This document shows positions 1 to 64,000 of a stretch of 64,000 nt of DNA, piece by piece (positions within the stretch are counted from its first letter, which is position 1; each line of letters opens with the position of its first letter). The notes under the pieces were generated by a model, which made no database searches, was not told the origin of the DNA, and saw only the letters and a list, made by a program, of their open reading frames with translations. A program made the position numbers and the translations under genes. The DNA comes from a virus, in IMG/VR virus record IMGVR_UViG_3300030333_001969, positions 1-64,000 of that record; one strand, given 5' to 3'.

Positions 1-3000
1 ATCAACACGGAATGCATCTGTATCTCCTGATGTATTAACATGAAGTTTAGCACTATTACTTGTTGTGCCTATACTTACAGGCCCAGAGATATGGTTTTTA
101 TCTTCACCTGTAACATATAATCCCCATGCATTAGTTATCCCAAGTTTATCTCCATAATCGAAGTAACCTAAATAAGTAGTGGCTGAAGTAACACTAGTAT
201 CATTCCAATCTATTCTCGCTCTATTAGCGAACACGCTTCCTGTTGAGATGCTATTGCTATTATCGGCTTCTGTTACTAGAAGGCTATAGGTTCCATACAA
301 AGTACCCGTATTGGATTCTCTACTAGCATCAACTTCAAGATAATTATATTGAGAATAGGCTTCTGTATTCGTTCCTGTATTGTTAAGATTTACTCTATTA
401 TATGTTCCATATAAATCAGCAACGGAAGCACTAGCATGGGTCATGTAAGACCCTACAAAGTTGTAATTCCCTGCAACATATGCTATATCTTGGTCTGTAG
501 ATGGTTCATATTCCATATAAGACCTAAACCCTACTTGGTAGTTTGCATCTCCTGATTGTCTTGAATCAACATAAACACCTGCCATTCTTTGTTCATTACC
601 ACCGGGAACACCTGCGGTTACTGAGTTATCTTGGTCAATATAAATAGCATAATGTTCGTTATCTTGGTCAAGAGTAGTTGAGCCGCTAGAATCATAATCA
701 ATATATATACCAGCAGAAGCAGTTGCATCTACGTTAGAGTCTACGTTTCTATCAATGTGGAATCTACCAACTAAATCTAATTCACTACCATCAAAGGTTA
801 GATTTCCTTCTGCATTTATATCTGTGCCTGATGCAGATTTAGCCGTTAATATTTTATTATTACCAGCATTGTCAATTATTTCTGACATATCTACTGTAAA
901 GGTTAATTGTGTTTCGCTAGTTCTTGCTATATCAACTCCTGCTCCACCTGTTAAAGTAATATCATCATTATTATTACCACTTGCAGTAGCACCACCCAAT
1001 CTTAGCGCAGTTGTACCGCCGGGAACAGTAAAGTCATATTGAGTATCAGATAAAGATACTGTTCCACTAGCATTAGGTAAAGTAATAGTTCTATCAGCAG
1101 TTGGGTCTGTAATAGTTAATGTAGTTTCATAATCATCAGCAGTTGCACCTTCAAACACGATTGCATTTGCTGCTTCCATAGTAACAGTATTAACAGTCGT
1201 TGTTGTTCCAGAAACACTTAGATTTGGAACTAATAATGTTCCGGTGCTTGGATTATATCGTAAAGCACCTGTATCATCTAATAGCCCATTTGATTCATCA
1301 TGGAACACAACAGGGAAGTCAGTATTTGCATTACTATCTGTAACTGTTACAGAAGCAGTTTGGTCAACCCAACTTAATCCACCACTACCGTCTGTTTTTA
1401 ACACTTGGTTAGAATTACCATCTGTTGAAGGCAATGTTAGAGTATAATCTGCGTCTAACGTGCCGGGTGCTTTAATTTTAGCATTATAAGAACCCTTTTT
1501 GAAATTTAATCCTGCGCTCTCATAAGTTAGATGAACACCGTCAATGTCAATTTTCATTGCGGGAACTACTACTCCACTCTTAGAGAAATTAAAAGACAGT
1601 TCACCATCTTCGGTGGTATCAGTCATATCTTTTATTATGGTACTTATAGAAGCATATAGGTGTTCTGCGCTTCCGCTTCCATCATGTTTACCCCAGAATT
1701 CTAATGCTCCTATTGCATCATCGTCAGCCACGCTTGAAGAATCTCTAAATAATCGTAATACTGGGCCTTTAATAGCACTAGCATGGGTATCAATCATATC
1801 AATATACCCTAACGAATTGAATCCTATGCTAGTAGTAGGGCCACCACTTCTCATAAGAGTATTTGATTGTAAATCTAAATTACCACCTAATTGTGGAGAG
1901 TTATCATCAACAACATCTCCACCACTTGCAGTTGATGCAATTGTCATATCGCTTCCAGAAGGAGTTAAAGTAATATTACTACCTGCAACTAGTTTAATAT
2001 CTTGGGTTCCAGAACCTGCTCCTCCAGCAGTTAATCTCAGTAATACATCATCTGTTGAATCTACCCAAGAAGAGGTATAAGTATTTTGAGTGTTAGTATT
2101 GGTATCTGTTGATGCGATTGTTATGTTGTTAGCATCAGTATGTGTTAGTGTAATATTAGAACCTGCATTAAACTTAATATCTTGAGTGCCTGAACCTGCA
2201 CCGCTTTGTGTTAATCTCAATAATATATCATCAGAAGAATCTACGAAAGATGTAGCATATGCATTTTGAGTGTTAGTATTAGTAGTTTGATTAACCCAAG
2301 ATAAGGCTCCGCTTCCATCTGTTTTTAGCACCTGATTAGCAGAACCATCATCACCGGGTAATGTAAGAGTATAACTTGACGTAACATCAGAAGGTGTTTC
2401 AAATGCTACATAATTAGTATTATTATCATCCCACAAAGCCAACCTTGTTTGATTATAGAGACTAAAGCCGGGGGCTGCTCCCCAAAGATTAGGTTTAATA
2501 CCAACTAGTTTTGTTAAAGTTTCATTCTTTAATACGCTAAAGGCTAATTCTCCATCACCACTTAAGTTAGATGAGTCAATCATTGTTGTTGTTATAGAAG
2601 CATAAATATCATCACCTGTTGCACCTCCCGGCCCTCTAAATGCTATTTCTCCTATTACATCGCCATCTGCTTCTCCATCATGGTCACGATATAATTCTAA
2701 AATAGGGCCAGCAGTTGCACTATCTACTGTATTAGTAATAACAACTTTACCTGTTCCATGAGGTTTTAAGTTTATATCTCTATTAGAAGTAGTAATTAAA
2801 TCGTGTGTTACTAAGTCTAAGTCACCGCCTAATTGTGGTGAAGTATCATCAACCATATTACCACTTGAAGCAGCAAGGTCTATTGTACCATCATCATCTT
2901 GATATGTTACAGTAATGTTTGTTTCTGTGTTTCCTGTAAACATGGCCCCAACAATATCTTGAACTTGTTCAGTTGATAATTGCGTGTTTGTATCTGTTGA

Positions 3001-5367
3001 AGCAATTGTCAAAGTCCCTGCTGCATCATCATAAGTTTTGGTGATGTTAGAACCTGCAACAATTAATCCATTTACATAATCTTCAACTTGCTCTTGACTT
3101 AGTTGAGTATTAGTATCTGTTGAAGCAATTGTTATATCGCCTCCACTTTCAGTAATGGTAATATTTGACCCTGCAACAAAGTCTAAGTCTTCAGTATTAC
3201 TAAGAGTATTACCACCTGCTGTAATTGTTCTCCATGTATTAGTATCAGTATAGTTACCAGAATGAATATTAGTTGAACCTTGGTCTATTGTCCAATCTAT
3301 TATTTCATCATCACTAATACCTAAGTCGCTTCTGACTTCTGCGGCAGTTCTTCCTTCAACAGATGTTCCGTCAATCTTCAAGAAATCATTATCCGCTACA
3401 TTAGCGTTGGCGACTAGAACATTACCATCAGAAATACCAGATGTTAGTCCCTTTACAAACGCAAGATTAGTTACTTCTGAATCCATTAATGCACCTGCGG
3501 CAGTAACATTTGTTGCGTCTGTTACATCAGCACTTGCTTCAATACTATCTAATTTGGTAATCTGAGTTGAAGTTGCTAAACCAGTTTGTGAAGCAGTAGC
3601 ATTTGGAATGGCTGATGTATATTGCACATTTGGTTTATTAAGAATCTTTGCATCTCCGCTAGAAGCATTCCAATCTGATTGAACGTTAACTTCTGCACCA
3701 CTAGCAGGTAAAGTAGCCCAAACCTTTCCTGAGCCTGCTAATTGAGAAGAAGTAATCTTTCCTAGTATATCATCTATGCTTGCTCTTTTCATTACATCTG
3801 ATGCGCTATCATCGAACAACAACATAAAGTCGCTACCTATTTGTATATCATCTCCTAAGTCGGTATAATCTCCTACTGTTGGAGAAAGTTTAGCATTCCA
3901 AGTAGAAGCAGAAGCAACATAAGTATCAGCAACGGCAGTTCCTTGCCATGTTCCTGTTCCTATTGTTCCAACTGTTGCTATACTTGAATGTCCGGTTGTG
4001 GGTGATTTTCCATCTAATTGTGTTTGAATAGCACTTGTTACTCCGTTTAGGTATTGAAATTCAGTATTACTTATCGTTCCGTTTGCAAGTTTATTTGCAT
4101 TAATTGCAGCACCAGATTTTATGTTAGCGTCTTCTATATTTGTAATAGAGTTACCTGTTCCATCAGCGTCAATCGTTTTGTTGGTTAAAATATCTGTTGA
4201 ATCTTTTAATACTACTGTTCCTGTTGTATCAGGTAATGTAATTGTATTATCTTGGTCAGGGTCTTCTATCGTTAATGTTGTTTCAAATGAATCTGCCGTA
4301 GCCCCCTCAAAAACAATAGCATTAGAAGCATTCATGGTAACAGTATCAACTACTGTTTGTGTTCCTTGAACAGTTAAGTTACCGCGAATTTCAACATTAG
4401 TATCATTATCAGTATCTCCTATGTATAATGTGTCGGTAGAATCTAGTGCTGCTAATATTGCTTTAACGTTTGTTTCGTCAGTTACATCTGCACCGTCTTC
4501 TACATTAAGGAAAGATAAAACATTTGCTTTTGTCATTTCTGTAACATTACCATCTGAGCCAGCATTATTACCTAACATTCTTGCATTAGTAACGTTTTGC
4601 ATTCTAGCATAAGTTACTGCATCTGATGCTATTTTCAAAGTGGTTACTGAATTTGCTTTCAGTTCTGATGAATCTACTGAATTAGCCGCTAACATTGCTT
4701 CGGTAACTGTTCCTGTATCTCCTGTTGTTACAACGGTTCCTGTTGTAGCAGGGAAAGTAATCGTTCCAGAACCCTTAGTGATAGTTCCATCATCATTTAT
4801 TCTTAGGTCTTCTGTATAGTTAGAACCGAAGAAAGACATTGATTGAGAAGATTTACCTATACCTAAGAACTGAATCTTTCTATCTGTTGCTTTGGCTGCG
4901 CTTCCTTTAGCAATTTGAATTACTGCTACAGGAATATCTCCGGGTTTAGGAACAGCAGTTTTAGAATTATTGGCTCCTAAAGTGGATGTTCCTCTAAATT
5001 TAATTGTATTTGCGCTTTCTCCACTTTGACTACCATCTGCTATTACAATTAAACCATACCAGTCATTTGAACTATTAACTGCCCAAGTGGGTTCTTGGTT
5101 AGTAACTGCGCTTGCTGTGTTTAATTTACCATCTCTAAGGTATTTAATTTCAGTTATATTAAATCGAGTATATGAAGAACCGCCGCTATTTTGTGTAATG
5201 TCTCCACCATGTATTACAAAAGATAATCCTGTTCCAATGTTTAAAGTATTGATTATGCCCGAATGGAGTTTATCTGTTCCGTCCTGTATATGCTCAGTAT
5301 CGTTGTTTCCACTCGTTCCATCAATAGCATTAGACAAAGTGCTGATAAACTTCGGATTTGTTGCCAT
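1..5367 (-). CDS. Tail fibre / receptor-binding protein, 3' end outside window
   Basis: The minus-strand frame starting with ATG at 5367 stays open to the left edge (1,789 codons, no stop), so the gene is truncated by the window. The product starts MATNPKFISTLSNAIDGTSG. It is rich in Thr, Ser, Asn, Asp and Gly, with typical fibre phrases: LTLPGDDGSANQVLKTDGSG near 2.3 kb, a second version, LTLPSTDGNSNQVLKTDGSG, near 1.4 kb, and SNSAKLHVNTSGDTDAFRVD at the edge. Such repeats are common in marine phage fibres. Internal duplications are visible: a 60-residue tandem repeat (about 1981-2160 and 2161-2340) and a 41-residue one near 2.98-3.12 kb. It starts in a TAATG overlap with the preceding gene and is the last tail gene seen, as expected for a fibre. 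Host-surface binding is inferred from composition and position; no catalytic domain was recognised. Confidence 0.8.
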   Translation of the reverse strand, partial: MATNPKFISTLSNAIDGTSGNNDTEHIQDGTDKLHSGIINTLNIGTGLSFVIHGGDITQNSGGSSYTRFNITEIKYLRDGKLNTASAVTNQEPTWAVNSSNDWYGLIVIADGSQSGESANTIKFRGTSTLGANNSKTAVPKPGDIPVAVIQIAKGSAAKATDRKIQFLGIGKSSQSMSFFGSNYTEDLRINDDGTITKGSGTITFPATTGTVVTTGDTGTVTEAMLAANSVDSSELKANSVTTLKIASDAVTYARMQNVTNARMLGNNAGSDGNVTEMTKANVLSFLNVEDGADVTDETNVKAILAALDSTDTLYIGDTDNDTNVEIRGNLTVQGTQTVVDTVTMNASNAIVFEGATADSFETTLTIEDPDQDNTITLPDTTGTVVLKDSTDILTNKTIDADGTGNSITNIEDANIKSGAAINANKLANGTISNTEFQYLNGVTSAIQTQLDGKSPTTGHSSIATVGTIGTGTWQGTAVADTYVASASTWNAKLSPTVGDYTDLGDDIQIGSDFMLLFDDSASDVMKRASIDDILGKITSSQLAGSGKVWATLPASGAEVNVQSDWNASSGDAKILNKPNVQYTSAIPNATASQTGLATSTQITKLDSIEASADVTDATNVTAAGALMDSEVTNLAFVKGLTSGISDGNVLVANANVADNDFLKIDGTSVEGRTAAEVRSDLGISDDEIIDWTIDQGSTNIHSGNYTDTNTWRTITAGGNTLSNTEDLDFVAGSNITITESGGDITIASTDTNTQLSQEQVEDYVNGLIVAGSNITKTYDDAAGTLTIASTDTNTQLSTEQVQDIVGAMFTGNTETNITVTYQDDDGTIDLAASSGNMVDDTSPQLGGDLDLVTHDLITTSNRDINLKPHGTGKVVITNTVDSATAGPILELYRDHDGEADGDVIGEIAFRGPGGATGDDIYASITTTMIDSSNLSGDGELAFSVLKNETLTKLVGIKPNLWGAAPGFSLYNQTRLALWDDNNTNYVAFETPSDVTSSYTLTLPGDDGSANQVLKTDGSGALSWVNQTTNTNTQNAYATSFVDSSDDILLRLTQSGAGSGTQDIKFNAGSNITLTHTDANNITIASTDTNTNTQNTYTSSWVDSTDDVLLRLTAGGAGSGTQDIKLVAGSNITLTPSGSDMTIASTASGGDVVDDNSPQLGGNLDLQSNTLMRSGGPTTSIGFNSLGYIDMIDTHASAIKGPVLRLFRDSSSVADDDAIGALEFWGKHDGSGSAEHLYASISTIIKDMTDTTEDGELSFNFSKSGVVVPAMKIDIDGVHLTYESAGLNFKKGSYNAKIKAPGTLDADYTLTLPSTDGNSNQVLKTDGSGGLSWVDQTASVTVTDSNANTDFPVVFHDESNGLLDDTGALRYNPSTGTLLVPNLSVSGTTTTVNTVTMEAANAIVFEGATADDYETTLTITDPTADRTITLPNASGTVSLSDTQYDFTVPGGTTALRLGGATASGNNNDDITLTGGAGVDIARTSETQLTFTVDMSEIIDNAGNNKILTAKSASGTDINAEGNLTFDGSELDLVGRFHIDRNVDSNVDATASAGIYIDYDSSGSTTLDQDNEHYAIYIDQDNSVTAGVPGGNEQRMAGVYVDSRQSGDANYQVGFRSYMEYEPSTDQDIAYVAGNYNFVGSYMTHASASVADLYGTYNRVNLNNTGTNTEAYSQYNYLEVDASRESNTGTLYGTYSLLVTEADNSNSISTGSVFANRARIDWNDTSVTSATTYLGYFDYGDKLGITNAWGLYVTGEDKNHISGPVSIGTTSNSAKLHVNTSGDTDAFRVD

Positions 5368-5723
5368 TAGACGACCTCCATCCTAAAGTTGAAACTAATA
5401 GTCTCGTCTGCCCCTATGGGGCCAATGCTATTAAATGTAACGCGGCTTAACATATCACCACCAGTCTGTGCATTAAAAATACCTAATTCAGAAATCTTAT
5501 TACTACCTAATTCTGCACCTGTAAAATCTACTGAGTAAATTAATATATTAGAGACTAAAGTGGGTGTTGCTGATTTTCTTTGTGCTAATACACTATTATC
5601 CAATTCTGTCTGTGAAGCAGAAGAAGAATCTCTACCATCTCCTACGTCTATATATGTGAATGCATTTACTGTTTCACCTTTAATCATTTTGCCTAAAGCA
5701 ACTCTTCCCGCGTCTATTATCAT
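5367..5723 (-). CDS. Small tail/baseplate protein of unknown function
   Basis: 118 residues. I chose ATG 5723 (MIIDAGRVALGKMIKG) because it forms an ATGA overlap with the stop of the giant hub gene. A longer in-frame start at 5798 would lie inside that gene. The sequence looks like a beta-rich single domain with a TYIDVGDG turn near residue 27. That layout (a short helix-like start, then an assertion of type VGDG) is common in small proteins sitting between hub and fibre in tailed viruses. It lies directly between the hub and fibre genes, so a fibre-attachment or baseplate role is likely. No family was recognised with certainty. Confidence 0.65.
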   Translation of the reverse strand: MIIDAGRVALGKMIKGETVNAFTYIDVGDGRDSSSASQTELDNSVLAQRKSATPTLVSNILIYSVDFTGAELGSNKISELGIFNAQTGGDMLSRVTFNSIGPIGADETISFNFRMEVV

Positions 5724-8700
5724 AGTTTTATCTCCGTTGTTGTGACTGTATCTGTTCCTGAACCTATTGTTGATATATGTCCTATTGTAGTATTCCACCC
5801 CGATAATGTTCCACCCGGAGTTGATACTTGGTATTTAAGAGAAGTTTCCTTCAATAAGACATCTTCCATTTCATAATGAATCTTAATAGTTTCTCCTGCA
5901 TTCTTAGTAAATAGGGTTCCAAAGCCAGTTTTTTGCTCCACCCCTAGTTCTGATAGTCTCTCAGCGATTGTCTTATTAAATGTTCCCACAGTTACAGTAG
6001 TTACATTAGACATTACATTATCAATCTCAAACACAGTAAACTCTTCATTTTTAATGTCATGCGTTTCAAAGGTTAATGTTACCCTATCTCCGGGCTTCAT
6101 CATTTCATAACCAGTTCTATCCATTTTAATTTGTATCTTTTTTGCTTTTTGTTTATGTGCAGTTAATGTCTTTTCTGCTTTAATTCTTGCTTCTGAAACG
6201 CTTGTAATATTTGGGTCAATTACTTTAACAGTTTTTGTTTTTCCTTTAGTAACAGGTATTTCTGCTTCAGCCTTAACACTATCTCCAATAACAACTACTC
6301 TTGTTGCTTTATCAAACATATTTTCATTCTTTTCTATTTCTAACACAGTTCCTGATTTATATGAAATGTCAAACTTTCTTTTACTATCATAATCATAGGC
6401 ATCTTTAATTCTCATCTCTCCGGGAGAATTTTGAACAAACTGATATTCTAATCCTTTCTTATTAGCCAAGAAATTTATTGCTCCGTAAACATCTTGTTCT
6501 GTAAATCTTGAATTTACTATTAATGGTTTTCTATTATAGACTGTTATTTCATCATTGGCTACAGGTTTGTATGCAACATCAGCCCCTCCACTATCTAATT
6601 CTGCTAATGTTATTGTATTAGTAGAAGTAGATGCTACCTCACCTATAAACTTCCCATCTTGATTGTAAATATCATCACCAGCAGAAACATTAATTGCATT
6701 GTTTTCTAATGTTATTGTCGTTCCTGTAGTATTTTGAGAAACAATATTAGTAGTATATACTAAGCCTTTTTCTGATGTATCTACATTAATATTGTTTTCT
6801 TCTAAAATGTCTTCCATTGCTTTTTCTGCATCTGTTCCGACATTAAATGTGGTTCCAATATATGCTCTTTGAGCCTTTCTCATCTTTGGTTTAACGTGAG
6901 TAGTTATATTAAATACTTCACCAAAGGATACAATTCCTTTACCGTTTAACTCACCATCATATGTTATTCTTACATTGGTGGTACTTGATTCTATACTTAA
7001 GTCTTTAACTTCTCCTGTATCTCCGTCTGTAATATAAAACTCCCCACCTGTAAATGTATTACTATTAAATGGTGGAGTGGCTCTAACGTGTGCAACGGTT
7101 CTTCTATCTGGTTTACCATCTATTATTGAATCTACATCTAATAATAAATACATAGCAAATAAACCTTCTTCATATATTAAATCATCATTAGTTGCAGCAG
7201 AAGTAGTATATGTATCTGCACTACTGCCAAATCCAACCACGCTATCAGTTAGTTCTTCATCACCAGTAATATAATTTTGAGTGAGATAATCATATTTTAA
7301 TCCAGTATCAAACATCTTATTTAGGTCAAAGTAATCAGGAGTATCTTTAAATGTAGTTTCTGAAATCCTCATTAATCTGAATGTTTTACCATGATTAGCA
7401 GTATTTAATGTAGTATCTAATTTAATAGTATGAACTGCATAAGTGCTGCTATCTGTTACTCCATGATGTATTATTTTTCCAATATATACTGGTTCTCCCT
7501 TTAACCTATTAGTAGTAGTAGTTCCATCAAAAGCATCTTTATCTGGTAATGTTAAATTAGTTCCTACTAATTTGTCTGATACTAAATAATATCCTTTTAA
7601 GTTTGGCACATAGTCTATCCACGAATTAATACAATTTTCATCTAACGTTATTGAAAAACTAGTCGCGTTAAGTGTATCTGAATCAAAATCTATCTTTGGT
7701 TTAAATAATGCCTGTGCTTGGAATACATCTCCCTTCTTTTTAAGACCCCAATCGTTTTCTGTATGTTTCCAACTTCTAGAATCATAGTTAGAAGAATCGC
7801 TTCTAACACTATCTTCCCCTAAGAAATGTGAACGTGTCTTAGTTCCAAGATATGTCATTTCTTGTCCATCAGGAGGTTTTTGATTAATCCTTAAAACTCT
7901 ACTATGTTGGTCTATCTCATCCCATGCACCACTAGTGCTAATATATGTTCCAAGACTATTAGACCATGTGTTTATGCAACCAGCATCAATATCAATTACT
8001 GCACTTGTTGGACGTGTAAATGCTTTATTTACGTCTTTTTGTTTAGTTACCTTTTTCATGTCTTTAAATAGTACGTTACAACTGGTGTATAAATGCGTAT
8101 TGTTATGTGTTTTATACTGCGTTCCATCTGAGTTGCTACCAAAGGTTTGTCTTGTAATAGCATTTACTATCCTAGAAGGATGATAATATGTTTCGCTGCT
8201 ATTGCCTGTCCAATCCTTTGCTTGATGGAATCCTGAGATTTGTCCTCTATTGTCATCCGCATTATAGTTTGTTCCAGCAACCCCGTCTATACATTCACCA
8301 ATTAAAGGTATCCATAAGTCATGTCCATTTAATTTATTAGTTGAAGAATTAACTCCTACCAATAAACGATGTCTAAGATAGTCTCGATAAACCATAGGAA
8401 CTGACATATACATATTTGGCATATATAATCCATTATTACCCACCTCATCTAATCCCCATTTTCCTTCAGGTGGGGCTAAAGTATTGAATAATTTTGCTCT
8501 TACAATGTATATTGTATCTCCGTTTGCATCTGTTTCATCATCATAACTAAGCATCTTAAGGTCTTTAGTCGTATCTGTATTGTGAACAGTCAAAGAAGAA
8601 TCATTTGTAATTGTTTTATGAGCAACCGCTAGTGCTGTACCATCTTTGCCTCTATAAATTATATCTCCTGCTGATAAAGATACATTGCCGCTTAATGTTA

Positions 8701-11700
8701 GCCAACCACTATTTATACTACCAAAGTTGTCATAGTTTACTGTTAAATTATGATAAAGCACTCTACTTCTCGGCCACTTTAAATGAGAAATAGTTTCTAA
8801 TGCATTTGTCTTTGGTAATGATTCATAGTCTACAGGATTGAAATGCCAATCAAATGTTGCTTCTACTAACCTCATAACACCAAATCTTTTCATACTAGAT
8901 GGACTAATAGAAGCAGATTTAATTGTCATGTTATCATAATCTATGTCTCTTTGTTCCATTATATTTGAATCACCTGTATATTTTTCATGAGAAACAGAAT
9001 CTCCCTTATTTCCGTCTTCTTCTAACATTAATCCAAAAGAAGTAAATTCATGAGAATCTGCTGCAAAAGCAATGTTATTGTGTCTTAATTTAGAATCTAT
9101 GAACATATCTCCTAATCCCAAAATATCATATGTTTTTGTGCGATAATCAATATTTTCTAGTTCTGTCCAATTACCTGCATATGAACCGCAATTAGCCGGA
9201 TTGCTTGAATCATATTCTGTTATCCATTCTGTTGGGGCTTTTCTAACAGAAGAACCACCAGTTAACCCCATATGAGAACCAGTCCATATATTAGACTCTC
9301 TAAGTGGTTTTAGTGAATGTGTTAAATCGCCCATTTCTGCGTTTGTTCCTCCACCAAAAGCGGTGCTTGCAGTTATTGCTTTAATTGCCCCTGATTCATC
9401 TATTTTATATGCAGAACAGTATCCATGAATGTTCTGTTTGTTCTTATTATTATTATAAACGCTGGTATGTGTTTCATTCACAGTTCCTTTTTTAAATTTA
9501 TTTAGTCCGGTGTATCTATATATTGTATCACCAAAGTAATAATTAGAATCTAATTCTGAAGATAGTCTGTGCAAGAACCCACCCGCAGGTAAATTAGTGT
9601 TTACTAAATAAATGCCCGCCATGCCTGTAGTTCCAGCACTACCTAATAATGTATCACTACTATTTGTTTCTATACTTCCTAGCACTAATGGGAAAGTGGG
9701 TGCTAGACTTATAACAGAGTTAGCCTCGTCCTTTGTATTCATCGAAACAACATTGTAAGGAGAGTATCCTGATGTTGTTTGCATCGGTTTTAAACTAACA
9801 CCTGCTTCTGTTTCATGTGCAAGTTTAAATGCAAAAGAAGAATCTTTTCCTCTTTCTATTGCCTTAATACTATTTATGTCATATCCTAAACTTTCATCTT
9901 CTGAATAACTACCTGTGGCTGAACTATATATTAAGTCTGTCTTTGTATTTGATGCCCCGTTATATAAATTTTTAATACCTGAGTTAAAAGATATTCCATT
10001 GTTTCCTAAATGTGATAGTTCTGTTGGGTGTGCAGATGCTTGAACATTCGCCCCTGCTGCTTTAAGTGCAGATAGATATGTTGAAGTTTTACCTAATCTT
10101 ACAAATTTAAGTTGTTTATTTCCACTAGTTGGATTAGTTTTATTGTTATGAGTGAATACTATTACAGTAGTGCCACTATTATCAGTTGCAGTAGATACCT
10201 CTCCCATAAATCTATAGTCACTACCTCCAGCATAATGGAATACTAAGTCATATTTATTCAAAGCCTGTAATACATCAGAAGTGTCTGTTATAGTAACTCC
10301 ATTAGTTTGAATTGAAACAAGATTATATTGTCCGTCTAGTGGGTCATTAAAATCTAACATAGGGGGCAATGAAGAATATACCATATCAGAAGTTCTATTT
10401 AAGTTTTTATTTACAGAATTATTTAATAGTGTTGATATGTTATCTCTTCCACTAACTGTATATATCATATTACCATGTTCATTTTTAGTAGAAATATCTT
10501 CAACAGTTCCTTGAAATACTGTGTCTTCTATTGAGTAGTTTCCTTCCATATAATATAAGAAAGAAATATTATTGGAAGGGACGTAAAACTTTTTATTAGG
10601 GTTTTGTAGTTTTATATATTTGTTAACTGCGTCACCATAGTCTATTAATACATTATGCCCATAGAATTGTTTATTCAAGAAAACTAATTTATTATTATAT
10701 AAGGCGGTGTTTTCTTTACTTATGGTTTTACCATTAATTGTTAGTCTAGCAAGATTATTAGAACTATAGACTCCTTCGGTATCTATTGGAATAGAACCAG
10801 TTAATCCTCCATTCCATGCCCTTACAAATATTTTTTTCTTTGATATGTTAGGTAATGTTCCTACTGCTTCCCATGTATTTTTAGTAGGTAGTTTCTTTTT
10901 ATCTACTGTTATTTGTTGGGTTTTTAAATCAGTCAAGGGACTTGCAATTGCTGATATTCTATAATAAGTATTTTCTAACCTTACAATGTCTCCTGTTGAT
11001 AAAAATGAATCGTTTCTAGCATCAAACCCTTCTTCTATTTGTTGTAAAATAATATTTTGTCCAGAAGTTGTGTCTGTTGATGCAGTATATGGCAACTCAT
11101 GTTCAGATAAACTTCCTCTATGTAATGAAGTAGATATTTTTAAATCTGCATCTTCTTTCATTTTAAGATGTTTAACACCTGTTTCATCTATAGAAGTAAC
11201 AGTAGCAAATTGACTTATCCTGTTCTGTGGATTATTTACATTTGTAGGAGAAATTATGTTTGTTACGCCATTGTTTCTATCCTTGCTGTCTTTAAAATAT
11301 AAATACTTTCTTGGCCCTGATAAATCTCCATGAATTAATTTATAGGTTGTAGTAGGACTATAACTGGCGTGTGCGCTTGTTCTATCAGAAGCATTCCTAG
11401 AGAAATTTCTAAAGCAATTAACCCATTCAGATGGATTAGGAGTATATGTAGAATTTGTATCTTTATCTGTTGGTGCATCTAAAATATCAGTAGTAACTAA
11501 GTTATCTACTAATACACCGTGTTGATTTTTACTACCTAAATCAATAATAGTTGCACCATACTTTCTTTCTGTTTTAAATACTGCACTAGTAATAGTTCTA
11601 CCATAATAAATATATTCAGCAGTTCCTTGAGAATGAGTAAGATTAGTTCTCATATTATCTAAAACTATAGTATTGTTTGAATTGTCATGACTCGCAATAA

Positions 11701-12700
11701 CTCCTGCATGAAGATAATTGCTTCCATCTAATATCCAAACACTTTGCCCATAATCAGAAGTGGCAAAATCATAGTCTCCTGTATAGTCTGTTATAGTTAA
11801 CGTTTTATTTGCCGTCCAATCAGTATCGGTTCCAGCAGAATTATATGCTTTTGTATTGGTAGCAAACTTAGTCCAATCTTTAAACCATCTACAAGTAGTT
11901 AAAAGATATTTAGTATCGTAATCTAGTTGGTTTTCTATATCTAACCTGTCATTATAGAAATACCATGTAGGTAAAGAAACACTACAGAAACCATCATATT
12001 TGTCAAGAGTAGTATTAACAGCAGTATCTCCTCTTAAACCATAAGATACGGCTACTATGTTTGTATTAGTTACTGCTGGCCCTTTGTAAATTTCAAAGTT
12101 TGTGCCTTCAGGTATAGTAGTTGGATATTTGGGGCTAAACTCAAACCCGTCACCATACTCGTCATAACTTATGAGTTTATTTATTTTGGCAAAATGAGGT
12201 CTAATTGTTGGGGTAGTGTCATCAGATATTTCTGGATTTATTAAAACGAAATAATCATAATTTTCTAAATCTAATCCTGATTCTGGTGCAGACGAACCAC
12301 CTACCTTTTGTCCGGCAGTTGTTTGTTTAGCATCATAGCATCTAATTTTATGCGATAATGTATTCTGTTTATTAGTAGCATAATTAGCCAATGTATTAGG
12401 ATTACTAGAAGGCATTATTCTATTTACTATTCTATCAGTTGCATGATTAGAAATATCGGGTTCAGTAGTGGCTCCAACATCAGTCGGTGCTTTTCTAATT
12501 TCAAAGAAATTAGCAGAACTTCCTTGATATTTTGAACCTAAAGAATCTATCATAGGGTTCTTTAATGTAGGATTAACTGAAACACTAGTAAACGCTACAT
12601 GATTTCCTGCTGTCCACCTAGTTGCCCAAAGGTGGTTAAGACTTTCTGAACTGGACACGCCAGCATTTAATGGATAAACATAGTTAACTGTCATCTTCAT
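5720..12700 (-). CDS. Giant tail hub / tail-tip protein
   Basis: About 2,326 residues. ATG 12700 is preferred; the frame opens one codon earlier at a TTG, and ATG 12694 is also possible. The first 1,800 residues are a Thr/Asn/Asp/Tyr-rich beta-type sequence without clear repeats. The last 400 resemble siphovirus tail-hub proteins: a mixed segment (AINFLANKKGLEYQFV), then KAEKTLTAHKQKAKKIQIKM and MMKPGDRVTLTFETHDIKNE, as in gp27-like and endopeptidase-tail hubs, where this part closes the tail tube. It overlaps the LamG gene by 17 nt and precedes two fibre-side genes. I infer a tail-tip hub carrying a large host-contact region. No peptidase or glycosidase active site was seen. Confidence 0.7.
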   Translation of the reverse strand: MKMTVNYVYPLNAGVSSSESLNHLWATRWTAGNHVAFTSVSVNPTLKNPMIDSLGSKYQGSSANFFEIRKAPTDVGATTEPDISNHATDRIVNRIMPSSNPNTLANYATNKQNTLSHKIRCYDAKQTTAGQKVGGSSAPESGLDLENYDYFVLINPEISDDTTPTIRPHFAKINKLISYDEYGDGFEFSPKYPTTIPEGTNFEIYKGPAVTNTNIVAVSYGLRGDTAVNTTLDKYDGFCSVSLPTWYFYNDRLDIENQLDYDTKYLLTTCRWFKDWTKFATNTKAYNSAGTDTDWTANKTLTITDYTGDYDFATSDYGQSVWILDGSNYLHAGVIASHDNSNNTIVLDNMRTNLTHSQGTAEYIYYGRTITSAVFKTERKYGATIIDLGSKNQHGVLVDNLVTTDILDAPTDKDTNSTYTPNPSEWVNCFRNFSRNASDRTSAHASYSPTTTYKLIHGDLSGPRKYLYFKDSKDRNNGVTNIISPTNVNNPQNRISQFATVTSIDETGVKHLKMKEDADLKISTSLHRGSLSEHELPYTASTDTTSGQNIILQQIEEGFDARNDSFLSTGDIVRLENTYYRISAIASPLTDLKTQQITVDKKKLPTKNTWEAVGTLPNISKKKIFVRAWNGGLTGSIPIDTEGVYSSNNLARLTINGKTISKENTALYNNKLVFLNKQFYGHNVLIDYGDAVNKYIKLQNPNKKFYVPSNNISFLYYMEGNYSIEDTVFQGTVEDISTKNEHGNMIYTVSGRDNISTLLNNSVNKNLNRTSDMVYSSLPPMLDFNDPLDGQYNLVSIQTNGVTITDTSDVLQALNKYDLVFHYAGGSDYRFMGEVSTATDNSGTTVIVFTHNNKTNPTSGNKQLKFVRLGKTSTYLSALKAAGANVQASAHPTELSHLGNNGISFNSGIKNLYNGASNTKTDLIYSSATGSYSEDESLGYDINSIKAIERGKDSSFAFKLAHETEAGVSLKPMQTTSGYSPYNVVSMNTKDEANSVISLAPTFPLVLGSIETNSSDTLLGSAGTTGMAGIYLVNTNLPAGGFLHRLSSELDSNYYFGDTIYRYTGLNKFKKGTVNETHTSVYNNNKNKQNIHGYCSAYKIDESGAIKAITASTAFGGGTNAEMGDLTHSLKPLRESNIWTGSHMGLTGGSSVRKAPTEWITEYDSSNPANCGSYAGNWTELENIDYRTKTYDILGLGDMFIDSKLRHNNIAFAADSHEFTSFGLMLEEDGNKGDSVSHEKYTGDSNIMEQRDIDYDNMTIKSASISPSSMKRFGVMRLVEATFDWHFNPVDYESLPKTNALETISHLKWPRSRVLYHNLTVNYDNFGSINSGWLTLSGNVSLSAGDIIYRGKDGTALAVAHKTITNDSSLTVHNTDTTKDLKMLSYDDETDANGDTIYIVRAKLFNTLAPPEGKWGLDEVGNNGLYMPNMYMSVPMVYRDYLRHRLLVGVNSSTNKLNGHDLWIPLIGECIDGVAGTNYNADDNRGQISGFHQAKDWTGNSSETYYHPSRIVNAITRQTFGSNSDGTQYKTHNNTHLYTSCNVLFKDMKKVTKQKDVNKAFTRPTSAVIDIDAGCINTWSNSLGTYISTSGAWDEIDQHSRVLRINQKPPDGQEMTYLGTKTRSHFLGEDSVRSDSSNYDSRSWKHTENDWGLKKKGDVFQAQALFKPKIDFDSDTLNATSFSITLDENCINSWIDYVPNLKGYYLVSDKLVGTNLTLPDKDAFDGTTTTNRLKGEPVYIGKIIHHGVTDSSTYAVHTIKLDTTLNTANHGKTFRLMRISETTFKDTPDYFDLNKMFDTGLKYDYLTQNYITGDEELTDSVVGFGSSADTYTTSAATNDDLIYEEGLFAMYLLLDVDSIIDGKPDRRTVAHVRATPPFNSNTFTGGEFYITDGDTGEVKDLSIESSTTNVRITYDGELNGKGIVSFGEVFNITTHVKPKMRKAQRAYIGTTFNVGTDAEKAMEDILEENNINVDTSEKGLVYTTNIVSQNTTGTTITLENNAINVSAGDDIYNQDGKFIGEVASTSTNTITLAELDSGGADVAYKPVANDEITVYNRKPLIVNSRFTEQDVYGAINFLANKKGLEYQFVQNSPGEMRIKDAYDYDSKRKFDISYKSGTVLEIEKNENMFDKATRVVVIGDSVKAEAEIPVTKGKTKTVKVIDPNITSVSEARIKAEKTLTAHKQKAKKIQIKMDRTGYEMMKPGDRVTLTFETHDIKNEEFTVFEIDNVMSNVTTVTVGTFNKTIAERLSELGVEQKTGFGTLFTKNAGETIKIHYEMEDVLLKETSLKYQVSTPGGTLSGWNTTIGHISTIGSGTDTVTTTEIKL

Positions 12701-15461
12701 CAAACCTATAATAAAAGACTATATCACTATAGCCGGGAGAAAGAGTTGTAGAAGTTAAAGAAGTTTGTGCTTTATTTGACATTGCTATTTCATAAAGTTC
12801 CCCGTAAAATTGTGTAGTATTATCTGAGCCTTGTCCTATTTTACAATCAGTAGCATCAAACTCAAACTTATAATCATTAGCATCGGTATCTGTTATAGAA
12901 ACTTTTGCTTCTTTTTGTAAAGAATTATTAATATATAACTCAACTCTTCCGGTTGTATCATTATAAACTAAAGATATTTTGTATACGGAATCCAAATACA
13001 ATGCTTCTCTAGGTTGTGATGCATATAATGTAGAAGTAACATTGCTTGGTGGACTACCCATTGCTAATACATCACCCGTAACAGATGAAACAGTTCCTAC
13101 TGTTTCACCATTTGAATTATAAATTGTTTCACCAACACCAATATTTGCGGCTTCTCCGCTTTGTAATGTAATGTCAGCAGTATTCTGCGTTTGCCATGCT
13201 TGGGTTGTAAATGATTTTACACTACTTACTTCCGGCCATGTTCCTTGTAATGTGTTATTTTGTTGACTACCTGCTGCTCCAATAGTTAAAGTTCTTGATT
13301 CACTACTATCAACTGGGGTAACAGAAATAGAACCATTATGTCCATCTGTTGATAAAATAGCAGTTCTTAAGTTATTCATTGTTGCTATTCTTCCACCGCT
13401 TCCAGCATAGGTTCCTATTACATAATGCACATATCCATTAGCAAGTTGTCCATTGGAATAATTCAATCCTCCGTTTGCAGTAGATTTAGAACCCTTATAT
13501 TTCTTTTCAACCCCGTTATCATCATAAATAGAAATATATGAATTAGTATAAACAACATTAGTTGCTCCTGTCATAGCGGTAAGAGTTAATCCACCTATTG
13601 TCCCACTTTTAGTAGGAGTGCTATTATTACCCCCTGTTCCTGTATTTGTGCAAGTTATTGGTCGAGATGCACCGCTACCGCCTATTATTAAATTTTGATT
13701 TGCTTCTATGACTGTTTTCCAATTAATTAACGTGTTTGTTGCAGAATTTCCTAGTTTAACTAACTTATAATCTCCTAAAGTATCCCCATTACTTTTTGCA
13801 TCATTTGCTGTTAAAAACTTATATTTAGTAGTATTTGGTGTTCCTTGGTTATCTGTTATTGAAACATATTGGTTGGGGTTGTTTAAGTTTACACCACCAC
13901 TAAAATCTGTTTTAGTTGCATGAGCAGTTCCACCAGAATTAATTATACCTGAAGTGAATGATATTCCTAAATTACCTCCTGTTCCAGCATTATTTTGCAC
14001 TAAAGTAATTGCACCATCAGTATATGAAGTGCCTGTATAAGTAATCGCTCCATTGTGACCATTTGCGCTACCCAATGCTGTTCTAAAGTTTACAGCAGTT
14101 TGATGGAGACTTGTGCCATTTCTATATAAAATAACGTTTACAGAACCACCATTTGTTGTAGCCTGTTCTCCATTTGTTGTGTTACTGTGAGGACTCGCTT
14201 TGTATCTTCTAACAACATCTGTACCACTAGGATTATATGATGTAATTGTAATATAATCATTAACTTCTGTTCCGGGGTTTCCACCTGATATGTTTGTTAC
14301 ATTCCAAAAATTGGCAGTTGTTCCACTACCTAATGTGACGTTTCCATTAAATACAGAAGTAAAATATGGATTAGTAGATAATGTTTTTGTGCTTGACATT
14401 GTAGAGTTATCTGCCAAATCTAATTGAGAGTGAGGATTAGCCCAACCTACAGCATTTATTGCTTGTGCTAAATTGCCCGCAGTTATTTGTAATTGTCCAG
14501 TAGTATCATTTGCTCCTATTTGATAGCCCCAATCTCCAGAACCAAAACCTTCTACGTTGCTTAAGTCATCATAGTCTTTTCCACCAGCAATAGAACTCAT
14601 CGGGTAAAATCTATAGGTATTTGTACCGTCTGTAATTTGAACATATACGTTATTATTGGCTTCGCTTTGACCTGCTTCTTGTTTTACTATTTCTATACTA
14701 CCAGTTCCTATTGCTTCATTTTGATTACATGGCATATTAATACTATCAAAATCAATTTGTCCTGTTGCTTTTACTGCTGTAACATATGCAGGTAAGTCTG
14801 TATTATCTGTAATGTTTATATTTCCTGCTGCTGCTGTTGCTTTTTCATCATACGGAATATCAGTATGTCTATTACAAACAATGGTGGCGGTTGGGGTGAC
14901 ATTTGTTGCAGAAGTAGTTATTCTCCTTCTACTTGTAGATATGCCATCATACCAAGCAGTTTCATCATAATAACCATGTAAAGTATTATGACTTTTAATT
15001 AAGGTAGGGGTTGTTACATACCTTGTTTCAGCAGTAGCCTGTGGAAAGTCTGCTACTAATCGCCATTCAGATGGCTGATTAATATTTGTTGTAGTCATAT
15101 TTTCTAAATATAAATGCAAATTAGTATTATAAAATATAGACATTTTCTTATTATTTTGAGTTGCGCCAAGTCTTTGATAACTCTGATAGTGTGTTTTATT
15201 ACTTTCAGTTTCTCCAACCTGTGGAGAAGTTTTTTCAGAATCTAAGGTTCCAAAACCTGTAGTTCTGCTACCGTAACCATTAATGTCATAGGGAGTAATA
15301 ATGGCTTCCAATGTAAATGTATTTCTGGGCGACCATACTCCCTGCCTTAGAGAAAGTTCTGTATCTGTTGCATTCATTTCAGAATAATCTAAATTGATAT
15401 ATCCATCACAAAGCATAGGAAAAACCAATGCTTTAGTCTTCCCAACATAAACTCCCGGCAT
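12684..15461 (-). CDS. LamG-like tail protein interrupted by beta-rich repeats
   Basis: 925 residues starting MPGVYVGKTKALVFPM, with GAGGAAT upstream. The N-terminus (GYINLDYSEM, then FTLEAIITPYDINGYGS near 50-65) and C-terminus (YKISLVYNDTTGRVELYINN near 830, FYGELYEIAMSN, FYYRFDEDDS at the end) look like the two halves of one LamG / concanavalin-type lectin fold. Between them lie several copies of a roughly 100-residue module with the pattern (I/V)xIxDxxG-xxxYK, then a predicted helix with (A/T)AI, then GHNGxI. Such modules occur in marine virus structural proteins. The likely role is glycan or surface binding at the tail tip. The split-lectin reading is inference. Confidence 0.65.
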   Translation of the reverse strand: MPGVYVGKTKALVFPMLCDGYINLDYSEMNATDTELSLRQGVWSPRNTFTLEAIITPYDINGYGSRTTGFGTLDSEKTSPQVGETESNKTHYQSYQRLGATQNNKKMSIFYNTNLHLYLENMTTTNINQPSEWRLVADFPQATAETRYVTTPTLIKSHNTLHGYYDETAWYDGISTSRRRITTSATNVTPTATIVCNRHTDIPYDEKATAAAGNINITDNTDLPAYVTAVKATGQIDFDSINMPCNQNEAIGTGSIEIVKQEAGQSEANNNVYVQITDGTNTYRFYPMSSIAGGKDYDDLSNVEGFGSGDWGYQIGANDTTGQLQITAGNLAQAINAVGWANPHSQLDLADNSTMSSTKTLSTNPYFTSVFNGNVTLGSGTTANFWNVTNISGGNPGTEVNDYITITSYNPSGTDVVRRYKASPHSNTTNGEQATTNGGSVNVILYRNGTSLHQTAVNFRTALGSANGHNGAITYTGTSYTDGAITLVQNNAGTGGNLGISFTSGIINSGGTAHATKTDFSGGVNLNNPNQYVSITDNQGTPNTTKYKFLTANDAKSNGDTLGDYKLVKLGNSATNTLINWKTVIEANQNLIIGGSGASRPITCTNTGTGGNNSTPTKSGTIGGLTLTAMTGATNVVYTNSYISIYDDNGVEKKYKGSKSTANGGLNYSNGQLANGYVHYVIGTYAGSGGRIATMNNLRTAILSTDGHNGSISVTPVDSSESRTLTIGAAGSQQNNTLQGTWPEVSSVKSFTTQAWQTQNTADITLQSGEAANIGVGETIYNSNGETVGTVSSVTGDVLAMGSPPSNVTSTLYASQPREALYLDSVYKISLVYNDTTGRVELYINNSLQKEAKVSITDTDANDYKFEFDATDCKIGQGSDNTTQFYGELYEIAMSNKAQTSLTSTTLSPGYSDIVFYYRFDEDDS

Positions 15462-15470
15462 TCATATTCC

Positions 15471-16193
15471 TCAAAATGTTGTGTTAATAAAGTCTGAAAC
15501 AGCAGTAGATGCTTGAACAAATGATAGGTTGAAATTAATTGTAGGGATACTAGCACCCGATAAATCTGTACCTACATCTGTAATAAATCCTTCAATTCCT
15601 TTTATTTCTTGAGAAGCACTTGTTATTGCATCAAACGTTCCTTTGGTTTCACCAATAGACCAATCAGGAACATCATATATCCTATTAGCAAAGTTAAATG
15701 GTATTAACGGCAATTCATCATGTGGGGTATTTTCGTGTCCTGTTCTAACATCAAAATTATCATCCACTCTACTAGGCATTAATATAATTAATTTTGATGG
15801 ATTTTGGTCTTGTTGTAAGAATGAAGAATCTACATATGAGTGTAATAGTTGTGCTACTTCATAACTTGTCATTTTGGCTTGCTTTACAGCACCGCTTCCA
15901 GACCGCTTATGTATTGTTTGGTCAGTAAGGAATCCACTTAATTGAACTGTTTTTCTAGCCATTCCTGCATCCATAACCATAGTAGTAGATTCACCAGAAA
16001 TAAGACCAGAAAAGGGAACCTCAAATGGCATTGTAGTCTTTGCTGTTTGTATATTTATAGTCTCACAATATAGTCCTATTCTATTAGTGTGTATAGTATT
16101 ACTTGCATCATCTATTGGATGAACCTTTCTCCTAGCAAGTTCTAACATTACGAAGGTTGCTCCTTCTGCTCTTATATCTGCAAAATCTACCAT
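15471..16193 (-). CDS. Distal tail / baseplate-type protein
   Basis: 240 residues starting MVDFADIRAEGATFVMLELA. A beta-rich N-terminal half (IHTNRIGLYCETINIQTAKT) is followed by a segment with SGFLTDQTIHKRSGSGAVKQ and a C-terminal INFNLSFVQASTAVSDFINT. It sits between tape measure and LamG protein, where tailed viruses usually place the distal tail protein or first tail-tip component. The gene follows the tape-measure stop after 3 nt... in transcription order it starts 3 nt past that stop and has no obvious ribosome-binding site, suggesting coupled translation. The role comes from position; the family was not recognised. Confidence 0.55.
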   Translation of the reverse strand: MVDFADIRAEGATFVMLELARRKVHPIDDASNTIHTNRIGLYCETINIQTAKTTMPFEVPFSGLISGESTTMVMDAGMARKTVQLSGFLTDQTIHKRSGSGAVKQAKMTSYEVAQLLHSYVDSSFLQQDQNPSKLIILMPSRVDDNFDVRTGHENTPHDELPLIPFNFANRIYDVPDWSIGETKGTFDAITSASQEIKGIEGFITDVGTDLSGASIPTINFNLSFVQASTAVSDFINTTF

Positions 16194-16196
16194 TTA

Positions 16197-17612
16197 TTAA
16201 AACCTCGTTGGTGTTGTGTTTGTTCTATTCATTCTCATGTTAATCTCTCTTGCTACCTTTGTTGCCATGTCTTTTACTTCTGCATCTGATGCGCCTATAC
16301 GACCTTGAACATTTACTGTAATGTTTGTTGTACCCATCATGTTTGCAGATTGGTTGCTAGTATGAACCCTAGACCCTCTTGGTAATGAAACTAATTCTGG
16401 GCCTTTTTCTCCTACTAAAGTCATATTTTCATTTACTACTCCTCCTGTGGCTCTACCCGGAATTACCTTTGCTATAGCCCCTGCAACTGCGGCTGCAAGA
16501 AGATAACCTAAGGCTATCATCCATCCACCTGTAGCAATGAAGGTTATCGCTGCTACTACTAATAATATTGCAGAAACCATAGTAAAAAGGAATTTACCTA
16601 TTCTTGCAAGCCTACTTTGTCCTTCTTCTAACTTACCAAATAATACACTCCATGCTATGTTTAAAACAAGCATAAGGGCAGAAGCCATTATACCAAATGC
16701 CCCAATTACTAATTGAATCATGCCCCAACCTAATTGTTTTAATCCCTCAAAGAACTTACCAAAATCTCCTTGTAATGCTCCTACTACCATTTTAAATACT
16801 CCTCCCAATACATTAACTATTCCTGACCAAATCATCGTTAATGCTCTAACAAATACCTTTCTTGATTCTTGAATCCAAGGCCACATCATTTTAATAATAT
16901 TTACAAGGACTAAAATTCCAAGTAAGAAAACAGTTCCCCACATTAGGGCATTTTTCAAAAACGTTCTTAACCCTTTTAAGACTGGGTTAATGGCCTTAGC
17001 AAAATTAACTAATCGTTGACGTTGTTTAATGAAGAATTTTTGAACCGGATTATCTGCTTCATCTAATTCTCGCTTGTCTAATTTCTTTTGCACAATTCTT
17101 TCTTGTGCCACATCTAACTTTGCTTTTTGACCACTCATCATGTCTTTGGTATTTTTCATTACTTCTTCTTGAATAGCAATTTGTTTTGCTTGCTCATCAT
17201 TAAACTCCATTAGACCCTTTGTATCTAATGCATCAATATATGCTTCTGCTTGTTGAACAATAGCATCGTATTCTTTAACTGATTCGCTTGCTATGCCTTG
17301 CCATTCTTCCCATGCAAGGTTATTATCTAATAAGTCTTCATTTAAGTTTTCTAATGCGTCACTTAATTTAACTTGAGCATTAATGGCATCCATTACGGCT
17401 TTATTTCCGGCTTCATGCCCATCATAATATAATCTAAAAGCATCAGTAATAGCCCTAAATTTATTTTGAACTGCCCAGAAATTAGGTAAAATACCCGATG
17501 CTGAACGACTAACTATTGTCCAAAATCTTGATTTGTTTAAACCAACCATTACATCTTGTAAACCAGTTGTATTGGCGGAAAGGGCTTCAATAGAAGCGGA
17601 TATTGAATACAT
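16197..17612 (-). CDS. Tail tape measure protein
   Basis: 471 residues, helical throughout. About 20-200 is charged and probably coiled. Several long hydrophobic helices follow (221-246 and more between about 255 and 385), as in many tape measure proteins, which are released into the host envelope. The C-terminal part has the tape-measure signature ATGGVVNENMTLVGEKGPEL then VSLPRGSRV near 395-425. It directly follows the tail chaperone pair with its frameshift, the standard gene order. GAAGATAGG precedes ATG 17612. At roughly 1.5 angstroms per residue this predicts a tail near 70 nm, rather short for such large tail-tip proteins. No lysozyme or peptidase domain was seen. Confidence 0.85.
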   Translation of the reverse strand: MYSISASIEALSANTTGLQDVMVGLNKSRFWTIVSRSASGILPNFWAVQNKFRAITDAFRLYYDGHEAGNKAVMDAINAQVKLSDALENLNEDLLDNNLAWEEWQGIASESVKEYDAIVQQAEAYIDALDTKGLMEFNDEQAKQIAIQEEVMKNTKDMMSGQKAKLDVAQERIVQKKLDKRELDEADNPVQKFFIKQRQRLVNFAKAINPVLKGLRTFLKNALMWGTVFLLGILVLVNIIKMMWPWIQESRKVFVRALTMIWSGIVNVLGGVFKMVVGALQGDFGKFFEGLKQLGWGMIQLVIGAFGIMASALMLVLNIAWSVLFGKLEEGQSRLARIGKFLFTMVSAILLVVAAITFIATGGWMIALGYLLAAAVAGAIAKVIPGRATGGVVNENMTLVGEKGPELVSLPRGSRVHTSNQSANMMGTTNITVNVQGRIGASDAEVKDMATKVAREINMRMNRTNTTPTRF

Positions 17613-17634
17613 CCTATCTTCTATTGAAATTTAA

Positions 17635-18203
17635 TCACCCCTTCCTTTGTACTTTTTTAATTTCATCAGACTCTATCTCTTTTACAGCCCCATGTATTTG
17701 CATAAATTTCTGAATCGTTTTTATTGGAGTGTTTTTTGCTTCCTCTGGATTTAAATGAAACGTTTGACAATAACTATATAATAATATATCCATTGCTATT
17801 TGTGGGTCAACCTTCCTACCATTTAAAGCATTTTTATAATCACTCAGTTTCCCATATCATCCCCAAAGGAATCCGTTAGGGGATTTGGTAGGATTTCTTT
17901 TAATTGCCCTCCTACATAGGGTGATAGACGCAAAAGTTCTATCTTTGACAGACTTGGTTCTGTCTTTTCTATGAAGTTTTCAACCATGAATTTATACATT
18001 TTATTCATGTCTATCTCCATACCTCCTGTCTTTGAATCAAGTGCCATTACACTTGACATTGCTTGCTCTACTTGGAGCCATGTGGGTTCTTTGACCCACA
18101 CCTTTACATATTCATCACTATCGGGCGAAGCCTTCAAGTGATGGCATTCAGTTTCAACTGCCGAAAACAGTTTATTCTTATCATTAACTACTTGTCTTTC
18201 CAT
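17635..18203 (-). CDS. Tail assembly chaperone fusion (gpGT-like) by -1 frameshift
   Basis: The short chaperone frame ends at 17844, but the overlapping -1 frame is open from CTG (17847-17845) to TGA (17637-17635). It encodes 70 further residues: LSDYKNALNGRKVDPQIAMD and so on, ending KKVQRKG. A perfect GGGAAAC heptamer lies just before the zero-frame stop, so slippage gives a product of about 189 residues. In lambda-like and many other tailed viruses the short and fused chaperones coat the tape measure during tail assembly, and this gene pair sits directly before it, as here. The reading frame and slippery site are seen directly; the frameshift itself is inferred. Confidence 0.85.
17844..18203 (-). 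CDS. Tail assembly chaperone, short form (gpG-like)
   Basis: 119 residues starting MERQVVNDKNKLFSAVETEC. The frame opens four codons earlier at a GTG (18215), but that GTG lies within the AGGTGG ribosome-binding site 8 nt before ATG 18203, so I chose the ATG. The protein has a short beta-rich start, then helices (TWLQVEQAMSSVMALDSKTG, YKFMVENFIEKTEPSLSKIE), matching the size and outline of gpG-like chaperones. It ends GDDMGN at a slippery heptamer. It lies between tail tube and tape measure, and a 223-nt spacer with two inverted repeats separates it from the tail tube gene, possibly lowering or retiming its expression. Confidence 0.8.
   Translation of the reverse strand: MERQVVNDKNKLFSAVETECHHLKASPDSDEYVKVWVKEPTWLQVEQAMSSVMALDSKTGGMEIDMNKMYKFMVENFIEKTEPSLSKIELLRLSPYVGGQLKEILPNPLTDSFGDDMGN
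17847..17853 (-). promoter_or_regulatory. -1 programmed frameshift site GGGAAAC
   Basis: Plus-strand GTTTCCC, i.e. G GGA AAC in the chaperone frame, with the zero-frame TGA immediately after. It fits X XXY YYZ exactly and opens the -1 frame used by the fused chaperone. GGGAAAC is a known efficient slippery heptamer. No strong downstream stem is obvious. Confidence 0.85.
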
Positions 18204-18215
18204 AGTTTTTTCCAC

Positions 18216-18426
18216 CTACAATATAACTAACAAACATACAAACGTATTGTTAGTGGAATCTGAAATTTGATTATAAAATGATTTTTAAAAGCCTCCGCAG
18301 GGAGTCATTTTTTGACCCCCTATTTTGCACGACACCCACCCTAAACGGGAAATGCCCTGCTAAAATTTACCTCCATCTCCTAGAAAAAGTTTTCTTTTTA
18401 CTTGAATATCTCTTAAGGGTCATCAA
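18216..18426 (-). terminator. Spacer between tail tube and chaperone genes with two inverted repeats
   Basis: This is the largest gap in the late region. At 18300-18320, reading leftward, GGGGGTCA and TGACTCCC form an 8-bp stem (one G-U) around five A residues, with T-rich DNA following, compatible with termination or attenuation after the abundant tail-tube transcript. At 18226-18254, ACTAACAA and TTGTTAGT form a second stem just before the chaperone ribosome-binding site. An AT-rich TTTTATAATC between them could be a TATA element. No open frame was seen. Confidence 0.4.
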
Positions 18427-20052
18427 TCACAGTATAATCCAGTTTCCGTTGTATTGACAACCATTGGTTGCAAGGGTTCGTGCCGAGACTGTGAGAGCGA
18501 CTTCTAATGCTCCTTTATCATCTGGGAACGGAATGTCTACAGAAGTAGTCAAATAGTCATCAAACTTAAACTTGATGTATTCTCCGTTTGACTTTGTAAA
18601 CTCTAACTCAATTAACTCATCAGTTGTTGATGTATCTGTTGTTTCGTTTTGCTTCCTTAACTCATCCCAAATTGTTCTGTCGGTTATTAACAAGTTAAGG
18701 TTTATATCATAAGTTCTTTGTCCTGCAATGTGAGCAGAAGTAATAGTTCTGTCATAGTTTCCTATGAATCTTTGTGCGGTTAGGTTGTTGGCTATTGATA
18801 AAGACCCGCCCTTTACTCTAGCCATTTGTTGACCGAATATCTTAATAGAACCATCAGAGAACATAAAGGGATTAGTGTCGTCTGTATTTCTTCCCTCAAA
18901 ATTAATTAAATCAGTTACGTTTTGCTGACCTCTTCTTGGAGAATAGTTGGTTTCACAATCATGTGCCTTTCTTGCCATAGCACTTACAGATGCAGTTACT
19001 TCTTGTCCTTCCTCAAAGTTTAATGTAAGGGAGTTAACCTGACAACCTGTATAAATTCTAGTAAACATACTTTCCTTATTAGCATCTACTCTATACGGAG
19101 ACACGTTATTCTTTTCTGCATTAATTTCTAAAGCAAATGAAGGTAAATCTCCAGAATCATTTTCTAATATATTATATAGAATATCTGGGTATATACCATC
19201 AGTAGTATTAATTGCTTGATAGTTAGTTAAAGTGTCACCACCGGGATATGATGCTAAAGGAGGAAACAGTCTCTTTACTGTTTGGCTTCCATTATAATCA
19301 TCTAATACTCTATGGAATGTTGCATTTGCAGTATTGCTTGTAATATGTGAATAGAAGCGATTAGTTATTAATGTATCTCCTGCTTCATTGCTAGTTCCAC
19401 CTAATGAAGATGTAGCGTAGGTCATATCTCCTAAAGCATAATATAACCAAGAACCGTTATTCAAAGCAACATCAAAAGACGCTTCTCCAAGTGTTTCTGC
19501 GGCTTTGTATTGATACCCAAAGTTTCTTGTTCCTCCCATAGCAAGATTAATTTGTTTTAATTCTGCATCAACAGTTGGTGGAGTAATTGTATTTACTAAC
19601 CCTAACCATACATCTGCGGAAGTAACTATGGCAGTATCATCAGCAGCAGGTGCAGGTAGTGGCGCACCATATCCATGAATAACTATTTTAAATCTGTTGT
19701 TAGCAGTAGTAGATATTTCTTGGTTAAAAGTAATTGAGTTTGACCCGTTAGATTTAATCCTAAGAGTTTGAGCAGTTGCAGGAGTTCCTAAATCAGCACC
19801 AGATGAGTTTTTTTCTGTAATTGTTGCTAGACAACCCTTATACAAATCAGTTACTAATTTTATTCTCGTTCCCGCAGAAATTTTAACTGAATCAAAACTA
19901 GACCCAGTTGTTGTTAGTGAGGGCAATGGCCCACACGCAATCAACGTTCCATTCTTTCCACTTTCATCTATTAATGCACCTAAATCAAATTCTAATTCAG
20001 GTATCATACTTGCAGATAAACCTGCTCCTGTATATACTTCATTATTTACCAT
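18427..20052 (-). CDS. Major tail tube protein
   Basis: 541 residues starting MVNNEVYTGAGLSASMIPEL, beta-rich. About 335-480 has tail-tube features: FTRIYTGCQVNSLTLNFEEG followed by VTASVSAMARKAHD, and near the C-terminus DLITTSVDIPFPDDKGALEV-type strands (here YLTTSVDIPFPDDKGALEV). It is longer than simple tube proteins (150-300 residues), and residues 60-140 look like an inserted beta domain (SNGSNSITFNQEISTTANNR). Its place between tail terminator and chaperone genes is standard. No sheath gene is nearby, so a non-contractile siphovirus-type tail is inferred. Confidence 0.75.
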   Translation of the reverse strand: MVNNEVYTGAGLSASMIPELEFDLGALIDESGKNGTLIACGPLPSLTTTGSSFDSVKISAGTRIKLVTDLYKGCLATITEKNSSGADLGTPATAQTLRIKSNGSNSITFNQEISTTANNRFKIVIHGYGAPLPAPAADDTAIVTSADVWLGLVNTITPPTVDAELKQINLAMGGTRNFGYQYKAAETLGEASFDVALNNGSWLYYALGDMTYATSSLGGTSNEAGDTLITNRFYSHITSNTANATFHRVLDDYNGSQTVKRLFPPLASYPGGDTLTNYQAINTTDGIYPDILYNILENDSGDLPSFALEINAEKNNVSPYRVDANKESMFTRIYTGCQVNSLTLNFEEGQEVTASVSAMARKAHDCETNYSPRRGQQNVTDLINFEGRNTDDTNPFMFSDGSIKIFGQQMARVKGGSLSIANNLTAQRFIGNYDRTITSAHIAGQRTYDINLNLLITDRTIWDELRKQNETTDTSTTDELIELEFTKSNGEYIKFKFDDYLTTSVDIPFPDDKGALEVALTVSARTLATNGCQYNGNWIIL

Positions 20053-20064
20053 TTTAACTACCTA

Positions 20065-20610
20065 CTAACTTACAATTGGTCTTCCAAATCTCTTCATATT
20101 AACAGTCAGTTTATACCCTAACAACCTTTTACCTCTATCATTAGCATCACTTCTGCCTGTAATCTGTAATAACTCGGCACTATTACCAGCACTTATTGAT
20201 GGCCTTAGCCCCTTCTTCTCTATGATGTAGCGCACGATTTGATATAAACTTTGTAGTCGAGTCCTTGCAAATGTTAGGTCGGCTTGTCCTTTAGGTTGTA
20301 ATGTTCTAATATGTAACGTAAATGTGTATTCTTCATTTCTAACCGACCAATCAATTGTAGGGTGAGTAATGCTTGCTGAGTCTTCATAAAATAATATAAT
20401 ATCTGTTGAATCTAAGTCTACTCTTCTTCCTTGATTGGGAGTAAAGTTTTTTATATCAATTAAAAGAGGCTTTGCTCTATGTGAAGATGTTCCCGGACAA
20501 TTGTCTCCAAAGGCATTAACTTCTCCATTGGCGGCATTACCATCAACATCAACAGTTGCGTTTGTCCAATTCTCATCAATAAGAGTTATGAGGAAAGTGA
20601 TTTCATCCAT
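20065..20610 (-). CDS. Tail terminator / tail completion-type protein
   Basis: 181 residues; AGGAGG lies 7 nt before ATG 20610. The product contains DIILFYEDSASITHPTIDWS, then EEYTFTLHIRTLQPKG and a helical YQIVRYIIEKKGLRPS, ending in LLGYKLTVNMKRFGRPIVS. This alternation, with a central helix and a final strand, together with the position immediately before the tail tube gene, fits tail terminator proteins that cap the tube. It overlaps the small coiled-coil gene by 25 nt. Assignment rests mainly on order and size. Confidence 0.55.
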   Translation of the reverse strand: MDEITFLITLIDENWTNATVDVDGNAANGEVNAFGDNCPGTSSHRAKPLLIDIKNFTPNQGRRVDLDSTDIILFYEDSASITHPTIDWSVRNEEYTFTLHIRTLQPKGQADLTFARTRLQSLYQIVRYIIEKKGLRPSISAGNSAELLQITGRSDANDRGKRLLGYKLTVNMKRFGRPIVS

Positions 20611-20807
20611 TCTTTTTCCTCCTTACTTAAAGCATATTCAAATTTTCTAAAGAAGTTATCTGCTGCATTATCTAATACCATGTCGTCATCTGCTGCTAAG
20701 TCTTCTAATCCCTGCAAAGCAAGTATTTCTTTTTCTATTTCTGCTCTCTCTTTTTCAAGTTTCAATATCTTTTGAAACTCAAATATAAGATTTTTCATTT
20801 CACCCAT
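20586..20807 (-). CDS. Small coiled-coil protein in connector region
   Basis: 73 residues from ATG 20807 (MGEMKNLIFEFQKILKLEKE). The frame also opens at a TTG at 20822, overlapping the previous gene. A heptad-rich helix, LKLEKERAEIEKEILALQGL, is followed by an acidic segment and FFRKFEYALSKEEKEWMKSL. It is probably a small structural or assembly protein. No family was recognised. Confidence 0.5.
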   Translation of the reverse strand: MGEMKNLIFEFQKILKLEKERAEIEKEILALQGLEDLAADDDMVLDNAADNFFRKFEYALSKEEKEWMKSLSS

Positions 20808-20814
20808 GTTATCA

Positions 20815-21951
20815 CTAATCAATTAAATGAAGCAATTGTTTCTTGCCGTCTATTATCTGTTTGGCCTCTTCAACAAGTATGTCGTGTTTAGTTTTCAAAT
20901 CAATATTTGCACCAGATTCAGCAATTAATACAGTATTATCATCATGTAATAGCACTTCTGCTGCTACCATCTTTGTTGCTGCTTCGTGAATTGCCGCCGG
21001 AACCCTGCTTCCACCAATTTGATAAGTGACTTTTATTGCATTGTTTTGAATATAGGGCCAATTATTTCTAAAATAAATTCTTCCTTCTTCCTTAATATCC
21101 CACCAATCTTCTCTTCTTCCATAAGATTCTTTGTCTTCAAAAGAAATAGTGCTTATTTTTGCTAAAGTAGAACCTTGCCATTCCTCAATTGTGCATATTG
21201 TTCCTGCATCAGAAGGAAGTAGTGAAGAAATTTTAACCTTAGTTCCGTCATGGCTTGGAGAAGCATAAAAGAAATCTGAGATATTTTTGTCAGTATGGTT
21301 TCCTCCACCATCACCTGTGTCGTTTTCTCCTGTAATTGTCTTAGCCTGTGTTTCTCCTGTAAACCCTGAAGTCTTTGATGGGTATTTTTCATTAATTGCA
21401 TCACATAATTGTAACACCGTTGTCTTTTCACCTAGATGATTATAGAATCCATTTGCAGAACCTCTTGGAACATTAAACCTAATTGTGTTTGCTTCGCCCG
21501 GAGTCCCTACATAAAAGACGTATTTATGATTTTCAGTTGTAGTTGTTGGAGTTATTGTTGCCATAGCAGAAGCAATGTCTTCATATTGATTACCTTTCCA
21601 AACCTCTAGCCTAACCAATTTTCTTATATTAGTATATATTAATTGAATAAAACCAACATAATCTTTCCAATGTGATACAGGATACATAACATCTCTTGTT
21701 GGAATAAAATCATGATGTTCTTTTTGTATTATTTCTGGTCTAAATGTAGTTTTAATACTATCATCTATCTTGCCTTCAACTCTCTTAATTATCTTTCCTA
21801 CTTCTGCATTTGTTGGACTTGTTGACCCACTAAATGTTTGACATTGTAATAATGCTGTAACATCTGCATGGGTAGTATAATATCCAAACCCTGTTCCATA
21901 GTTTACTGCTTGTCCTTGAACAAAATCACTATCTGACTTTAACTTACTCAT
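20815..21951 (-). CDS. Head-tail connector (adaptor)-type protein
   Basis: 378 residues. The N-terminus TTHADVTALLQ followed by NAEVGKIIKRVEGKIDDSIK near 30-75 resembles helical adaptor proteins (gp6-like), which dock under the portal. C-terminal AAIHEAATKMVAAEVLLHDD fits the same fold. Residues about 150-260 look like an inserted beta module (EANTIRFNVPRGSANGF, VLQLCDAINEKYP) related in pattern to the modules of the LamG tail protein. It overlaps the preceding gene by ATGA. Role inferred from order and helical framing. Confidence 0.6.
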   Translation of the reverse strand: MSKLKSDSDFVQGQAVNYGTGFGYYTTHADVTALLQCQTFSGSTSPTNAEVGKIIKRVEGKIDDSIKTTFRPEIIQKEHHDFIPTRDVMYPVSHWKDYVGFIQLIYTNIRKLVRLEVWKGNQYEDIASAMATITPTTTTENHKYVFYVGTPGEANTIRFNVPRGSANGFYNHLGEKTTVLQLCDAINEKYPSKTSGFTGETQAKTITGENDTGDGGGNHTDKNISDFFYASPSHDGTKVKISSLLPSDAGTICTIEEWQGSTLAKISTISFEDKESYGRREDWWDIKEEGRIYFRNNWPYIQNNAIKVTYQIGGSRVPAAIHEAATKMVAAEVLLHDDNTVLIAESGANIDLKTKHDILVEEAKQIIDGKKQLLHLID

Positions 21952-23054
21952 CTATTCATCCACCTACTTATTTTTGCCATTTGCCTTTTAATATAGGAAA
22001 CTATTGTTACGCTTTGTGTTCTGTAAAAACGAGCCTGTCCACCTTCTTCTAATCCTACGCGGGTTCTTCCTGTTCCAAATTCAGGATTAATATCTTTATG
22101 CCCACTTAACACATATTTCTTTTGTCTTTTCCAATCCCTTGACTTTTCAGGAGATTGTTCTACAACATTTCTCCAGCGATATTCACCAGTAGTTTTAAAG
22201 TCTATATTTTCTAATCTATAAACACCTATCCTTTCTTCTAATTCTTCGCGGGCAGCATCACTTTTATCTTTTGCTGTTTTTAAATGTTTAAGATATTTAT
22301 CATCTGCAAGAGTGGCAGTAATTTCTAACTTTAACACTCCTACTTTAGTTGGAGTAATTGCATCGTTTATTTGTGGTGCAACGTCTTTTATATTCATTAA
22401 ATTGTCCCAATCTAACTCTAATTTTTTGTCTCCTGCCTCTGGTGTTTGGTTTCTAAAAAATCTTCTTTCTGGATATGCTGAGTTTTTAGGAGCATGAACA
22501 ATGGGTTTTATATTTCTTACACTTCGCTTGGCTTCTATTAACTTATCAGATAGTCCTCTTTTTCCAAAAGCCATTAATATTTCTGATTCAAATGCGTTAG
22601 GGTTTCTTTTACCATCTACCTTTTCAATGTGGTCAATAATAAATTTTACTTCTGCTGGGCTATATTCCTTAATTGTTGGAAATTCAAATACAGTCCCACC
22701 AGTCTTTTCATCTACTTTCTTTTCACCATCCTTCATTACACCCCACACCATGTTTCTAACAGTAGGTAAATCAATTACTTTGGTGTTATATGCGTGTTCA
22801 ATTATATCTAATTCTCTATCAGTTAGGTCAACATCCTCATCAATACCTCCTACTTTTTCTATTAATGAGTTAAGTGCTTTCTTAGTATTAACTTTAAACC
22901 ACAGTTCTCTATCTTTTCCTTCAAAGTCTTTCCATCCTTTAGGATACCATGATGCAGAGATTTCATACTCAGACGGCAGTTCCCTTTTATAGTCTGGGTT
23001 TTTAGACCCATCATGGGGGTCTACAATATCTTTAAGTTCTTTTAACATTTGCAT
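21948..23054 (-). CDS. Unknown protein of the connector region
   Basis: 368 residues from ATG 23054 (MQMLKELKDIVDPHDGSKNP), chosen because GGGGG lies 7 nt upstream and no overlap is then needed. The frame opens ten codons earlier inside the previous gene. The sequence is charged, with probable helices (DLTDRELDIIEHAYNTKVID, YSPAEVKFIIDHIEKVDGKR) and a basic, Arg-rich C-terminus ending YIKRQMAKISRWMNR. It lies between head and connector genes; a virion or head-completion role is likely but unproven. No family recognised. Confidence 0.6.
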   Translation of the reverse strand: MQMLKELKDIVDPHDGSKNPDYKRELPSEYEISASWYPKGWKDFEGKDRELWFKVNTKKALNSLIEKVGGIDEDVDLTDRELDIIEHAYNTKVIDLPTVRNMVWGVMKDGEKKVDEKTGGTVFEFPTIKEYSPAEVKFIIDHIEKVDGKRNPNAFESEILMAFGKRGLSDKLIEAKRSVRNIKPIVHAPKNSAYPERRFFRNQTPEAGDKKLELDWDNLMNIKDVAPQINDAITPTKVGVLKLEITATLADDKYLKHLKTAKDKSDAAREELEERIGVYRLENIDFKTTGEYRWRNVVEQSPEKSRDWKRQKKYVLSGHKDINPEFGTGRTRVGLEEGGQARFYRTQSVTIVSYIKRQMAKISRWMNR

Positions 23055-23056
23055 AT

Positions 23057-24067
23057 TTAATCCCCCGTAAATAAACTTAACCATTCTTTATCTGTCAGTT
23101 TTCTAAGATTTGTTCTCTTTGGGTCACCAGTTGATATAATTTTTTCTTGACGAATGCCTTGTTGTGCCATTATGTCTGCTATTATTTCATCAAAATTAAT
23201 AGTAATCTTAACAGTTTGTTCAGATAGTGTGCCCGCCTTTTTATCTTTAAAAAGTTCTTTTTCTGTTACGCTAATATGCATATATTTATATATGTTTTGT
23301 TCTTTAATTAATTTCTTAATCTCTTCTTCGGTTAATAATTCTTCATCCGTTAAAGATTCTTGTTTAAGCCTTGCTTCTTTTTCTTTCTCAGTTTCATCAT
23401 CCTTGGGCTTTTCATTAAGTAGGTGTTTCCAACCTTTCCTTTTAAATTTTCTATGATGTAATGAGTCCTTTATGCCTGTGCTTTTTCTATCATCATTATC
23501 GTCAATAGTAAATAAAGTAGATGCTTCTTCTAATGCTTTACGATAAGGTACAACGTTTTCTCCTGCAATATACAATTGTGTTCCTTTTTTACCTTTTACT
23601 TTATGTGCAGATGCTAACCATTCATAACCTATTTTATCAAATACATCTTTCATCTGCATTGTTTTTGCTCTATCAGTTAATGATGTCATTAATTTATCAT
23701 ATGGGTCTTCGCTGCTTTTACCACTTGCAAAACCTTTAGTATATTTATAGAACTGTTCTGGAGTTAAATCTTCTATTTGCTTCCAAGTATCTTTAACATA
23801 TTGCTCATATTGTATTGCATTAAATTCCATATCATTTTCATTTTCAGCATCTTCTAATAAATTCCAGTTAAGAAAATGTTTTAGATTTTTAGTAATGTTT
23901 GCGTAGTTTTTAGGAGCAAAAGGGGCAACTATAAATTTAAGCATAAGCAGGGCTATGTCATTTTCTAACAAATCCTCCGAAACGGTAGGAGAACTAATAA
24001 CAATTGGTTCTGAACCTATTGTATATTCTCTACCATCATAGCGGATTGTACCGGGTATTCTAATCAT
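23057..24067 (-). CDS. Unknown charged protein in head-tail region
   Basis: 336 residues from ATG 24067 (MIRIPGTIRYDGREYTIGSE). A GTG three codons upstream (24076) is an alternative, but it forms part of a GTGGTG ribosome-binding-like stretch. The N-terminus looks like a small beta domain; the middle is helical (EQYVKDTWKQIEDLTPEQFY), and residues 230-275 are highly charged (EKEKEARLKQESLTDEELLT). Position suggests a tail-tube chaperone or structural role only loosely; no family was recognised. Confidence 0.55.
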   Translation of the reverse strand: MIRIPGTIRYDGREYTIGSEPIVISSPTVSEDLLENDIALLMLKFIVAPFAPKNYANITKNLKHFLNWNLLEDAENENDMEFNAIQYEQYVKDTWKQIEDLTPEQFYKYTKGFASGKSSEDPYDKLMTSLTDRAKTMQMKDVFDKIGYEWLASAHKVKGKKGTQLYIAGENVVPYRKALEEASTLFTIDDNDDRKSTGIKDSLHHRKFKRKGWKHLLNEKPKDDETEKEKEARLKQESLTDEELLTEEEIKKLIKEQNIYKYMHISVTEKELFKDKKAGTLSEQTVKITINFDEIIADIMAQQGIRQEKIISTGDPKRTNLRKLTDKEWLSLFTGD

Positions 24068-24076
24068 TTGCACCAC

Positions 24077-24778
24077 TTAAGCCAACCAAGCGGCCCAAGC
24101 AGCACCCTTAGAAATCATCTGCGATAGACCCAAACCACTACTAGGGGGAGTATAGGTCATTTGACCCGTATTCGGGTCTATCCAGTAAGGGTTCCCCATT
24201 GTATCCGTTCCTGCTGGTGGAATCGGATACCCAGAATTGTTGCTAAATGCTTGTTGTTGCTGATACATGGCCTGATTAAATTGAGTTGCACCACTACCAC
24301 CTTGTATTTGTGATGGGTCAACACCGCCAGCAACAGGCATTCCTGCTGATGGAGCCATTGTTGGGGCTTGTGGTTGTGGTGCAGAAAAGCCCTGTGATTC
24401 TAAATACTGACTCTTTGCCATCTTTCTTTGATAAACTACTTCTGAATTAACCGCAGAAGCCAATAGGTTTTGTAAATCAAGTTGAATGTTAGCATCTGTT
24501 ATTGTATTTAGTTCAGCCTTAACAGTTTCAGTAACTCCTATTTCTGTTCCTGTTCCTACTGTATCGAATCTTAGTTTTGTTAATTGTTGACTAACAACTC
24601 TCTCAACAACATCTTCAACTAACTTTTCAAGTGCGCCCAAAAATTCTACTCCGTGGTATTGGAAAAACTCTTCTACATGATTGTCCTGTAGTGTTAGTAG
24701 ATTATTAGTGGCTTTAAATTGCGCTTGTGTATTAGCGTCAATTTGCCTTGCAATGCTTTTATTTGATGTGCCCCACAT
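24077..24778 (-). CDS. Pro/Gln-rich structural-type protein
   Basis: 233 residues starting MWGTSNKSIARQIDANTQAQ. Residues 1-120 are helical, probably coiled (ALEKLVEDVVERVVSQQLTK). Residues 130-220 are low-complexity and rich in Pro, Gln, Gly and Met (QGFSAPQPQAPTMAPSAGMP, NQAMYQQQQAFSNN), followed by a hydrophobic end, KGAAWAAWLA. This resembles flexible virion or scaffold-associated proteins. It follows the zinc protein gene after 1 nt. Function unknown. Confidence 0.55.
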   Translation of the reverse strand: MWGTSNKSIARQIDANTQAQFKATNNLLTLQDNHVEEFFQYHGVEFLGALEKLVEDVVERVVSQQLTKLRFDTVGTGTEIGVTETVKAELNTITDANIQLDLQNLLASAVNSEVVYQRKMAKSQYLESQGFSAPQPQAPTMAPSAGMPVAGGVDPSQIQGGSGATQFNQAMYQQQQAFSNNSGYPIPPAGTDTMGNPYWIDPNTGQMTYTPPSSGLGLSQMISKGAAWAAWLA

Positions 24779-24779
24779 A

Positions 24780-25475
24780 TTATTGTGCCTCCGTTTGTGT
24801 TGGTTCAGGATTTATTGTTTGTTCTTCCTGTGGAATTATTTTTGCCCCGTTAGTCATTAACTCAATAACTCTTTTATTAATGCCGTTTTGCTCCATTGTT
24901 AAACGGAAAAGTTCGTCTTCTGCATTTTCATCAGTCATGCGTGGAGGTCTTATTGTCCAACCTGCTCCTGACAAACTCTCAATATCGGATTGCCTTAATG
25001 AAGTTAGCGGTGCTGATTGTAACATTTTAGGCACTTTGGGCATAGGTATGTATGATTCAAAAGAAAGGCCGTGTTCATCTGCTATTATCTGTTGCTCTAA
25101 CATCTCATATTGTCTGTGTAATTGTGAATGCTTCTCACAATAAGTGCCTCTCATTGGATAACCTTTTCTAACTTTGTGAAGAGGTATTGTTGGTCGCATT
25201 GGGTCAGAAGCATCCCAAACCTTATGTGTTCCGCATACAACACATCTGTCCTTAGCATTGAATTTATAGCCATAAGGTATCTTCATAAATGTTTTTCTTT
25301 CAGGCCAAAGAACCTTTAGCATTTCTTTAAGTTGTTTCTTTGGCTTGCTGCTTTTATAATCATATTGCATTACGCCCCCTGCTGCCCTAGCAAACTTAAT
25401 GGGCGGTAAGAAAGGATTTGCTGCCGTAGCAGTAGTAGCATCTATTAGTGAAGGAGGGTTATATGTCATTGCCAT
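24780..25475 (-). CDS. Zinc-binding protein of unknown function
   Basis: 231 residues; AGGTGAT precedes ATG 25475. C78-x2-C81 and C113-x2-H116 form a likely zinc site within a basic region. A helical segment (SQLHRQYEMLEQQIIADEHG) and an acidic Gln/Glu-rich end (QEEQTINPEPTQTEAQ) follow. It lies between capsid-side and connector genes, so it may be a virion protein or a regulator of packaging. No family recognised. Confidence 0.55.
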   Translation of the reverse strand: MAMTYNPPSLIDATTATAANPFLPPIKFARAAGGVMQYDYKSSKPKKQLKEMLKVLWPERKTFMKIPYGYKFNAKDRCVVCGTHKVWDASDPMRPTIPLHKVRKGYPMRGTYCEKHSQLHRQYEMLEQQIIADEHGLSFESYIPMPKVPKMLQSAPLTSLRQSDIESLSGAGWTIRPPRMTDENAEDELFRLTMEQNGINKRVIELMTNGAKIIPQEEQTINPEPTQTEAQ

Positions 25476-25483
25476 TGTATCAC

Positions 25484-25699
25484 CTAATTACTCATAATAT
25501 ATCCTTCTGCTACCTTGTATAGTTCTCTAAACATATTAGGCTTACCTTTATTTTTTCTAATGAAATCCATTACAATTGAATCTAAAGTTGCTACTTCTCC
25601 TTGTCCTTCATAGCCCTGTGCTGCATCCCACAAATGTTTATTCCTTCTTTTAAACTCCGCGTATATTTGCGCTTCATTTTTTAAAATTATATCCCACAT
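25484..25699 (-). CDS. Short W-tag protein
   Basis: 71 residues starting MWDIILKNEAQIYAEFKRRN, the most downstream example of the shared N-terminal W-tag and far from the main cluster. The rest is helical and basic (MDFIRKNKGKPNMFRELYKV). It overlaps the GTPase stop by 1 nt. It may be little more than the tag peptide with one helix, making it a useful minimal example of the motif. Function unknown. Confidence 0.6.
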   Translation of the reverse strand: MWDIILKNEAQIYAEFKRRNKHLWDAAQGYEGQGEVATLDSIVMDFIRKNKGKPNMFRELYKVAEGYIMSN

Positions 25700-26367
25700 T
25701 AGTAATCCTCAATCATTGTTGCTACGCCACGATAAACCATTTCTGAATCTGATTTTGCACTTACTATATATTTGTATGTTGGTATTCCTTTGTCATTTAA
25801 TTTGTTTGCTCCATCTTTAAATGCGTCAAATATATGATGTTGTTGAATGTCTTTGAATTGATATTTATCTTTCCATAAGTCGAATTTATTTGCCCATATT
25901 CCTACTGCTTTTGGATAATCTTTATCAGACTTTTTATATTTTCTATTTTCCATATCCCAATAAGGAGCGCATATTGTATCTACTAAAAATGTCCAGCACA
26001 ATTGTTGCTCTATATCAAAATGTTTTGTTAAATGTCTATCGTCAATCATAAAGATAATATATTCTACTTTTCTTGTTCTCATATCGTATAGCCATTCATT
26101 CCAATATGTTGTTTCTCCTCCTATGTCTGATGTTTTGATTGTATGTTGGTCACCATCAATTTTAATTGTTTTTCTTAATGCTCTTTCTCTTCCAACTGTT
26201 CGTTGTTTGATTTCTGGTACATCTCCTCTTGTTCTTAATTGATGATGTAATGTTGTTTTTCCAACTTGTGTTGCACCATATACTCCAACTGCGTGAGGAT
26301 TTATTTTCTTCCAAAGTAGTCCTAATTGTTCTATGCAGATGATTACAAACCCAGTCATTACTGACAT
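25699..26367 (-). CDS. Ras/Arf-like small GTPase
   Basis: 222 residues; AGGTGATT precedes ATG 26367. GTPase motifs are in order: P-loop GATQVGKT (31-38), DIGGE (81-85, the DxxG switch), NKFD (160-163, guanine specificity) and SAK (203-205). A candidate switch-I Thr lies at 57. The size and order match Ras/Arf-type GTPases, which cycle between GTP and GDP states. A short hydrophobic N-terminus (MTGFVIICIEQLGLLW, 4-19) could anchor it in a membrane. Two membrane-protein genes lie directly upstream, and a W-tag gene directly downstream. A small GTPase inside a capsid/tail operon is unusual; possible roles are membrane binding, virion assembly or injection. Confidence 0.8.
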   Translation of the reverse strand: MSVMTGFVIICIEQLGLLWKKINPHAVGVYGATQVGKTTLHHQLRTRGDVPEIKQRTVGRERALRKTIKIDGDQHTIKTSDIGGETTYWNEWLYDMRTRKVEYIIFMIDDRHLTKHFDIEQQLCWTFLVDTICAPYWDMENRKYKKSDKDYPKAVGIWANKFDLWKDKYQFKDIQQHHIFDAFKDGANKLNDKGIPTYKYIVSAKSDSEMVYRGVATMIEDY

Positions 26368-26375
26368 TCAATCAC

Positions 26376-26594
26376 CTAGAAATGAAATATCGAAGAAATA
26401 CCTCCCCAAACCGTGCTAAAGAGATTAACCCCCAATGATGGTAAAGCATGGCCTATACAAAAACTACAGACAGAAGCAATGAAACCCCAAAAATAAAACC
26501 TTGCTCTTAGAAACCAAACATCTGCTGAATGCGCTCTTTGCATATCGTATGCTAAAGCAGATTCATCCATGCCAAATGCAATGGCCTCTAACAT
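26376..26594 (-). CDS. Small membrane protein
   Basis: 72 residues, preceded by GAGTGATTAAATG. Residues 29-50 (ARFYFWGFIASVCSFCIGHA) are a clear membrane helix, and 53-71 may form a second. The N-terminal 25 residues (MLEAIAFGMDESALAYDMQR) could be an amphipathic helix. The size would fit a holin-like protein or an envelope-interacting virion protein; nothing distinguishes these. It lies just before the GTPase gene. Confidence 0.55.
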   Translation of the reverse strand: MLEAIAFGMDESALAYDMQRAHSADVWFLRARFYFWGFIASVCSFCIGHALPSLGVNLFSTVWGGISSIFHF

Positions 26595-26598
26595 TTAA

Positions 26599-27000
26599 TC
26601 ACTCAACCTGCGCTAAGAAAGAAGGAGAAACCACCTGTGGTTCTTCTGCCTTTGGTGCTAGGTTATTTGTTGGTGTTCTGTTCCAAGAGTTATTAAACTG
26701 TTGAAGACTTTGACGAACCTTTTCTCTTTGTTGTTCATCTCTAGCCCTTCTATTCCAATAGGCGGCAATTCTTCTATCTAATAGGGTCATCTCTATATAA
26801 TCGTTTAAGGCAAGGTCAAAGACCGCCTTCATTACAAGTATTCCACCAATAGTCATTAGTGAAAATACTACTGCGTGTGCATAGTGTGAAAAGGCAAGCA
26901 AATTGCCATACTCAGCATAAAAGAAAACATTTATGCCACTAATGCAACCAACGAATAATATCGTCATTACTAGTTTTGTATCTTTTTCTAACGCGGGCAT
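26599..27000 (-). CDS. Membrane protein with two to three helices
   Basis: 133 residues. Hydrophobic segments lie at about 8-28 (KLVMTILFVGCISGINVFFY) and 40-62 (HAVVFSLMTIGGILVMKAVF), followed by a cytoplasmic-type charged helix (IEMTLLDRRIAAYWNRRARD) and a Gln/Asn/Pro-rich tail. It is adjacent to another membrane protein and the GTPase, suggesting a membrane-associated set. No family recognised. Confidence 0.55.
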   Translation of the reverse strand: MPALEKDTKLVMTILFVGCISGINVFFYAEYGNLLAFSHYAHAVVFSLMTIGGILVMKAVFDLALNDYIEMTLLDRRIAAYWNRRARDEQQREKVRQSLQQFNNSWNRTPTNNLAPKAEEPQVVSPSFLAQVE

Positions 27001-27004
27001 TTAA

Positions 27005-27316
27005 TCATCTCGCTTGAGCAGAAACGATTAATTGATTAGCGGTTCTACCTGTTGTAGCGTCTGCCTTTAAGTAAAGACCTATACCCAACATAGCCCCATG
27101 ATAGTCCAAATCCAGCGTAGTATTTGCAGCAACAACTATAGTTGCAAACAAATTTGCAGCAGTATCGTTTGTATCATCATATAAATGAACAGTCTGTGCT
27201 GAGTCATCTGAATTATGCACTTTAATAGACATAAGTTTAACCCTATGTGCTATCAATTGCTTTTCTTCTGCATTAGCATTAGCGTTCTTGAATACATATT
27301 GTAGTGAACCTGCCAT
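27005..27316 (-). CDS. Small virion-like beta protein
   Basis: 103 residues from ATG 27316 (MAGSLQYVFKNANANAEEKQ), chosen because AGGAGATG lies about 8 nt upstream. The frame opens earlier at 27352. The protein looks like a compact beta fold (VKLMSIKVHNSDDSAQTVHL, ATIVVAANTTLDLDYHGAML). It follows the capsid genes after a terminator-like hairpin and resembles capsid decoration or fibre-type proteins in size and composition. Role inferred. Confidence 0.5.
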   Translation of the reverse strand: MAGSLQYVFKNANANAEEKQLIAHRVKLMSIKVHNSDDSAQTVHLYDDTNDTAANLFATIVVAANTTLDLDYHGAMLGIGLYLKADATTGRTANQLIVSAQAR

Positions 27317-27387
27317 AATCGCATCTCCTGTGAATCGTGTGAGGGGTCGCACCCCTTATGAATGTTGTCTAAAAAATTTGGTGTGTA

Positions 27388-27422
27388 GTGACCTATGGCC
27401 CCGTTAAGGAGCCATAGGCCAC
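27388..27422 (-). terminator. Terminator-like hairpin after capsid genes
   Basis: GTGACCTATGGC (27388-27399) and GCCATAGGCCAC (27411-27422) pair over 12 positions with one mismatch, around an 11-nt loop. Reading leftward, TTTTTT follows about 13 nt later. It lies between the capsid-associated gene and the next gene, so it may terminate or process the abundant capsid mRNA. Confidence 0.5.
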
Positions 27423-27436
27423 ATTTATTGCGGTAA

Positions 27437-27781
27437 TCAAAGATTTCCCCAGACTCGGATTCTTACCGAACCGTAATCAACGGAGCCACCTTCTGCGTTA
27501 GCACCAGATGTTCCTTTAATACAGTTTAACTTGAAAGAAGTTGCTCCAGCGTATTCGCCGGAAGCATCTACTTCAGGTACGGTAAAACCGATTAACGAGT
27601 CTTGACCTGTCATTGCAACACAATGGACGGTTCTCAGTCCTAATTGCGCTGCGGTGACAGTCAATCCCCCGTCTGCATAAGTATCCATATCAACTAAAGC
27701 GTCAACAACATACTCGTCACCAACGGCTTTAGGGGCAGTTATGCCCTTATGGTCAGCCAGCATTGTTACTACTAATGCCAT
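27437..27781 (-). CDS. Capsid-associated (decoration-type) protein
   Basis: 114 residues; AGGTGATT precedes ATG 27781. The sequence is small, beta-rich and Gly/Ala/Val/Asp-rich (MALVVTMLADHKGITAPKAV, YGSVRIRVWGNL at the end), typical of head decoration proteins. It directly follows the major capsid gene (11-nt gap) and precedes a terminator-like hairpin, so it is probably expressed at capsid-like levels. The decoration role is inferred from size, composition and order. Confidence 0.55.
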   Translation of the reverse strand: MALVVTMLADHKGITAPKAVGDEYVVDALVDMDTYADGGLTVTAAQLGLRTVHCVAMTGQDSLIGFTVPEVDASGEYAGATSFKLNCIKGTSGANAEGGSVDYGSVRIRVWGNL

Positions 27782-27792
27782 ACTTAATCACC

Positions 27793-29211
27793 TCATGCAC
27801 TACTTAGGTTGGTTATCTTACCTTGTCCCTTAAAGAAGGAACAACCAGTCTCAGCAATCGTGCGGTACATTGCCTGATTGCCAAGTTTTGCAACACCGAA
27901 TGGGTTGCCGTGGTCAATACCATCTTCAAAGTATTGGGTGGGCTTCATTACTGATAGCCATATATGGTCTGTGTCCAGAATCAGTATATCGCTTAAATCA
28001 GTAGCAGCAGCCGTCTTTGTGGTAGAAGGCATATCCTTGCAAGGTATGATGGGTATGTCGAAGTAAGTAGCGACTCTAAAGCCGACTTCTGACCCCTTTA
28101 CACCTCTAACACCATTATGGGTAGGGATAATCTCCTTTCTGTCCATAAATCGCTCTTGGGACTGTAGTAAGTCACCAAGATGCTGAATGGTGTCATATCC
28201 TGTTAGGATGACCTTAGGGCTTCCACCTGCTTCTCTAATGTTTCTTAACGCCTTGTTAAGAATGGTTAGAGTTAGTGGTCTTGTAGAAGCATATGAATCA
28301 CCAAAGTCCACATACGAATCAAGATACCCTGCATCAACTGCTTGTGCTAATTTAACACCAGAAGAACCTGCACCATCAACCGTTGGTCTTCTAGCGGTTG
28401 TTCCGAACAAATCAGCCATCTCGTTAGGGAATACGTCTGAACCAGTCTTTGCTTGGTTTAGGAAACCAAAGTCCTCGTTATACATATCCGTTAACTCAGC
28501 AGATGAAGAAACTATCTTCATTAAAGAAGTATAGTTCTGGTCTGCTCTAGCAGCCGAGTTTTCTAGGTTGTAGTCTTCTAAAGGCATTAGAAGCATAGCG
28601 TTCTGCATTTCAGCGTGGTGCTTACCCATATCTTCACGGATTAGAGCGCGAATGTCTCCAACACCGTCATCAATCTTTGCCATCTCAAGGGCCAATTCCG
28701 AGAACTCAAACAGATGAGCAACCGTCTTTGGGCTGGTCTTAAGTTGTGCATAGGTTGGTGTAATAGCAGAAATGGTTCCTGCCGTTGAATCGGCTCCAGA
28801 ATCAATTGCTGCGTTCTCACCATAAGCACCTAAAGCGTCTGGACGTAGTGTATCTGCACCCTTTGCCAGCGTTGCGCTGTCACCGGACATAGAAACTTTA
28901 CTGTTTCCACCGCCACCTGCTCTCTTTTCTAGCACTCTCCACCCAGAAGCCGTATATGGCCTCTTAGCGAGCATTGCAAGAGCATTGCATTCTTGGTTTA
29001 TCATTGACCATACTTTCTTACCGTATGCAATGTTATATAGGGAAGATACTGCCGTTGGGCCAGTTCCAGTCAAAAGTCCGGCTGAACCATCGTGTGAAGA
29101 ACCTAGTCCTCCAACAACACCTGCTGCCTTAAGCAGCGAATTTCCCTGACCGCCCTTAATACCATAAGTTGCGGCTTCCAAATCTTTCATTGACTTAATA
29201 TATCCACTCAT
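27793..29211 (-). CDS. Major capsid protein, HK97-fold type
   Basis: 472 residues; AAGGTGATT precedes ATG 29211. It directly follows the protease-scaffold gene, the usual position. The N-terminal 60 residues are Gly/Ser/Ala-rich (SMKDLEAATYGIKGGQGNSL) and could be a cleaved delta-like domain. The body contains YGKKVWSMINQECNALAMLA near 64, a spine-type helix region (ALIREDMGKHHAEMQNAMLL near 184), and a C-terminal EVGFRVATYFDIPIIPCKDM followed by ILILDTDHIWL. These match HK97-type capsid proteins of archaeal and marine tailed viruses. The codon choice is richer in GC than its neighbours, as for a highly expressed gene. Confidence 0.85.
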   Translation of the reverse strand: MSGYIKSMKDLEAATYGIKGGQGNSLLKAAGVVGGLGSSHDGSAGLLTGTGPTAVSSLYNIAYGKKVWSMINQECNALAMLAKRPYTASGWRVLEKRAGGGGNSKVSMSGDSATLAKGADTLRPDALGAYGENAAIDSGADSTAGTISAITPTYAQLKTSPKTVAHLFEFSELALEMAKIDDGVGDIRALIREDMGKHHAEMQNAMLLMPLEDYNLENSAARADQNYTSLMKIVSSSAELTDMYNEDFGFLNQAKTGSDVFPNEMADLFGTTARRPTVDGAGSSGVKLAQAVDAGYLDSYVDFGDSYASTRPLTLTILNKALRNIREAGGSPKVILTGYDTIQHLGDLLQSQERFMDRKEIIPTHNGVRGVKGSEVGFRVATYFDIPIIPCKDMPSTTKTAAATDLSDILILDTDHIWLSVMKPTQYFEDGIDHGNPFGVAKLGNQAMYRTIAETGCSFFKGQGKITNLSSA

Positions 29212-29222
29212 ATTTAATCACC

Positions 29223-30464
29223 TTAGTTTTCATACTCCGCGATGAAGTTGTGAATCTCTCCCCAAGACATTTCAGATACATCTGGTACTTCAATGGTTTG
29301 GGTCTGAGCCTTAACAATATCATCAGACTGAGCAGTTAAAGACTTCCTAAGAAGAGTAAACTCTTCCTTTAGTGCTTCAACTTCGTTCTTTGCGTCATAC
29401 TCGTTTCGGGCAACAGAAGCCTTTCTTACGTTTTGCTCCTCTACGAACCTTTCCTCAAACCTAGCCTTTAGAGAGTCATAAGCCATCTTCTCTAACTGCT
29501 CTGCTTTGAAAGCCTCGTAAGCCTTCTCTACATTCTCGGTGCTAAGGTCTAGTGTTGAGAAGTCGTCATTTGACCACTCCTTGTATAACTGTCCCATTTG
29601 TGCGCCTTGTGGGTGTTTCTTTGCCGTTGAATCATGGTCAGGTAATCTGCCATCTTCAACGAAACCTTCCGGCCCCGTTTTGCCTTTGGTTGTATTATCG
29701 AAGTCAGACTCTTCTAGGTCATCGGAATCGGACTCTTCTAAGTCCATACTTTCCTTTGCGCCATCATACTCATCTCCTTCGCTTCCTTCGGAGTATTCCA
29801 TGTCTTCAACGTCACCTTCTTCTGCCATAGGCACATCAACGTCATCTTCCATGCTACTCTCATCCTTTTTGAGGTTGTTAACTTCTGCCATAAGGCCGTT
29901 AAGTTCCTCAAGTGCTTTTTCCAATCTCTCAGTCATGTCACTCTTCTCCTCCTTTAATATGTCAAACTTTGCTTCTGGGTTTATTCCTTTCTCACAAATT
30001 GTTACTTCATGGAGTTCTAATTTATCTATCTCATTATACTGGCCTAACTCTTCACTAGTTTTTTGCCTCTTTGATAATGCTTGTCCACCTATGCTGAATG
30101 AACGTAAGGTTCCTTTTCTGATACCTCTTTGAATTTCTTTTGCTTTTTCTATGTCATCTCTTAGTTTAATAACAACATAAAATCCTACATCGTCTACTTG
30201 TGTTTTATGAAGATTTCCAGATTTATCTCTATACTTCTCTATTACATCTCCGACTTGAACGTTTGAATGATTTGACATTACATTTCTATATTTGGGTGTT
30301 GTCATATATTTATTTACTGCTTCTTCTAATGCTTTCAAAGTAATTAAATCATTTTGTTTATCTACTATTTCTATTGAAGCGTATCCACCAATAACTAAAT
30401 CATCTGATTTTAATATCCTAAAGTTTCCTTCTGTATCCGACTTCAGCAGTTGGGCTTCCGACAC
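29223..30464 (-). CDS. Prohead protease fused to scaffold
   Basis: 413 residues. Residues about 1-135 look like an HK97/XkdF-type prohead serine protease: GYASIEIVDKQNDLIT near 27, His66 in MSNHSNVQ, and candidate Ser122/Ser124 in GTLRSFSIGG. Residues 150-400 are acidic and helical (long Glu/Asp/Ser runs near 205-260, coiled segment near 340-390), as expected for a scaffold that fills the prohead and is degraded by the protease. The C-terminus, SEMSWGEIHNFIAEYEN, closely resembles the N-terminal W-tag found in about 25 other products. The early LLKSD also echoes the end of the tag. It sits directly before the capsid gene. Confidence 0.82.
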   Translation of the reverse strand: MSEAQLLKSDTEGNFRILKSDDLVIGGYASIEIVDKQNDLITLKALEEAVNKYMTTPKYRNVMSNHSNVQVGDVIEKYRDKSGNLHKTQVDDVGFYVVIKLRDDIEKAKEIQRGIRKGTLRSFSIGGQALSKRQKTSEELGQYNEIDKLELHEVTICEKGINPEAKFDILKEEKSDMTERLEKALEELNGLMAEVNNLKKDESSMEDDVDVPMAEEGDVEDMEYSEGSEGDEYDGAKESMDLEESDSDDLEESDFDNTTKGKTGPEGFVEDGRLPDHDSTAKKHPQGAQMGQLYKEWSNDDFSTLDLSTENVEKAYEAFKAEQLEKMAYDSLKARFEERFVEEQNVRKASVARNEYDAKNEVEALKEEFTLLRKSLTAQSDDIVKAQTQTIEVPDVSEMSWGEIHNFIAEYEN

Positions 30465-30503
30465 ATTCCCACTTCCTTAATTTACTATATGAATGCCACG
30501 ATA

Positions 30504-33026
30504 TTACGCAACTTGCATGGTTAACTTTTTATGCCTGTCTTCAGTAATATCCCATATTCCTTCATCTTTGTCTTTATCTAACATCTTTTGTTTGATTCCT
30601 GTCCAAACAACCCATGTATCTTGTTCTTTAACAGGAACCACTCTAAAGTGTAATCTAGTTTCAAACTTATCCCCATTTATTTTATATTCGTGATAACCAT
30701 GCCTTTGAACACCTAACTCAATTTCTCCAGAATCTAACAATTTATCTCTTGTTGTCTTTGTAGAAACTTGTGCAGGAAACTTACCAGACTTGCCAAACAG
30801 ATTATAAATATCTTCAGCATCTTCAATATCAATTGTCCACGCCATTTCTTTATCGGGCGTTCTAATAATCATTTCTAAGTTATCATCACTACCATGATAT
30901 AATAAGAACTTACCCTTCTTTGGAGTCTTTTCTGCTTTAATAAGTTTATCTTTATTTGCAGTATATTTATCTTTAGTTACCTTGATAAAATCATCATAAT
31001 CATTCATCCAGTTAACCATTCTTTTGATGTCTCCTGTCCATAAATCTTCAACTAACTTAGGTATCTTCTCTTTACAGAAATTAAATATTTCATTTATATG
31101 TATTCCTTTTTCTTCTGTATCTATTTCTTGTAAGTATGCTTTAATTGCTACTCTAGCATCCCCAGACTTTGCCTTCATTAACTCTTCAATTTCATGCTTC
31201 CACATATCCATGTCGGCTAAAGCATTCTTTTCCATTAGAGAGTCTCCACTAAAACCATAAACAGTAAAGCCTTCAAAGTCAGATTTCATTATAATATCTG
31301 CTTCACCGTGAACACCATCAGTTATTACAAACTTTGTTAATGCGTCTTCAACTTCATACTTTAATGATTTCCTGCCTTCTTTAGATAATAGGTCTAATGT
31401 AATTAGTTTCTCTGGTGCTTCTACTTCTGGTATTTCAATCACTTTAGCAGTATACAGTTTATACCCACCATTGTTCTTTCTAACTTCATCAACCTTAACC
31501 CTTACAATATCTCCAACATCTACCTTTTCTTTAGTATTCAATGCTTTACCAACTGCTAGATATTTAAGGCCATCTAATTCTGTTCCACCATGTTCTCTTG
31601 CTTCTTCTCCGCTAAGTGGCCCTGCTCCTAAAGTATAAGAATTAAGGTTAGACTTCGTAGATTTCTTATCTAATACAATTAAATCTAAATCTACAAATTT
31701 CTTTAATTTAATCCACTTGGGGTTTTTCTTACTTCCTTTGTAGTAAGTAGATTCTATGTCTTTAATAACAACTCCTTCTGATGTTGGTAATTCCATAATA
31801 TCTTTAGAATACTTTTCTATTTCTGCTAATGAATCTGCTATCCTAGTATTCTTTTTATTTGGGAAAGACAATTCATCAGAAGAATGCTGTGCTAACTGAT
31901 AAAATAGAATATTTATTCTTTCTCTTAATGGGGTATCAGTTACATTCTTTCCTTCGTGATGTAATATATCAAATACCCTAGCCTTTAACTTTGCTTCTGG
32001 ATATTTTCCTTTGAATAGATGTGCAATAGTATCTGCACGATGTAATGGTTCGTCTTTATCATATAATATTATTTCAGCATCAAAGATGCTATCACCAAAC
32101 CTCTTTTGTTCTAGTTTATCAACAATGTCTTTACATTTGGAAGTAATATCTTTTTCATTATATGAATAAATTTTAACCTTGTCTTTTATTTTATGTAGTT
32201 GAACTCTAATGCCATCATATTTTTCTTGAACTACCCATTCTCCACTAAATCCTTTTAAGTCTTTAATATCATTTACTTCAAATATTCTATACATGGGTTT
32301 GTTTGGAATTACAAAATCTGTTTCTTCTTTTTCTTTTTCAGACTTTTCTTTTTTCTTTTCTTTCTTTAATCTGATTGCTACTAACTCTTCCCAATCTTCT
32401 TCTGTATTGTCCACTAAGAAAACTTTCTTTAATAATTCCAATGCTGGCTTAAACTTAGGTTTAACCTTAGAAGTATCCTTATCATCTCCATAGTGTTCTA
32501 TAATGTAAATAGGTATATCATCTAACCTAAGGTCTAACCCCATAGCCCCTTCAGAAATGTTGCCTATGTTTATACCATGTTTTTCCCAAGCAGCAGCAGA
32601 TATACTGTGTGCGTGTGTGCGTAAAGCATAGTGTATGAACATAGCATATATAGAGGGTTCAGACACAAACGTTTCTATAACGTTGTCACCCAATTGTTTA
32701 GCAAAGGGGTCATTAACTTCTTCAGAATTATAACGCAATCTTTTAATCTGAGCATACAATTCTCTTGCTTGACTAGATTCTGCATCAAGGGCATTCTTAT
32801 CGAAAACAGTTTCTTCATCTAAATATCTTTTCATTTCATTAGTAAAACTACTAAGACCATCAAAATCATCTCTTATCTTCTTAACAGACTTTCTCCATTC
32901 TTTACCGTATTCATCAGGGTCTTCTCTCGCAGATAGATATTTGTATCTTACATCTTCATAAAAGTCAAGGACACGCTTCGCCAGCCCTGTATTCTTTTTG
33001 CGAAAGAAGACCCCAGATTGTGGCAA
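30504..33026 (-). CDS. ATP-dependent DNA ligase with extra domains
   Basis: 840 residues. The nucleotidyltransferase core spans about 245-445: motif I EKYDGIR (Lys269 is the expected adenylated residue), motif III FDAEI (315-319), motif IV EGVVIK (417-422) and motif V WIKLKK (438-443). An OB-type domain follows to about 555. The N-terminal 240 residues (YALRTHAHSISAAAWEKHGI) are unlike standard DNA-binding domains. The C-terminal 280 contain LYHGSDDNLEMIIRTPDKEM and YHEYKINGDKFETRLHFRVV, a domain I did not recognise. The gene lies in the head operon, next to the protease and not with replication genes, so the ligase may act on packaged or injected DNA. Ligase activity is well supported; the late role is inference. 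Confidence 0.88.
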   Translation of the reverse strand: MPQSGVFFRKKNTGLAKRVLDFYEDVRYKYLSAREDPDEYGKEWRKSVKKIRDDFDGLSSFTNEMKRYLDEETVFDKNALDAESSQARELYAQIKRLRYNSEEVNDPFAKQLGDNVIETFVSEPSIYAMFIHYALRTHAHSISAAAWEKHGINIGNISEGAMGLDLRLDDIPIYIIEHYGDDKDTSKVKPKFKPALELLKKVFLVDNTEEDWEELVAIRLKKEKKKEKSEKEKEETDFVIPNKPMYRIFEVNDIKDLKGFSGEWVVQEKYDGIRVQLHKIKDKVKIYSYNEKDITSKCKDIVDKLEQKRFGDSIFDAEIILYDKDEPLHRADTIAHLFKGKYPEAKLKARVFDILHHEGKNVTDTPLRERINILFYQLAQHSSDELSFPNKKNTRIADSLAEIEKYSKDIMELPTSEGVVIKDIESTYYKGSKKNPKWIKLKKFVDLDLIVLDKKSTKSNLNSYTLGAGPLSGEEAREHGGTELDGLKYLAVGKALNTKEKVDVGDIVRVKVDEVRKNNGGYKLYTAKVIEIPEVEAPEKLITLDLLSKEGRKSLKYEVEDALTKFVITDGVHGEADIIMKSDFEGFTVYGFSGDSLMEKNALADMDMWKHEIEELMKAKSGDARVAIKAYLQEIDTEEKGIHINEIFNFCKEKIPKLVEDLWTGDIKRMVNWMNDYDDFIKVTKDKYTANKDKLIKAEKTPKKGKFLLYHGSDDNLEMIIRTPDKEMAWTIDIEDAEDIYNLFGKSGKFPAQVSTKTTRDKLLDSGEIELGVQRHGYHEYKINGDKFETRLHFRVVPVKEQDTWVVWTGIKQKMLDKDKDEGIWDITEDRHKKLTMQVA

Positions 33027-33028
33027 AA

Positions 33029-33259
33029 CTATCCCTCAGACTCAGTTACCTTTGTTTTTTGTTCATCCATTCCTTTTACGTCTGGAACAGATTCAGCCTT
33101 GGGTTTTTTAGCCTTAACAGTTTCACCGTTAGAATCTTCTGGTTCAAAGACTTGATTGCTTAACATAGAAAGAACTTCTGTTCCTTTCTTAGCAGCCTTA
33201 GTCATTAACTCTTCTAACTTTTCTTCTTTCGTCACCTTTACAGGAAGTCCGTCATACAT
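33029..33259 (-). CDS. Small charged protein
   Basis: 76 residues starting MYDGLPVKVTKEEKLEELMT. A helical N-terminal half is followed by a Lys/Glu/Pro-rich, probably disordered tail (KAKKPKAESVPDVKGMDEQK). It overlaps the stop of its upstream neighbour by 1 nt. A scaffold or head-assembly accessory role is possible from position. Not recognised. Confidence 0.5.
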   Translation of the reverse strand: MYDGLPVKVTKEEKLEELMTKAAKKGTEVLSMLSNQVFEPEDSNGETVKAKKPKAESVPDVKGMDEQKTKVTESEG

Positions 33260-33495
33260 TAATTACTCCCCTCCATTCTTGCTACCATTTCATTAATATC
33301 TGCCCAATCCATTTTGGCAATATCATCAACAGTAGTGCCCCCTGTGCTAGTTGTTGGTACAGGGGTGTTTGCAACCACATAACCTGATTTCATCAGTAGG
33401 TTGTCCTTATTGTAAACGGCCTTTTCTAACTCGTTTACCTTACTCACTAACTCCTTCATAAGAAGAAGCATTTCGTTATCTGTGCTTTCACTCAT
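33259..33495 (-). CDS. Small coiled-coil protein ending in a W-tag-like peptide
   Basis: 78 residues from ATG 33495 (MSESTDNEMLLLMKELVSKV); a start three codons earlier (33504) is possible. A leucine-heptad helix (LLLMKELVSKVNELEKAVYN) is followed by a Thr/Gly linker and a C-terminus DIAKMDWADINEMVARMEG. That end matches the protease-scaffold C-terminus (SEMSWGEIHNFIAEYE) in spacing of M, W, acidic residue and I. It could be a minor scaffold or an adaptor that binds the same partner. Confidence 0.55.
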   Translation of the reverse strand: MSESTDNEMLLLMKELVSKVNELEKAVYNKDNLLMKSGYVVANTPVPTTSTGGTTVDDIAKMDWADINEMVARMEGSN

Positions 33496-33823
33496 CTTTT
33501 TCATCTCCTAAATCACCTTTACTCTTAGGATAAATAATCCCCTTAAGTTGGCGATATAGAATCTCATAATCTTTTCTAAGTTCAGATGCTGCCGCAACCA
33601 AAGAAAGATTTGTTTCTTCAATTTTCTCCATCTTCTTCTTATCTGACTTTTCTACATCAAGTGATTTTATTTCATCCAATAAATCACCCAATCGGGTAAA
33701 GTCTTGTCCCATATATTCCGTTGGTTGAACAGATTGACAAAGTTTCTTAATCTTCTTCTTTTGTTTTTTATCAACCTTTTCCAACAACGGGCTGTCTTCT
33801 TTCAATATAACGTTTTCCCACAT
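33488..33823 (-). CDS. W-tag protein with coiled coil
   Basis: 111 residues starting MWENVILKEDSPLLEKVDKK, a clear W-tag. A helical body follows (LGDLLDEIKSLDVEKSDKKK, LVAAASELRKDYEILYRQLK). It overlaps the next gene's start by 8 nt. Function unknown; the tag and neighbours suggest a head-associated protein. Confidence 0.55.
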   Translation of the reverse strand: MWENVILKEDSPLLEKVDKKQKKKIKKLCQSVQPTEYMGQDFTRLGDLLDEIKSLDVEKSDKKKMEKIEETNLSLVAAASELRKDYEILYRQLKGIIYPKSKGDLGDEKDE

Positions 33824-33826
33824 ATT

Positions 33827-35866
33827 CTACACGTCCTTCCAATTCTCTAATAATTGTTCTACTTGAGGAATTCTTTGAAATGCTTGTATTTGTTGTTTAT
33901 ATTTCTTTTGTAAATCATACATTCTTTGCATTCTATCTTGAGACTTGAACTTCTCAAACAAGTCATCCATCTTGTCTTGATATTTGAACTTTCTATCTTG
34001 AGTCATCTTATTGTAATATGGGTCGCCTCTTCCCGGATTAATTAATCTCAACAGTTTACGATAATCGGCTGATTGTTTGAATCTATCTATTTCTTTTTGT
34101 ATCTTTTCTTCAACATTCTTTAAGTTAGTTTCTGCTCCCTTTAAAGACGTTTCTGATACTTCGTCCTTCATGGTTTCTAAATTAGCAGTTAATTTTTCTT
34201 TACCAAATCTTTTAACGCGAGATAAGTCTACATTTTCTGATATGGTTTTAAATCCAGTAGGACTATCTTTATCTCTCACCGTTCTAGTTTCAACAGGGAA
34301 AAGAATGTTCTTTTCTCTTTCTTCTTGTGCTAAAAGTTCTTTTGCTTGTTCTGCAAAAAATTCTTGTTCCCATTTCTTTTCCTCATCTGATTTAGGTCTT
34401 CTCATTACATTATCATATAATTCTTGAGTTTCCCTTCTTTGTTTTGTCTTTTCATGTGCTTGAGTTTTATATTTGTTGTAGTCAGCAATATTTTCTTGTA
34501 GGCCCTCATACCACTCTACTAGGGTTTGTAATTCTGGAAACTGTGTTAGTGATTCATCTACATTTTTGTCACTATTATCATTTATGATTGCTTCTAATTT
34601 TTCTATAGCAGACTTATGATTTATTACATTTTCATATTCTTCTTCTATCTCTTGAACAACATCAATTATTTTTTCTGCCCTAAAATCATCAAAGTCTTTT
34701 CCTTTCTTTTCAGATGCAGACAGTTCATCATATTGTGCCCTAATATTTGTATCTAATTCCTCTATGCTCCAAAAAGTATTACCGTCTTCTTCTTCTATAA
34801 ATTCATCAACAACATCGTAAAATTTGCCATCTTCAGATATGCTTTTTTCAAACTGCTTTACTAATTTATTAAAATGAACAGCAGAATTTGCTTGAGAATA
34901 TTTATACTTATCTTCATTTAATTGCTTTATTAATTTTGGAACAGTTGCCCTATCAGTTTTCTTTGCAGCAATTCTTTGTTGTACCCTTCTTAATTTTAAT
35001 GAACTAGGCAACCCTCTTCCAAACTCGGACTTCATAAATCTTGCAAACTTATTATATAAATCAGTTTTCTTTTTCTTTCCACCATCGTGAACAATTAATT
35101 TGTCTATAATAAATGGATGAACTGTTTTCTTTCCTTTCCACATTGATTCATCTAACTTGAGTAAAAACTTACTCGTATGAATATTATGTTCCTTTAACTT
35201 TTTTCTATCTGAATCTGTTAACTGTATGCCGTCATCTAATGCTAATAATACTTCATTTAATACTTTTTCTTGAAGACTCATATTTCTACCGGAGTCTCTT
35301 TGTTTAGGAGAACTTGCTATTATTTTAGTGACTTTAGAAATTACCTCCCATTCCTTTTCATTCATCATATTTTTAAGAGCAAATAGATTACTTCTGATAA
35401 ATTTAACATCACTTACTTTTAATCCTTTAGGTTTTTCAGAACCGCCCCATTCATCTTTAATTTCTTTTGCGGTCATCGCGATTTGAGGAAGGTTAGTTCT
35501 TTTAGAATACGTTAGAAACTCTTCACTATGTTTTGGTTTTGCAGAATAATCTGCTCGCCTTATTTTAAACTTCTTTATTACGTTTTTGAGAACCTTTTGA
35601 ACTTGTTCTAAAGTTAAATCATTCTTTGCCAACATGGTTTTATATTGTTTTTTTGATAACAACCTGTAAAGTTCTGTTTCTGCCGTAGCACCCCTTCTTT
35701 TAGTTTTCTTAGGTGTGAATGCTGTTTTGGCATGAGAACGGGCTTGTTCTGTTGTAAACCGTTGCTTACCTGTTTTTTTGTTTTTTAATTGAAGTAACCA
35801 TTTAACATAATCTTTTTCAGATTTAAATTTTTCTGTTATATCTTCCTTCAACAAAACTTCGCCCAT
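33827..35866 (-). CDS. Large charged coiled-coil protein with W-tag-like start
   Basis: 679 residues from ATG 35866 (MGEVLLKEDITEKFKSEKDY), with GGGGTGA 6 nt upstream. The frame also opens at a GTG at 35875, which is part of that ribosome-binding site. The start is a W-tag variant in which Gly-Glu replaces the Trp context. The next residues (KQRFTTEQARSHAKTAFTPK) are basic and common in marine viral proteins. Most of the body is Lys/Glu-rich helix (residues 330-650). It has the look of an internal head or core protein. Not recognised. Confidence 0.55.
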   Translation of the reverse strand: MGEVLLKEDITEKFKSEKDYVKWLLQLKNKKTGKQRFTTEQARSHAKTAFTPKKTKRRGATAETELYRLLSKKQYKTMLAKNDLTLEQVQKVLKNVIKKFKIRRADYSAKPKHSEEFLTYSKRTNLPQIAMTAKEIKDEWGGSEKPKGLKVSDVKFIRSNLFALKNMMNEKEWEVISKVTKIIASSPKQRDSGRNMSLQEKVLNEVLLALDDGIQLTDSDRKKLKEHNIHTSKFLLKLDESMWKGKKTVHPFIIDKLIVHDGGKKKKTDLYNKFARFMKSEFGRGLPSSLKLRRVQQRIAAKKTDRATVPKLIKQLNEDKYKYSQANSAVHFNKLVKQFEKSISEDGKFYDVVDEFIEEEDGNTFWSIEELDTNIRAQYDELSASEKKGKDFDDFRAEKIIDVVQEIEEEYENVINHKSAIEKLEAIINDNSDKNVDESLTQFPELQTLVEWYEGLQENIADYNKYKTQAHEKTKQRRETQELYDNVMRRPKSDEEKKWEQEFFAEQAKELLAQEEREKNILFPVETRTVRDKDSPTGFKTISENVDLSRVKRFGKEKLTANLETMKDEVSETSLKGAETNLKNVEEKIQKEIDRFKQSADYRKLLRLINPGRGDPYYNKMTQDRKFKYQDKMDDLFEKFKSQDRMQRMYDLQKKYKQQIQAFQRIPQVEQLLENWKDV

Positions 35867-35877
35867 TGTTCTCACCC

Positions 35878-36087
35878 CTAATAGAAAGGAATATTTTCTT
35901 TCTTCTTTCTATTTGCCTTTTTGTGTGCAATCACATTAGGCACATTATTTGGTTGCTTCCTTACCTTTGTGTTTGGGTCGGTTGCCACCATATCATAACT
36001 CCTACTTTGAGTTATTTCTCTTTCATTGTGAATCTTGTTAACTTTCTTAACAAGTTCCTGCTTTGCTCTTTTTATCTCGTCTGTCAT
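35878..36087 (-). CDS. Small basic protein
   Basis: 69 residues starting MTDEIKRAKQELVKKVNKIH, ending in a basic tail (NVIAHKKANRKKKENIPFY). No W-tag. It could bind nucleic acid by charge, but no family was recognised. It is packed within 1-11 nt of both neighbours. Confidence 0.5.
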   Translation of the reverse strand: MTDEIKRAKQELVKKVNKIHNEREITQSRSYDMVATDPNTKVRKQPNNVPNVIAHKKANRKKKENIPFY

Positions 36088-36088
36088 T

Positions 36089-36832
36089 TTAACGCCTCTT
36101 TGGGTCTAAATATGCACTACCTCTAGTTTCTGAATATTCGACTGGGATTTTCTTTCCACTAGCGAGTAATTTTTGGTAGTCTCTCCATCTTTTAAAGTTA
36201 TGTTTGAAAAAGGTATATGGAGGATGGGTTTCTGTGTCTTCTCCTGTTCCTTTTATTACTACATCAAACTCAAACCATAGTAGTTCTTCAAAGATTGAAT
36301 TTAATTTTCTTCTTACGTCACTTCTAGCCCAAGAACCTATTTCTACCCAAGTCTTCCATCTTCTATTAAATTCTACACTAGGATAGGTTGATTCTACTCT
36401 TGGATAATATCTTTGTCTTCCATATCTATTAGGGTCAGAAGTATGTGCCCTACGACCATATCTTTTAGTGCTAAAAAATCTCTCTAAGAAGTGAAAGAAT
36501 TGTGCAGGACTACTGTATGGTGGATTGGGTTTTGTTGGTTTATGTGACCATCCTTTTTTATAACGATTTTTACTTGCAGCCTGCCATAAAGTAGTATATG
36601 CCTCATCAATTTTCGGCTTTAATGATGTCCATTTTTGCTTGAAAAACTCTAAATCTTTACTAAAATCTTCGTCCTTCATTTTCTCCTCTCTTTCGCCTAA
36701 ATACTCTTTTATCTTTCTAGTATTTTCTTCTCTTGTTGCAGTAAAATCTTGTATTGAACCACCACCGTCTAAAACTGTTTTCATCCAATCAGGAAGTTCT
36801 TCATCCTTTTTAATGATTAATGTCCAACTCAT
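36089..36832 (-). CDS. W-tag protein next to portal
   Basis: 247 residues starting MSWTLIIKKDEELPDWMKTV, overlapping the portal stop by ATGA. The middle is rich in aromatic and basic residues (FSTKRYGRRAHTSDPNRYGR, RKLNSIFEELLWFEFDVVIK). The region after the portal often encodes head-morphogenesis proteins, and this may be one, but no MuF-type motif was seen. Confidence 0.5.
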   Translation of the reverse strand: MSWTLIIKKDEELPDWMKTVLDGGGSIQDFTATREENTRKIKEYLGEREEKMKDEDFSKDLEFFKQKWTSLKPKIDEAYTTLWQAASKNRYKKGWSHKPTKPNPPYSSPAQFFHFLERFFSTKRYGRRAHTSDPNRYGRQRYYPRVESTYPSVEFNRRWKTWVEIGSWARSDVRRKLNSIFEELLWFEFDVVIKGTGEDTETHPPYTFFKHNFKRWRDYQKLLASGKKIPVEYSETRGSAYLDPKRR

Positions 36833-38466
36833 CTTGTTCGCCTTTCTGTTCTAGTATCTACGTTTTGATTTCCTGCTTCTCTTGGAAGGCCCGTATTTCT
36901 TTTATCTGGGCCTGTTTCAGATGAAGGTTTATTTCTTGTTGCTGGCGGGTTTTCTTGTGGTGTTGGTTGTCCTTGTTGTTCCATCATTTGACCCATTTGA
37001 CTTGCATCAATGTTTGTTCCAGCATAGGGGTCACGTTCAATTTGTTCATCTTGACCCGGTTGTTTTTGTCCTCCTTCTGGTGGAGGCTTATGATATGAAA
37101 ATCTTCCTTCATCGTCCATTTCAACTTCAAAGCCTAGATTTTTAATTGATGCAGCAATTTGCACTTCAAGTTCTCTTAGTCTTATCTTTGCTAACTCATC
37201 TTCTTCTTCTGATGGAGGCAATCTTAATTCCCAATCTGTGATACCAAATTGTTCTGTAATAAATGGTAATACATAATCATTCCAAATTGTTTGAGCCATC
37301 TCTACTGCCCTGTTAGTAACAAGTATTTGCATACCTTCATTGTTTAATCCGCCGCTTGCAGAATTGTCTGCCATGAAGATTTTAGACACACCATAGAAAG
37401 CAGAAATCCTATCTCTTAAGTCTTCTTTAACAGCAATGTAATCCATTTCTTTTAGAGTGTTCATAAAATTAATCCACTCAATAGAACCCTTACCATTTTC
37501 TGCCTCTATTCCCATTACAGGAATAAAGTGTGGGTCTTGCTCCATCTTTTCTTTAACACCTCTCCAGAAATTTTTCATTGAGTCAATATTTCTGGTTTGA
37601 ACTGCTAGTAATCCTCTTGGCATTCTACTCTTAGTATAAGAAGAGTTTACATAATTTTCCATAGCAATTAATGTAGTAATGTGATTCCAAAGTGTAAGAA
37701 TTGGAGACAGCCCATAAAGTCTGCTTGGATTATATTTACTAAAGTGTAAGACTTCTCCTTTAATATAATACTGTTCTTCACCGTGCGCTCTATTTACATA
37801 ATGAATTGGATACGTTGGGCTACCACATTCTTCACAATGTTCTGTTGGGTCATCTGTTCTAAATTCACGATGCCTTAAACAAGTAAATCCTTCCTTACCT
37901 TTGCTTCCTTTTTCGTCAGAAAAGATTGCCATAGTAACAGGGTCGCCCCTATACATTTCTTTAATTCTGTGCATCTTTATTTCATTATTACCATCCAAGA
38001 AATATTCTTTTACAAGAATAACATATGCATCATCCATTATATTAAGGTCATCTTCCATTTCCTTTAACACATCAATAAACATTTGTTCGGAGTCATTAAT
38101 ATATTTTCCTAAGAATTTCTTAGCATATTTTAATTGGTCTTCATCCGGCTTCTTTAAATTTTGTGACTTACACGCTTTACATACAGGAGTTGGAGATTTA
38201 TGTTTTTCTCCACAGTCTGCACACTTTAATACAAACTTCTCTTCCCAATGATAACCGCGTCTAAATATTTCATTCTTTAATTGATTTGTGCAAGTTCTAA
38301 CAATTACACATTGTTGAGCAACGTGATAAACCACAGGCCCAGTTATCATATACGAGGCATCTTTTTCTTGAATCCCCGGATTGAATACCTTTCTATCCGC
38401 AGGTTTAGGAGTTCTTCTCCTAAATACATTACGAAGAGAAAATCTTCTTTGTTCTTCTTCTACCAT
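36829..38466 (-). CDS. Portal protein with zinc ribbons
   Basis: 545 residues. Portal features include YYIKGEVLHFSKYNPSRLYG (235-255), then SPILTLWNHITTLIAMENYV and GLLAVQT, and DRISAFYGVSKIFMADNSAS near 355, as in HK97/SPP1-like portals. Two Cys clusters interrupt the N-terminal half: C82-x2-C85...C96-x2-C99, and C196-x2-H199...C211-x2-C214. Zinc ribbons are uncommon in portals. A Pro/Gln-rich C-terminal tail (QPTPQENPPATRNK) follows. It lies near the large terminase, with an endonuclease gene between. Confidence 0.82.
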   Translation of the reverse strand: MVEEEQRRFSLRNVFRRRTPKPADRKVFNPGIQEKDASYMITGPVVYHVAQQCVIVRTCTNQLKNEIFRRGYHWEEKFVLKCADCGEKHKSPTPVCKACKSQNLKKPDEDQLKYAKKFLGKYINDSEQMFIDVLKEMEDDLNIMDDAYVILVKEYFLDGNNEIKMHRIKEMYRGDPVTMAIFSDEKGSKGKEGFTCLRHREFRTDDPTEHCEECGSPTYPIHYVNRAHGEEQYYIKGEVLHFSKYNPSRLYGLSPILTLWNHITTLIAMENYVNSSYTKSRMPRGLLAVQTRNIDSMKNFWRGVKEKMEQDPHFIPVMGIEAENGKGSIEWINFMNTLKEMDYIAVKEDLRDRISAFYGVSKIFMADNSASGGLNNEGMQILVTNRAVEMAQTIWNDYVLPFITEQFGITDWELRLPPSEEEDELAKIRLRELEVQIAASIKNLGFEVEMDDEGRFSYHKPPPEGGQKQPGQDEQIERDPYAGTNIDASQMGQMMEQQGQPTPQENPPATRNKPSSETGPDKRNTGLPREAGNQNVDTRTERRTR

Positions 38467-38469
38467 CTA

Positions 38470-39780
38470 TTATACATCCATCTTTGAGTTTTCTTCCAAC
38501 TTACTAATTGAATCAATATCAATGTCCCATTCATTCCAATTGAAATTAGTGTTGTCTTTGTGATTGTGATACTTCATTAACTTAAACAACTCATCCTTTC
38601 TTTGTTTAAACCATGACTCCTTTTTGTCTTGTTTTTTAATCTTTATGAGTTCTAATAATACTTTTGCATTTGGCCCCTTCATTCTAAAATGTGGCATACA
38701 GTTTGTTAATAACTTTTTAATATCTGAACCAGAATAAAAGTTTAATCTATTTACAGGTCTAGTGTCTTGAGGTGATTTTTGGTCTAAATGTAATCTTCCT
38801 ATACTTCCTAAGGATTTATACATTTCAGTCATAAATGCTTTTCCTCTTTCTCCTGTTGCAACTAATCCTACTCTTGGGTTATGATTTTTATCCATTGTAA
38901 TGTAACCATCAGAATCTATAAATGCTGCTGTATATGCCCATATATTCTTTTTAATTTCATCATTAAATTTATAATAAGCACCATTTACAGAAGTTATATT
39001 TTCTTCCTTAGCAAGTTTTGCAATTACAGCAGAAGAAGTTTTATCATACAAATTCTTGTCTAATGATTCGTGAATTTCTCTAGCAGAAATTCCGGGATTA
39101 TTACAAACTGATTTAACTATCTCGGCCTTCACCACCGCCTTAGTGCTTGGGTTTATAGAGGTTTCCTTTAAAATTGCCTTAAATTCTCTTTTGGCCTTTG
39201 TTGCCTTTTTCAAACTTTCGGCATATTCTTTCCCATAATATTTACCTTTCATATCTAGGTTTGCTTCCCAATTCTTACAAAGAGCATCAATAACATTTCG
39301 TCTAGTATCTTCATCATTAATTTTACTTAACTTAAGTAAATCAGTTTCACTACAGGTCATGGATTTTATAGGAGCCTTATACTTACTAATCCAATATATT
39401 GAATCAATACATTTATTTAAATAATCTGTATAGCCATCAATAACATTATCAATAGCATTAGTGAATTTTATTTTATTTTCTCCCTTTAATGTTCTTCGAT
39501 GCATTCTCATCTCTTTAATAACACTAGGTATATCATGTCCTTGAATTTTATATTCGTCTGGGTAAACATCTAACGACTTTTTAGCATCTGTTAGGTTCAT
39601 ATTAAATTCTTGAGCATAATCTTTTGCTATATCTTCATGACTTCTAATAGGCTTATCTGCTAACCAAGCCCTATTGAGTCCTTCGATTTCTTCTGTTAAT
39701 TTAGCCTTTTCATTAAGAAGCCTTGCTTCTTCTTCTAAATTTTTTGCTTGTTCTTTCTCTTCTTGTGACTGTAATACCAT
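38470..39780 (-). CDS. LAGLIDADG-type endonuclease-like protein
   Basis: 436 residues. WAYTAAFIDSDGYITMD at about 281-297 matches the LAGLIDADG signature (acidic residue followed by Gly after a helix), with a following beta region (RVGLVATGERGKAFMTEMYK) and FRMKGPNAKVLLELIKIKKQ as in single-motif homing endonucleases. Residues 215-270 (SVCNNPGISAREIHESLDKN) look like a winged helix. The N-terminal 200 residues are a helical region with Cys143. It is placed between terminase and portal, a common site for freestanding homing genes, yet it fits the operon without disrupting it (3-14 nt gaps). Either a homing gene or a recruited packaging nuclease is possible. Confidence 0.7.
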   Translation of the reverse strand: MVLQSQEEKEQAKNLEEEARLLNEKAKLTEEIEGLNRAWLADKPIRSHEDIAKDYAQEFNMNLTDAKKSLDVYPDEYKIQGHDIPSVIKEMRMHRRTLKGENKIKFTNAIDNVIDGYTDYLNKCIDSIYWISKYKAPIKSMTCSETDLLKLSKINDEDTRRNVIDALCKNWEANLDMKGKYYGKEYAESLKKATKAKREFKAILKETSINPSTKAVVKAEIVKSVCNNPGISAREIHESLDKNLYDKTSSAVIAKLAKEENITSVNGAYYKFNDEIKKNIWAYTAAFIDSDGYITMDKNHNPRVGLVATGERGKAFMTEMYKSLGSIGRLHLDQKSPQDTRPVNRLNFYSGSDIKKLLTNCMPHFRMKGPNAKVLLELIKIKKQDKKESWFKQRKDELFKLMKYHNHKDNTNFNWNEWDIDIDSISKLEENSKMDV

Positions 39781-39794
39781 AATTCATACCCGAC

Positions 39795-41234
39795 CTAAAA
39801 ATTTAATCCAACCATCGCCCCGTTTTGCTCAAATAGAGGCGTTTCAGGCTCATCGAACAGTCCCATATCATCAAGGAGCATAAACGCTTCTGTCGGTGTC
39901 TGTGAGGCCGCATTTGCTAATGCTAGGCCCATAACCAAATCGTCATGTGCGCCGACTCCTTCAAACTTCCCCGCTTGGGTTATGGAGAACATAGATAACT
40001 CTTCTAATAAGGCTTGAGTCATCTTTCTGCTGTTATTATCACCATAAGGAAGATGTAATTTATTGTTTTCAAAATTCATTTGAAGATTTAGTATGATTTC
40101 TTGTTTCTTTCTTCTAGTGGTATCAAAGTCTCGCACATTTAGGTCAGAAACTGCTCTTAATTCTTGAGTAAAGGCTTTTGCAAACGTGTTTGTCTCATAG
40201 AGTATAACCTCAGGCTCAAATACTTGACCAATTAGCCTTAATTTATCAATATTCTCTCTAAACTGAACATTCTTTGCTCTATCTACATGAACAATACTTT
40301 TATTTTTCTCTTCATCTACTTCTAATACAACAATTACGTTATAATCGCCATCTGTAGAGATAGCAGGGTCAACTCCTACATAATATTTGTATCCTTTGTC
40401 CTTTCGATGACCCAATTTGAGAATTAAATCTTTATTTTTAGCATTTTCCAAGTGTTCTTGTCCGAAAAGTGCAGTTCCTGTTGAAACTGGTATACATAAA
40501 TACTCTCTGGTAAACTTTAATGAGCCAATTTCTGCTTTTCTTTGCATTAGAGCATCATAGTCCCATCTTGCAGGCCATAGAGGTTCATTCATTGAATCCA
40601 AACACGGATACTTTCTAACTGTATATGCAGGATTCTCTTCTAATTGTGAGAATATATCAGTATATGTGAAAGGAGTTCCTATCATTCTCAAATTAGCAGT
40701 ATGGTGCAGAGTTGGTATCATATCTCCGAAGAACCAATCTGTAACTCTTTGAATACCTGTTAAACTAAACTCTTTCAAAGGGTCGTCAATGATAATTTCT
40801 TGCGGGTGAAGACCACGAATCTGTGAACCTACTGACCTTTCAAGAATTGAGTTGCCATTTGTTAATGTAATGTTTCCAATAGCCCAACCTCTTGTCGGCC
40901 TAAACTTTTTTAATTGTGGTAGATTAAAATATCTATCAATTTCTCTCATGTGAACCAAAGTCTGTTTTTGGTTCGATGAAATATATAGCATTTGAAATGG
41001 TGGTTCTTGGAATACTAAATTCCATACAACCCAACTGTGCATAAAGACTGACTTTCCGTGGTCACGACTACAAACAATAACAGTTCTATCTGTGTTTTGC
41101 ATTGTCTCAAACCACTCTTGCATATATTTTGGATACATCATTCCTAGCACATTTTGAAAGAAATAAGGAAATGAATCTTTAGACATTTGCATATCCATTT
41201 GGTGAGCAAAATTCATTTCTTCTAACTCTACCAT
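39795..41234 (-). CDS. terL: Terminase large subunit
   Basis: 479 residues. The ATPase has Walker A CSRDHGKS (55-62), Walker B IIIDDP (147-152) and a coupling motif MIGTP near 184-188. The nuclease has Asp289 in YVGVDPAIS, Glu347 in LYETNT and Asp431/Asp432 in AHDDLVMGLALA. This is the motor that cuts and packages DNA into proheads through the portal. Length is typical. The ATG is preceded by GGAAGGAATAGGTT. No intein was seen. The motif details are visible in the sequence and the assignment is firm. Confidence 0.95.
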   Translation of the reverse strand: MVELEEMNFAHQMDMQMSKDSFPYFFQNVLGMMYPKYMQEWFETMQNTDRTVIVCSRDHGKSVFMHSWVVWNLVFQEPPFQMLYISSNQKQTLVHMREIDRYFNLPQLKKFRPTRGWAIGNITLTNGNSILERSVGSQIRGLHPQEIIIDDPLKEFSLTGIQRVTDWFFGDMIPTLHHTANLRMIGTPFTYTDIFSQLEENPAYTVRKYPCLDSMNEPLWPARWDYDALMQRKAEIGSLKFTREYLCIPVSTGTALFGQEHLENAKNKDLILKLGHRKDKGYKYYVGVDPAISTDGDYNVIVVLEVDEEKNKSIVHVDRAKNVQFRENIDKLRLIGQVFEPEVILYETNTFAKAFTQELRAVSDLNVRDFDTTRRKKQEIILNLQMNFENNKLHLPYGDNNSRKMTQALLEELSMFSITQAGKFEGVGAHDDLVMGLALANAASQTPTEAFMLLDDMGLFDEPETPLFEQNGAMVGLNF

Positions 41235-41237
41235 AAC

Positions 41238-42131
41238 CTATTCCTTCCTTTTATTTTCCCATGCTGCATCAATTTCTTGTTGAATTTTTGGAAGATAAAT
41301 TACCCAATCATATCCTTTTTGTTCTGCACTTTCTTTATGAAAGTCTACAATTTTCTTTGGTATGTGTTCATAATATTTTTCTAATTCAGTAGGATTTACT
41401 TCCCAATGCTTTCTTATAAAAGACTTAACCCAACCATTTCCTTTTATAGTTTGATTATTCAATAAACCCACTCCCGGCTTATGTGCCATCTTATCCATTT
41501 TTTCTTTTTGTAATTTACTACCAATTCCTGTGAATCCTTTGCTTCCACCATTAGCATAATCTGGGTGAACTCTTGCACCTGCTAATGCCCACCAAGTTCC
41601 GTGGTCTTCAAAACCAGAATAACCTATTAATTTATTACCATCCCACGCAGTAAGATAATCGCCATCAAAAGTAAAAGGATTTAAACCTACAGGATTAGTT
41701 CTTCTTGTGACTCTTGGATTGTCAGATTTAGGGTGAGATTCATTCCAAGCCTCAACTATTTCTTCATCTGAATATAATCTTGTAGGGAATGTAATACCAC
41801 GATATGCTTTTTTCACGTCCCTCATAAATTCATTTTGATTAGTTTTTCCCCAATGCTCTAGTGCTTGCATTACAGCATTCATTAATTTATTTTGCGAACC
41901 AACACTTATACTCCAAGAATTGAATCCTTCTTTACGCATCTTAACTAATTCTGTTTGTAACGTATGACAGTTAGGACTACTATTTACCCAATCAATAAAT
42001 GTTTTATGTTTTAGCCACAAATCATCGTGTAATTCTTTATCATCATTTACTGCATTTTGCAATATATCTAAAGCATCATAACACCCATAATCCATTTTTG
42101 TTTGTTTTAGAAATGTATCAAACCAAGTCAC
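41238..42131 (-). CDS. W-tag protein with GNAT-like domain
   Basis: 297 residues from a GTG start at 42131, with GGTGGTGG upstream. It starts MTWFDTFLKQTKMDYGCYDA (W-tag). Residues about 158-260 resemble a GNAT acetyltransferase core: DYLTAWDGNKLIGYSGFEDH, then WWALAGARVHPDYANGGSKG leading to GIGSKLQKEKMDKM, which fits the beta4 strand and the acetyl-CoA-binding loop plus helix. If it is active, its substrate is unknown. A tagged enzyme next to the terminase would be a candidate for delivery with the DNA. GNAT assignment is by pattern only. Confidence 0.55.
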   Translation of the reverse strand: MTWFDTFLKQTKMDYGCYDALDILQNAVNDDKELHDDLWLKHKTFIDWVNSSPNCHTLQTELVKMRKEGFNSWSISVGSQNKLMNAVMQALEHWGKTNQNEFMRDVKKAYRGITFPTRLYSDEEIVEAWNESHPKSDNPRVTRRTNPVGLNPFTFDGDYLTAWDGNKLIGYSGFEDHGTWWALAGARVHPDYANGGSKGFTGIGSKLQKEKMDKMAHKPGVGLLNNQTIKGNGWVKSFIRKHWEVNPTELEKYYEHIPKKIVDFHKESAEQKGYDWVIYLPKIQQEIDAAWENKRKE

Positions 42132-42188
42132 AATCCCACCACCTAAACTTTGTTAATTTAACCTTTTTTAAAGGAAGTTTTTTAGACA

Positions 42189-42473
42189 TTAATATCCCAT
42201 ATCCATTTTACTTGGCCCTGTCAACTCTCTAACCTTTTGACAACAAAGCCTAATTTTTTGTGTTGATTGTAAATTCCAAAAGGTATCCTTTTCCATCCTA
42301 AATTTCTTTTCTATGTAAGCACATAGTTCTCTTCTTGTCATTGCTTCAAAGTCAGCATCTATTTTTACGCCTAGAATTGGCCCTGTTTCTGGAGGTAATC
42401 TTGAATCCAAGATTACATATACCTTACCCATTATATCAATGAGTTTACTAATTAATTTATGTCTAATTTTCAT
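42189..42473 (-). CDS. Small unknown protein
   Basis: 94 residues. ATG 42473 forms an ATGA overlap with the 52-residue upstream gene, which decides the start, though MGKVYVILDSRLPPETGPIL at codon 15 is an alternative. The sequence has a strand-like VYVILDS, then a helical IDADFEAMTRRELCAYIEKK. No W-tag. Not recognised. Confidence 0.5.
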   Translation of the reverse strand: MKIRHKLISKLIDIMGKVYVILDSRLPPETGPILGVKIDADFEAMTRRELCAYIEKKFRMEKDTFWNLQSTQKIRLCCQKVRELTGPSKMDMGY

Positions 42474-42628
42474 TTCTTATCAACTACTTTATGTTCAAAT
42501 AGATAATCTGATGCATCATCAACAGATGACCAATCATGTTCATCCAAATCATATTTATCTGCGACTTCCTCTAAATCATCTATTGCCTCATCAACAGGCT
42601 TTTTCTTTATCACGTTAAACCATTTCAT
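42470..42628 (-). CDS. Very small W-tag protein
   Basis: 52 residues: MKWFNVIKKKPVDEAIDDLE, continuing to SSVDDASDYLFEHKVVDKK. It is joined by ATGA overlaps to both neighbours (42625-42628 and 42470-42473), which strongly supports that it is a gene. Apart from the tag it is an acidic helical peptide. Its tiny size suggests a tagged minor virion or regulatory peptide. Confidence 0.6.
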   Translation of the reverse strand: MKWFNVIKKKPVDEAIDDLEEVADKYDLDEHDWSSVDDASDYLFEHKVVDKK

Positions 42629-45192
42629 CGGAACACCGCCTTTACATGATAAACGACATCTTCATTAACACCAAACTTCTTTGCAATGGTTTCCATGTTA
42701 TCAAATTCACTAACAATACCAATAACATCTGTTGCAGTAACTTCTACATTATATCTTTTCTTTACAAAATCTATTGTATCGTTAACATTATCAAAATCGC
42801 TAGTGTCTCCAAATCCTAAGTAAGTAGGTTTGTTTAACATCTTTCTAATTTCATCATGGGCAATTAATATAGATTGTTCTGGAACAGACAACTTAATTTT
42901 ATCTTCTCTTTCTGTATGAAGAGTCATAAACTTTTCAACCTGTGCCTTCTTTGATAAATCTTTTTTGAATAGTTTAGATTTAGATGCAATAAATAAGATT
43001 AAATATTTATACATTGGAGTGGGTTTACCTGCCTTTTCATATTCTTTTGAAAGTCTTTCTACGCTTTGTCCTTCAATCTTCAATTCGTCTAACGAAACAT
43101 TATCATTTTCTTTTGCAATCCTTTCTAAAATGTGTGCAAAGTATTGATATTCTAAATTCATATTTTCAGTAAATTCTTCAAGAATAGTTAGAACTCCCTC
43201 AGTAGTGTTTATAAGATTTTGTTTAGAGGGAGAAGTAGAAGTCATTGCTGCTCTATAATCATTGATATGAAGCAAATCATTATTGTCAATCATACCAATA
43301 CCATAATCTAAGAACATAGTAAATAGGTGAGAAATTAATTGGTTAGGTGCGCCACGCGCCATAAACTGTGCTAACTCACCTTTTCTTAAAAATTTAGGAA
43401 CATCTGTAAATGGTTGCATTTCTCCCTGTGAAGGTTCTACATAATACTTTTGAATTGCCTCTAATACATTGTTCATAGATTCTTCAAATTCTCCTAAATT
43501 ATCTCTAAGAGAACCTAAGTGTCCTAATCTAAATCTAGAGAAAACGTTATACAATTCTTTTTGTGCTGCATCTTCCTTTTCTTCTCTTGCAGCAATTCCT
43601 CCTGATGGCATATCTAATTTGTCCCAAATCTCAGGCATGGAAGTTTTATCCAATGGGTCTTCTAATAAATTACCTATTGCCACTAATAAATCTAAATGGA
43701 ACTGTTCTAATTCATCGTATGTAGGTAAATCTTGTTCTCCTAAATATTCTGCATAAAATTGAAATCCATCACCATCATGTCTTAAAAACTCATTAACTTC
43801 TGGAGTGTATGGAAGATAATAAAATTCTCTCTTAGAATCAGCAATCATTTCTTTTCTACTGTTGTGTTCATCTAACAATTCCTGTAAGTCGTCTGCAATA
43901 CCATCATCCATTTCATTTTCTTCTTTAATTTCCTGCTCTAATATTTCTAAAAACTTTTGCCACGCTTTCTTATCGAAGGGTTCTTCTATAATTCCTTTCT
44001 GTGCAGCAATTGCATAAAGGGGGTCAACTTCTGTGATTCTAGTTTTACGACCCGTTTGTTGTTTAAAGTTTTCAGCAGTTGTTTCAACTGAACTTCCACC
44101 TGTACCAAACTCGCTTGTTGCTCCTGTGGTTCCTGTTTCATCTTCTTCATTAACACCATAAAGGTCTATCATTTCTTCTTCTTCATCAAGACCAAACTCA
44201 TCTTCATCTTCATCTCCGTCACGGTCATCTACAGCGTCATCAAAAAGTTGTTGTATTTTTGTCATTATCGCATTATGAACATTGTCTAAAGTGTCTTGTT
44301 CATCATCGCTTGCAACAGGATATTTAACAGTTCTACTTTTAATAACATAATTCATTCCTTTCATTTTTTCATACAACTTATGTAATTCTTCTAATTCATT
44401 ATCTAAAGTGTGGAAATAGGTTTCTGATTCTTTTCTTCCAGTTATGGTTGTCTTTTCACCAACTGTTTCATCTTCTTCGTTTTTGAGTTCTTCAACTTCT
44501 TTTTCAATCCCTTCCCAATTAAGTAAAAGTTCTTTAATTGATTCTTCTAATTCTTCATATGCGTCATAAACTTCAGACCAATACTTATAAAATTTATCTC
44601 TGGATTTAATATATTTGGGGTCAATAACTCCTATCAGTTCTGAATCGTCAAACCTTTGAATCTTTAGTTTTCTTTTTCTTGCTGTGGTTTCAAGAGCATC
44701 TGATAAAGAAGAAAGACCTAGCGAATAGTGTGACATAAACTCTCTACCTTTGAGATTGTTTATCATGTCATCCAAGAATTTTTTAGTATCTTTGTCTTTA
44801 TTTATTAAAGTAATATCTTCTACATTAAGAGCAGACTTAAGATTGCTAGGCTTTAGTTTTCTATTGCGGTATCTAAAATGAACTAATATATCTTTTAATG
44901 CATTCTTACTAAGTTTACCTGTATCAGTTCCTTTAGAAAGAAATGCAATATAGTCTTCAATGTATTGATTAGAAAATCCTTTACCTTCTAATTCATCTTT
45001 GATTTCTGCTATGCTTGCATCTCTGTCTAGAGATTGAGAAACTTCTATAACATCGGTTCTAGGAACATGGTCTTCTTGAAATTCTACTGTTTCTGCTTCA
45101 TCCATCATATCAGCATATACCATCATGTCTTTAATGTCATACTTATCCATGTATGCGTGTCTAGTTAAACCAATATAATCTTTAATTTCCAT
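42625..45192 (-). CDS. Large acidic coiled-coil protein
   Basis: 855 residues starting MEIKDYIGLTRHAYMDKYDI; no clear W-tag. It is strongly acidic and mostly helical, with long charged runs (LFDDAVDDRDGDEDEDEFGL near 310, EDETGTTGATSEFGTGG near 345). The C-terminal part has FVKKRYNVEVTATDVIGIVS, possibly a small helical DNA-binding-like end. The composition resembles scaffold or internal core proteins. Overlaps the 699-residue gene by 11 nt. Not recognised. Confidence 0.55.
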   Translation of the reverse strand: MEIKDYIGLTRHAYMDKYDIKDMMVYADMMDEAETVEFQEDHVPRTDVIEVSQSLDRDASIAEIKDELEGKGFSNQYIEDYIAFLSKGTDTGKLSKNALKDILVHFRYRNRKLKPSNLKSALNVEDITLINKDKDTKKFLDDMINNLKGREFMSHYSLGLSSLSDALETTARKRKLKIQRFDDSELIGVIDPKYIKSRDKFYKYWSEVYDAYEELEESIKELLLNWEGIEKEVEELKNEEDETVGEKTTITGRKESETYFHTLDNELEELHKLYEKMKGMNYVIKSRTVKYPVASDDEQDTLDNVHNAIMTKIQQLFDDAVDDRDGDEDEDEFGLDEEEEMIDLYGVNEEDETGTTGATSEFGTGGSSVETTAENFKQQTGRKTRITEVDPLYAIAAQKGIIEEPFDKKAWQKFLEILEQEIKEENEMDDGIADDLQELLDEHNSRKEMIADSKREFYYLPYTPEVNEFLRHDGDGFQFYAEYLGEQDLPTYDELEQFHLDLLVAIGNLLEDPLDKTSMPEIWDKLDMPSGGIAAREEKEDAAQKELYNVFSRFRLGHLGSLRDNLGEFEESMNNVLEAIQKYYVEPSQGEMQPFTDVPKFLRKGELAQFMARGAPNQLISHLFTMFLDYGIGMIDNNDLLHINDYRAAMTSTSPSKQNLINTTEGVLTILEEFTENMNLEYQYFAHILERIAKENDNVSLDELKIEGQSVERLSKEYEKAGKPTPMYKYLILFIASKSKLFKKDLSKKAQVEKFMTLHTEREDKIKLSVPEQSILIAHDEIRKMLNKPTYLGFGDTSDFDNVNDTIDFVKKRYNVEVTATDVIGIVSEFDNMETIAKKFGVNEDVVYHVKAVFR

Positions 45193-47281
45193 CTGTTGTT
45201 TCCTCCACTAATTCCTTCTTTTCAAGGCGACCCATAAGTTGATACATTTGGTCTTCAATAATTTCTCCTTTCTTTTCATATTGCAACAACTGTATGTATA
45301 TGTTTGTATTATCTATAATATGTTGAACCTTTTCCTTAACAGCATCTACTAATCCTTGAACAATATCGTCTTGATTCTTTTCTGCTAGTTGCACCAATTC
45401 CTTTAACATTTTCAATTGTTTCTTTTCATCCTCTTCATCTAATATAGCGTTCTTCATACTATTTAATGTTCTAGTTCCATAATAAAAATCTAATTTAATA
45501 ATAGTATGTAACACGCTTGACGGAGTAACATCATGTAAGTTTTCATCATATTCTTCAAACTCATCTAATAATGTTTGTAGTGTGTTAGTTTTTACCATTG
45601 ATATATCTATTTCATCTTCGGAATCTCTAAACCCTTTAAGTTGGTTAACAAACACCTTTGCCTTTTCCATAGACACTCCAAGATGATTAAACTTATACAT
45701 ATCTTTTACAGGCTTAAACATTGGCTCATCTGTATTTCTATCTTCTAAAAGAGAAACTATTGAAATTGCCATTCTATTATTACCTTTCCCATAAAATTCT
45801 TTTAACGCATTATTAACAGCAGCAACGTCATTTCTTGCCGTTTTTATAATCTCAGGTAGTTTTTCAAACAACTCTACTTCTTCCTTGGTAAATAAATTTG
45901 TTCCTTGTTGTTCACCTTGATAATACTTCTCTAGTGTCTGTAAAGATTCTACTACTGCTCTTGCTTCATCAGATTTAGAATTCATAACATATGTATAAAA
46001 CTTGGGAAACTCTTCTCCTCTTTTTCTATAAATTTCTCTTAATTCTTGAATTTTCTCAGGTGAAACCCCGGAAGGATGTGATTTTATATATTGCTCTCTT
46101 TTACCTTTTTTGCCTCTATCATAGTCTTCTTTTCTATCTTCTCTAGTATAGAACTCAGATTGTTTATCCTTAGCCTTCTCAAATAATGCTACTAGTTTAG
46201 AAGAAACCTTTCTTTCTGTTTTAATCTCTTCTCCTCTTTCTATTACATTTCTCAAGTTCAGAGTACCAGATGTTAGTATAGTTTCTAAGGTAGCAGAAAC
46301 TCCAAGTTTTCCTTTGATTAATAATAATGATTTTCTTGCATTTTCAATAGCCTTTTTACTTTTTGTTTTAGGCGTAGGCATAAACTCTACTTTCTTTCTC
46401 CAACCCTTGCCTCCTAATAGTTTTAAATAATTTAGTGCATCTTCTTCACTTTCTACTTTGTTGGTATAATTCTTTTCTTCTAGACTCTCACTTTCTCTTT
46501 GAACTCTATCAGATACGTCTGCTTTTCCTAGTAGTTTTAATAGAACAGATTTACTAGAACCTCCTGTTCTTGTAAATTTAATTTGATTTCCTTGTTCTCT
46601 TTGTTCAAATTTATTGATAATATCTTTCACTTGTTCTAAATGAGCAGGTGTAATTATTCGTGGGCCATCCTCTACCTTTGCTTTTCCTAAAGTGATTACA
46701 ATTTCAGCACCTGTTTTTTCAACAGTAACATTATATTTTTTAAGAGCCTCTTGTATTTCTTTCATTGCACCTACTTGTTTAGTTCTATATTCTTTATCTG
46801 TTGTGTAATATAATAAGTCGTCATCATTATCATCTATTAATTCTAATAACTCTGCTTTATTATTTAACAACACATCCATCTTACGTTGTCTATTTTTACC
46901 AGCCCAAGTTCTAAATCCTTTACCTACAAACTTCTGTAGGGGTGTCTTGTCACCTTCTTTAAGGGACGCTAATATCTCATCAAACTTAAATTCTGATGTA
47001 GCCTTTTCTTGACGCTTTTTACTTTCTGCGGTAAGTATCTTATTTAATCCTTCCACTACTTTCAATGCTTCTGCTGCAATAGTGTCTTCTAAGTTCTTAA
47101 ATTCTTTGGGAATTTGTTTCTTTTGAGAAAGAGCAGTAGCCTTGTTTTTAACACTAACAATGTTTGTCTTATCTTCTTTCTCGGCTTCTCCTAAGATATA
47201 ATCTGCACCTTTATCTGTCGTTAACAGTCCCGCAACATTTGCGGGTTTAGGCAAAGCCTTTAACAAATTTTCCCAAGTCAC
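45182..47281 (-). CDS. Large W-tag coiled-coil protein
   Basis: 699 residues from a GTG start (47281), preceded by CGTGATTAA. It starts MTWENLLKALPKPANVAGLL (W-tag). The body is Lys/Glu-rich and helical throughout (QTLEKYYQGEQQGTNLFTKE, YQLLQYEKKGEIIEDQMYQL-type heptads near the end). There is no enzymatic motif. It may be a large internal head protein, similar in character to the 855- and 679-residue neighbours. Confidence 0.55.
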   Translation of the reverse strand: MTWENLLKALPKPANVAGLLTTDKGADYILGEAEKEDKTNIVSVKNKATALSQKKQIPKEFKNLEDTIAAEALKVVEGLNKILTAESKKRQEKATSEFKFDEILASLKEGDKTPLQKFVGKGFRTWAGKNRQRKMDVLLNNKAELLELIDDNDDDLLYYTTDKEYRTKQVGAMKEIQEALKKYNVTVEKTGAEIVITLGKAKVEDGPRIITPAHLEQVKDIINKFEQREQGNQIKFTRTGGSSKSVLLKLLGKADVSDRVQRESESLEEKNYTNKVESEEDALNYLKLLGGKGWRKKVEFMPTPKTKSKKAIENARKSLLLIKGKLGVSATLETILTSGTLNLRNVIERGEEIKTERKVSSKLVALFEKAKDKQSEFYTREDRKEDYDRGKKGKREQYIKSHPSGVSPEKIQELREIYRKRGEEFPKFYTYVMNSKSDEARAVVESLQTLEKYYQGEQQGTNLFTKEEVELFEKLPEIIKTARNDVAAVNNALKEFYGKGNNRMAISIVSLLEDRNTDEPMFKPVKDMYKFNHLGVSMEKAKVFVNQLKGFRDSEDEIDISMVKTNTLQTLLDEFEEYDENLHDVTPSSVLHTIIKLDFYYGTRTLNSMKNAILDEEDEKKQLKMLKELVQLAEKNQDDIVQGLVDAVKEKVQHIIDNTNIYIQLLQYEKKGEIIEDQMYQLMGRLEKKELVEETTDGN

Positions 47282-47285
47282 TTAA

Positions 47286-48146
47286 TCACGCCGTAAACCA
47301 GTCATCTTCTTTTATTCCTTCTGGTATAAACAAGAAGGATTTATTGGGATTCTGTTTGACTTCTTCTTTAAAGCCAGTTATAAAATCCGCCTTATCCATG
47401 TCTGGTGCAACGCTTCGGCCCCTATTTGTTACTTCAGGGAAGTTCCTTAAATTTGCAGGTTTCTCTATATCTTCATTTAGCCTAAACAATCCTTTTTCTA
47501 CCAGACTCATAATTATTGGATTTTCACCATGCTTAAGATTGACTAGTTCTCCTAGCCCAAATTCTTTCATCATGGCTCTTTGCTTCTTAAGCGCGGTTTT
47601 ACTAAAATCATCATACCATGTTCTAATGTATAAAACTGCTGCTTCTGCATTAGTTAAAGGAACATCTTCCGGCATAAATACTAACTCAGTATCGTGTGGT
47701 AAATCTATACTAACGCTCCAATTTGGTCTTTTAACTGCGTCTTCTCTAATAGTAAGACCTATCTCATTTGGTTCTAATTTCCAAACGTGCCTACCCCTTG
47801 AAGCATCACGCTCTAATGGTAATTTACTTGCTCTATCCATTACTCCCCACATTGGCTCATTAAACTCCACATTCCAATCTCGTAGTTCCCAAGTGTCAAT
47901 GTTTACTTTACCATACACACCTCTTTGGGTGTCACTCATTAACCTTGGCCTAAATTCATTAGTGTTTCTTTTAGTCCATTGAGTCATCGTTCTTTGTTGG
48001 TTAAATGTAGACATCCACGTTCCTGTGGTATTAAACACTAACTCTTTTAATTTTGGAAACTTATCTAAATAAAAGTATCCTTTTTTCTCGCCCCTCATAT
48101 TGGTGGGCATTTTTAATATCTTTTCCCAAATATCTTTCTTATTCAT
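47286..48146 (-). CDS. W-tag protein, unknown function
   Basis: 286 residues; AGGTGA lies 6 nt before ATG 48146. It starts MNKKDIWEKILKMPTNMRGE, a W-tag shifted a few residues inward. A mixed alpha/beta body follows, rich in Trp (TWELRDWNVEFNEPMWGVMD), with a domain containing PLTNAEAAVLYIRTWYDDFS near 180. No family recognised. Confidence 0.5.
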   Translation of the reverse strand: MNKKDIWEKILKMPTNMRGEKKGYFYLDKFPKLKELVFNTTGTWMSTFNQQRTMTQWTKRNTNEFRPRLMSDTQRGVYGKVNIDTWELRDWNVEFNEPMWGVMDRASKLPLERDASRGRHVWKLEPNEIGLTIREDAVKRPNWSVSIDLPHDTELVFMPEDVPLTNAEAAVLYIRTWYDDFSKTALKKQRAMMKEFGLGELVNLKHGENPIIMSLVEKGLFRLNEDIEKPANLRNFPEVTNRGRSVAPDMDKADFITGFKEEVKQNPNKSFLFIPEGIKEDDWFTA

Positions 48147-48154
48147 TTTTTCAC

Positions 48155-48562
48155 CTAATCCTGCACTTCATCTCTAGTTGCTTTTGTTTGTCCTGTTTTA
48201 CAATCCCAAGGCCCAAATCCATGAACGTCTTTTGCTCTTTGCCCATTTGTTGGAGACTTAAAAGATTCTAATATTTCCTTATGTATATCACAAGCCTGAT
48301 GCCCACATTTTCTACATTTCCATGTTGCTCTCATATTACATAATGGGTTTCTACAAACACACTCATCTTTTGTTTGTGCTGCAACTTCTGTTTTATCCTC
48401 CACATCAGGAATGTTCCTATCTTTTGTTTTAATCTTGGACTTACTTTTAGTCCTAGACCTCTCAACGTGTGGAGGGGGTTGACGGGTTAAAGGTTGTGGG
48501 CCTACAGGCCGAGGCACTTGAATTACTTTAAGCACATCAGTCCATTGTCGTTCATCTGTCAT
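48155..48562 (-). CDS. W-tag protein with zinc-binding C-terminus
   Basis: 135 residues from ATG 48562 (MTDERQWTDVLKVIQVPRPV); the frame opens 15 nt earlier. The tag is slightly internal. A Pro/Lys-rich linker follows, then a zinc module: C68, C70, C75, C83-x2-C86, C91, H94 (CNMRATWKCRKCGHQACDIH), akin to B-box-type fingers. The same C-x3-A-x-W-x-C-x2-CG-x-Q-x-C-D-x-H pattern is in the protein encoded at 56893-57267, so the two share a domain. Probably a nucleic-acid- or protein-binding module. Confidence 0.6.
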   Translation of the reverse strand: MTDERQWTDVLKVIQVPRPVGPQPLTRQPPPHVERSRTKSKSKIKTKDRNIPDVEDKTEVAAQTKDECVCRNPLCNMRATWKCRKCGHQACDIHKEILESFKSPTNGQRAKDVHGFGPWDCKTGQTKATRDEVQD

Positions 48563-48731
48563 AAGAAAACCTCTCATTCAATTTTTGCTTTCTCTTTTCA
48601 CAGCCACATTTTGTTCCTGTTATTTCGTTGATTGCGTAAACTGCCTTTTTAATACCTGTAGCAGTTGTGATTCTTTCTATGGTGTCACCTACACCTTTGT
48701 CTTCTTTAAGTAATGCTTTCTTCCAACTCAT
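48552..48731 (-). CDS. Very small W-tag protein with CGC motif
   Basis: 59 residues: MSWKKALLKEDKGVGDTIER, then ITTATGIKKAVYAINEITG and CGCEKRKQKLNERF. The latter part resembles a small conserved protein frequent in tailed viruses (gene products with GxGDxIExxTxATGIK and CGCxxRKxxLN). Here that protein carries a W-tag in front, which supports the tag being a separable N-terminal addition. It overlaps the next gene by 11 nt. Confidence 0.6.
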   Translation of the reverse strand: MSWKKALLKEDKGVGDTIERITTATGIKKAVYAINEITGTKCGCEKRKQKLNERFSYDR

Positions 48732-48732
48732 G

Positions 48733-49074
48733 TTATTCTTGCCCCCAAGGATGGCCTAATGACATTTGGTTTGGGTCTTTTGGTGGTTCTGTAGTTTCAA
48801 TAACAGGTGCGTCTTGTAATTTAGTTTGAACCATCTTACCTTGTTTATTGTTAATATACTCTTCTAGTTCTTTTCTTAGGGACGCTATTATTTCTGTTGC
48901 TTTACCTATATATCTATCTTCTATTCTTTTTCTTGCTTGTTTATCAGCAGAATCTCGTTGTAAACTATAAGCATAACGATTTACTCTATTAAGTTCATCT
49001 TTTAAATAACGCCATTTAAGGTTATCAGAATCAGGAACAAGTTCCGCGTTTTTAAGTATATCTTCCCAACTCAT
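48733..49074 (-). CDS. W-tag protein with helical body
   Basis: 113 residues from ATG 49074 (MSWEDILKNAELVPDSDNLK), chosen for the ATGA overlap. It is helical and charged (ALQRDSADKQARKRIEDRYI-like segment, LRKELEEYINNKQGKMVQTK), with a Pro-rich acidic end. One of the clearest W-tags. Function unknown. Confidence 0.55.
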   Translation of the reverse strand: MSWEDILKNAELVPDSDNLKWRYLKDELNRVNRYAYSLQRDSADKQARKRIEDRYIGKATEIIASLRKELEEYINNKQGKMVQTKLQDAPVIETTEPPKDPNQMSLGHPWGQE

Positions 49075-50036
49075 GTGTTTTGTGCCTCCAACCAAGTTTT
49101 TAATCCATTAAGAGCATCTGTTAAATCTTTTTCTCTTATTTCTCTTTGTCTATCTATTTCTTTAAGTTCTTCTGCTGTTGGCCCTGCTGCTCTTGCTTCT
49201 GCGGCTTCTTGCCTAGTGTCTTTTTGTTTTTCTTGTTCTTCTTGGTCTTCAAGACTTTGTAATAATCTTACAGATTGGGGTGAAAACTTTTGGTTTGGGT
49301 CTTTACTATCTCTTCTAGCCTTCATTTGGTCTATTAGTTTCTTTCTATCTGTTCGCACTTGGTCTTCATCTCTTCTACTTCTATTTGCGGTTTTAAAGTC
49401 TCCAATGTTTCCCATATCTTTAGGTGGTTTATATGTTGGTTTCTTTTTGTCTGTACCTGCAATGTTTCTTACTACTTGACCCCATCTGGGTTTTCCTGAT
49501 AATAGACTTAATCTTCTAAGGGATGAAGTGTTAGGGCCAAATGCTTCCTCTAATTCTTCTCCGGGTATTCCAGTATCTCCGGTATCTTTGTCTCTGGAAT
49601 AAAATGCTCCTCTTCTTTCTAAGCCTTCTTTAACTGCTGTTCTTTGTCTTGCTGTTTCTTCTGCTTCTTTTTGCTTATCCCTTTCTCTTTTTGCTTTTGC
49701 TTGGTCTTGTTGAGTTTTAACTCTTTTTGCCCTTTCATCCTGTTCTTTCTGTCTTTTTATTTCTGCGGCTTCTGCGGCTCGATTTTTTGCTTCTTCCTTA
49801 TCTGCACTCTCTAATTCTTTAGTACGTTGTTGTTTAGCCCTTCTTTTCTCTTCTGCTTCTGCTTGTTTTGCCCACCTTTCTTTTTGTTTTGCTTGTTCTT
49901 TTTTCTGTTCTGCTATTTTCTTATTCTCTATTTGCGTTTTAGGAGATGCAACATAATGACCCGGCCCAGAAGAAAATTCTACACCTCTATCGTCTTTCCA
50001 CTTAACCATATTAAACCAAGCAGCAGTTGCATTCAT
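49071..50036 (-). CDS. Long charged-helix protein with W-tag variant
   Basis: 321 residues; TTAGGTGATTTA precedes ATG 50036. It starts MNATAAWFNMVKWKDDRGVE, with AWFNMVKW as a tag variant, then a Lys/Glu/Gln/Arg/Ala-rich region (residues 40-150, such as RWAKQAEAEEKRRAKQQRTK) that should form a long single helix or coiled coil. GRPNTSSLRRLSLLSG-like (GPNTSSLRRLSLLSGKPRWG) and a C-terminal helix follow. Likely structural. Confidence 0.55.
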   Translation of the reverse strand: MNATAAWFNMVKWKDDRGVEFSSGPGHYVASPKTQIENKKIAEQKKEQAKQKERWAKQAEAEEKRRAKQQRTKELESADKEEAKNRAAEAAEIKRQKEQDERAKRVKTQQDQAKAKRERDKQKEAEETARQRTAVKEGLERRGAFYSRDKDTGDTGIPGEELEEAFGPNTSSLRRLSLLSGKPRWGQVVRNIAGTDKKKPTYKPPKDMGNIGDFKTANRSRRDEDQVRTDRKKLIDQMKARRDSKDPNQKFSPQSVRLLQSLEDQEEQEKQKDTRQEAAEARAAGPTAEELKEIDRQREIREKDLTDALNGLKTWLEAQNT

Positions 50037-50044
50037 TAAATCAC

Positions 50045-50383
50045 CTAATAATATGTTTCTGCGAGTCTTCTTTTAGAGGGTTCTGAACAAGTGGGGGCAG
50101 TTCTACTTCCTTTTTCTTCTACACAAATAGACCAAGATTGTTGGTTCCATTGTTGATACTCTTTAATGTTTTCACCACGCCTTCCTATGATTAATCCTGC
50201 TACACCGGGCTTTGTTATTATTCTTATCTTTTTCATCATTCTATCTACACTTATGCTAATTAGGTATTTTGCCAATTTCTTTCTAGCAAAGAAATTCCAA
50301 AGATTACTCCTAATCCTTTTATCTCCCGAAGGTCTATCTGACCTTGGGTTTCTTGTTTTTAATATTTCAAACCATTCTTCCAT
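50045..50383 (-). CDS. W-tag protein with KH domain
   Basis: 112 residues starting MEEWFEILKTRNPRSDRPSG (W-tag). Residues about 42-90 form a KH-like RNA-binding domain: KKIRIITKPGVAGLIIGRRG then ENIKEYQ, i.e. strand, helix, the GxxG loop IGRRG (66-70), helix, as in NusA and ribosomal protein S3. The basic tail fits RNA binding. If the tag sends it into the head, it would enter the host with the DNA and could affect host RNA. KH assignment is by pattern. Confidence 0.65.
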   Translation of the reverse strand: MEEWFEILKTRNPRSDRPSGDKRIRSNLWNFFARKKLAKYLISISVDRMMKKIRIITKPGVAGLIIGRRGENIKEYQQWNQQSWSICVEEKGSRTAPTCSEPSKRRLAETYY

Positions 50384-50386
50384 TTA

Positions 50387-50650
50387 TCACACCTCATCTC
50401 TTCTTAAATTATTTTGCCATGAAGAATCAAAAAATTCAGGAGAACGCATTTTAGGCATATCTTTTTCTTGCACTAGTTTAAGCCTATACAATACTACAAA
50501 CCTATTACAGTTATCACAAACCCTACCGTCAACTAAAGGCTTTCCGTTGTTACCAAAACCACTATACGGTTTAGCACACAAAGCACATATTTTCTCATCC
50601 TTTAGGTCTTCTGGTTGTCTAACAGTTTTAACCACTTTATGCCAATTCAT
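50387..50650 (-). CDS. W-tag protein with zinc ribbon
   Basis: 87 residues starting MNWHKVVKTVRQPEDLKDEK (W-tag), then a zinc ribbon: C22-x2-C25 and C45-x2-C48 (ICALCAKPYSGFGNN, RVCDNCNRFVV). A helical tail follows. The short ribbon could bind nucleic acid or a polymerase subunit. Confidence 0.6.
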   Translation of the reverse strand: MNWHKVVKTVRQPEDLKDEKICALCAKPYSGFGNNGKPLVDGRVCDNCNRFVVLYRLKLVQEKDMPKMRSPEFFDSSWQNNLRRDEV

Positions 50651-50651
50651 A

Positions 50652-50966
50652 TTACTCTTCCTCCTTAATGTCTCTTAATATAGTAGATGTATTTAATAGA
50701 AATTTACTATCCTTTGGCCCGATTAATGTGCTAGACATAATAAAAGCAAGACTTCTAAGAACAGTATCTATATGATATTTCATTTTATCTGTTAATTTAG
50801 AATCAGTAGGTAATTTCTCTCTAGGAACCCTTGCCCATTCTTTACCGTCTTTCCTTTTATTCTTCTCTCTTTGTTCCTTTTCATATTCTGGTGTTCCCCA
50901 CCTATGCTCATCAGGATGATAAAAGTATGGTGTTTCATCTTCTTTAAGTATATCTTGCCAACTCAT
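50652..50966 (-). CDS. W-tag protein, unknown function
   Basis: 104 residues from ATG 50966 (MSWQDILKEDETPYFYHPDE), chosen because of the ATGA overlap with the gene upstream. The frame opens 39 nt earlier. After the tag comes a basic stretch (EQREKNKRKDGKEWARVPRE) and helical LTDKMKYHIDTVLRSLAFIM. Function unknown. Confidence 0.55.
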   Translation of the reverse strand: MSWQDILKEDETPYFYHPDEHRWGTPEYEKEQREKNKRKDGKEWARVPREKLPTDSKLTDKMKYHIDTVLRSLAFIMSSTLIGPKDSKFLLNTSTILRDIKEEE

Positions 50967-51619
50967 TGCATTCTTTCCTCCATCTTTTGTTTTACATCTA
51001 ACCAAACTTGTGGATGATTCTGTGCTAATACTTCTTGAACAATCTGCATTTGTGCTACTATGATTGTATCCTGCCTCTTGTGAACTAACTTGCCCTTAAA
51101 CTCCATTAAGTATCTTAGGCTTTCCCTAATTTCTTTTGCCAACTTGGTTAAACTATCAATATATTTTGGATGCAATTCGTCCTCTTCAAAGAGAACATCA
51201 ATCTTTTGCTCCAAACGGGTTATGTTCTTCGATAGACTGTCTATCTCGTCTACCTCTTTCACGGCTATAATACTTGCCGCAGCCTTCTGAACTAATGGCT
51301 GAAGATGTTTCCTCATGTGTCTCTTTACTTGTTCTTCTGAACATTTCAAAAGCATAGATACCCCTTTAGGAGTAACAGCCCCACTATGCAGTTGTTGTTC
51401 TAACTCACCCCTTAACTCATGTATACAGAAAGCACATCTAGGATTAGAAGCATCTACATAATCCCCCATATGATTTCTTTGATGCCTTGCAGATGTTCCG
51501 CTAGGCCAATCCATTCTATTATCTAAATCATCGGCAGTAATTGCCATTGTCTCTAATTGTGCTTCTAAGTCATCACGGTCTTCGTGATTACACAATTTAC
51601 ATCTTCTTCTCTTTACCAT
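50963..51619 (-). CDS. Two-zinc-module protein, possible small terminase
   Basis: 218 residues from ATG 51619 (MVKRRRCKLCNHEDRDDLEA). Two similar modules: C7-x2-C10...H46-x3-H50 and C62-x2-C65...H101-x3-H105, each with a helix-turn-helix-like segment between (ITADDLDNRMDWPSGTSARH, VTPKGVSMLLKCSEEQVKRH). A coiled coil (SKNITRLEQKIDVLFEEDEL) and more helix follow. DNA binding plus oligomerisation would suit a small terminase, but it lies 10 kb upstream of the large subunit. No W-tag. The internal duplication is seen directly; the terminase idea is inference. Confidence 0.6.
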   Translation of the reverse strand: MVKRRRCKLCNHEDRDDLEAQLETMAITADDLDNRMDWPSGTSARHQRNHMGDYVDASNPRCAFCIHELRGELEQQLHSGAVTPKGVSMLLKCSEEQVKRHMRKHLQPLVQKAAASIIAVKEVDEIDSLSKNITRLEQKIDVLFEEDELHPKYIDSLTKLAKEIRESLRYLMEFKGKLVHKRQDTIIVAQMQIVQEVLAQNHPQVWLDVKQKMEERMQ

Positions 51620-52791
51620 GCTAATACACTTTCCCAACTTTTCTTTACGTTCTTCTTTGGTGTAGCCTTTTTCTTAGGGGCTTCTTTTATTTCTACAAGA
51701 CCCGGCATAAATACAGTTTCTTTTCCGGGAGTTCTCTTACATTTCCCAGATAGAATTGCAAGATTTTTCATCTGTCTTCTAGTAATGTTAACGGATATAC
51801 CTTTTACTTCACCAATAAATTTATCATAGTCTGCTATTCTCTTAACAGTTTTGCTATCCTTTAAACCAATATCAATAAATGTAAAATTTTTGAGTCTACC
51901 TTGTGCATGAGAATCTCTAAACATACCCGTTGTTCTATTCATTCCCCAACCCGGATTATTTTTATCTCCAATCATTTCTGCTACATATTCTCTAACTGCA
52001 TCTATTTGCATTAATTCTGCCGCAGTAGTTCCTTTACCTGTATCTACAATCTTAAGTTTAAGATGCTCAAAATTAACATCTTCTTCTAGGGCTTTAACTA
52101 CTTCACTTAATACATGAAGTAATCCATTCTGAATCAATGCCTTCTTACGAATAATCATCTTTTTAACTTCATACAAATCTCCACTACCTGCAAAAAATGC
52201 TTGCCACATAGGAGGTTCTGCTTGGTTCTTAGCAGTATTATACCAATCACTAGAAACTGCCTTTAGAGATTCTTCTTTGCCACCAAATAGTTTAGCCTTT
52301 AGGTTTCTATATTTAACATATTCTGGAGTTCTGTAATGTCCATAAACTTCCACAACGTCTTCTTCTTCATCATAATCTGCGTTGCTTCTATTAACCTTAT
52401 TCCAATCTGGAATTGTGAATATAATATTTCTTGGGTCGTCATCAGTATCTCTCATGTCTTTTAGTTTAACATATACTTTAATAACTTCCTTCTTATCTTG
52501 TTCTGTAATGGCCTCGTTCATTTCTAACATATCATCTAATAATTTAACTATGTTATGACCACCATCTGGAATTTCATTTTCTCTATTTCTAGCCACCGCT
52601 AAATCCCCATGATTCGCAACTAAATCTAAAAGGCTTTTATCAGAAGTTATTCCTAAAGAATCTCCACTAATAGAATCACAATCCTTTTTCCAACCATCAT
52701 AGGCTTCTGCAAACTTAGAAGAATCAAAGGTTTGAGTTCCTTCAGAACCATCAATATTAACTACTGTTGATGCCTTCTTCTTCTTAGCCAT
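51613..52791 (-). CDS. Unknown protein ending in a W-tag-like peptide
   Basis: 392 residues starting MAKKKKASTVVNIDGSEGTQ. Mixed alpha/beta, with RRQMKNLAILSGKCKRTPGK near 345 and a Lys/Pro-rich linker (EIKEAPKKKATPKKNVKK). Its last residues, KKSWESVLAW, look like the W-tag (SWEDIL) placed at the C-terminus. It shares no other motif with the tagged proteins. Function unknown. Confidence 0.55.
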   Translation of the reverse strand: MAKKKKASTVVNIDGSEGTQTFDSSKFAEAYDGWKKDCDSISGDSLGITSDKSLLDLVANHGDLAVARNRENEIPDGGHNIVKLLDDMLEMNEAITEQDKKEVIKVYVKLKDMRDTDDDPRNIIFTIPDWNKVNRSNADYDEEEDVVEVYGHYRTPEYVKYRNLKAKLFGGKEESLKAVSSDWYNTAKNQAEPPMWQAFFAGSGDLYEVKKMIIRKKALIQNGLLHVLSEVVKALEEDVNFEHLKLKIVDTGKGTTAAELMQIDAVREYVAEMIGDKNNPGWGMNRTTGMFRDSHAQGRLKNFTFIDIGLKDSKTVKRIADYDKFIGEVKGISVNITRRQMKNLAILSGKCKRTPGKETVFMPGLVEIKEAPKKKATPKKNVKKSWESVLAW

Positions 52792-52793
52792 GT

Positions 52794-53012
52794 TTATTCC
52801 TCCTTACGATTATCTTCATGTGTTGACATTAATCCTGCTGTCCCTGCCACAGCACCACCCATCGCCAACGGTATTACCTTTTCTACATCGCAATTGCATT
52901 CATCTTCACACTTGCATTTCTTTCCCCCATAAGATATATTGAATAATGCATCGGTTCCCCCACCTGATGACATTACTGCCCCTGCTTCTTTTATTATATT
53001 CCACCACTTCAT
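52794..53012 (-). CDS. W-tag protein, Cys cluster and hydrophobic segment
   Basis: 72 residues starting MKWWNIIKEAGAVMSSGGGT (W-tag). A CKCEDECNCD cluster (34-43) probably binds metal, followed by a Gly/Ala-rich hydrophobic stretch (VIPLAMGGAVAGTAGLMS, 46-63), perhaps membrane-inserting, and a charged end. ATGA overlap with the next gene. A tagged small membrane-active protein is one reading. Confidence 0.5.
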   Translation of the reverse strand: MKWWNIIKEAGAVMSSGGGTDALFNISYGGKKCKCEDECNCDVEKVIPLAMGGAVAGTAGLMSTHEDNRKEE

Positions 53013-53230
53013 AATCTATTCACTTCCTTTATTAAATCCTCATAGTATTCGCTATCTGGATTGTGTAGTATCCAAACTTCTTTTTCCTTTTCTTTAATTA
53101 GAATTCCTAGCGGGTCGGTTCTTTGAAACCCTAATGTATTTTCAAAGTCTGCATGAATAGCGTAGTCTTTAGTAAGAGTGTGTGAGCGAATTTTATACTC
53201 GCTTTCGCTTTTGAATAAATTAAACCACAT
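53009..53230 (-). CDS. Small W-tag protein
   Basis: 73 residues from ATG 53230 (MWFNLFKSESEYKIRSHTLT). A long upstream extension (to 53314) would lie inside the previous gene. The body looks like a small alpha/beta domain (FQRTDPLGILIKEKEKEVWI, DSEYYEDLIKEVNRL). Function unknown. Confidence 0.5.
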   Translation of the reverse strand: MWFNLFKSESEYKIRSHTLTKDYAIHADFENTLGFQRTDPLGILIKEKEKEVWILHNPDSEYYEDLIKEVNRL

Positions 53231-53231
53231 A

Positions 53232-53891
53232 TTAATTATACTCCTGTATTGCTGTTTTAATTTTAGAATATAATGGGTGCTTTGTGTAAAAATTAATTTT
53301 ATATTTATCTCCATCGTTTTTTGGGGGAATGTGTTTAAAAACGTTTTCAGGATTATTACTCTTTATTCTAACAATCATCACACTAGTAGGTTCTTGTTTT
53401 TCTTCGTCTTTAAAACCCATAGCCTCATGGTATGCTTTTATATGTTCATCATTAAAAAATTGAAATCCATCTTTTCCTACAAACGTTATTTTTGGCGCAC
53501 CCATCCATTCTAAGTTTCTATTAATTCTTTCAACTGCATTATCCCTCATGTCTTTTCTGACCCACTCATGCATAACTCCTTCTCCCGCAGATTTACCGTG
53601 CTTTCCATGTGTCTCTAGGAAAAAAGGAATGTTTTTTTGTTTGAAAAAGTCTGCTTTTATTTCTTTAGGAGAAACATCATCTTTAGTCCGTTGTAACATT
53701 TCGTCTGATAAAGTGTTAAATTTAACCCAATTAAAAAGAACTCCTCCTGCCTTCTTATCTTCCTTACTTACTGCTATAATAAATTGAGTTAAATCCCCCC
53801 AACGATTGGGCTTCCCATGTCCTCCCTTAAGAAACCTATTAATTTGTTTTTTTGAGAACTCATTTTTTTCAATTAACTCAAACCAATTCAT
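53232..53891 (-). CDS. W-tag protein, weakly GNAT-like
   Basis: 219 residues starting MNWFELIEKNEFSKKQINRF (W-tag). A core with FIIAVSKEDKKAGGVLF, then FFLETHGKHGKSAGEGVMHE and KITFVGKDGFQFFNDEHIKA followed by YHEAMGF, which is reminiscent of the last strands of GNAT acetyltransferases. The similarity is weak. It overlaps its neighbour upstream by ATGA. Confidence 0.45.
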   Translation of the reverse strand: MNWFELIEKNEFSKKQINRFLKGGHGKPNRWGDLTQFIIAVSKEDKKAGGVLFNWVKFNTLSDEMLQRTKDDVSPKEIKADFFKQKNIPFFLETHGKHGKSAGEGVMHEWVRKDMRDNAVERINRNLEWMGAPKITFVGKDGFQFFNDEHIKAYHEAMGFKDEEKQEPTSVMIVRIKSNNPENVFKHIPPKNDGDKYKINFYTKHPLYSKIKTAIQEYN

Positions 53892-55069
53892 ACATCAAAC
53901 CCCCTTTTAGATTTCTTTCGTCTGGGTATTCTTTTTCTACGGCTAACTGTTGAATCAAGCCAATCTCTATGTCCCTCTCTATATCTTTCAGAAGGCTTCA
54001 TTTCTCCTTCAGTTATTTGTCCTACCCCCACTTCTCCTTGTAACGCAGAAAGGTCATTAGTATCTGGTCTTGCTCTATCAAACTCCATACACGCTTCCCA
54101 ATTGTCTTTAATATCATCCATACCTAATTGCATTCCTTGTTCTTCAAACCTCAAATTATATAAATTAACACCAAACAGTTCTGCGCTTCTTCTTCTTAGA
54201 TTATCTTCTTCAAACAAATTACCAATGGTGGTACAGTTTAATTCTCTAATAGTCTTTGTAATCTTTTTTACATTTGCTGGAGTTTTCTCAGCCATTGTAG
54301 ATGCTAACACATATTCTAATAAAAGTTCTTTAACCATTTCACAACAATACTCATCGTTCATTGAAACCATAGCATCGTCTTCGCTTACTATTGGATATAT
54401 TCTACTTATTTCATCTTCCGCCATTCCCCCTTCTTTGGAATATGGCTGGTCTTCATCGTCTTCTGGTGCAGAAGTCTGACCCCCGTTATTTGGGCCACCA
54501 CCACCACCCCCTCCGGGTCGTCTATTATCTAATTCGGTGTCTCTTTCAACCTTAGTCTTCCATTTACCATCAGGGCCTTTAGTTCTCACTTTCAGTATTT
54601 CTTCCATAGACTTCATTAATTTACCGCCACGAAGTTTCTTCTGTTGAATACGTCTAGTATCTCCTTTTTCATTTTTAACATAATCACAAATAGTATTATC
54701 ATTTGTTAATTTAACCCACATTTCTGGGAAAGTATCCATTTGAGTTCCATGATTTCTTAACCATACTTGTTTACAATTATCACAAACATTCACATTTTTA
54801 GTGGCGTGTCTCCAAGAAGCAGGATGAACTTCCATACCTTCTCTTTCTAATGCTTCTCTAGTAACTTTAGGCGCACATTCTCTACAAACTCTAGGAACAG
54901 GTTGACCTTCTAATCCTAAGGTTTTCCATTCTCTAGCAATTTGTTGTCTTCTTCTATATGGTATATTGTAAAGATATTCTCCTCCAACTTTAGGAACTTC
55001 TGCTCCTACCCCTCTATATTGTTTTTTACATCTAACGCAAGTTGCCTTTAATATGTCTTCCCAACTCAT
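53888..55069 (-). CDS. W-tag protein with multiple zinc sites
   Basis: 393 residues starting MSWEDILKATCVRCKKQYRG. Right after the tag come three Cys pairs: C11-x2-C14, C62-x2-C65 and C96-x2-C99. A polyglycine linker (RRPGGGGGGGPNNGGQ near 190) separates these from a helical C-terminal half (MVKELLLEYVLASTMAEKTP) and a basic end (RKRIPRRKKSKRGFDV). The Gly linker suggests two independently folded parts. Possibly DNA- or RNA-binding; no enzyme motif seen. Confidence 0.55.
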   Translation of the reverse strand: MSWEDILKATCVRCKKQYRGVGAEVPKVGGEYLYNIPYRRRQQIAREWKTLGLEGQPVPRVCRECAPKVTREALEREGMEVHPASWRHATKNVNVCDNCKQVWLRNHGTQMDTFPEMWVKLTNDNTICDYVKNEKGDTRRIQQKKLRGGKLMKSMEEILKVRTKGPDGKWKTKVERDTELDNRRPGGGGGGGPNNGGQTSAPEDDEDQPYSKEGGMAEDEISRIYPIVSEDDAMVSMNDEYCCEMVKELLLEYVLASTMAEKTPANVKKITKTIRELNCTTIGNLFEEDNLRRRSAELFGVNLYNLRFEEQGMQLGMDDIKDNWEACMEFDRARPDTNDLSALQGEVGVGQITEGEMKPSERYREGHRDWLDSTVSRRKRIPRRKKSKRGFDV

Positions 55070-55260
55070 GGTATCATCTCCTTAGCCTCATCTAAATACA
55101 AGTGTAATACTTGGTCGTAATATTCTGGTGCTTGTTCATTATCAGTATGATATACTCCTAACTTACCATCCTCTAAGTATTCAGCAATATAATACTCTAT
55201 ACCATCATGCATTATTTCTTTAGGAAACTTTTCATTCTTTAACACTTCTTCCCAACTCAT
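55066..55260 (-). CDS. Small W-tag protein
   Basis: 64 residues starting MSWEEVLKNEKFPKEIMHDG, with ATGA overlaps on both sides. After the tag: a beta-type stretch (IEYYIAEYLEDGKLGVYHTD) and an acidic helical end (YLDEAKEMIP). Function unknown. Confidence 0.55.
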   Translation of the reverse strand: MSWEEVLKNEKFPKEIMHDGIEYYIAEYLEDGKLGVYHTDNEQAPEYYDQVLHLYLDEAKEMIP

Positions 55261-55568
55261 CTTAAATCCTCCATATTGCTACAGTTCTCATAAATAAACA
55301 TAGTCTCATTTACAATCCTTGATAGTTTATCTAAATAAATTCTTCTGTAATTATTTGCTTTTGGTTCTGGATTTGCTTGATTAAGTGCTTCTTGCAACTT
55401 TGAAAAATATTCAACAAACTCTCCATCTCTTTCTTGCACATAATCAAAAATTTCTTTTTCTCTCTTATATTGAGTATATTGTTGAAACAAAGGAATTACT
55501 TGTTTATTGAAATGTGCCATTGCTGGTTTAACGCATCTATCTGATTTAAGTATATCAATCCACTTCAT
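55257..55568 (-). CDS. W-tag helical protein
   Basis: 103 residues starting MKWIDILKSDRCVKPAMAHF. All-helical prediction (KQVIPLFQQYTQYKREKEIF, YFSKLQEALNQANP). ATGA overlap downstream and 1-nt gap upstream. Function unknown. Confidence 0.55.
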   Translation of the reverse strand: MKWIDILKSDRCVKPAMAHFNKQVIPLFQQYTQYKREKEIFDYVQERDGEFVEYFSKLQEALNQANPEPKANNYRRIYLDKLSRIVNETMFIYENCSNMEDLR

Positions 55569-55569
55569 T

Positions 55570-56052
55570 TTATCTGTCTCCCATTGAACCTAGAATTGTC
55601 CCTTTAATTCTTTTTTGTCTTCTTTCATCATTAGCGTATCGGGTAAAATATAAATGTCCTAATGCTCTTAATACTTGTTTAGTCTCTTCTGGTGTCCTAA
55701 CAACATACTCAAAATATTGTTTTGTATCTAATATCTTTTTCATATAATTTTCATCATCTTCGTGAACTGCTGAATCTGATTTATTTATTTTATTACGCTC
55801 CATAACTTCCCACCAAGGGTCATCTTTTCTATTATCTGCAAACACTCCCAATATTGCTTTTTTACACCACGCAATCATATCTTTATTATCTGGATATTTA
55901 ATAACTTCTCTAATATAATAACGAACTCTCCACTTAGCCTTGTCATGTTGTAAATAAACCTTATATTCAAATACTCCTTTTTCTCCTACTAAATGCTCTA
56001 ACACCTTTTCTTCTTGTTCGGTTAGTTTGTCTACATAATGTGGCGTGGGCAT
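55570..56052 (-). CDS. Unknown helical protein without the tag
   Basis: 160 residues; AGGGTGAT precedes ATG 56052 (MPTPHYVDKLTEQEEKVLEH). The first 60 residues (LTEQEEKVLEHLVGEKGVFE) could form a winged-helix-like domain. The rest is helical with several Trp and Tyr. It is one of few genes here with no W-tag. Confidence 0.45.
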   Translation of the reverse strand: MPTPHYVDKLTEQEEKVLEHLVGEKGVFEYKVYLQHDKAKWRVRYYIREVIKYPDNKDMIAWCKKAILGVFADNRKDDPWWEVMERNKINKSDSAVHEDDENYMKKILDTKQYFEYVVRTPEETKQVLRALGHLYFTRYANDERRQKRIKGTILGSMGDR

Positions 56053-56414
56053 TATATCACCCTATAGAATGTTTTTTTACCGTTCCTCCCAACACCACGT
56101 TCTTGCTTAGTAGTAATATCCATATTCTCTAATCTTTTCCTAAGGAAAGAAGTTAGATTTTCATCACTATCTTTTAACCCCGGATTCTGTTCTCTTAAAG
56201 ACTTAACAATATCATCAATAGTTGACCATCCTTCTGCGGTGTGCAAGTAAGAATTAATTTGTTTTTCTAAAGAATCATAAAATTCATCACTTCTTTTTCC
56301 GTGCTTCTTTCTCAAATAATCTAAGTGCTTCATATCATCGGGCTTTGCATACTTCTCAGCAAGCATCTCAAACTCTTTGAGTTCGTCAGATTTAATTAAT
56401 TCAAACCAAGTCAT
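56052..56414 (-). CDS. W-tag protein with possible winged helix
   Basis: 120 residues from ATG 56414 (MTWFELIKSDELKEFEMLAE), chosen for the ATGA overlap. About 45-118 (EGWSTIDDIVKSLREQNPGL, NLTSFLRKRLENMDITTKQE, ending KTFYRVI) has helix-helix-helix-wing spacing typical of winged-helix DNA-binding domains. Function unknown; binding to DNA is a reasonable guess. Confidence 0.5.
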   Translation of the reverse strand: MTWFELIKSDELKEFEMLAEKYAKPDDMKHLDYLRKKHGKRSDEFYDSLEKQINSYLHTAEGWSTIDDIVKSLREQNPGLKDSDENLTSFLRKRLENMDITTKQERGVGRNGKKTFYRVI

Positions 56415-56890
56415 TGTTTTTGCATCCTTTCTGCACAATCTCGACAAAACGTCAAGTCAATTTTTTTACCCTTAGCATTCTTGCCATAGTCAATAGTAAA
56501 TCTATTACGCGCACCTAACATTTTACCACACATAGCACACTTATTCTTAGGCATAGTTTTAATGGCCTTTGGTTTATAAGCCTGTTCCATTGGGCCACCC
56601 TGTAATTTTACTTCTCCTTCTTTAGCCCTTCCTGTACCTAATCTTGTTCCCATTTCAGGTCTAAAGTCTTTTTGTCTTTGAAGAACTTCTTTATGTCTGA
56701 TTGCAACTGGAGCATTTTCTCTTACTGCATCCATCCAATTTCCTTCTTCATCTTCCATTATTCCTCTACCCATTACTCGCGTCTTTCTGTTTGGGTCAAC
56801 ATCTTCTCGCTTTTCGCCTTCAAACACATTAGGTGGTTGAATTTTCTTTTTCTTTCTTGGGCGAATTTTATCTATATTAAACCAAGTCAT
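56411..56890 (-). CDS. W-tag protein with C-terminal zinc ribbon
   Basis: 159 residues starting MTWFNIDKIRPRKKKKIQPP; the tag runs directly into a basic segment. The C-terminus holds C118-x2-C121 and C149-x2-C152 (KCAMCGKMLGARNRFT, TFCRDCAERMQKQ), a treble-clef or ribbon-type zinc site. The middle is low in predicted structure. Probable nucleic-acid binding. Confidence 0.55.
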   Translation of the reverse strand: MTWFNIDKIRPRKKKKIQPPNVFEGEKREDVDPNRKTRVMGRGIMEDEEGNWMDAVRENAPVAIRHKEVLQRQKDFRPEMGTRLGTGRAKEGEVKLQGGPMEQAYKPKAIKTMPKNKCAMCGKMLGARNRFTIDYGKNAKGKKIDLTFCRDCAERMQKQ

Positions 56891-56892
56891 AA

Positions 56893-57267
56893 TTATTCCT
56901 TCTTATCCTTATCTCTTTGTTTTCTTTCCCATTCATCTCTTTCATACCTACCTATTCTTTGACCTTCTTTATCGGGGTCATCACCAATATATATTTGTTC
57001 AGTATGGCCGTCCATTCCACTAAATCTATGGTCATCGCACCATTGCGCTCCACAAGTAACACAGGCCCATTCTGCTTTATTATGACAACCTCTACCATAG
57101 GGTTGCCAAGAAGAACAAGCATCTCTTGGGAAATCTCTAATGTCAAAATCTTTCATAGTGTCTTTTGCACCTTTACCTGAACCAAAACCTGTAAACTTTC
57201 TATTTTTGTGTGGCTTACTAGGTTTGATGGGTTTAAAATCAAATTTTATTATATCTGTCCATTTCAT
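56893..57267 (-). CDS. W-tag protein with zinc module shared with another gene
   Basis: 124 residues from ATG 57267 (MKWTDIIKFDFKPIKPSKPH). The zinc module (C61, C69-x2-C72, C77, H80, with CHNKAEWACVTCGAQWCDDH) matches that of the protein at 48155-48562. The two therefore share both tag and zinc domain, so they are probably paralogues. A charged C-terminal helix follows (GRYERDEWERKQRDKDKKE). Confidence 0.6.
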   Translation of the reverse strand: MKWTDIIKFDFKPIKPSKPHKNRKFTGFGSGKGAKDTMKDFDIRDFPRDACSSWQPYGRGCHNKAEWACVTCGAQWCDDHRFSGMDGHTEQIYIGDDPDKEGQRIGRYERDEWERKQRDKDKKE

Positions 57268-57268
57268 A

Positions 57269-58297
57269 CTATGACCTCCAATCTGCTTCTTTATCAAACT
57301 TGATTTTATCTTCTGGGTTAAGTGTTAAATTAGTATTTATAACATACCCAACCTTGAACAATACTTTATCTCCTTTTCTAATATTTAAAGTATTTACATA
57401 CATATCTGTTCCATCATTTCTTGACTTCATCCATTTATAATATCTAACAATATAATATTTACCATCAACATAAGATTCTCCTCTTGGTCTTGCAGAAGGT
57501 TTCTTTTGAGCATCAAACTCTTTTTTAATATTAACAAGAATTTCTTTCTCCCACGGTCTAACTAAGGCTTTTAATTTATTCCAACTACCTGCTGCTTCCA
57601 TTGCTATAGTTATATCAAATGGTTTTTGTCTGTTGTGTTCCTCCCACAAAACTGGGTTGTTCCAAGCAGTTTTTAAATAACTCTCAAAAGTAGAATCAAA
57701 GCCTTCATTTCGTAAAGTAGGTGTTTGGTCTGAAGGTTTTAATGATTTTCTCCTTTCCTCATCAAAAGGTGCAGGTCTAGCAGTTTCTGCTTTCCAAGGG
57801 TCGCCATTTTCATCTAATGGGCCTAATACTTCTTTTTTACCTATAGGAGTTACTTTAATCTTCCTTAGTGCTATACAAGCAATTTGCTCAGGTAAGTCAT
57901 CTGTATAATCCCTATTAGTAATATATCTCTTCATATTAGGGGGTGAAGGATAACTCTCTAAGAAGGACTTCTCTTTATTCTCTTCATAATAATCATCTGC
58001 TACCCGAAGTAATACCTCAGAAAATATTTCCATATCATGTCTACTAACTTTATCAAGATAGTTCTTTAACTCATCCCTACAAGAATCGTCCGTATAAACA
58101 TCTAATTTATCATGGATGCGTGTTTGTCGCATTACATTATCTTTAGGTTCATCACTACTATCATATTCACCATAATCACGTACTTCAACTTGTGGCGGAA
58201 TTTTACGCGCCTTTAGACTTCGCTGACCTTCGCTTCTATCCCAACTATCATACAATTCAGAAGGCTTACGAGCCTTTAGAATAGTATCCCACTTCAT
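57269..58297 (-). CDS. W-tag protein, unknown function
   Basis: 342 residues starting MKWDTILKARKPSELYDSWD, the first large product of the leftward operon. A helical part (DELKNYLDKVSRHDMEIFSE) is followed by a beta-rich C-terminal domain (KYYIVRYYKWMKSRNDGTDM, RKGDKVLFKVGYVINTNLTL). ATGA overlap with a 25-codon leading frame. Function unknown. Confidence 0.55.
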   Translation of the reverse strand: MKWDTILKARKPSELYDSWDRSEGQRSLKARKIPPQVEVRDYGEYDSSDEPKDNVMRQTRIHDKLDVYTDDSCRDELKNYLDKVSRHDMEIFSEVLLRVADDYYEENKEKSFLESYPSPPNMKRYITNRDYTDDLPEQIACIALRKIKVTPIGKKEVLGPLDENGDPWKAETARPAPFDEERRKSLKPSDQTPTLRNEGFDSTFESYLKTAWNNPVLWEEHNRQKPFDITIAMEAAGSWNKLKALVRPWEKEILVNIKKEFDAQKKPSARPRGESYVDGKYYIVRYYKWMKSRNDGTDMYVNTLNIRKGDKVLFKVGYVINTNLTLNPEDKIKFDKEADWRS

Positions 58298-58371
58298 TCT
58301 TCCGCCTCAATTAATGTCTTCATAAAGTTAATAAAAAACCTACACTCGCCATTTGGGTGTCTTTCTGCCAT
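58294..58371 (-). CDS. 25-residue leading ORF of the late operon
   Basis: MAERHPNGECRFFINFMKTL then IEAEE. A strong AGGAGG lies 6 nt before ATG 58371, and the stop overlaps the next start by ATGA, so ribosomes are probably passed to the 342-residue gene. It may be a real peptide or only a translation leader. It lies at the right end of the continuous leftward gene block. Confidence 0.5.
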   Translation of the reverse strand: MAERHPNGECRFFINFMKTLIEAEE

Positions 58372-58722
58372 AATATTCCTCCTTGTGTCGCCCGGTTTAA
58401 CTTATTTAACCATTAAAACTGAAAATTTGGCCCGTCATTTATTTGCCACTTGCGATTTTTATTTTAATGTTTTTATCCTATTCCCAGAATAAAAATAGTT
58501 TATTGTTTAAATTGAATGATAAAAAGGTATTAATCTCCTGTATCCCTTTACGCGACCCGCGATTTTTTAATAGTTAAATAATCACCTTTGAGTTTAGTGC
58601 GTTCACTCTATATGACCCATGTGCGCCTACTATTTAGATATATGACTTGACACAATTAACATTTTAAGCCTGTTTTAACTAAACAAATCATTAAAAGATT
58701 AAAGAAAAAAAATCGACCCAAA
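58372..58722. promoter_or_regulatory. AT-rich leader region of the late operon
   Basis: About 350 nt without a gene, very AT-rich. On the minus strand, TTAAATAA about 30 nt before ATG 58371 and ATTAAAATAAAAATCG further upstream are possible TATA elements for the long leftward transcript. Two similar motifs occur (plus strand TTGCGATTTTTATTTTAATG near 58450 and CCGCGATTTTTTAATAG near 58558), whose T-runs could act as terminators for rightward RNA. Nothing more specific was seen. Confidence 0.35.
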
Positions 58723-58771
58723 GCATATGGTCATGTAAAATACATAGACCCGTCAGGAAATTCTTCCAACA

Positions 58772-58852
58772 ACGATAGTCGTATTCAGCGTTCAATGGAG
58801 CATAGTAGTGATAACACTTACTATTAGTCTATTTCTCTGAATACGTCATCGT
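58772..58852. repeat. Hairpin before the first perfect palindrome
   Basis: ACGATAGTCGTATTCAG (58772-58788) pairs with CTGAATACGTCATCGT (58837-58852) with one bulge. The loop region contains a smaller stem (ATAGTA / TACTAT) around AACACTTACTA, similar to the ACACTTAGGC tip of other hairpins. Confidence 0.6.
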
Positions 58853-58866
58853 ATGTTTCCATCCTT

Positions 58867-59212
58867 CCATATGGTAAGGTTATAGGACATATAGTATCTG
58901 TTAACTTGCAGGGACGGGTAGAAAACTGTCTGGTAAATAGGAACTATACATAAGTATAAGCCTAAGCGTGTTTCGTAGTTTTACCAGCGTTGTTTTCTAC
59001 TTAGTGCCCTTGCAAGTTAACAGCACGGTGTCCATAAACCACCCGATTAATCTGGTATCCAACGTTTCACTTAAGTAAATGCTTTGTAGTTCGTTTGCAT
59101 CTCCAATAACGACAAAAACAGGGGCACTTAGGTTCTCGCTTAGGCGACCCCTTAATATGCCGTTATTGTTTATCATCCTCACTAACAAGCATTTACATTT
59201 ACAACCATATGG
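58867..59212. repeat. Hairpin-pair unit 1
   Basis: Bounded by two CCATATGG sites (346 nt). Left hairpin 58898-59023: CTGTTAACTTGCA pairs perfectly with TGCAAGTTAACAG, GTAGAAAAC with GTTTTCTAC, and CTGGTAAA with TTTACCAG; GCCTAAGCGT lies at the tip (58960-58969). Right hairpin 59075-59196: GTAAATGCTT pairs with AAGCATTTAC and CAATAACG with CGTTATTG; the tip holds CACTTAGG (59125) and CGCTTAGGCG (59138). The two tips carry the motif in opposite orientation. Confidence 0.75.
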
Positions 59213-59232
59213 TAGCCTGTGCTTTGCTAACA
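59204..59232 (+). repeat. Left inverted end of the four-gene cassette
   Basis: ACCATATGGTAG followed by GTGCTTTGCTAACA (59219-59232). The 14-bp GTGCTTTGCTAACA is the exact reverse complement of 60627-60640, and the palindrome is also repeated there, giving imperfect 27-29 bp inverted ends around 59252-60594. Confidence 0.75.
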
Positions 59233-59251
59233 GAATGCCCGATAACGGGAC

Positions 59252-59392
59252 TTACTTCATTGTTACGATTTTACAGCAATTACCCATTCTTACTCGTAAA
59301 TCGCCTAATTCCATTCCGCAGGTTTCACATATCTCTATCATCATTTTTACATCCATTAAACCAGCACCAATAGAAAGAGGAATTGCAATCAT
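59252..59392 (-). CDS. Very small Cys-containing protein
   Basis: 46 residues: MIAIPLSIGAGLMDVKMMIE, then ICETCGMELGDLRVRMGNCC. The CxxC...CC arrangement (C22, C25, C39, C40) suggests a small zinc ribbon. It follows the 85-residue gene after 24 nt within the same inverted-end cassette and on the same strand. There is no strong ribosome-binding site, so it is tentative. Confidence 0.45.
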   Translation of the reverse strand: MIAIPLSIGAGLMDVKMMIEICETCGMELGDLRVRMGNCCKIVTMK

Positions 59393-59416
59393 CACATGAT
59401 AAAGGGAGAGTATTTC

Positions 59417-59674
59417 TCATTCTCCCTCCTCCACAACATATAGACCAAGACTTATCATATCATCAAGCCATTGGTCTTGTTCCTTCAATGGCATTTGATG
59501 ATGTATTATATCACCAATAGATTGTATATAGTGTCTAAGAAGGTTACAATTCTTTTGCCCTTTCAACACTTCACAGAACTCTTGATGGGCGTGTAATAAA
59601 TCCCAATCAATATCTCCTTCATCTTCAACTAATGGGGTTTCATACCCACATTCACAGAAACCACTATGTTTCAT
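59417..59674 (-). CDS. Small zinc-finger-like protein
   Basis: 85 residues starting MKHSGFCECGYETPLVEDEG. C7-x-C9, H28/H30 and C34 could bind zinc (C2HC-like). A helical C-terminal part follows (LLRHYIQSIGDIIHHQMPLK) with an acidic end. ATGA overlap with the 239-residue gene places them in one transcript. A regulatory or DNA-binding role is likely, given the cassette setting, but unproven. Confidence 0.6.
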   Translation of the reverse strand: MKHSGFCECGYETPLVEDEGDIDWDLLHAHQEFCEVLKGQKNCNLLRHYIQSIGDIIHHQMPLKEQDQWLDDMISLGLYVVEEGE

Positions 59675-60390
59675 TCTTCATCCCCCATAACAAGGGCAGT
59701 TGTTTCTGGTGAGCATTGGTAGGTTGCTTCACTAATTATCTTAGTCTCACAATCAACAGTATGTGTTAATTCGCAAGCACTTAGTTCTGAAAGAACTGCT
59801 TCTACTGCCTCGCGTATTCTCATCATCTCAGCCAATGGCACTTGAACAACCTTTTCTTCTACTGCCTTTCTATTTGAAATCTTATCAACTTCATAGATAA
59901 TAGTAAAGATTAGCGAATAGGTGTATCCATAAGTTTCTAATTTAGCCGTCAAAAACACATTATCATCATATTCAATCTTTGCTTTACCATACCAATCTTG
60001 TTCACCATTAATGTCACCATCGAATATACCAAGATGTGGCCCTTGAACTCTCATCCAAGTGTCCATTCTCTTTGTTGTTTCAATTGAACCTATTGTGCCA
60101 TTAATACCGTAGTTCTTCAAACCCTCCAAAGCCAATTGTGCTTGACTATGGTAATCTAACTCCATAACTACTTGACCGTGACTATCGGTTATTGCATAAG
60201 TAGTGGTTGTATCTTCCTTCTCTTGGAAACCATATTTACTAGGCTGGCTTTCTGGATTAGTATAGTTATAACTGCTCGTTTGGGCTATGCCTCTATTATA
60301 CAGCATTCCTTGCACTTTTTGAGCATGGTTAGGAACATCGTCCATATCCGTGTCAAAGTATATCTCCATCTTTCTCTCATATATCGTCAT
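59671..60390 (-). CDS. Unknown protein of the cassette
   Basis: 239 residues; GGAGATGA lies upstream of ATG 60390 (MTIYERKMEIYFDTDMDDVP). A beta-rich alpha/beta sequence (TTYAITDSHGQVVMELDYHS, GYTYSLIFTIIYEVDKISNR), then a helix (LAEMMRIREAVEAVLSELSA) and a Cys/Thr-rich end. Higher GC and better ribosome-binding sites than the late operon suggest a different expression class. Not recognised. Confidence 0.6.
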   Translation of the reverse strand: MTIYERKMEIYFDTDMDDVPNHAQKVQGMLYNRGIAQTSSYNYTNPESQPSKYGFQEKEDTTTTYAITDSHGQVVMELDYHSQAQLALEGLKNYGINGTIGSIETTKRMDTWMRVQGPHLGIFDGDINGEQDWYGKAKIEYDDNVFLTAKLETYGYTYSLIFTIIYEVDKISNRKAVEEKVVQVPLAEMMRIREAVEAVLSELSACELTHTVDCETKIISEATYQCSPETTALVMGDEE

Positions 60391-60594
60391 TTACTCATCT
60401 CCTATTGCTTCAACGTAATCGGACAATGCTGATTGCATATCAGCCATTACTTCCTTTAGGTTGTCTCCAGATACTCGTAATTTGCTAATACATAGAACAA
60501 GGGCAGACCCTGATTTCATATGTTTAACTTCTAACACGTATTTTGGCTCAGTTATTGGTATTGTCTCATTATTCTCATTAATCATGTGAATCAT
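60391..60594 (-). CDS. Small protein, first gene of the cassette transcript
   Basis: 67 residues from ATG 60594 (MIHMINENNETIPITEPKYV); ATG 60585 is an alternative. The frame opens at 60648 within the palindrome, but the predicted TATA box (60611-60620) lies only about 20-25 nt before ATG 60594. So the mRNA is probably leaderless or nearly so, and the longer start is unlikely. The body is alpha/beta (ALVLCISKLRVSGDNLKEVM). Function unknown. Confidence 0.55.
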   Translation of the reverse strand: MIHMINENNETIPITEPKYVLEVKHMKSGSALVLCISKLRVSGDNLKEVMADMQSALSDYVEAIGDE

Positions 60595-60610
60595 TCTTAT
60601 CTTATTCTTA

Positions 60611-60653
60611 GAATATATCAGGTAAGTGTTAGCAAAGCACACTACCATATGGT
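60611..60653 (-). promoter_or_regulatory. Promoter copy 1 (palindrome, CTTTG box, TATA); also right inverted end
   Basis: Reading leftward: ACCATATGGT, then GTGCTTTGCTAACA, then ACCTGATATATTC. The spacing from palindrome to ATATAT matches three other sites here. It faces the four-gene cassette. TGTTAGCAAAGCAC (60627-60640) is also the partner of the left inverted end. Confidence 0.65.
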
Positions 60654-60669
60654 TTGCTTTGCGTTAAAC

Positions 60670-60693
60670 CGGAGAGGTGGAGAGGGGCGCAAA
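60670..60693. repeat. Left inverted repeat around the 179-residue gene
   Basis: CGGAGAGG (60670-60677) and GGGGCGCAAA (60684-60693) are exact reverse complements of CCTCTCCG (61286-61293) and TTTGCGCCCC (61269-61278) on the other side of the gene. The mRNA 5' and 3' ends could thus pair. The cassette ends also match: CTTTGCGTTAAAC (60657-60669) against CTTTGTGTTAAAC on the other side. Confidence 0.65.
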
Positions 60694-60699
60694 ACCCAC

Positions 60700-61239
60700 C
60701 TATTCCTCTTCATCGCCTCCGATGAAGGATACCACAGGATAACCGTTCTCATCATAAGAACCGTCCCAATGGTATTTCTTGGTCATATCTCCGTTTGCGT
60801 GTGCATTGTAAGCGGAATTGAGGAATAGTCTCTCTTTCTTCACGCCATCTGTTGCAAACACGGTAGCGTCATCGTCTAGGGTGTTGTAAAGCACACCACC
60901 GGACTTTCCGTGTGTTCTAGCGGTTGCGTAAACACATGGATAAACGGTATCACGAAGTGCGGTAAAAAGTGTCTCATTCAAGTAAAGGTCGAATGAGGAC
61001 TTGGTTGCGGTATCCATTAGAGACTTGCGCCCCTGTCCAATGGGCGAATTTGCCACATCGGTGAATACACCTACAATAGAGTTCCAATATCTCTTTCGGG
61101 TGCTTGGGTTAGCATCACCGAGAGCGAACATTGAACGCACAATCATTGCCAAATCGCTTTGGTCTGGATTAACTGCGAACCACTCTTCTAGGTCGGATTT
61201 CTTGGTTTCCCACTTGCTGTCATCTATTTCATTGCTCAT
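60700..61239 (-). CDS. HGKS-type cassette protein A (paralogue of 63401-63910)
   Basis: 179 residues from ATG 61239 (MSNEIDDSKWETKKSDLEEW), chosen because GGAGATGAT then has normal spacing; ATG 61248 is too close. The protein shares with the product at 63401-63910: an early W(E/D), the stretch DLAMIVRSMFALGDANPSTR (paralogue DVVTLAQMLITTGDNNASTR) followed by NSI, then THGKSGGVLY (KHGKSKGSPVY) and a late WDGS. No known enzyme motif was recognised; HGKS is not a full P-loop. The gene is bounded by inverted repeats and CCATATGG and has its own promoter copy. Good ribosome-binding site and codon choice suggest strong expression. Confidence 0.75.
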   Translation of the reverse strand: MSNEIDDSKWETKKSDLEEWFAVNPDQSDLAMIVRSMFALGDANPSTRKRYWNSIVGVFTDVANSPIGQGRKSLMDTATKSSFDLYLNETLFTALRDTVYPCVYATARTHGKSGGVLYNTLDDDATVFATDGVKKERLFLNSAYNAHANGDMTKKYHWDGSYDENGYPVVSFIGGDEEE

Positions 61240-61268
61240 CTTAATCATCTCCGAAAAGGTAAGATAGG

Positions 61269-61293
61269 TTTGCGCCCCTAAAATTCCTCTCCG
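61269..61293. repeat. Right inverted repeat around the 179-residue gene
   Basis: TTTGCGCCCC and CCTCTCCG, partners of the repeat at 60670-60693. They lie in the predicted 5' untranslated region of the gene. Confidence 0.65.
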
Positions 61294-61310
61294 TTCTTAT
61301 GATTCATTGT

Positions 61311-61354
61311 GAATATATGAGGTGTGTTTAACACAAAGTACCACACCATATGGT
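61311..61354 (-). promoter_or_regulatory. Promoter copy 2, for the 179-residue gene
   Basis: Reading leftward: ACCATATGGT, TACTTTGTGTTAAA, then ACCTCATATATTC. Same layout as copy 1 and copy 3. The start of transcription is expected near 61285-61290, giving a 5' leader of about 50 nt. Confidence 0.65.
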
Positions 61355-61365
61355 TTTACTTTGTG

Positions 61366-61745
61366 TAAAAAACCAGATAGGAGAGAATGCTTGGATTTAC
61401 ACTTAGGCTAATCTACCGTTATTCTAAGTCCAAGTCTCATATCTCTCCATTGGGGAGTGTGAGTGGGTTTTGTATTGTGCTTTCCTAAGGCACTCTCAGA
61501 CCCGAAACTGAGCAAATGAAGGTGGATGCTGGACTCTCTTTCGATTACCAGCAAAGACGCATGGGCGTTAGTTCTACATATCTTGAGTATACAGTCCTAA
61601 CCCGCGCTTACTCATTCTTACCCCGCTAAGGGCGTTGTCCTGCCTTTCCTTTCTAAGAACGACTCGGTGTCCCGCTAAGAACCAAGAATGATGCTTTACA
61701 CCCTAACGATGGTGTTATTCAGCCAATCCGTGCCAACCGCGCCGT
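61366..61745 (-). ncRNA. Candidate structured non-coding RNA
   Basis: Promoter copy 3 faces this gene-free stretch. The region holds several stems: GCCAAC/GTTGGC (61727-61744), CATTCTT/AAGAATG, GTGC/GCAC around TTTCCTAAG, GCTGG/CCAGC. It ends with a hairpin (GGAGAGA/TCTCTCC and CTTGGA/TCCAAG, 61380-61448), whose tip contains ACACTTAGGC, followed leftward by TTTTTT (61372-61367). A promoter, dense pairing and a terminator-like end suggest a transcript of about 380 nt. I could not match it to tRNA, tmRNA, RNase P or SRP RNA. Confidence 0.5.
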
Positions 61746-61767
61746 TGGCATTCTTATGTTTAAGGGT

Positions 61768-61811
61768 GAATATATCAGGTGCAATTGACACAAAGTATCA
61801 CACCATATGGT
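61768..61811 (-). promoter_or_regulatory. Promoter copy 3, facing the candidate RNA
   Basis: Reading leftward: ACCATATGGT, GATACTTTGTGTCAA, then ACCTGATATATTC. It is the same 44-nt layout as copy 2, but no protein gene follows. Confidence 0.6.
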
Positions 61812-62150
61812 AAGTTATTAGGTCATAGTGGATTGTAAGGCGGGTTTCTCCCTGTGGTAGCCACTATCCAACAAAGAGGCTAATTCCTAAGAATAGAGCC
61901 TAAGCGTACTCAAAGTTGGTGTGGCAGCCACGGTGGAGAAACTCCGCCTTAGAAGCCTACTGACCATAAACACTTATTCCCCATTTAATGGGGAGAAACA
62001 TTACATTAACATGAAATAATACAGATTTCGGTTGCTTAATACGCTAAGGCCGATTCAGGGCCACTTAGGTTCGGCTATGGCCTTTCCCTGAATTTAGCCT
62101 TACCGTATTAACCGCCTCAACTGTATATATTTCATTATACTACCATATGG
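61803..62150. repeat. Hairpin-pair unit 2
   Basis: 348 nt between palindromes. Left hairpin 61821-61965: GGTCA pairs with TGACC, and AAGGCGGGTTTCTCC with GGAGAAACTCCGCCTT (one extra T); GCCTAAGCGT is at 61898-61907. Right hairpin 62011-62135: ATGAAATAATACAG pairs with CTGTATATATTTCAT, GCTTAATACGCTAAGG with CCTTACCGTATTAA; CCACTTAGGT is at 62061-62070. Confidence 0.75.
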
Positions 62151-62459
62151 TTACTTAGTCTAGGAGTTAAGCATAACTCATGCAGCATAATAGGCTCCTA
62201 AGAGTCTAAGCCTAAGTGTTGATGCTGCTTGCGTTAGGCTTAACTCCAAGCAAGATAATCCCATATCGGGTTCTTTTGATTTGAGGTCTGTTTCAAACAG
62301 TTCAGATGCCAATCATAAACTTTTGCCAATGCAGTACCGCTTAGGCTGGGTCTTAAGACCCCCTTTAGGCTAGGAACGGATGTTCCTACCCGTCAAAAGA
62401 TTATGTTAGCATCATCACAACTCACCAGACCTTTATTTTATAATTAGCAAACCATATGG
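62143..62459. repeat. Hairpin-pair unit 3
   Basis: 317 nt. Left hairpin 62163-62247: GGAGTTAAGC pairs perfectly with GCTTAACTCC, GCAGCAT with ATGCTGC; GCCTAAGTGT is at 62210-62219. Right structure about 62284-62432: AGGTCTG pairs with CAGACCT; it contains CGCTTAGGC (62338-62346) and a perfect 14-bp palindrome GGGTCTTAAGACCC (62348-62361). Confidence 0.7.
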
Positions 62460-62779
62460 TTGTTTAGGTGATGCTAGGTTTAGTGTCTTCCTGTAGTCAC
62501 GGATTCAATTCAAAAAATTGAAGCCTAAGTGTATCTGTTACTGCGGGAGACACTAAACCAATGCCACCATAATAACCAGATTTAGAATCCGGTTCAAACA
62601 ATAAAGGAGTCTAACATAAAGGTTTGGCCTTTTCCAGATACAGCAAAATGACTCTTCGCTTAGGCTTCAAATTGAGATTTGTCCGTCATTTATCTGTATC
62701 CTCCTTGGCCTGCTAAACTTGCAATAGTTGTTTGCAAGTTAACAAACCATTAAGAAGACTCCTTTAACTTACCATATGG
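62452..62779. repeat. Hairpin-pair unit 4
   Basis: 328 nt. Left hairpin 62477-62559: GGTTTAGTGTCT pairs perfectly with AGACACTAAACC, TTCAATT with AATTGAA; GCCTAAGTGT is at 62523-62532. Right hairpin 62603-62765: AAAGGAGTCT pairs with AGACTCCTTT, GATACAG with CTGTATC; CGCTTAGGC is at 62657-62665. An extra stem AACTTGCAA/TTGCAAGTT (62717-62740) shares TTGCAAGTTAACA with unit 1. Confidence 0.75.
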
Positions 62780-63077
62780 TTTGATAAAGTGGTCTGCGTT
62801 TAGACGCGAATAAAGGGTGCGTAATCTTTAGTTTTGTATTAAAACAAGAGTTCACCTAAGTGAAAATCTAAATGTCTCGCCAGTTTTAATTCATAACTAA
62901 AGAGTACGTCACGCTTTAGTTCGCGTCTAAACGCGTGACCCATATCATTCCCGATAAATAGGGTATATATTCCACAAGCGATTGCGAAGGAGATAAACCT
63001 ATGAACACTTAGGCTCTTGTTATGACAAGCCCTATGTTCATCTCCTCCACTATCGCAGTTCCATTATTACCATATGG
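62772..63077. repeat. Hairpin-pair unit 5
   Basis: 306 nt. Left hairpin 62796-62934 is the strongest: GCGTTTAGACGCGAA pairs with TTCGCGTCTAAACGC, TCTTTAGTT with AACTAAAGA, and AAAAC with GTTTT, about 50 bp in all; CACCTAAGTG is at 62853-62862. Right hairpin 62978-63056: GCGAT pairs with ATCGC, GGAGAT with ATCTCC; ACACTTAGGC is at 63005-63014. Confidence 0.75.
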
Positions 63078-63304
63078 TAGGGCATAAAATATTAATTGAA
63101 GCATTAATCGCTTCTGTTAAACGAAAAGTTTCGGAAGCCGTCCCTTGTGAATCGAAAAAGGGTTCACCCGTGACCCCTCCGGCATTTTTCTTATTTCTCG
63201 TTTTTCTAAAACGTGAGAATAACGTTAACCAACCTCGTAGAAAACGGCTTGTTTTTCCTTCTCGACTCTTCAGACCCCTGAAAAACGCTATCATTACCAT
63301 ATGG
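63070..63304. repeat. Last short interval, weaker structure
   Basis: Between the last two palindromes. It contains several smaller inverted repeats (GAAGC/GCTTC, AAGCCGT/ACGGCTT, CGTTTT/AAAACG) but I found no CTTAGG motif. It looks like a degenerate or different unit. Two weak opposing frames here (63067-63564 minus, 63074-63394 plus) look spurious. Confidence 0.5.
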
Positions 63305-63335
63305 TTCTGCTTTGCACGGAACCTCTTATATATCC
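63296..63335 (+). promoter_or_regulatory. Promoter copy 4, for the rightward gene
   Basis: ACCATATGGT, TGCTTTGCACGG, ACCTCTTATATATCC on the plus strand: the same layout as the three leftward copies, at nearly the same spacing (40 instead of 43-44 nt). It faces the 169-residue gene. The expected start near 63358 leaves a leader of about 40 nt. Confidence 0.65.
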
Positions 63336-63353
63336 GATTACTCTCCCAAGAAT

Positions 63354-63366
63354 GCCCCCGAAACTT
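63354..63366. repeat. Left inverted repeat around the 169-residue gene
   Basis: GCCCCCGAAACTT pairs with AAGTTTCGGGGTGC (63929-63942) beyond the stop codon, with one bulged T. It also forms a local CCCAAG/CTTGGG stem (63345-63350, 63364-63369) in the 5' leader. As with the 179-residue gene, the mRNA ends could pair. Confidence 0.6.
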
Positions 63367-63400
63367 GGGCACGAAAGAAAATACACATAGGTGATAAAAG

Positions 63401-63910
63401 ATGGAAGATATTGAGTGGGATTCAGTAAAGATAAAAGTAAGCACTATGCTTGAAGGTAACGCAGAAGTTGGAGACATTCCAGAAGACGTTGTTACTCTTG
63501 CACAGATGCTAATAACGACAGGCGACAATAACGCTTCTACGCGTGATTCGCTGACTAACAGCATTAAGGATATGCTAAAGCCATACGCTGGTTATCCTTG
63601 GAAGAGAGGGAATCAGGGCATTCTACCTGCTGCGGCTCGCGCAGTTGTAGATTCTGCTACTGATAACATCCGAGAGGCAGCAAGAGAGTTCTTTAACTCT
63701 ACTTCGCAGTATTCTCAGCCCCTTCTCCGAAAGCACGGTAAGAGCAAGGGTTCCCCTGTTTACGCTGATGCTGACGAGTATGCAAACGAACTTGCTTCAA
63801 AGGCACGAAAGGCTGCAACACAACTGTTCAAGGACGGTGAGTGGGACGGCTCTCTATCGGGTCTTGCTGCTTGTGCGTCTTATGACGACATAACCACGGA
63901 GGATGAGTAA
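63401..63910 (+). CDS. HGKS-type cassette protein B (paralogue of 60700-61239)
   Basis: 169 residues; AGGTGAT lies 7 nt before ATG 63401 (MEDIEWDSVKIKVSTMLEGN). It is the only convincing plus-strand gene. It shares with the 179-residue protein the segment GDNNASTRDSLTNSI, KHGKSKGSPVY near 115 and EWDGS near 153, and the acidic end. It is predicted mostly helical (ATDNIREAAREFFNSTSQYS). It points away from its paralogue, with the gene-free hairpin array between them. GC content is higher than in the late operon. Function unknown; the array setting suggests it may bind or regulate these elements. Confidence 0.75.
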   Translation: MEDIEWDSVKIKVSTMLEGNAEVGDIPEDVVTLAQMLITTGDNNASTRDSLTNSIKDMLKPYAGYPWKRGNQGILPAAARAVVDSATDNIREAAREFFNSTSQYSQPLLRKHGKSKGSPVYADADEYANELASKARKAATQLFKDGEWDGSLSGLAACASYDDITTEDE

Positions 63911-63928
63911 TTCTTCCTTCGTTAACCT

Positions 63929-63990
63929 AAGTTTCGGGGTGCAATCTACCGAGGGGGAATAGGGTCTTTAATGGCCTTATTCCCTCTCAA
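63929..63990 (+). terminator. Inverted repeat partner and terminator-like hairpin after the rightward gene
   Basis: AAGTTTCGGGGTGC (63929-63942) is the partner of 63354-63366. GAGGGGGAATA (63951-63961) then pairs with TATTCCCTCTC (63978-63988), followed by pyrimidine-rich CAACTTTCTTC. CCTAAG at 63926-63931 resembles the tip motif, so another unit may begin here and continue past the window. Confidence 0.45.
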
Positions 63991-64000
63991 CTTTCTTCAG

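Follow-up and report, generated by a model that had tools for sequence, protein, structure and literature searches.

The locus analysed here raises the question of which kind of genetic element consists of a row of units each bounded by one and the same 8-letter palindrome, CCATATGG. The window, that is, the whole 64,000-nucleotide stretch of viral DNA under analysis, contains ten perfect copies where 0.7 are expected (100 shuffles; mean 0.70, maximum 4), and these shuffle counts rule out a chance origin of the cluster. In agreement with the first-pass annotation, the ten copies are packed into 4.5 kb and neighbouring intervals have one palindrome in common: they are located at 58867-58874, 59205-59212, 60645-60652, 61346-61353, 61803-61810, 62143-62150, 62452-62459, 62772-62779, 63070-63077 and 63297-63304. 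The full record of 65,760 bases contains an eleventh copy (record 64031-64038, 31 bp beyond the end of the window), and all eleven lie inside 5.2 kb with zero elsewhere. The start previously assigned to the array, 58723, is borne out as a site, which is kept at the matching place in two relatives (G001 and G004), but not as a perfect copy: it is a degenerate junction, AGCATATGGT (58722-58731), with one mismatch.

Clusters of CCATATGG were found in about 35 IMG/VR virus contigs with 4-23 copies each, usually as one cluster per genome, while three contigs with only 2-4 palindromes (G018, G029 and G031) were treated as chance. Each well-covered genome exhibits a single compact array whose boundary motifs are not dispersed over many ORFs, and in none of the genomes examined does more than one stray palindrome lie outside it; the spacing of the palindromes ranges from about 90 to 1615 bp, with unrelated content between copies. 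Among related contigs the palindrome is thus clustered and not frequent elsewhere, and all close relatives with the same genes keep the array, so that neither observation named in the first-pass annotation as refuting its reading was made. A protein-led search in which the palindrome was not used returned 14 loci, one of them 36% identical, and all 14 have palindromes; since this search was blind to the palindrome, the sequence of CCATATGG must itself be conserved. No cellular or proviral copies emerged when 84,980 species genomes were scanned by protein and by pattern; the pattern scan yielded 8 matches, which is about chance level, none with a comparable array.

Two kinds of cassettes occupy the intervals. 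The first kind comprises transcription units, and the intervals proposed to hold genes with inverted ends were indeed recovered at 59205-60652, 60645-61353 and 63297-64038. The first of these is a three-gene cassette on the minus strand (ORFs 60391-60648, 59671-60390, encoding 239 aa, and 59417-59674, all on the minus strand) with a CTTTG box at both ends. The second (minus strand) carries the gene of HGKS1, a 182-aa protein of a novel helical family (60700-61248, minus strand), and the third (plus strand; 63297-64000 in the window and on to record position 64038) carries that of its 169-aa paralogue HGKS2 (63401-63910, plus strand). The interval suspected to harbour an RNA (61346-61810, minus strand) contains a member of the described manA family (RF01745; 61519-61750, minus strand), which is matched over its full length with 46.9 bits and an E-value of 5.5e-10, the gathering threshold of 55.2 not being reached. 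The manA RNA was found in eight genomes, in each case at full length, with 32-50 bits and E-values from 5.5e-10 to 2e-4, all below that threshold; besides manA, no other Rfam match of weight was obtained in the array cassettes.

The second kind consists of non-coding pairs of long hairpins. As had been proposed, hairpin pairs fill the intervals 58867-59212 and 61803-63077, and all non-gene intervals of the window fold better than shuffled sequences (z-scores from -4 to -15). Two long hairpins each are found at 58867-59212 (z = -9.1), 61803-62150 (z = -12.1), 62452-62779 (z = -8.4) and 62772-63077 (z = -15.4; 17 double changes preserving Watson-Crick pairing relative to the homologue in G002). 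A further hairpin cassette at 62143-62459 (z = -8.8) has an 80% identical homologue that lies on the opposite side of the genes in G001, and a shorter interval at 63070-63304 (z = -4.1) is conserved in G001, G002 and G004.

Comparison of homologous stems reveals 165 double changes that preserve Watson-Crick pairing, against about 26 expected by our own estimate, which assumes independent changes. Single changes to GT and AC are about equally frequent (108 and 113), as are GT and AC mismatches in the stems (94 and 99), and the hairpin cassettes exhibit a strand symmetry above that of shuffled sequences, while an rRNA control is asymmetric. The non-coding cassettes are hence maintained as DNA hairpins and not as RNA, because their stems covary with a bias neither towards G-U pairs nor towards one strand. 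Kissing loops (CCTAAGYG/CRCTTAGG) are also present in the window, and this motif is clade-specific.

The palindrome itself turns out to be composed of ATAT between two hairpin feet (ACC and GGT); where end hairpins flank it, a junction reads hairpin-ACC-ATAT-GGT-hairpin. When the first 5 stem bases at cassette ends were considered, they were found again as reverse complement at 97 of 201 ends, a count that dropped to 18 after swapping between ends. An inward-facing CTTTG box marks either end of gene and RNA cassettes and frequently occupies the tip of a hairpin with a stem that begins at the GG of the palindrome: of 94 cassettes of at least 440 bp, 78 have a CTTTG or ATTTG box at each end, and CTTTG occurs at 149 of the 188 ends (CAAAG at 4). 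Most non-coding cassettes are devoid of the CTTTG end motif, and no terminal repeat common to the non-coding cassettes was identified. A TATA-like box is frequently located next to the CTTTG end hairpin of a transcription-unit cassette, so that the cassette promoters look archaeal. In the window, this arrangement is seen on the minus strand for end hairpin GGTAGTGTGCTTTGCTAACACTTACC (60621-60646) followed by TGATATATTC (60611-60620), for GGTGTGGTACTTTGTGTTAAACACACC (61321-61347) followed by TCATATATTC (61311-61320) and for GGTGTGATACTTTGTGTCAATTGCACC (61778-61804) followed again by TGATATATTC (61768-61777), and on the plus strand for GGTTCTGCTTTGCACGGAACC (63303-63323) followed by TCTTATATATCC (63324-63335); further end hairpins on the plus strand are GGTTTGCTTTGCGTTAAACC (60651-60670) and GGTTTTACTTTGTGTAAAAAACC (61352-61374). 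The hairpin feet around ATAT, the CTTTG boxes and promoters at the ends of gene cassettes and the manA identity of the RNA had all gone unrecognised in the first-pass annotation.

The cassettes of the array are shuffled. Viruses which share 90-96% identity outside the array differ in the order and orientation of their cassettes as well as by gains and losses, and the ends of the rearranged blocks lie within 6 bp of a palindrome in 18 of 22 cases for one pair (G008/G020) and in 11 of 13 for another (V077/L089), where 6-8% would be expected by chance. The units of rearrangement are the units between palindromes: order, orientation, gain and loss differ with ends at CCATATGG. Cassettes occur in both orientations with an identical palindrome at each unit's two ends, and single cassettes are flipped in place (G008 8564-8721; the HGKS1 cassette in L100/L098). 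Some exchanges took place inside cassettes, between their two hairpins (G001/G002 and G016/G008). Assembly noise is disfavoured, since near-identical contigs (G003/G004 and L088/L100) have matching cassette order. The earlier suggestion of a recombination-driven cassette system is thus strongly supported by independent virus pairs. As the rearrangements are seen between viruses that are 4-10% diverged, and not within a population, their rate may be low.

The array sits between two opposing gene blocks, at their divergence point. We found PolB, a clamp loader, an ATP ligase, two divergent gene blocks and no integrase, as in the ICTV profiles of Magrovirales; judged by gene content, the carrier is a tailed archaeal virus with magrovirus-like genes, and the array carriers constitute a family of viruses whose hosts are probably marine archaea. 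No named magrovirus emerged from the phage collection. No link to these viruses was found in the Rep-Arvir rolling-circle paper. A minimum of the GC skew at or beside the array was registered in 9 of 9 genomes tested, although this skew is confounded with gene orientation and transcription direction; the previously voiced idea of an origin fits the minimum with that same reservation.

Based on the evidence collected so far, we consider it rather probable that the locus represents an array of recombining cassettes, situated where the two gene blocks of a tailed archaeal virus with magrovirus-like genes diverge. The machinery and the benefit of the shuffling we can only infer. Given the symmetry of the junction, any two junctions could undergo exchange with deletion, insertion or inversion of a cassette, and a perfect junction would remain. 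A dedicated factor not recognisable by sequence may bind the hairpin-flanked site and exchange strands during replication or repair, and the two HGKS paralogues would be the first candidates, either as enzyme subunits or as site-binding proteins. In this view, the array would lie at or beside the replication origin, where exposed single strands would allow the hairpins to form. It is thus tempting to speculate, with considerable reserve, that a new class of site-specific recombination exists in which a symmetric hairpin-ATAT-hairpin site and a recombinase of a kind not yet described, perhaps the HGKS pair, keep an invertible and growable array at the replication origin of archaeal viruses.

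HGKS proteins were found in nearly all array records and in none of the GenBank phage records. Their families yielded no match in Pfam, PHROG, PDB sequences or PDB folds, a structure search matched one unnamed BFVD structure, and their conserved residues do not form a set characteristic of any known recombinase. Tyrosine recombinases (PF00589) were detected in 0 of 20 records, compared with 14 of 14 control rings, serine recombinases (PF00239) in 0 of 20 and Y1 (HUH) transposases (PF01797) in 0 of 23, while Holliday resolvases of the Hjc family are absent from the 20-23 array records searched; hence, the enzyme is hypothetical.

These negative results are in line with a passive shuffling in which regulatory repeats, namely an end hairpin with promoter or terminator, are exchanged by ordinary recombination (annealing or template switching), with both orientations arising via the palindrome and no dedicated recombinase. 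Such a process, which we regard as somewhat doubtful, would also accord with the end hairpins that abut TATA-like boxes at promoter ends, and with T4-like phages, in which promoter early stem-loops (PeSLs) between units are reported to mediate modular shuffling, and the haloarchaeal tailed virus HGTV-1, for which a PeSL-like motif with a similar role has been proposed (PMC3950731, PMC4503421). However, the shared core comprises merely 8-10 bp, most non-coding cassettes do not carry the CTTTG motif, and 42 kb of HGTV-1 contain no CCATATGG cluster, so that HGTV-1 does not represent the same system. Moreover, the core sequence is constant even where HGKS2 has diverged to 36% identity, a constancy that argues for a factor acting in trans.

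Alternatively, the hairpin field might be a replication element (an origin or single-strand initiation sites) with rearrangement arising secondarily when forks stall and switch templates at hairpins and palindromes. This view, rather unlikely in our estimation, is compatible with the other readings and draws on the location of the skew minimum and of the gene divergence in or next to the array, on the covarying DNA hairpins, and on clustered paired stem changes that resemble quasi-palindrome correction. Transcription alone may cause the skew, however, promoter-bearing gene cassettes belong to the array, array content and length vary widely among relatives, and in more distant viruses (G005, G010, G011, G013 and G017) the arrays contain hardly any non-coding hairpin cassettes or lack them altogether.

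Flanking 8-bp direct repeats, CTTTG boxes in inverted orientation at the two ends, and units that move and flip could likewise suggest MITE-like transposable units inserted into CCATATGG with duplication of the 8-bp target, but the near-absence of palindromes outside the arrays, of a Y1 transposase family and of a common terminal repeat in non-coding cassettes makes this improbable. That every interval encodes a structured RNA, with palindromes as processing or promoter sites, is very improbable despite the manA-family cassette and the strong folding, as the wobble, strand-symmetry and covariation tests rule it out for the hairpin cassettes and no further Rfam match of weight emerged.

The preferred recombining cassette array combines a fixed junction for recombination with cassette ends that carry a DNA-hairpin code and with an orphan family of proteins, and it does so in viruses that, according to the ICTV profiles, have no integrase or transposase. 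A dedicated enzyme, if it exists, would represent a mechanism additional to the tyrosine, serine, HUH and DDE classes; otherwise, the array would illustrate with unusual clarity how units are shuffled at hairpin junctions. The array also suggests where the replication origin of these uncultured viruses might be sought.

Among known systems, the array is neither CRISPR, integron, shufflon, IS200/605 nor iteron array; for CRISPR, integrons and iterons the first-pass annotation had already stated so. Iteron origins consist of close direct repeats with one length and spacing, in contrast to the variable spacing seen here. Like integrons (IntI/attC), the array lines up single-unit cassettes that are exchanged at short sites, and it has folded DNA ends; integrons, however, have one attC per cassette in uniform orientation, whereas the array is devoid of an integrase and has palindromic sites at both unit ends, both orientations and cassettes with their own promoters. 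Neighbouring segments invert between short sites in shufflons (Rci) and serine-invertase arrays as well, but here permutation, gain and loss also occur, with neither alternative gene ends nor a tyrosine or serine recombinase found. Subterminal hairpins and small non-autonomous units are shared with IS200/IS605, REP/BIME and MITEs, from which the array differs by the lack of a Y1 transposase and of scattered copies, and by end boxes that are inverted rather than of the same strand sense. The nearest analogue is the PeSL shuffling of T4, where a composite of promoter and stem-loop likewise marks unit boundaries, as do the end hairpins beside TATA-like boxes here. PeSL motifs are reported to precede individual ORFs across a large genome region, whereas the array is compact, has a fixed palindromic core common to neighbours, and features non-coding DNA-hairpin cassettes and inversions.

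The window contains ten copies of the 8-bp palindrome CCATATGG, where dinucleotide shuffles give 0.7, all within 58867-63304; the 65,760-base virus record holds an eleventh at 64031 and none elsewhere. The following base is T at every copy in the record and the preceding base is A at most, and the symmetrised consensus of 251 sites from many viruses reads YACWA-CCATATGG-TWGTR. Four IMG/VR relatives carrying HGKS1, a gene of a novel helical protein family occupying its own cassette, were found at 75-92% identity, and 12-13 palindromes surround the gene in all four. With two pattern scans and one protein scan the total rises to ~35 contigs. In the protein scan, for which the palindrome did not serve as query, palindromes were present at 14 of 14 loci, down to 36% identity. 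Each of the nine records that were analysed in full or almost in full possesses one array and at most one stray palindrome outside it, and two scans of cellular genomes found no array.

Gene and RNA cassettes exhibit an inward CTTTG box at both ends, replaced by ATTTG in one clade. Among cassettes of ≥440 bp, 78 of 94 have the box at both ends, with CTTTG at 149 and CAAAG at 4 of the 188 ends (background 7% per 30 bases); the flanking bases are mostly A..T or G..C. The reverse complement of the first five bases, counted from the palindrome's GG, recurs after the box at 97 of 201 ends, as compared with 18 in a control with prefixes interchanged among the ends. Many ends are thus hairpins of the form GGTnnn-CTTTG-nnnACC and, because the stem prefix recurs in this manner, the palindrome represents two hairpin feet around ATAT. 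A 31-bp interval between two palindromes at the related locus L085 contains a single CTTTG hairpin, and where the end is a promoter end, the end hairpin is often immediately followed by a TATA-like box. The box is absent from 16 of 20 cassettes of 200-300 bp and from 85 of 93 shorter ones, and these box-less cassettes are mainly hairpin pairs.

The hairpin cassettes are structured as DNA and not as RNA, the exception being cassette 61346-61810. When G-U pairing is disallowed in folding, single mismatches within helices comprise 94 GT, 99 AC and 476 others, and no strand preference per cassette was found among them. Between homologous cassettes, single changes yield 108 GT and 113 AC, and 165 pairs changed on both sides remain Watson-Crick (about 26 expected for independent changes, by our own estimate) while 85 do not. 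With RNA parameters used for all folds, the two strands differ less in energy for cassettes (0.110) than for shuffles (0.156), and the E. coli rRNA control is strand-asymmetric with the same sign in 14 of 14 windows. Cassette 61346-61810 contains a manA-family RNA (61519-61750, minus strand), which is matched at full length, as in seven relatives (L006, L008, L012, L020, L030, L031 and L077), in all cases below the curated threshold. The published description of manA RNAs drew on marine metagenomes and cyanophages (PMC2864571); here, archaeal-type viruses carry a divergent member in its own palindrome-bounded cassette.

Comparison of G008 and G020, two related contigs with 93-95% identical flanks, reveals that G008 8564-8721 is inverted in place, that other cassettes have changed place, some of them also orientation, and that several are absent. 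V077 and L089 (90-96% identical) differ by another permutation, in which several blocks are inverted and the HGKS1 cassette is moved. Inner block ends lie ≤6 bp from a palindrome in both genomes in 18 of 22 and 11 of 13 cases, respectively (expected 6-8%). For more distant pairs, block ends coincide with palindromes in 6 of 9 (G012/G019), 4 of 8 (G000/G001) and 2 of 6 cases (L100/L098), this weaker agreement being probably due to alignments ending early. The HGKS1 cassette is inverted between L100 and L098, and the homologue of window cassette 62143-62459 is located on the opposite side of the genes in G001. Exchange also takes place within a cassette, between its two hairpins, in G001/G002 and in G016 and the otherwise distant G008, where a 62-base stretch ending at a palindrome is 97% identical. 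Just outside the array, 2.0 kb (L008 731-2771, L020 1-2041) are 95% identical, with array genes at ~70%; this stretch appears to be a recent exchange between lineages.

We propose that a dedicated, unrecognised factor would act on the symmetric, hairpin-flanked site. The main rival is passive exchange like that at the promoter early stem-loops (PeSL) of T4-like phages; since the site sequence stays fixed across very diverged viruses, a dedicated factor is somewhat more likely. Assembly error as the source of the rearrangements is unlikely because nearly identical contigs agree on cassette order. Tyrosine recombinase, serine resolvase, Y1 transposase and Hjc families were not found in 20-23 records, while control genomes matched. 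HGKS genes are present in nearly every array record, usually as two or three paralogues; the predicted model is confident (pLDDT 87.7) and all-helical, and no PDB relative was found for it. A third paralogue, in which H-x-KSGGG (HGRSGGG in G017) replaces the usual HGKS/HGRT, lies just outside the array in G005, G010, G011, G015 and G017 (e.g., L018 8361-8846). The array is adjoined by a gene (record 64662-65300, ~L005 7663-8301, plus strand; kept in G001 and G004) whose product has an HTH-like start (WTKADVKKLVRLWKKGTKIKEIHKEFPNRTAGSVTNKIY), making it a candidate junction binder; the G001 copy has no Pfam match. Several relatives carry tRNA genes a few kb or less from the array (L006 3668-3751, L008 2686-2769, L030 832-915, L020 1956-2039, L077 11121-11569); a search of the window gave none.

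The virus has a terminase, a portal and a major head protein of tailed-virus types. One relative encodes PolB, a clamp-loader-like AAA protein, an ERCC4 nuclease, ATP-dependent ligases and a Cas4/PD-(D/E)XK nuclease, and has two gene blocks, both directed away from the array. In gene content, rather than by phylogeny, the virus agrees with the ICTV description of the magroviruses of Poseidoniales archaea, whose profiles report no integrase. In 9 of 9 genomes tested, cumulative GC skew reaches its minimum inside the array or next to it, with G010 counted by wrapping round the contig ends and G016 having a local minimum. This hints at a replication origin but is suggestive rather than proof, because transcription direction switches at the same place. 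Many otherwise unrelated proteins encoded on the minus strand at 33488-58297 share the N-terminal peptide M-x-W-x-x-[IVL]-[LIV]-K (e.g., MSWEDILK, MKWDTILK, MTWFELIK, MNWHKVVK), which may be a common targeting tag, for example for packaging into the head. A 436-aa protein encoded beside the large terminase (38470-39780, minus strand) includes a stretch resembling LAGLIDADG (AYTAAFIDSDGYI), which may be a homing-endonuclease domain.

Within the literature library searched, no paper with the motif CCATATGG was found, and the one magrovirus survey it covered makes no reference to palindromes, repeats or recombinases. The array departs from each of the known kinds considered in a defining feature. 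Shuffling at promoter stem-loops is nevertheless an established idea for T4-like phages and has been proposed in the case of the haloarchaeal tailed virus HGTV-1 (PMC3950731, PMC4503421).
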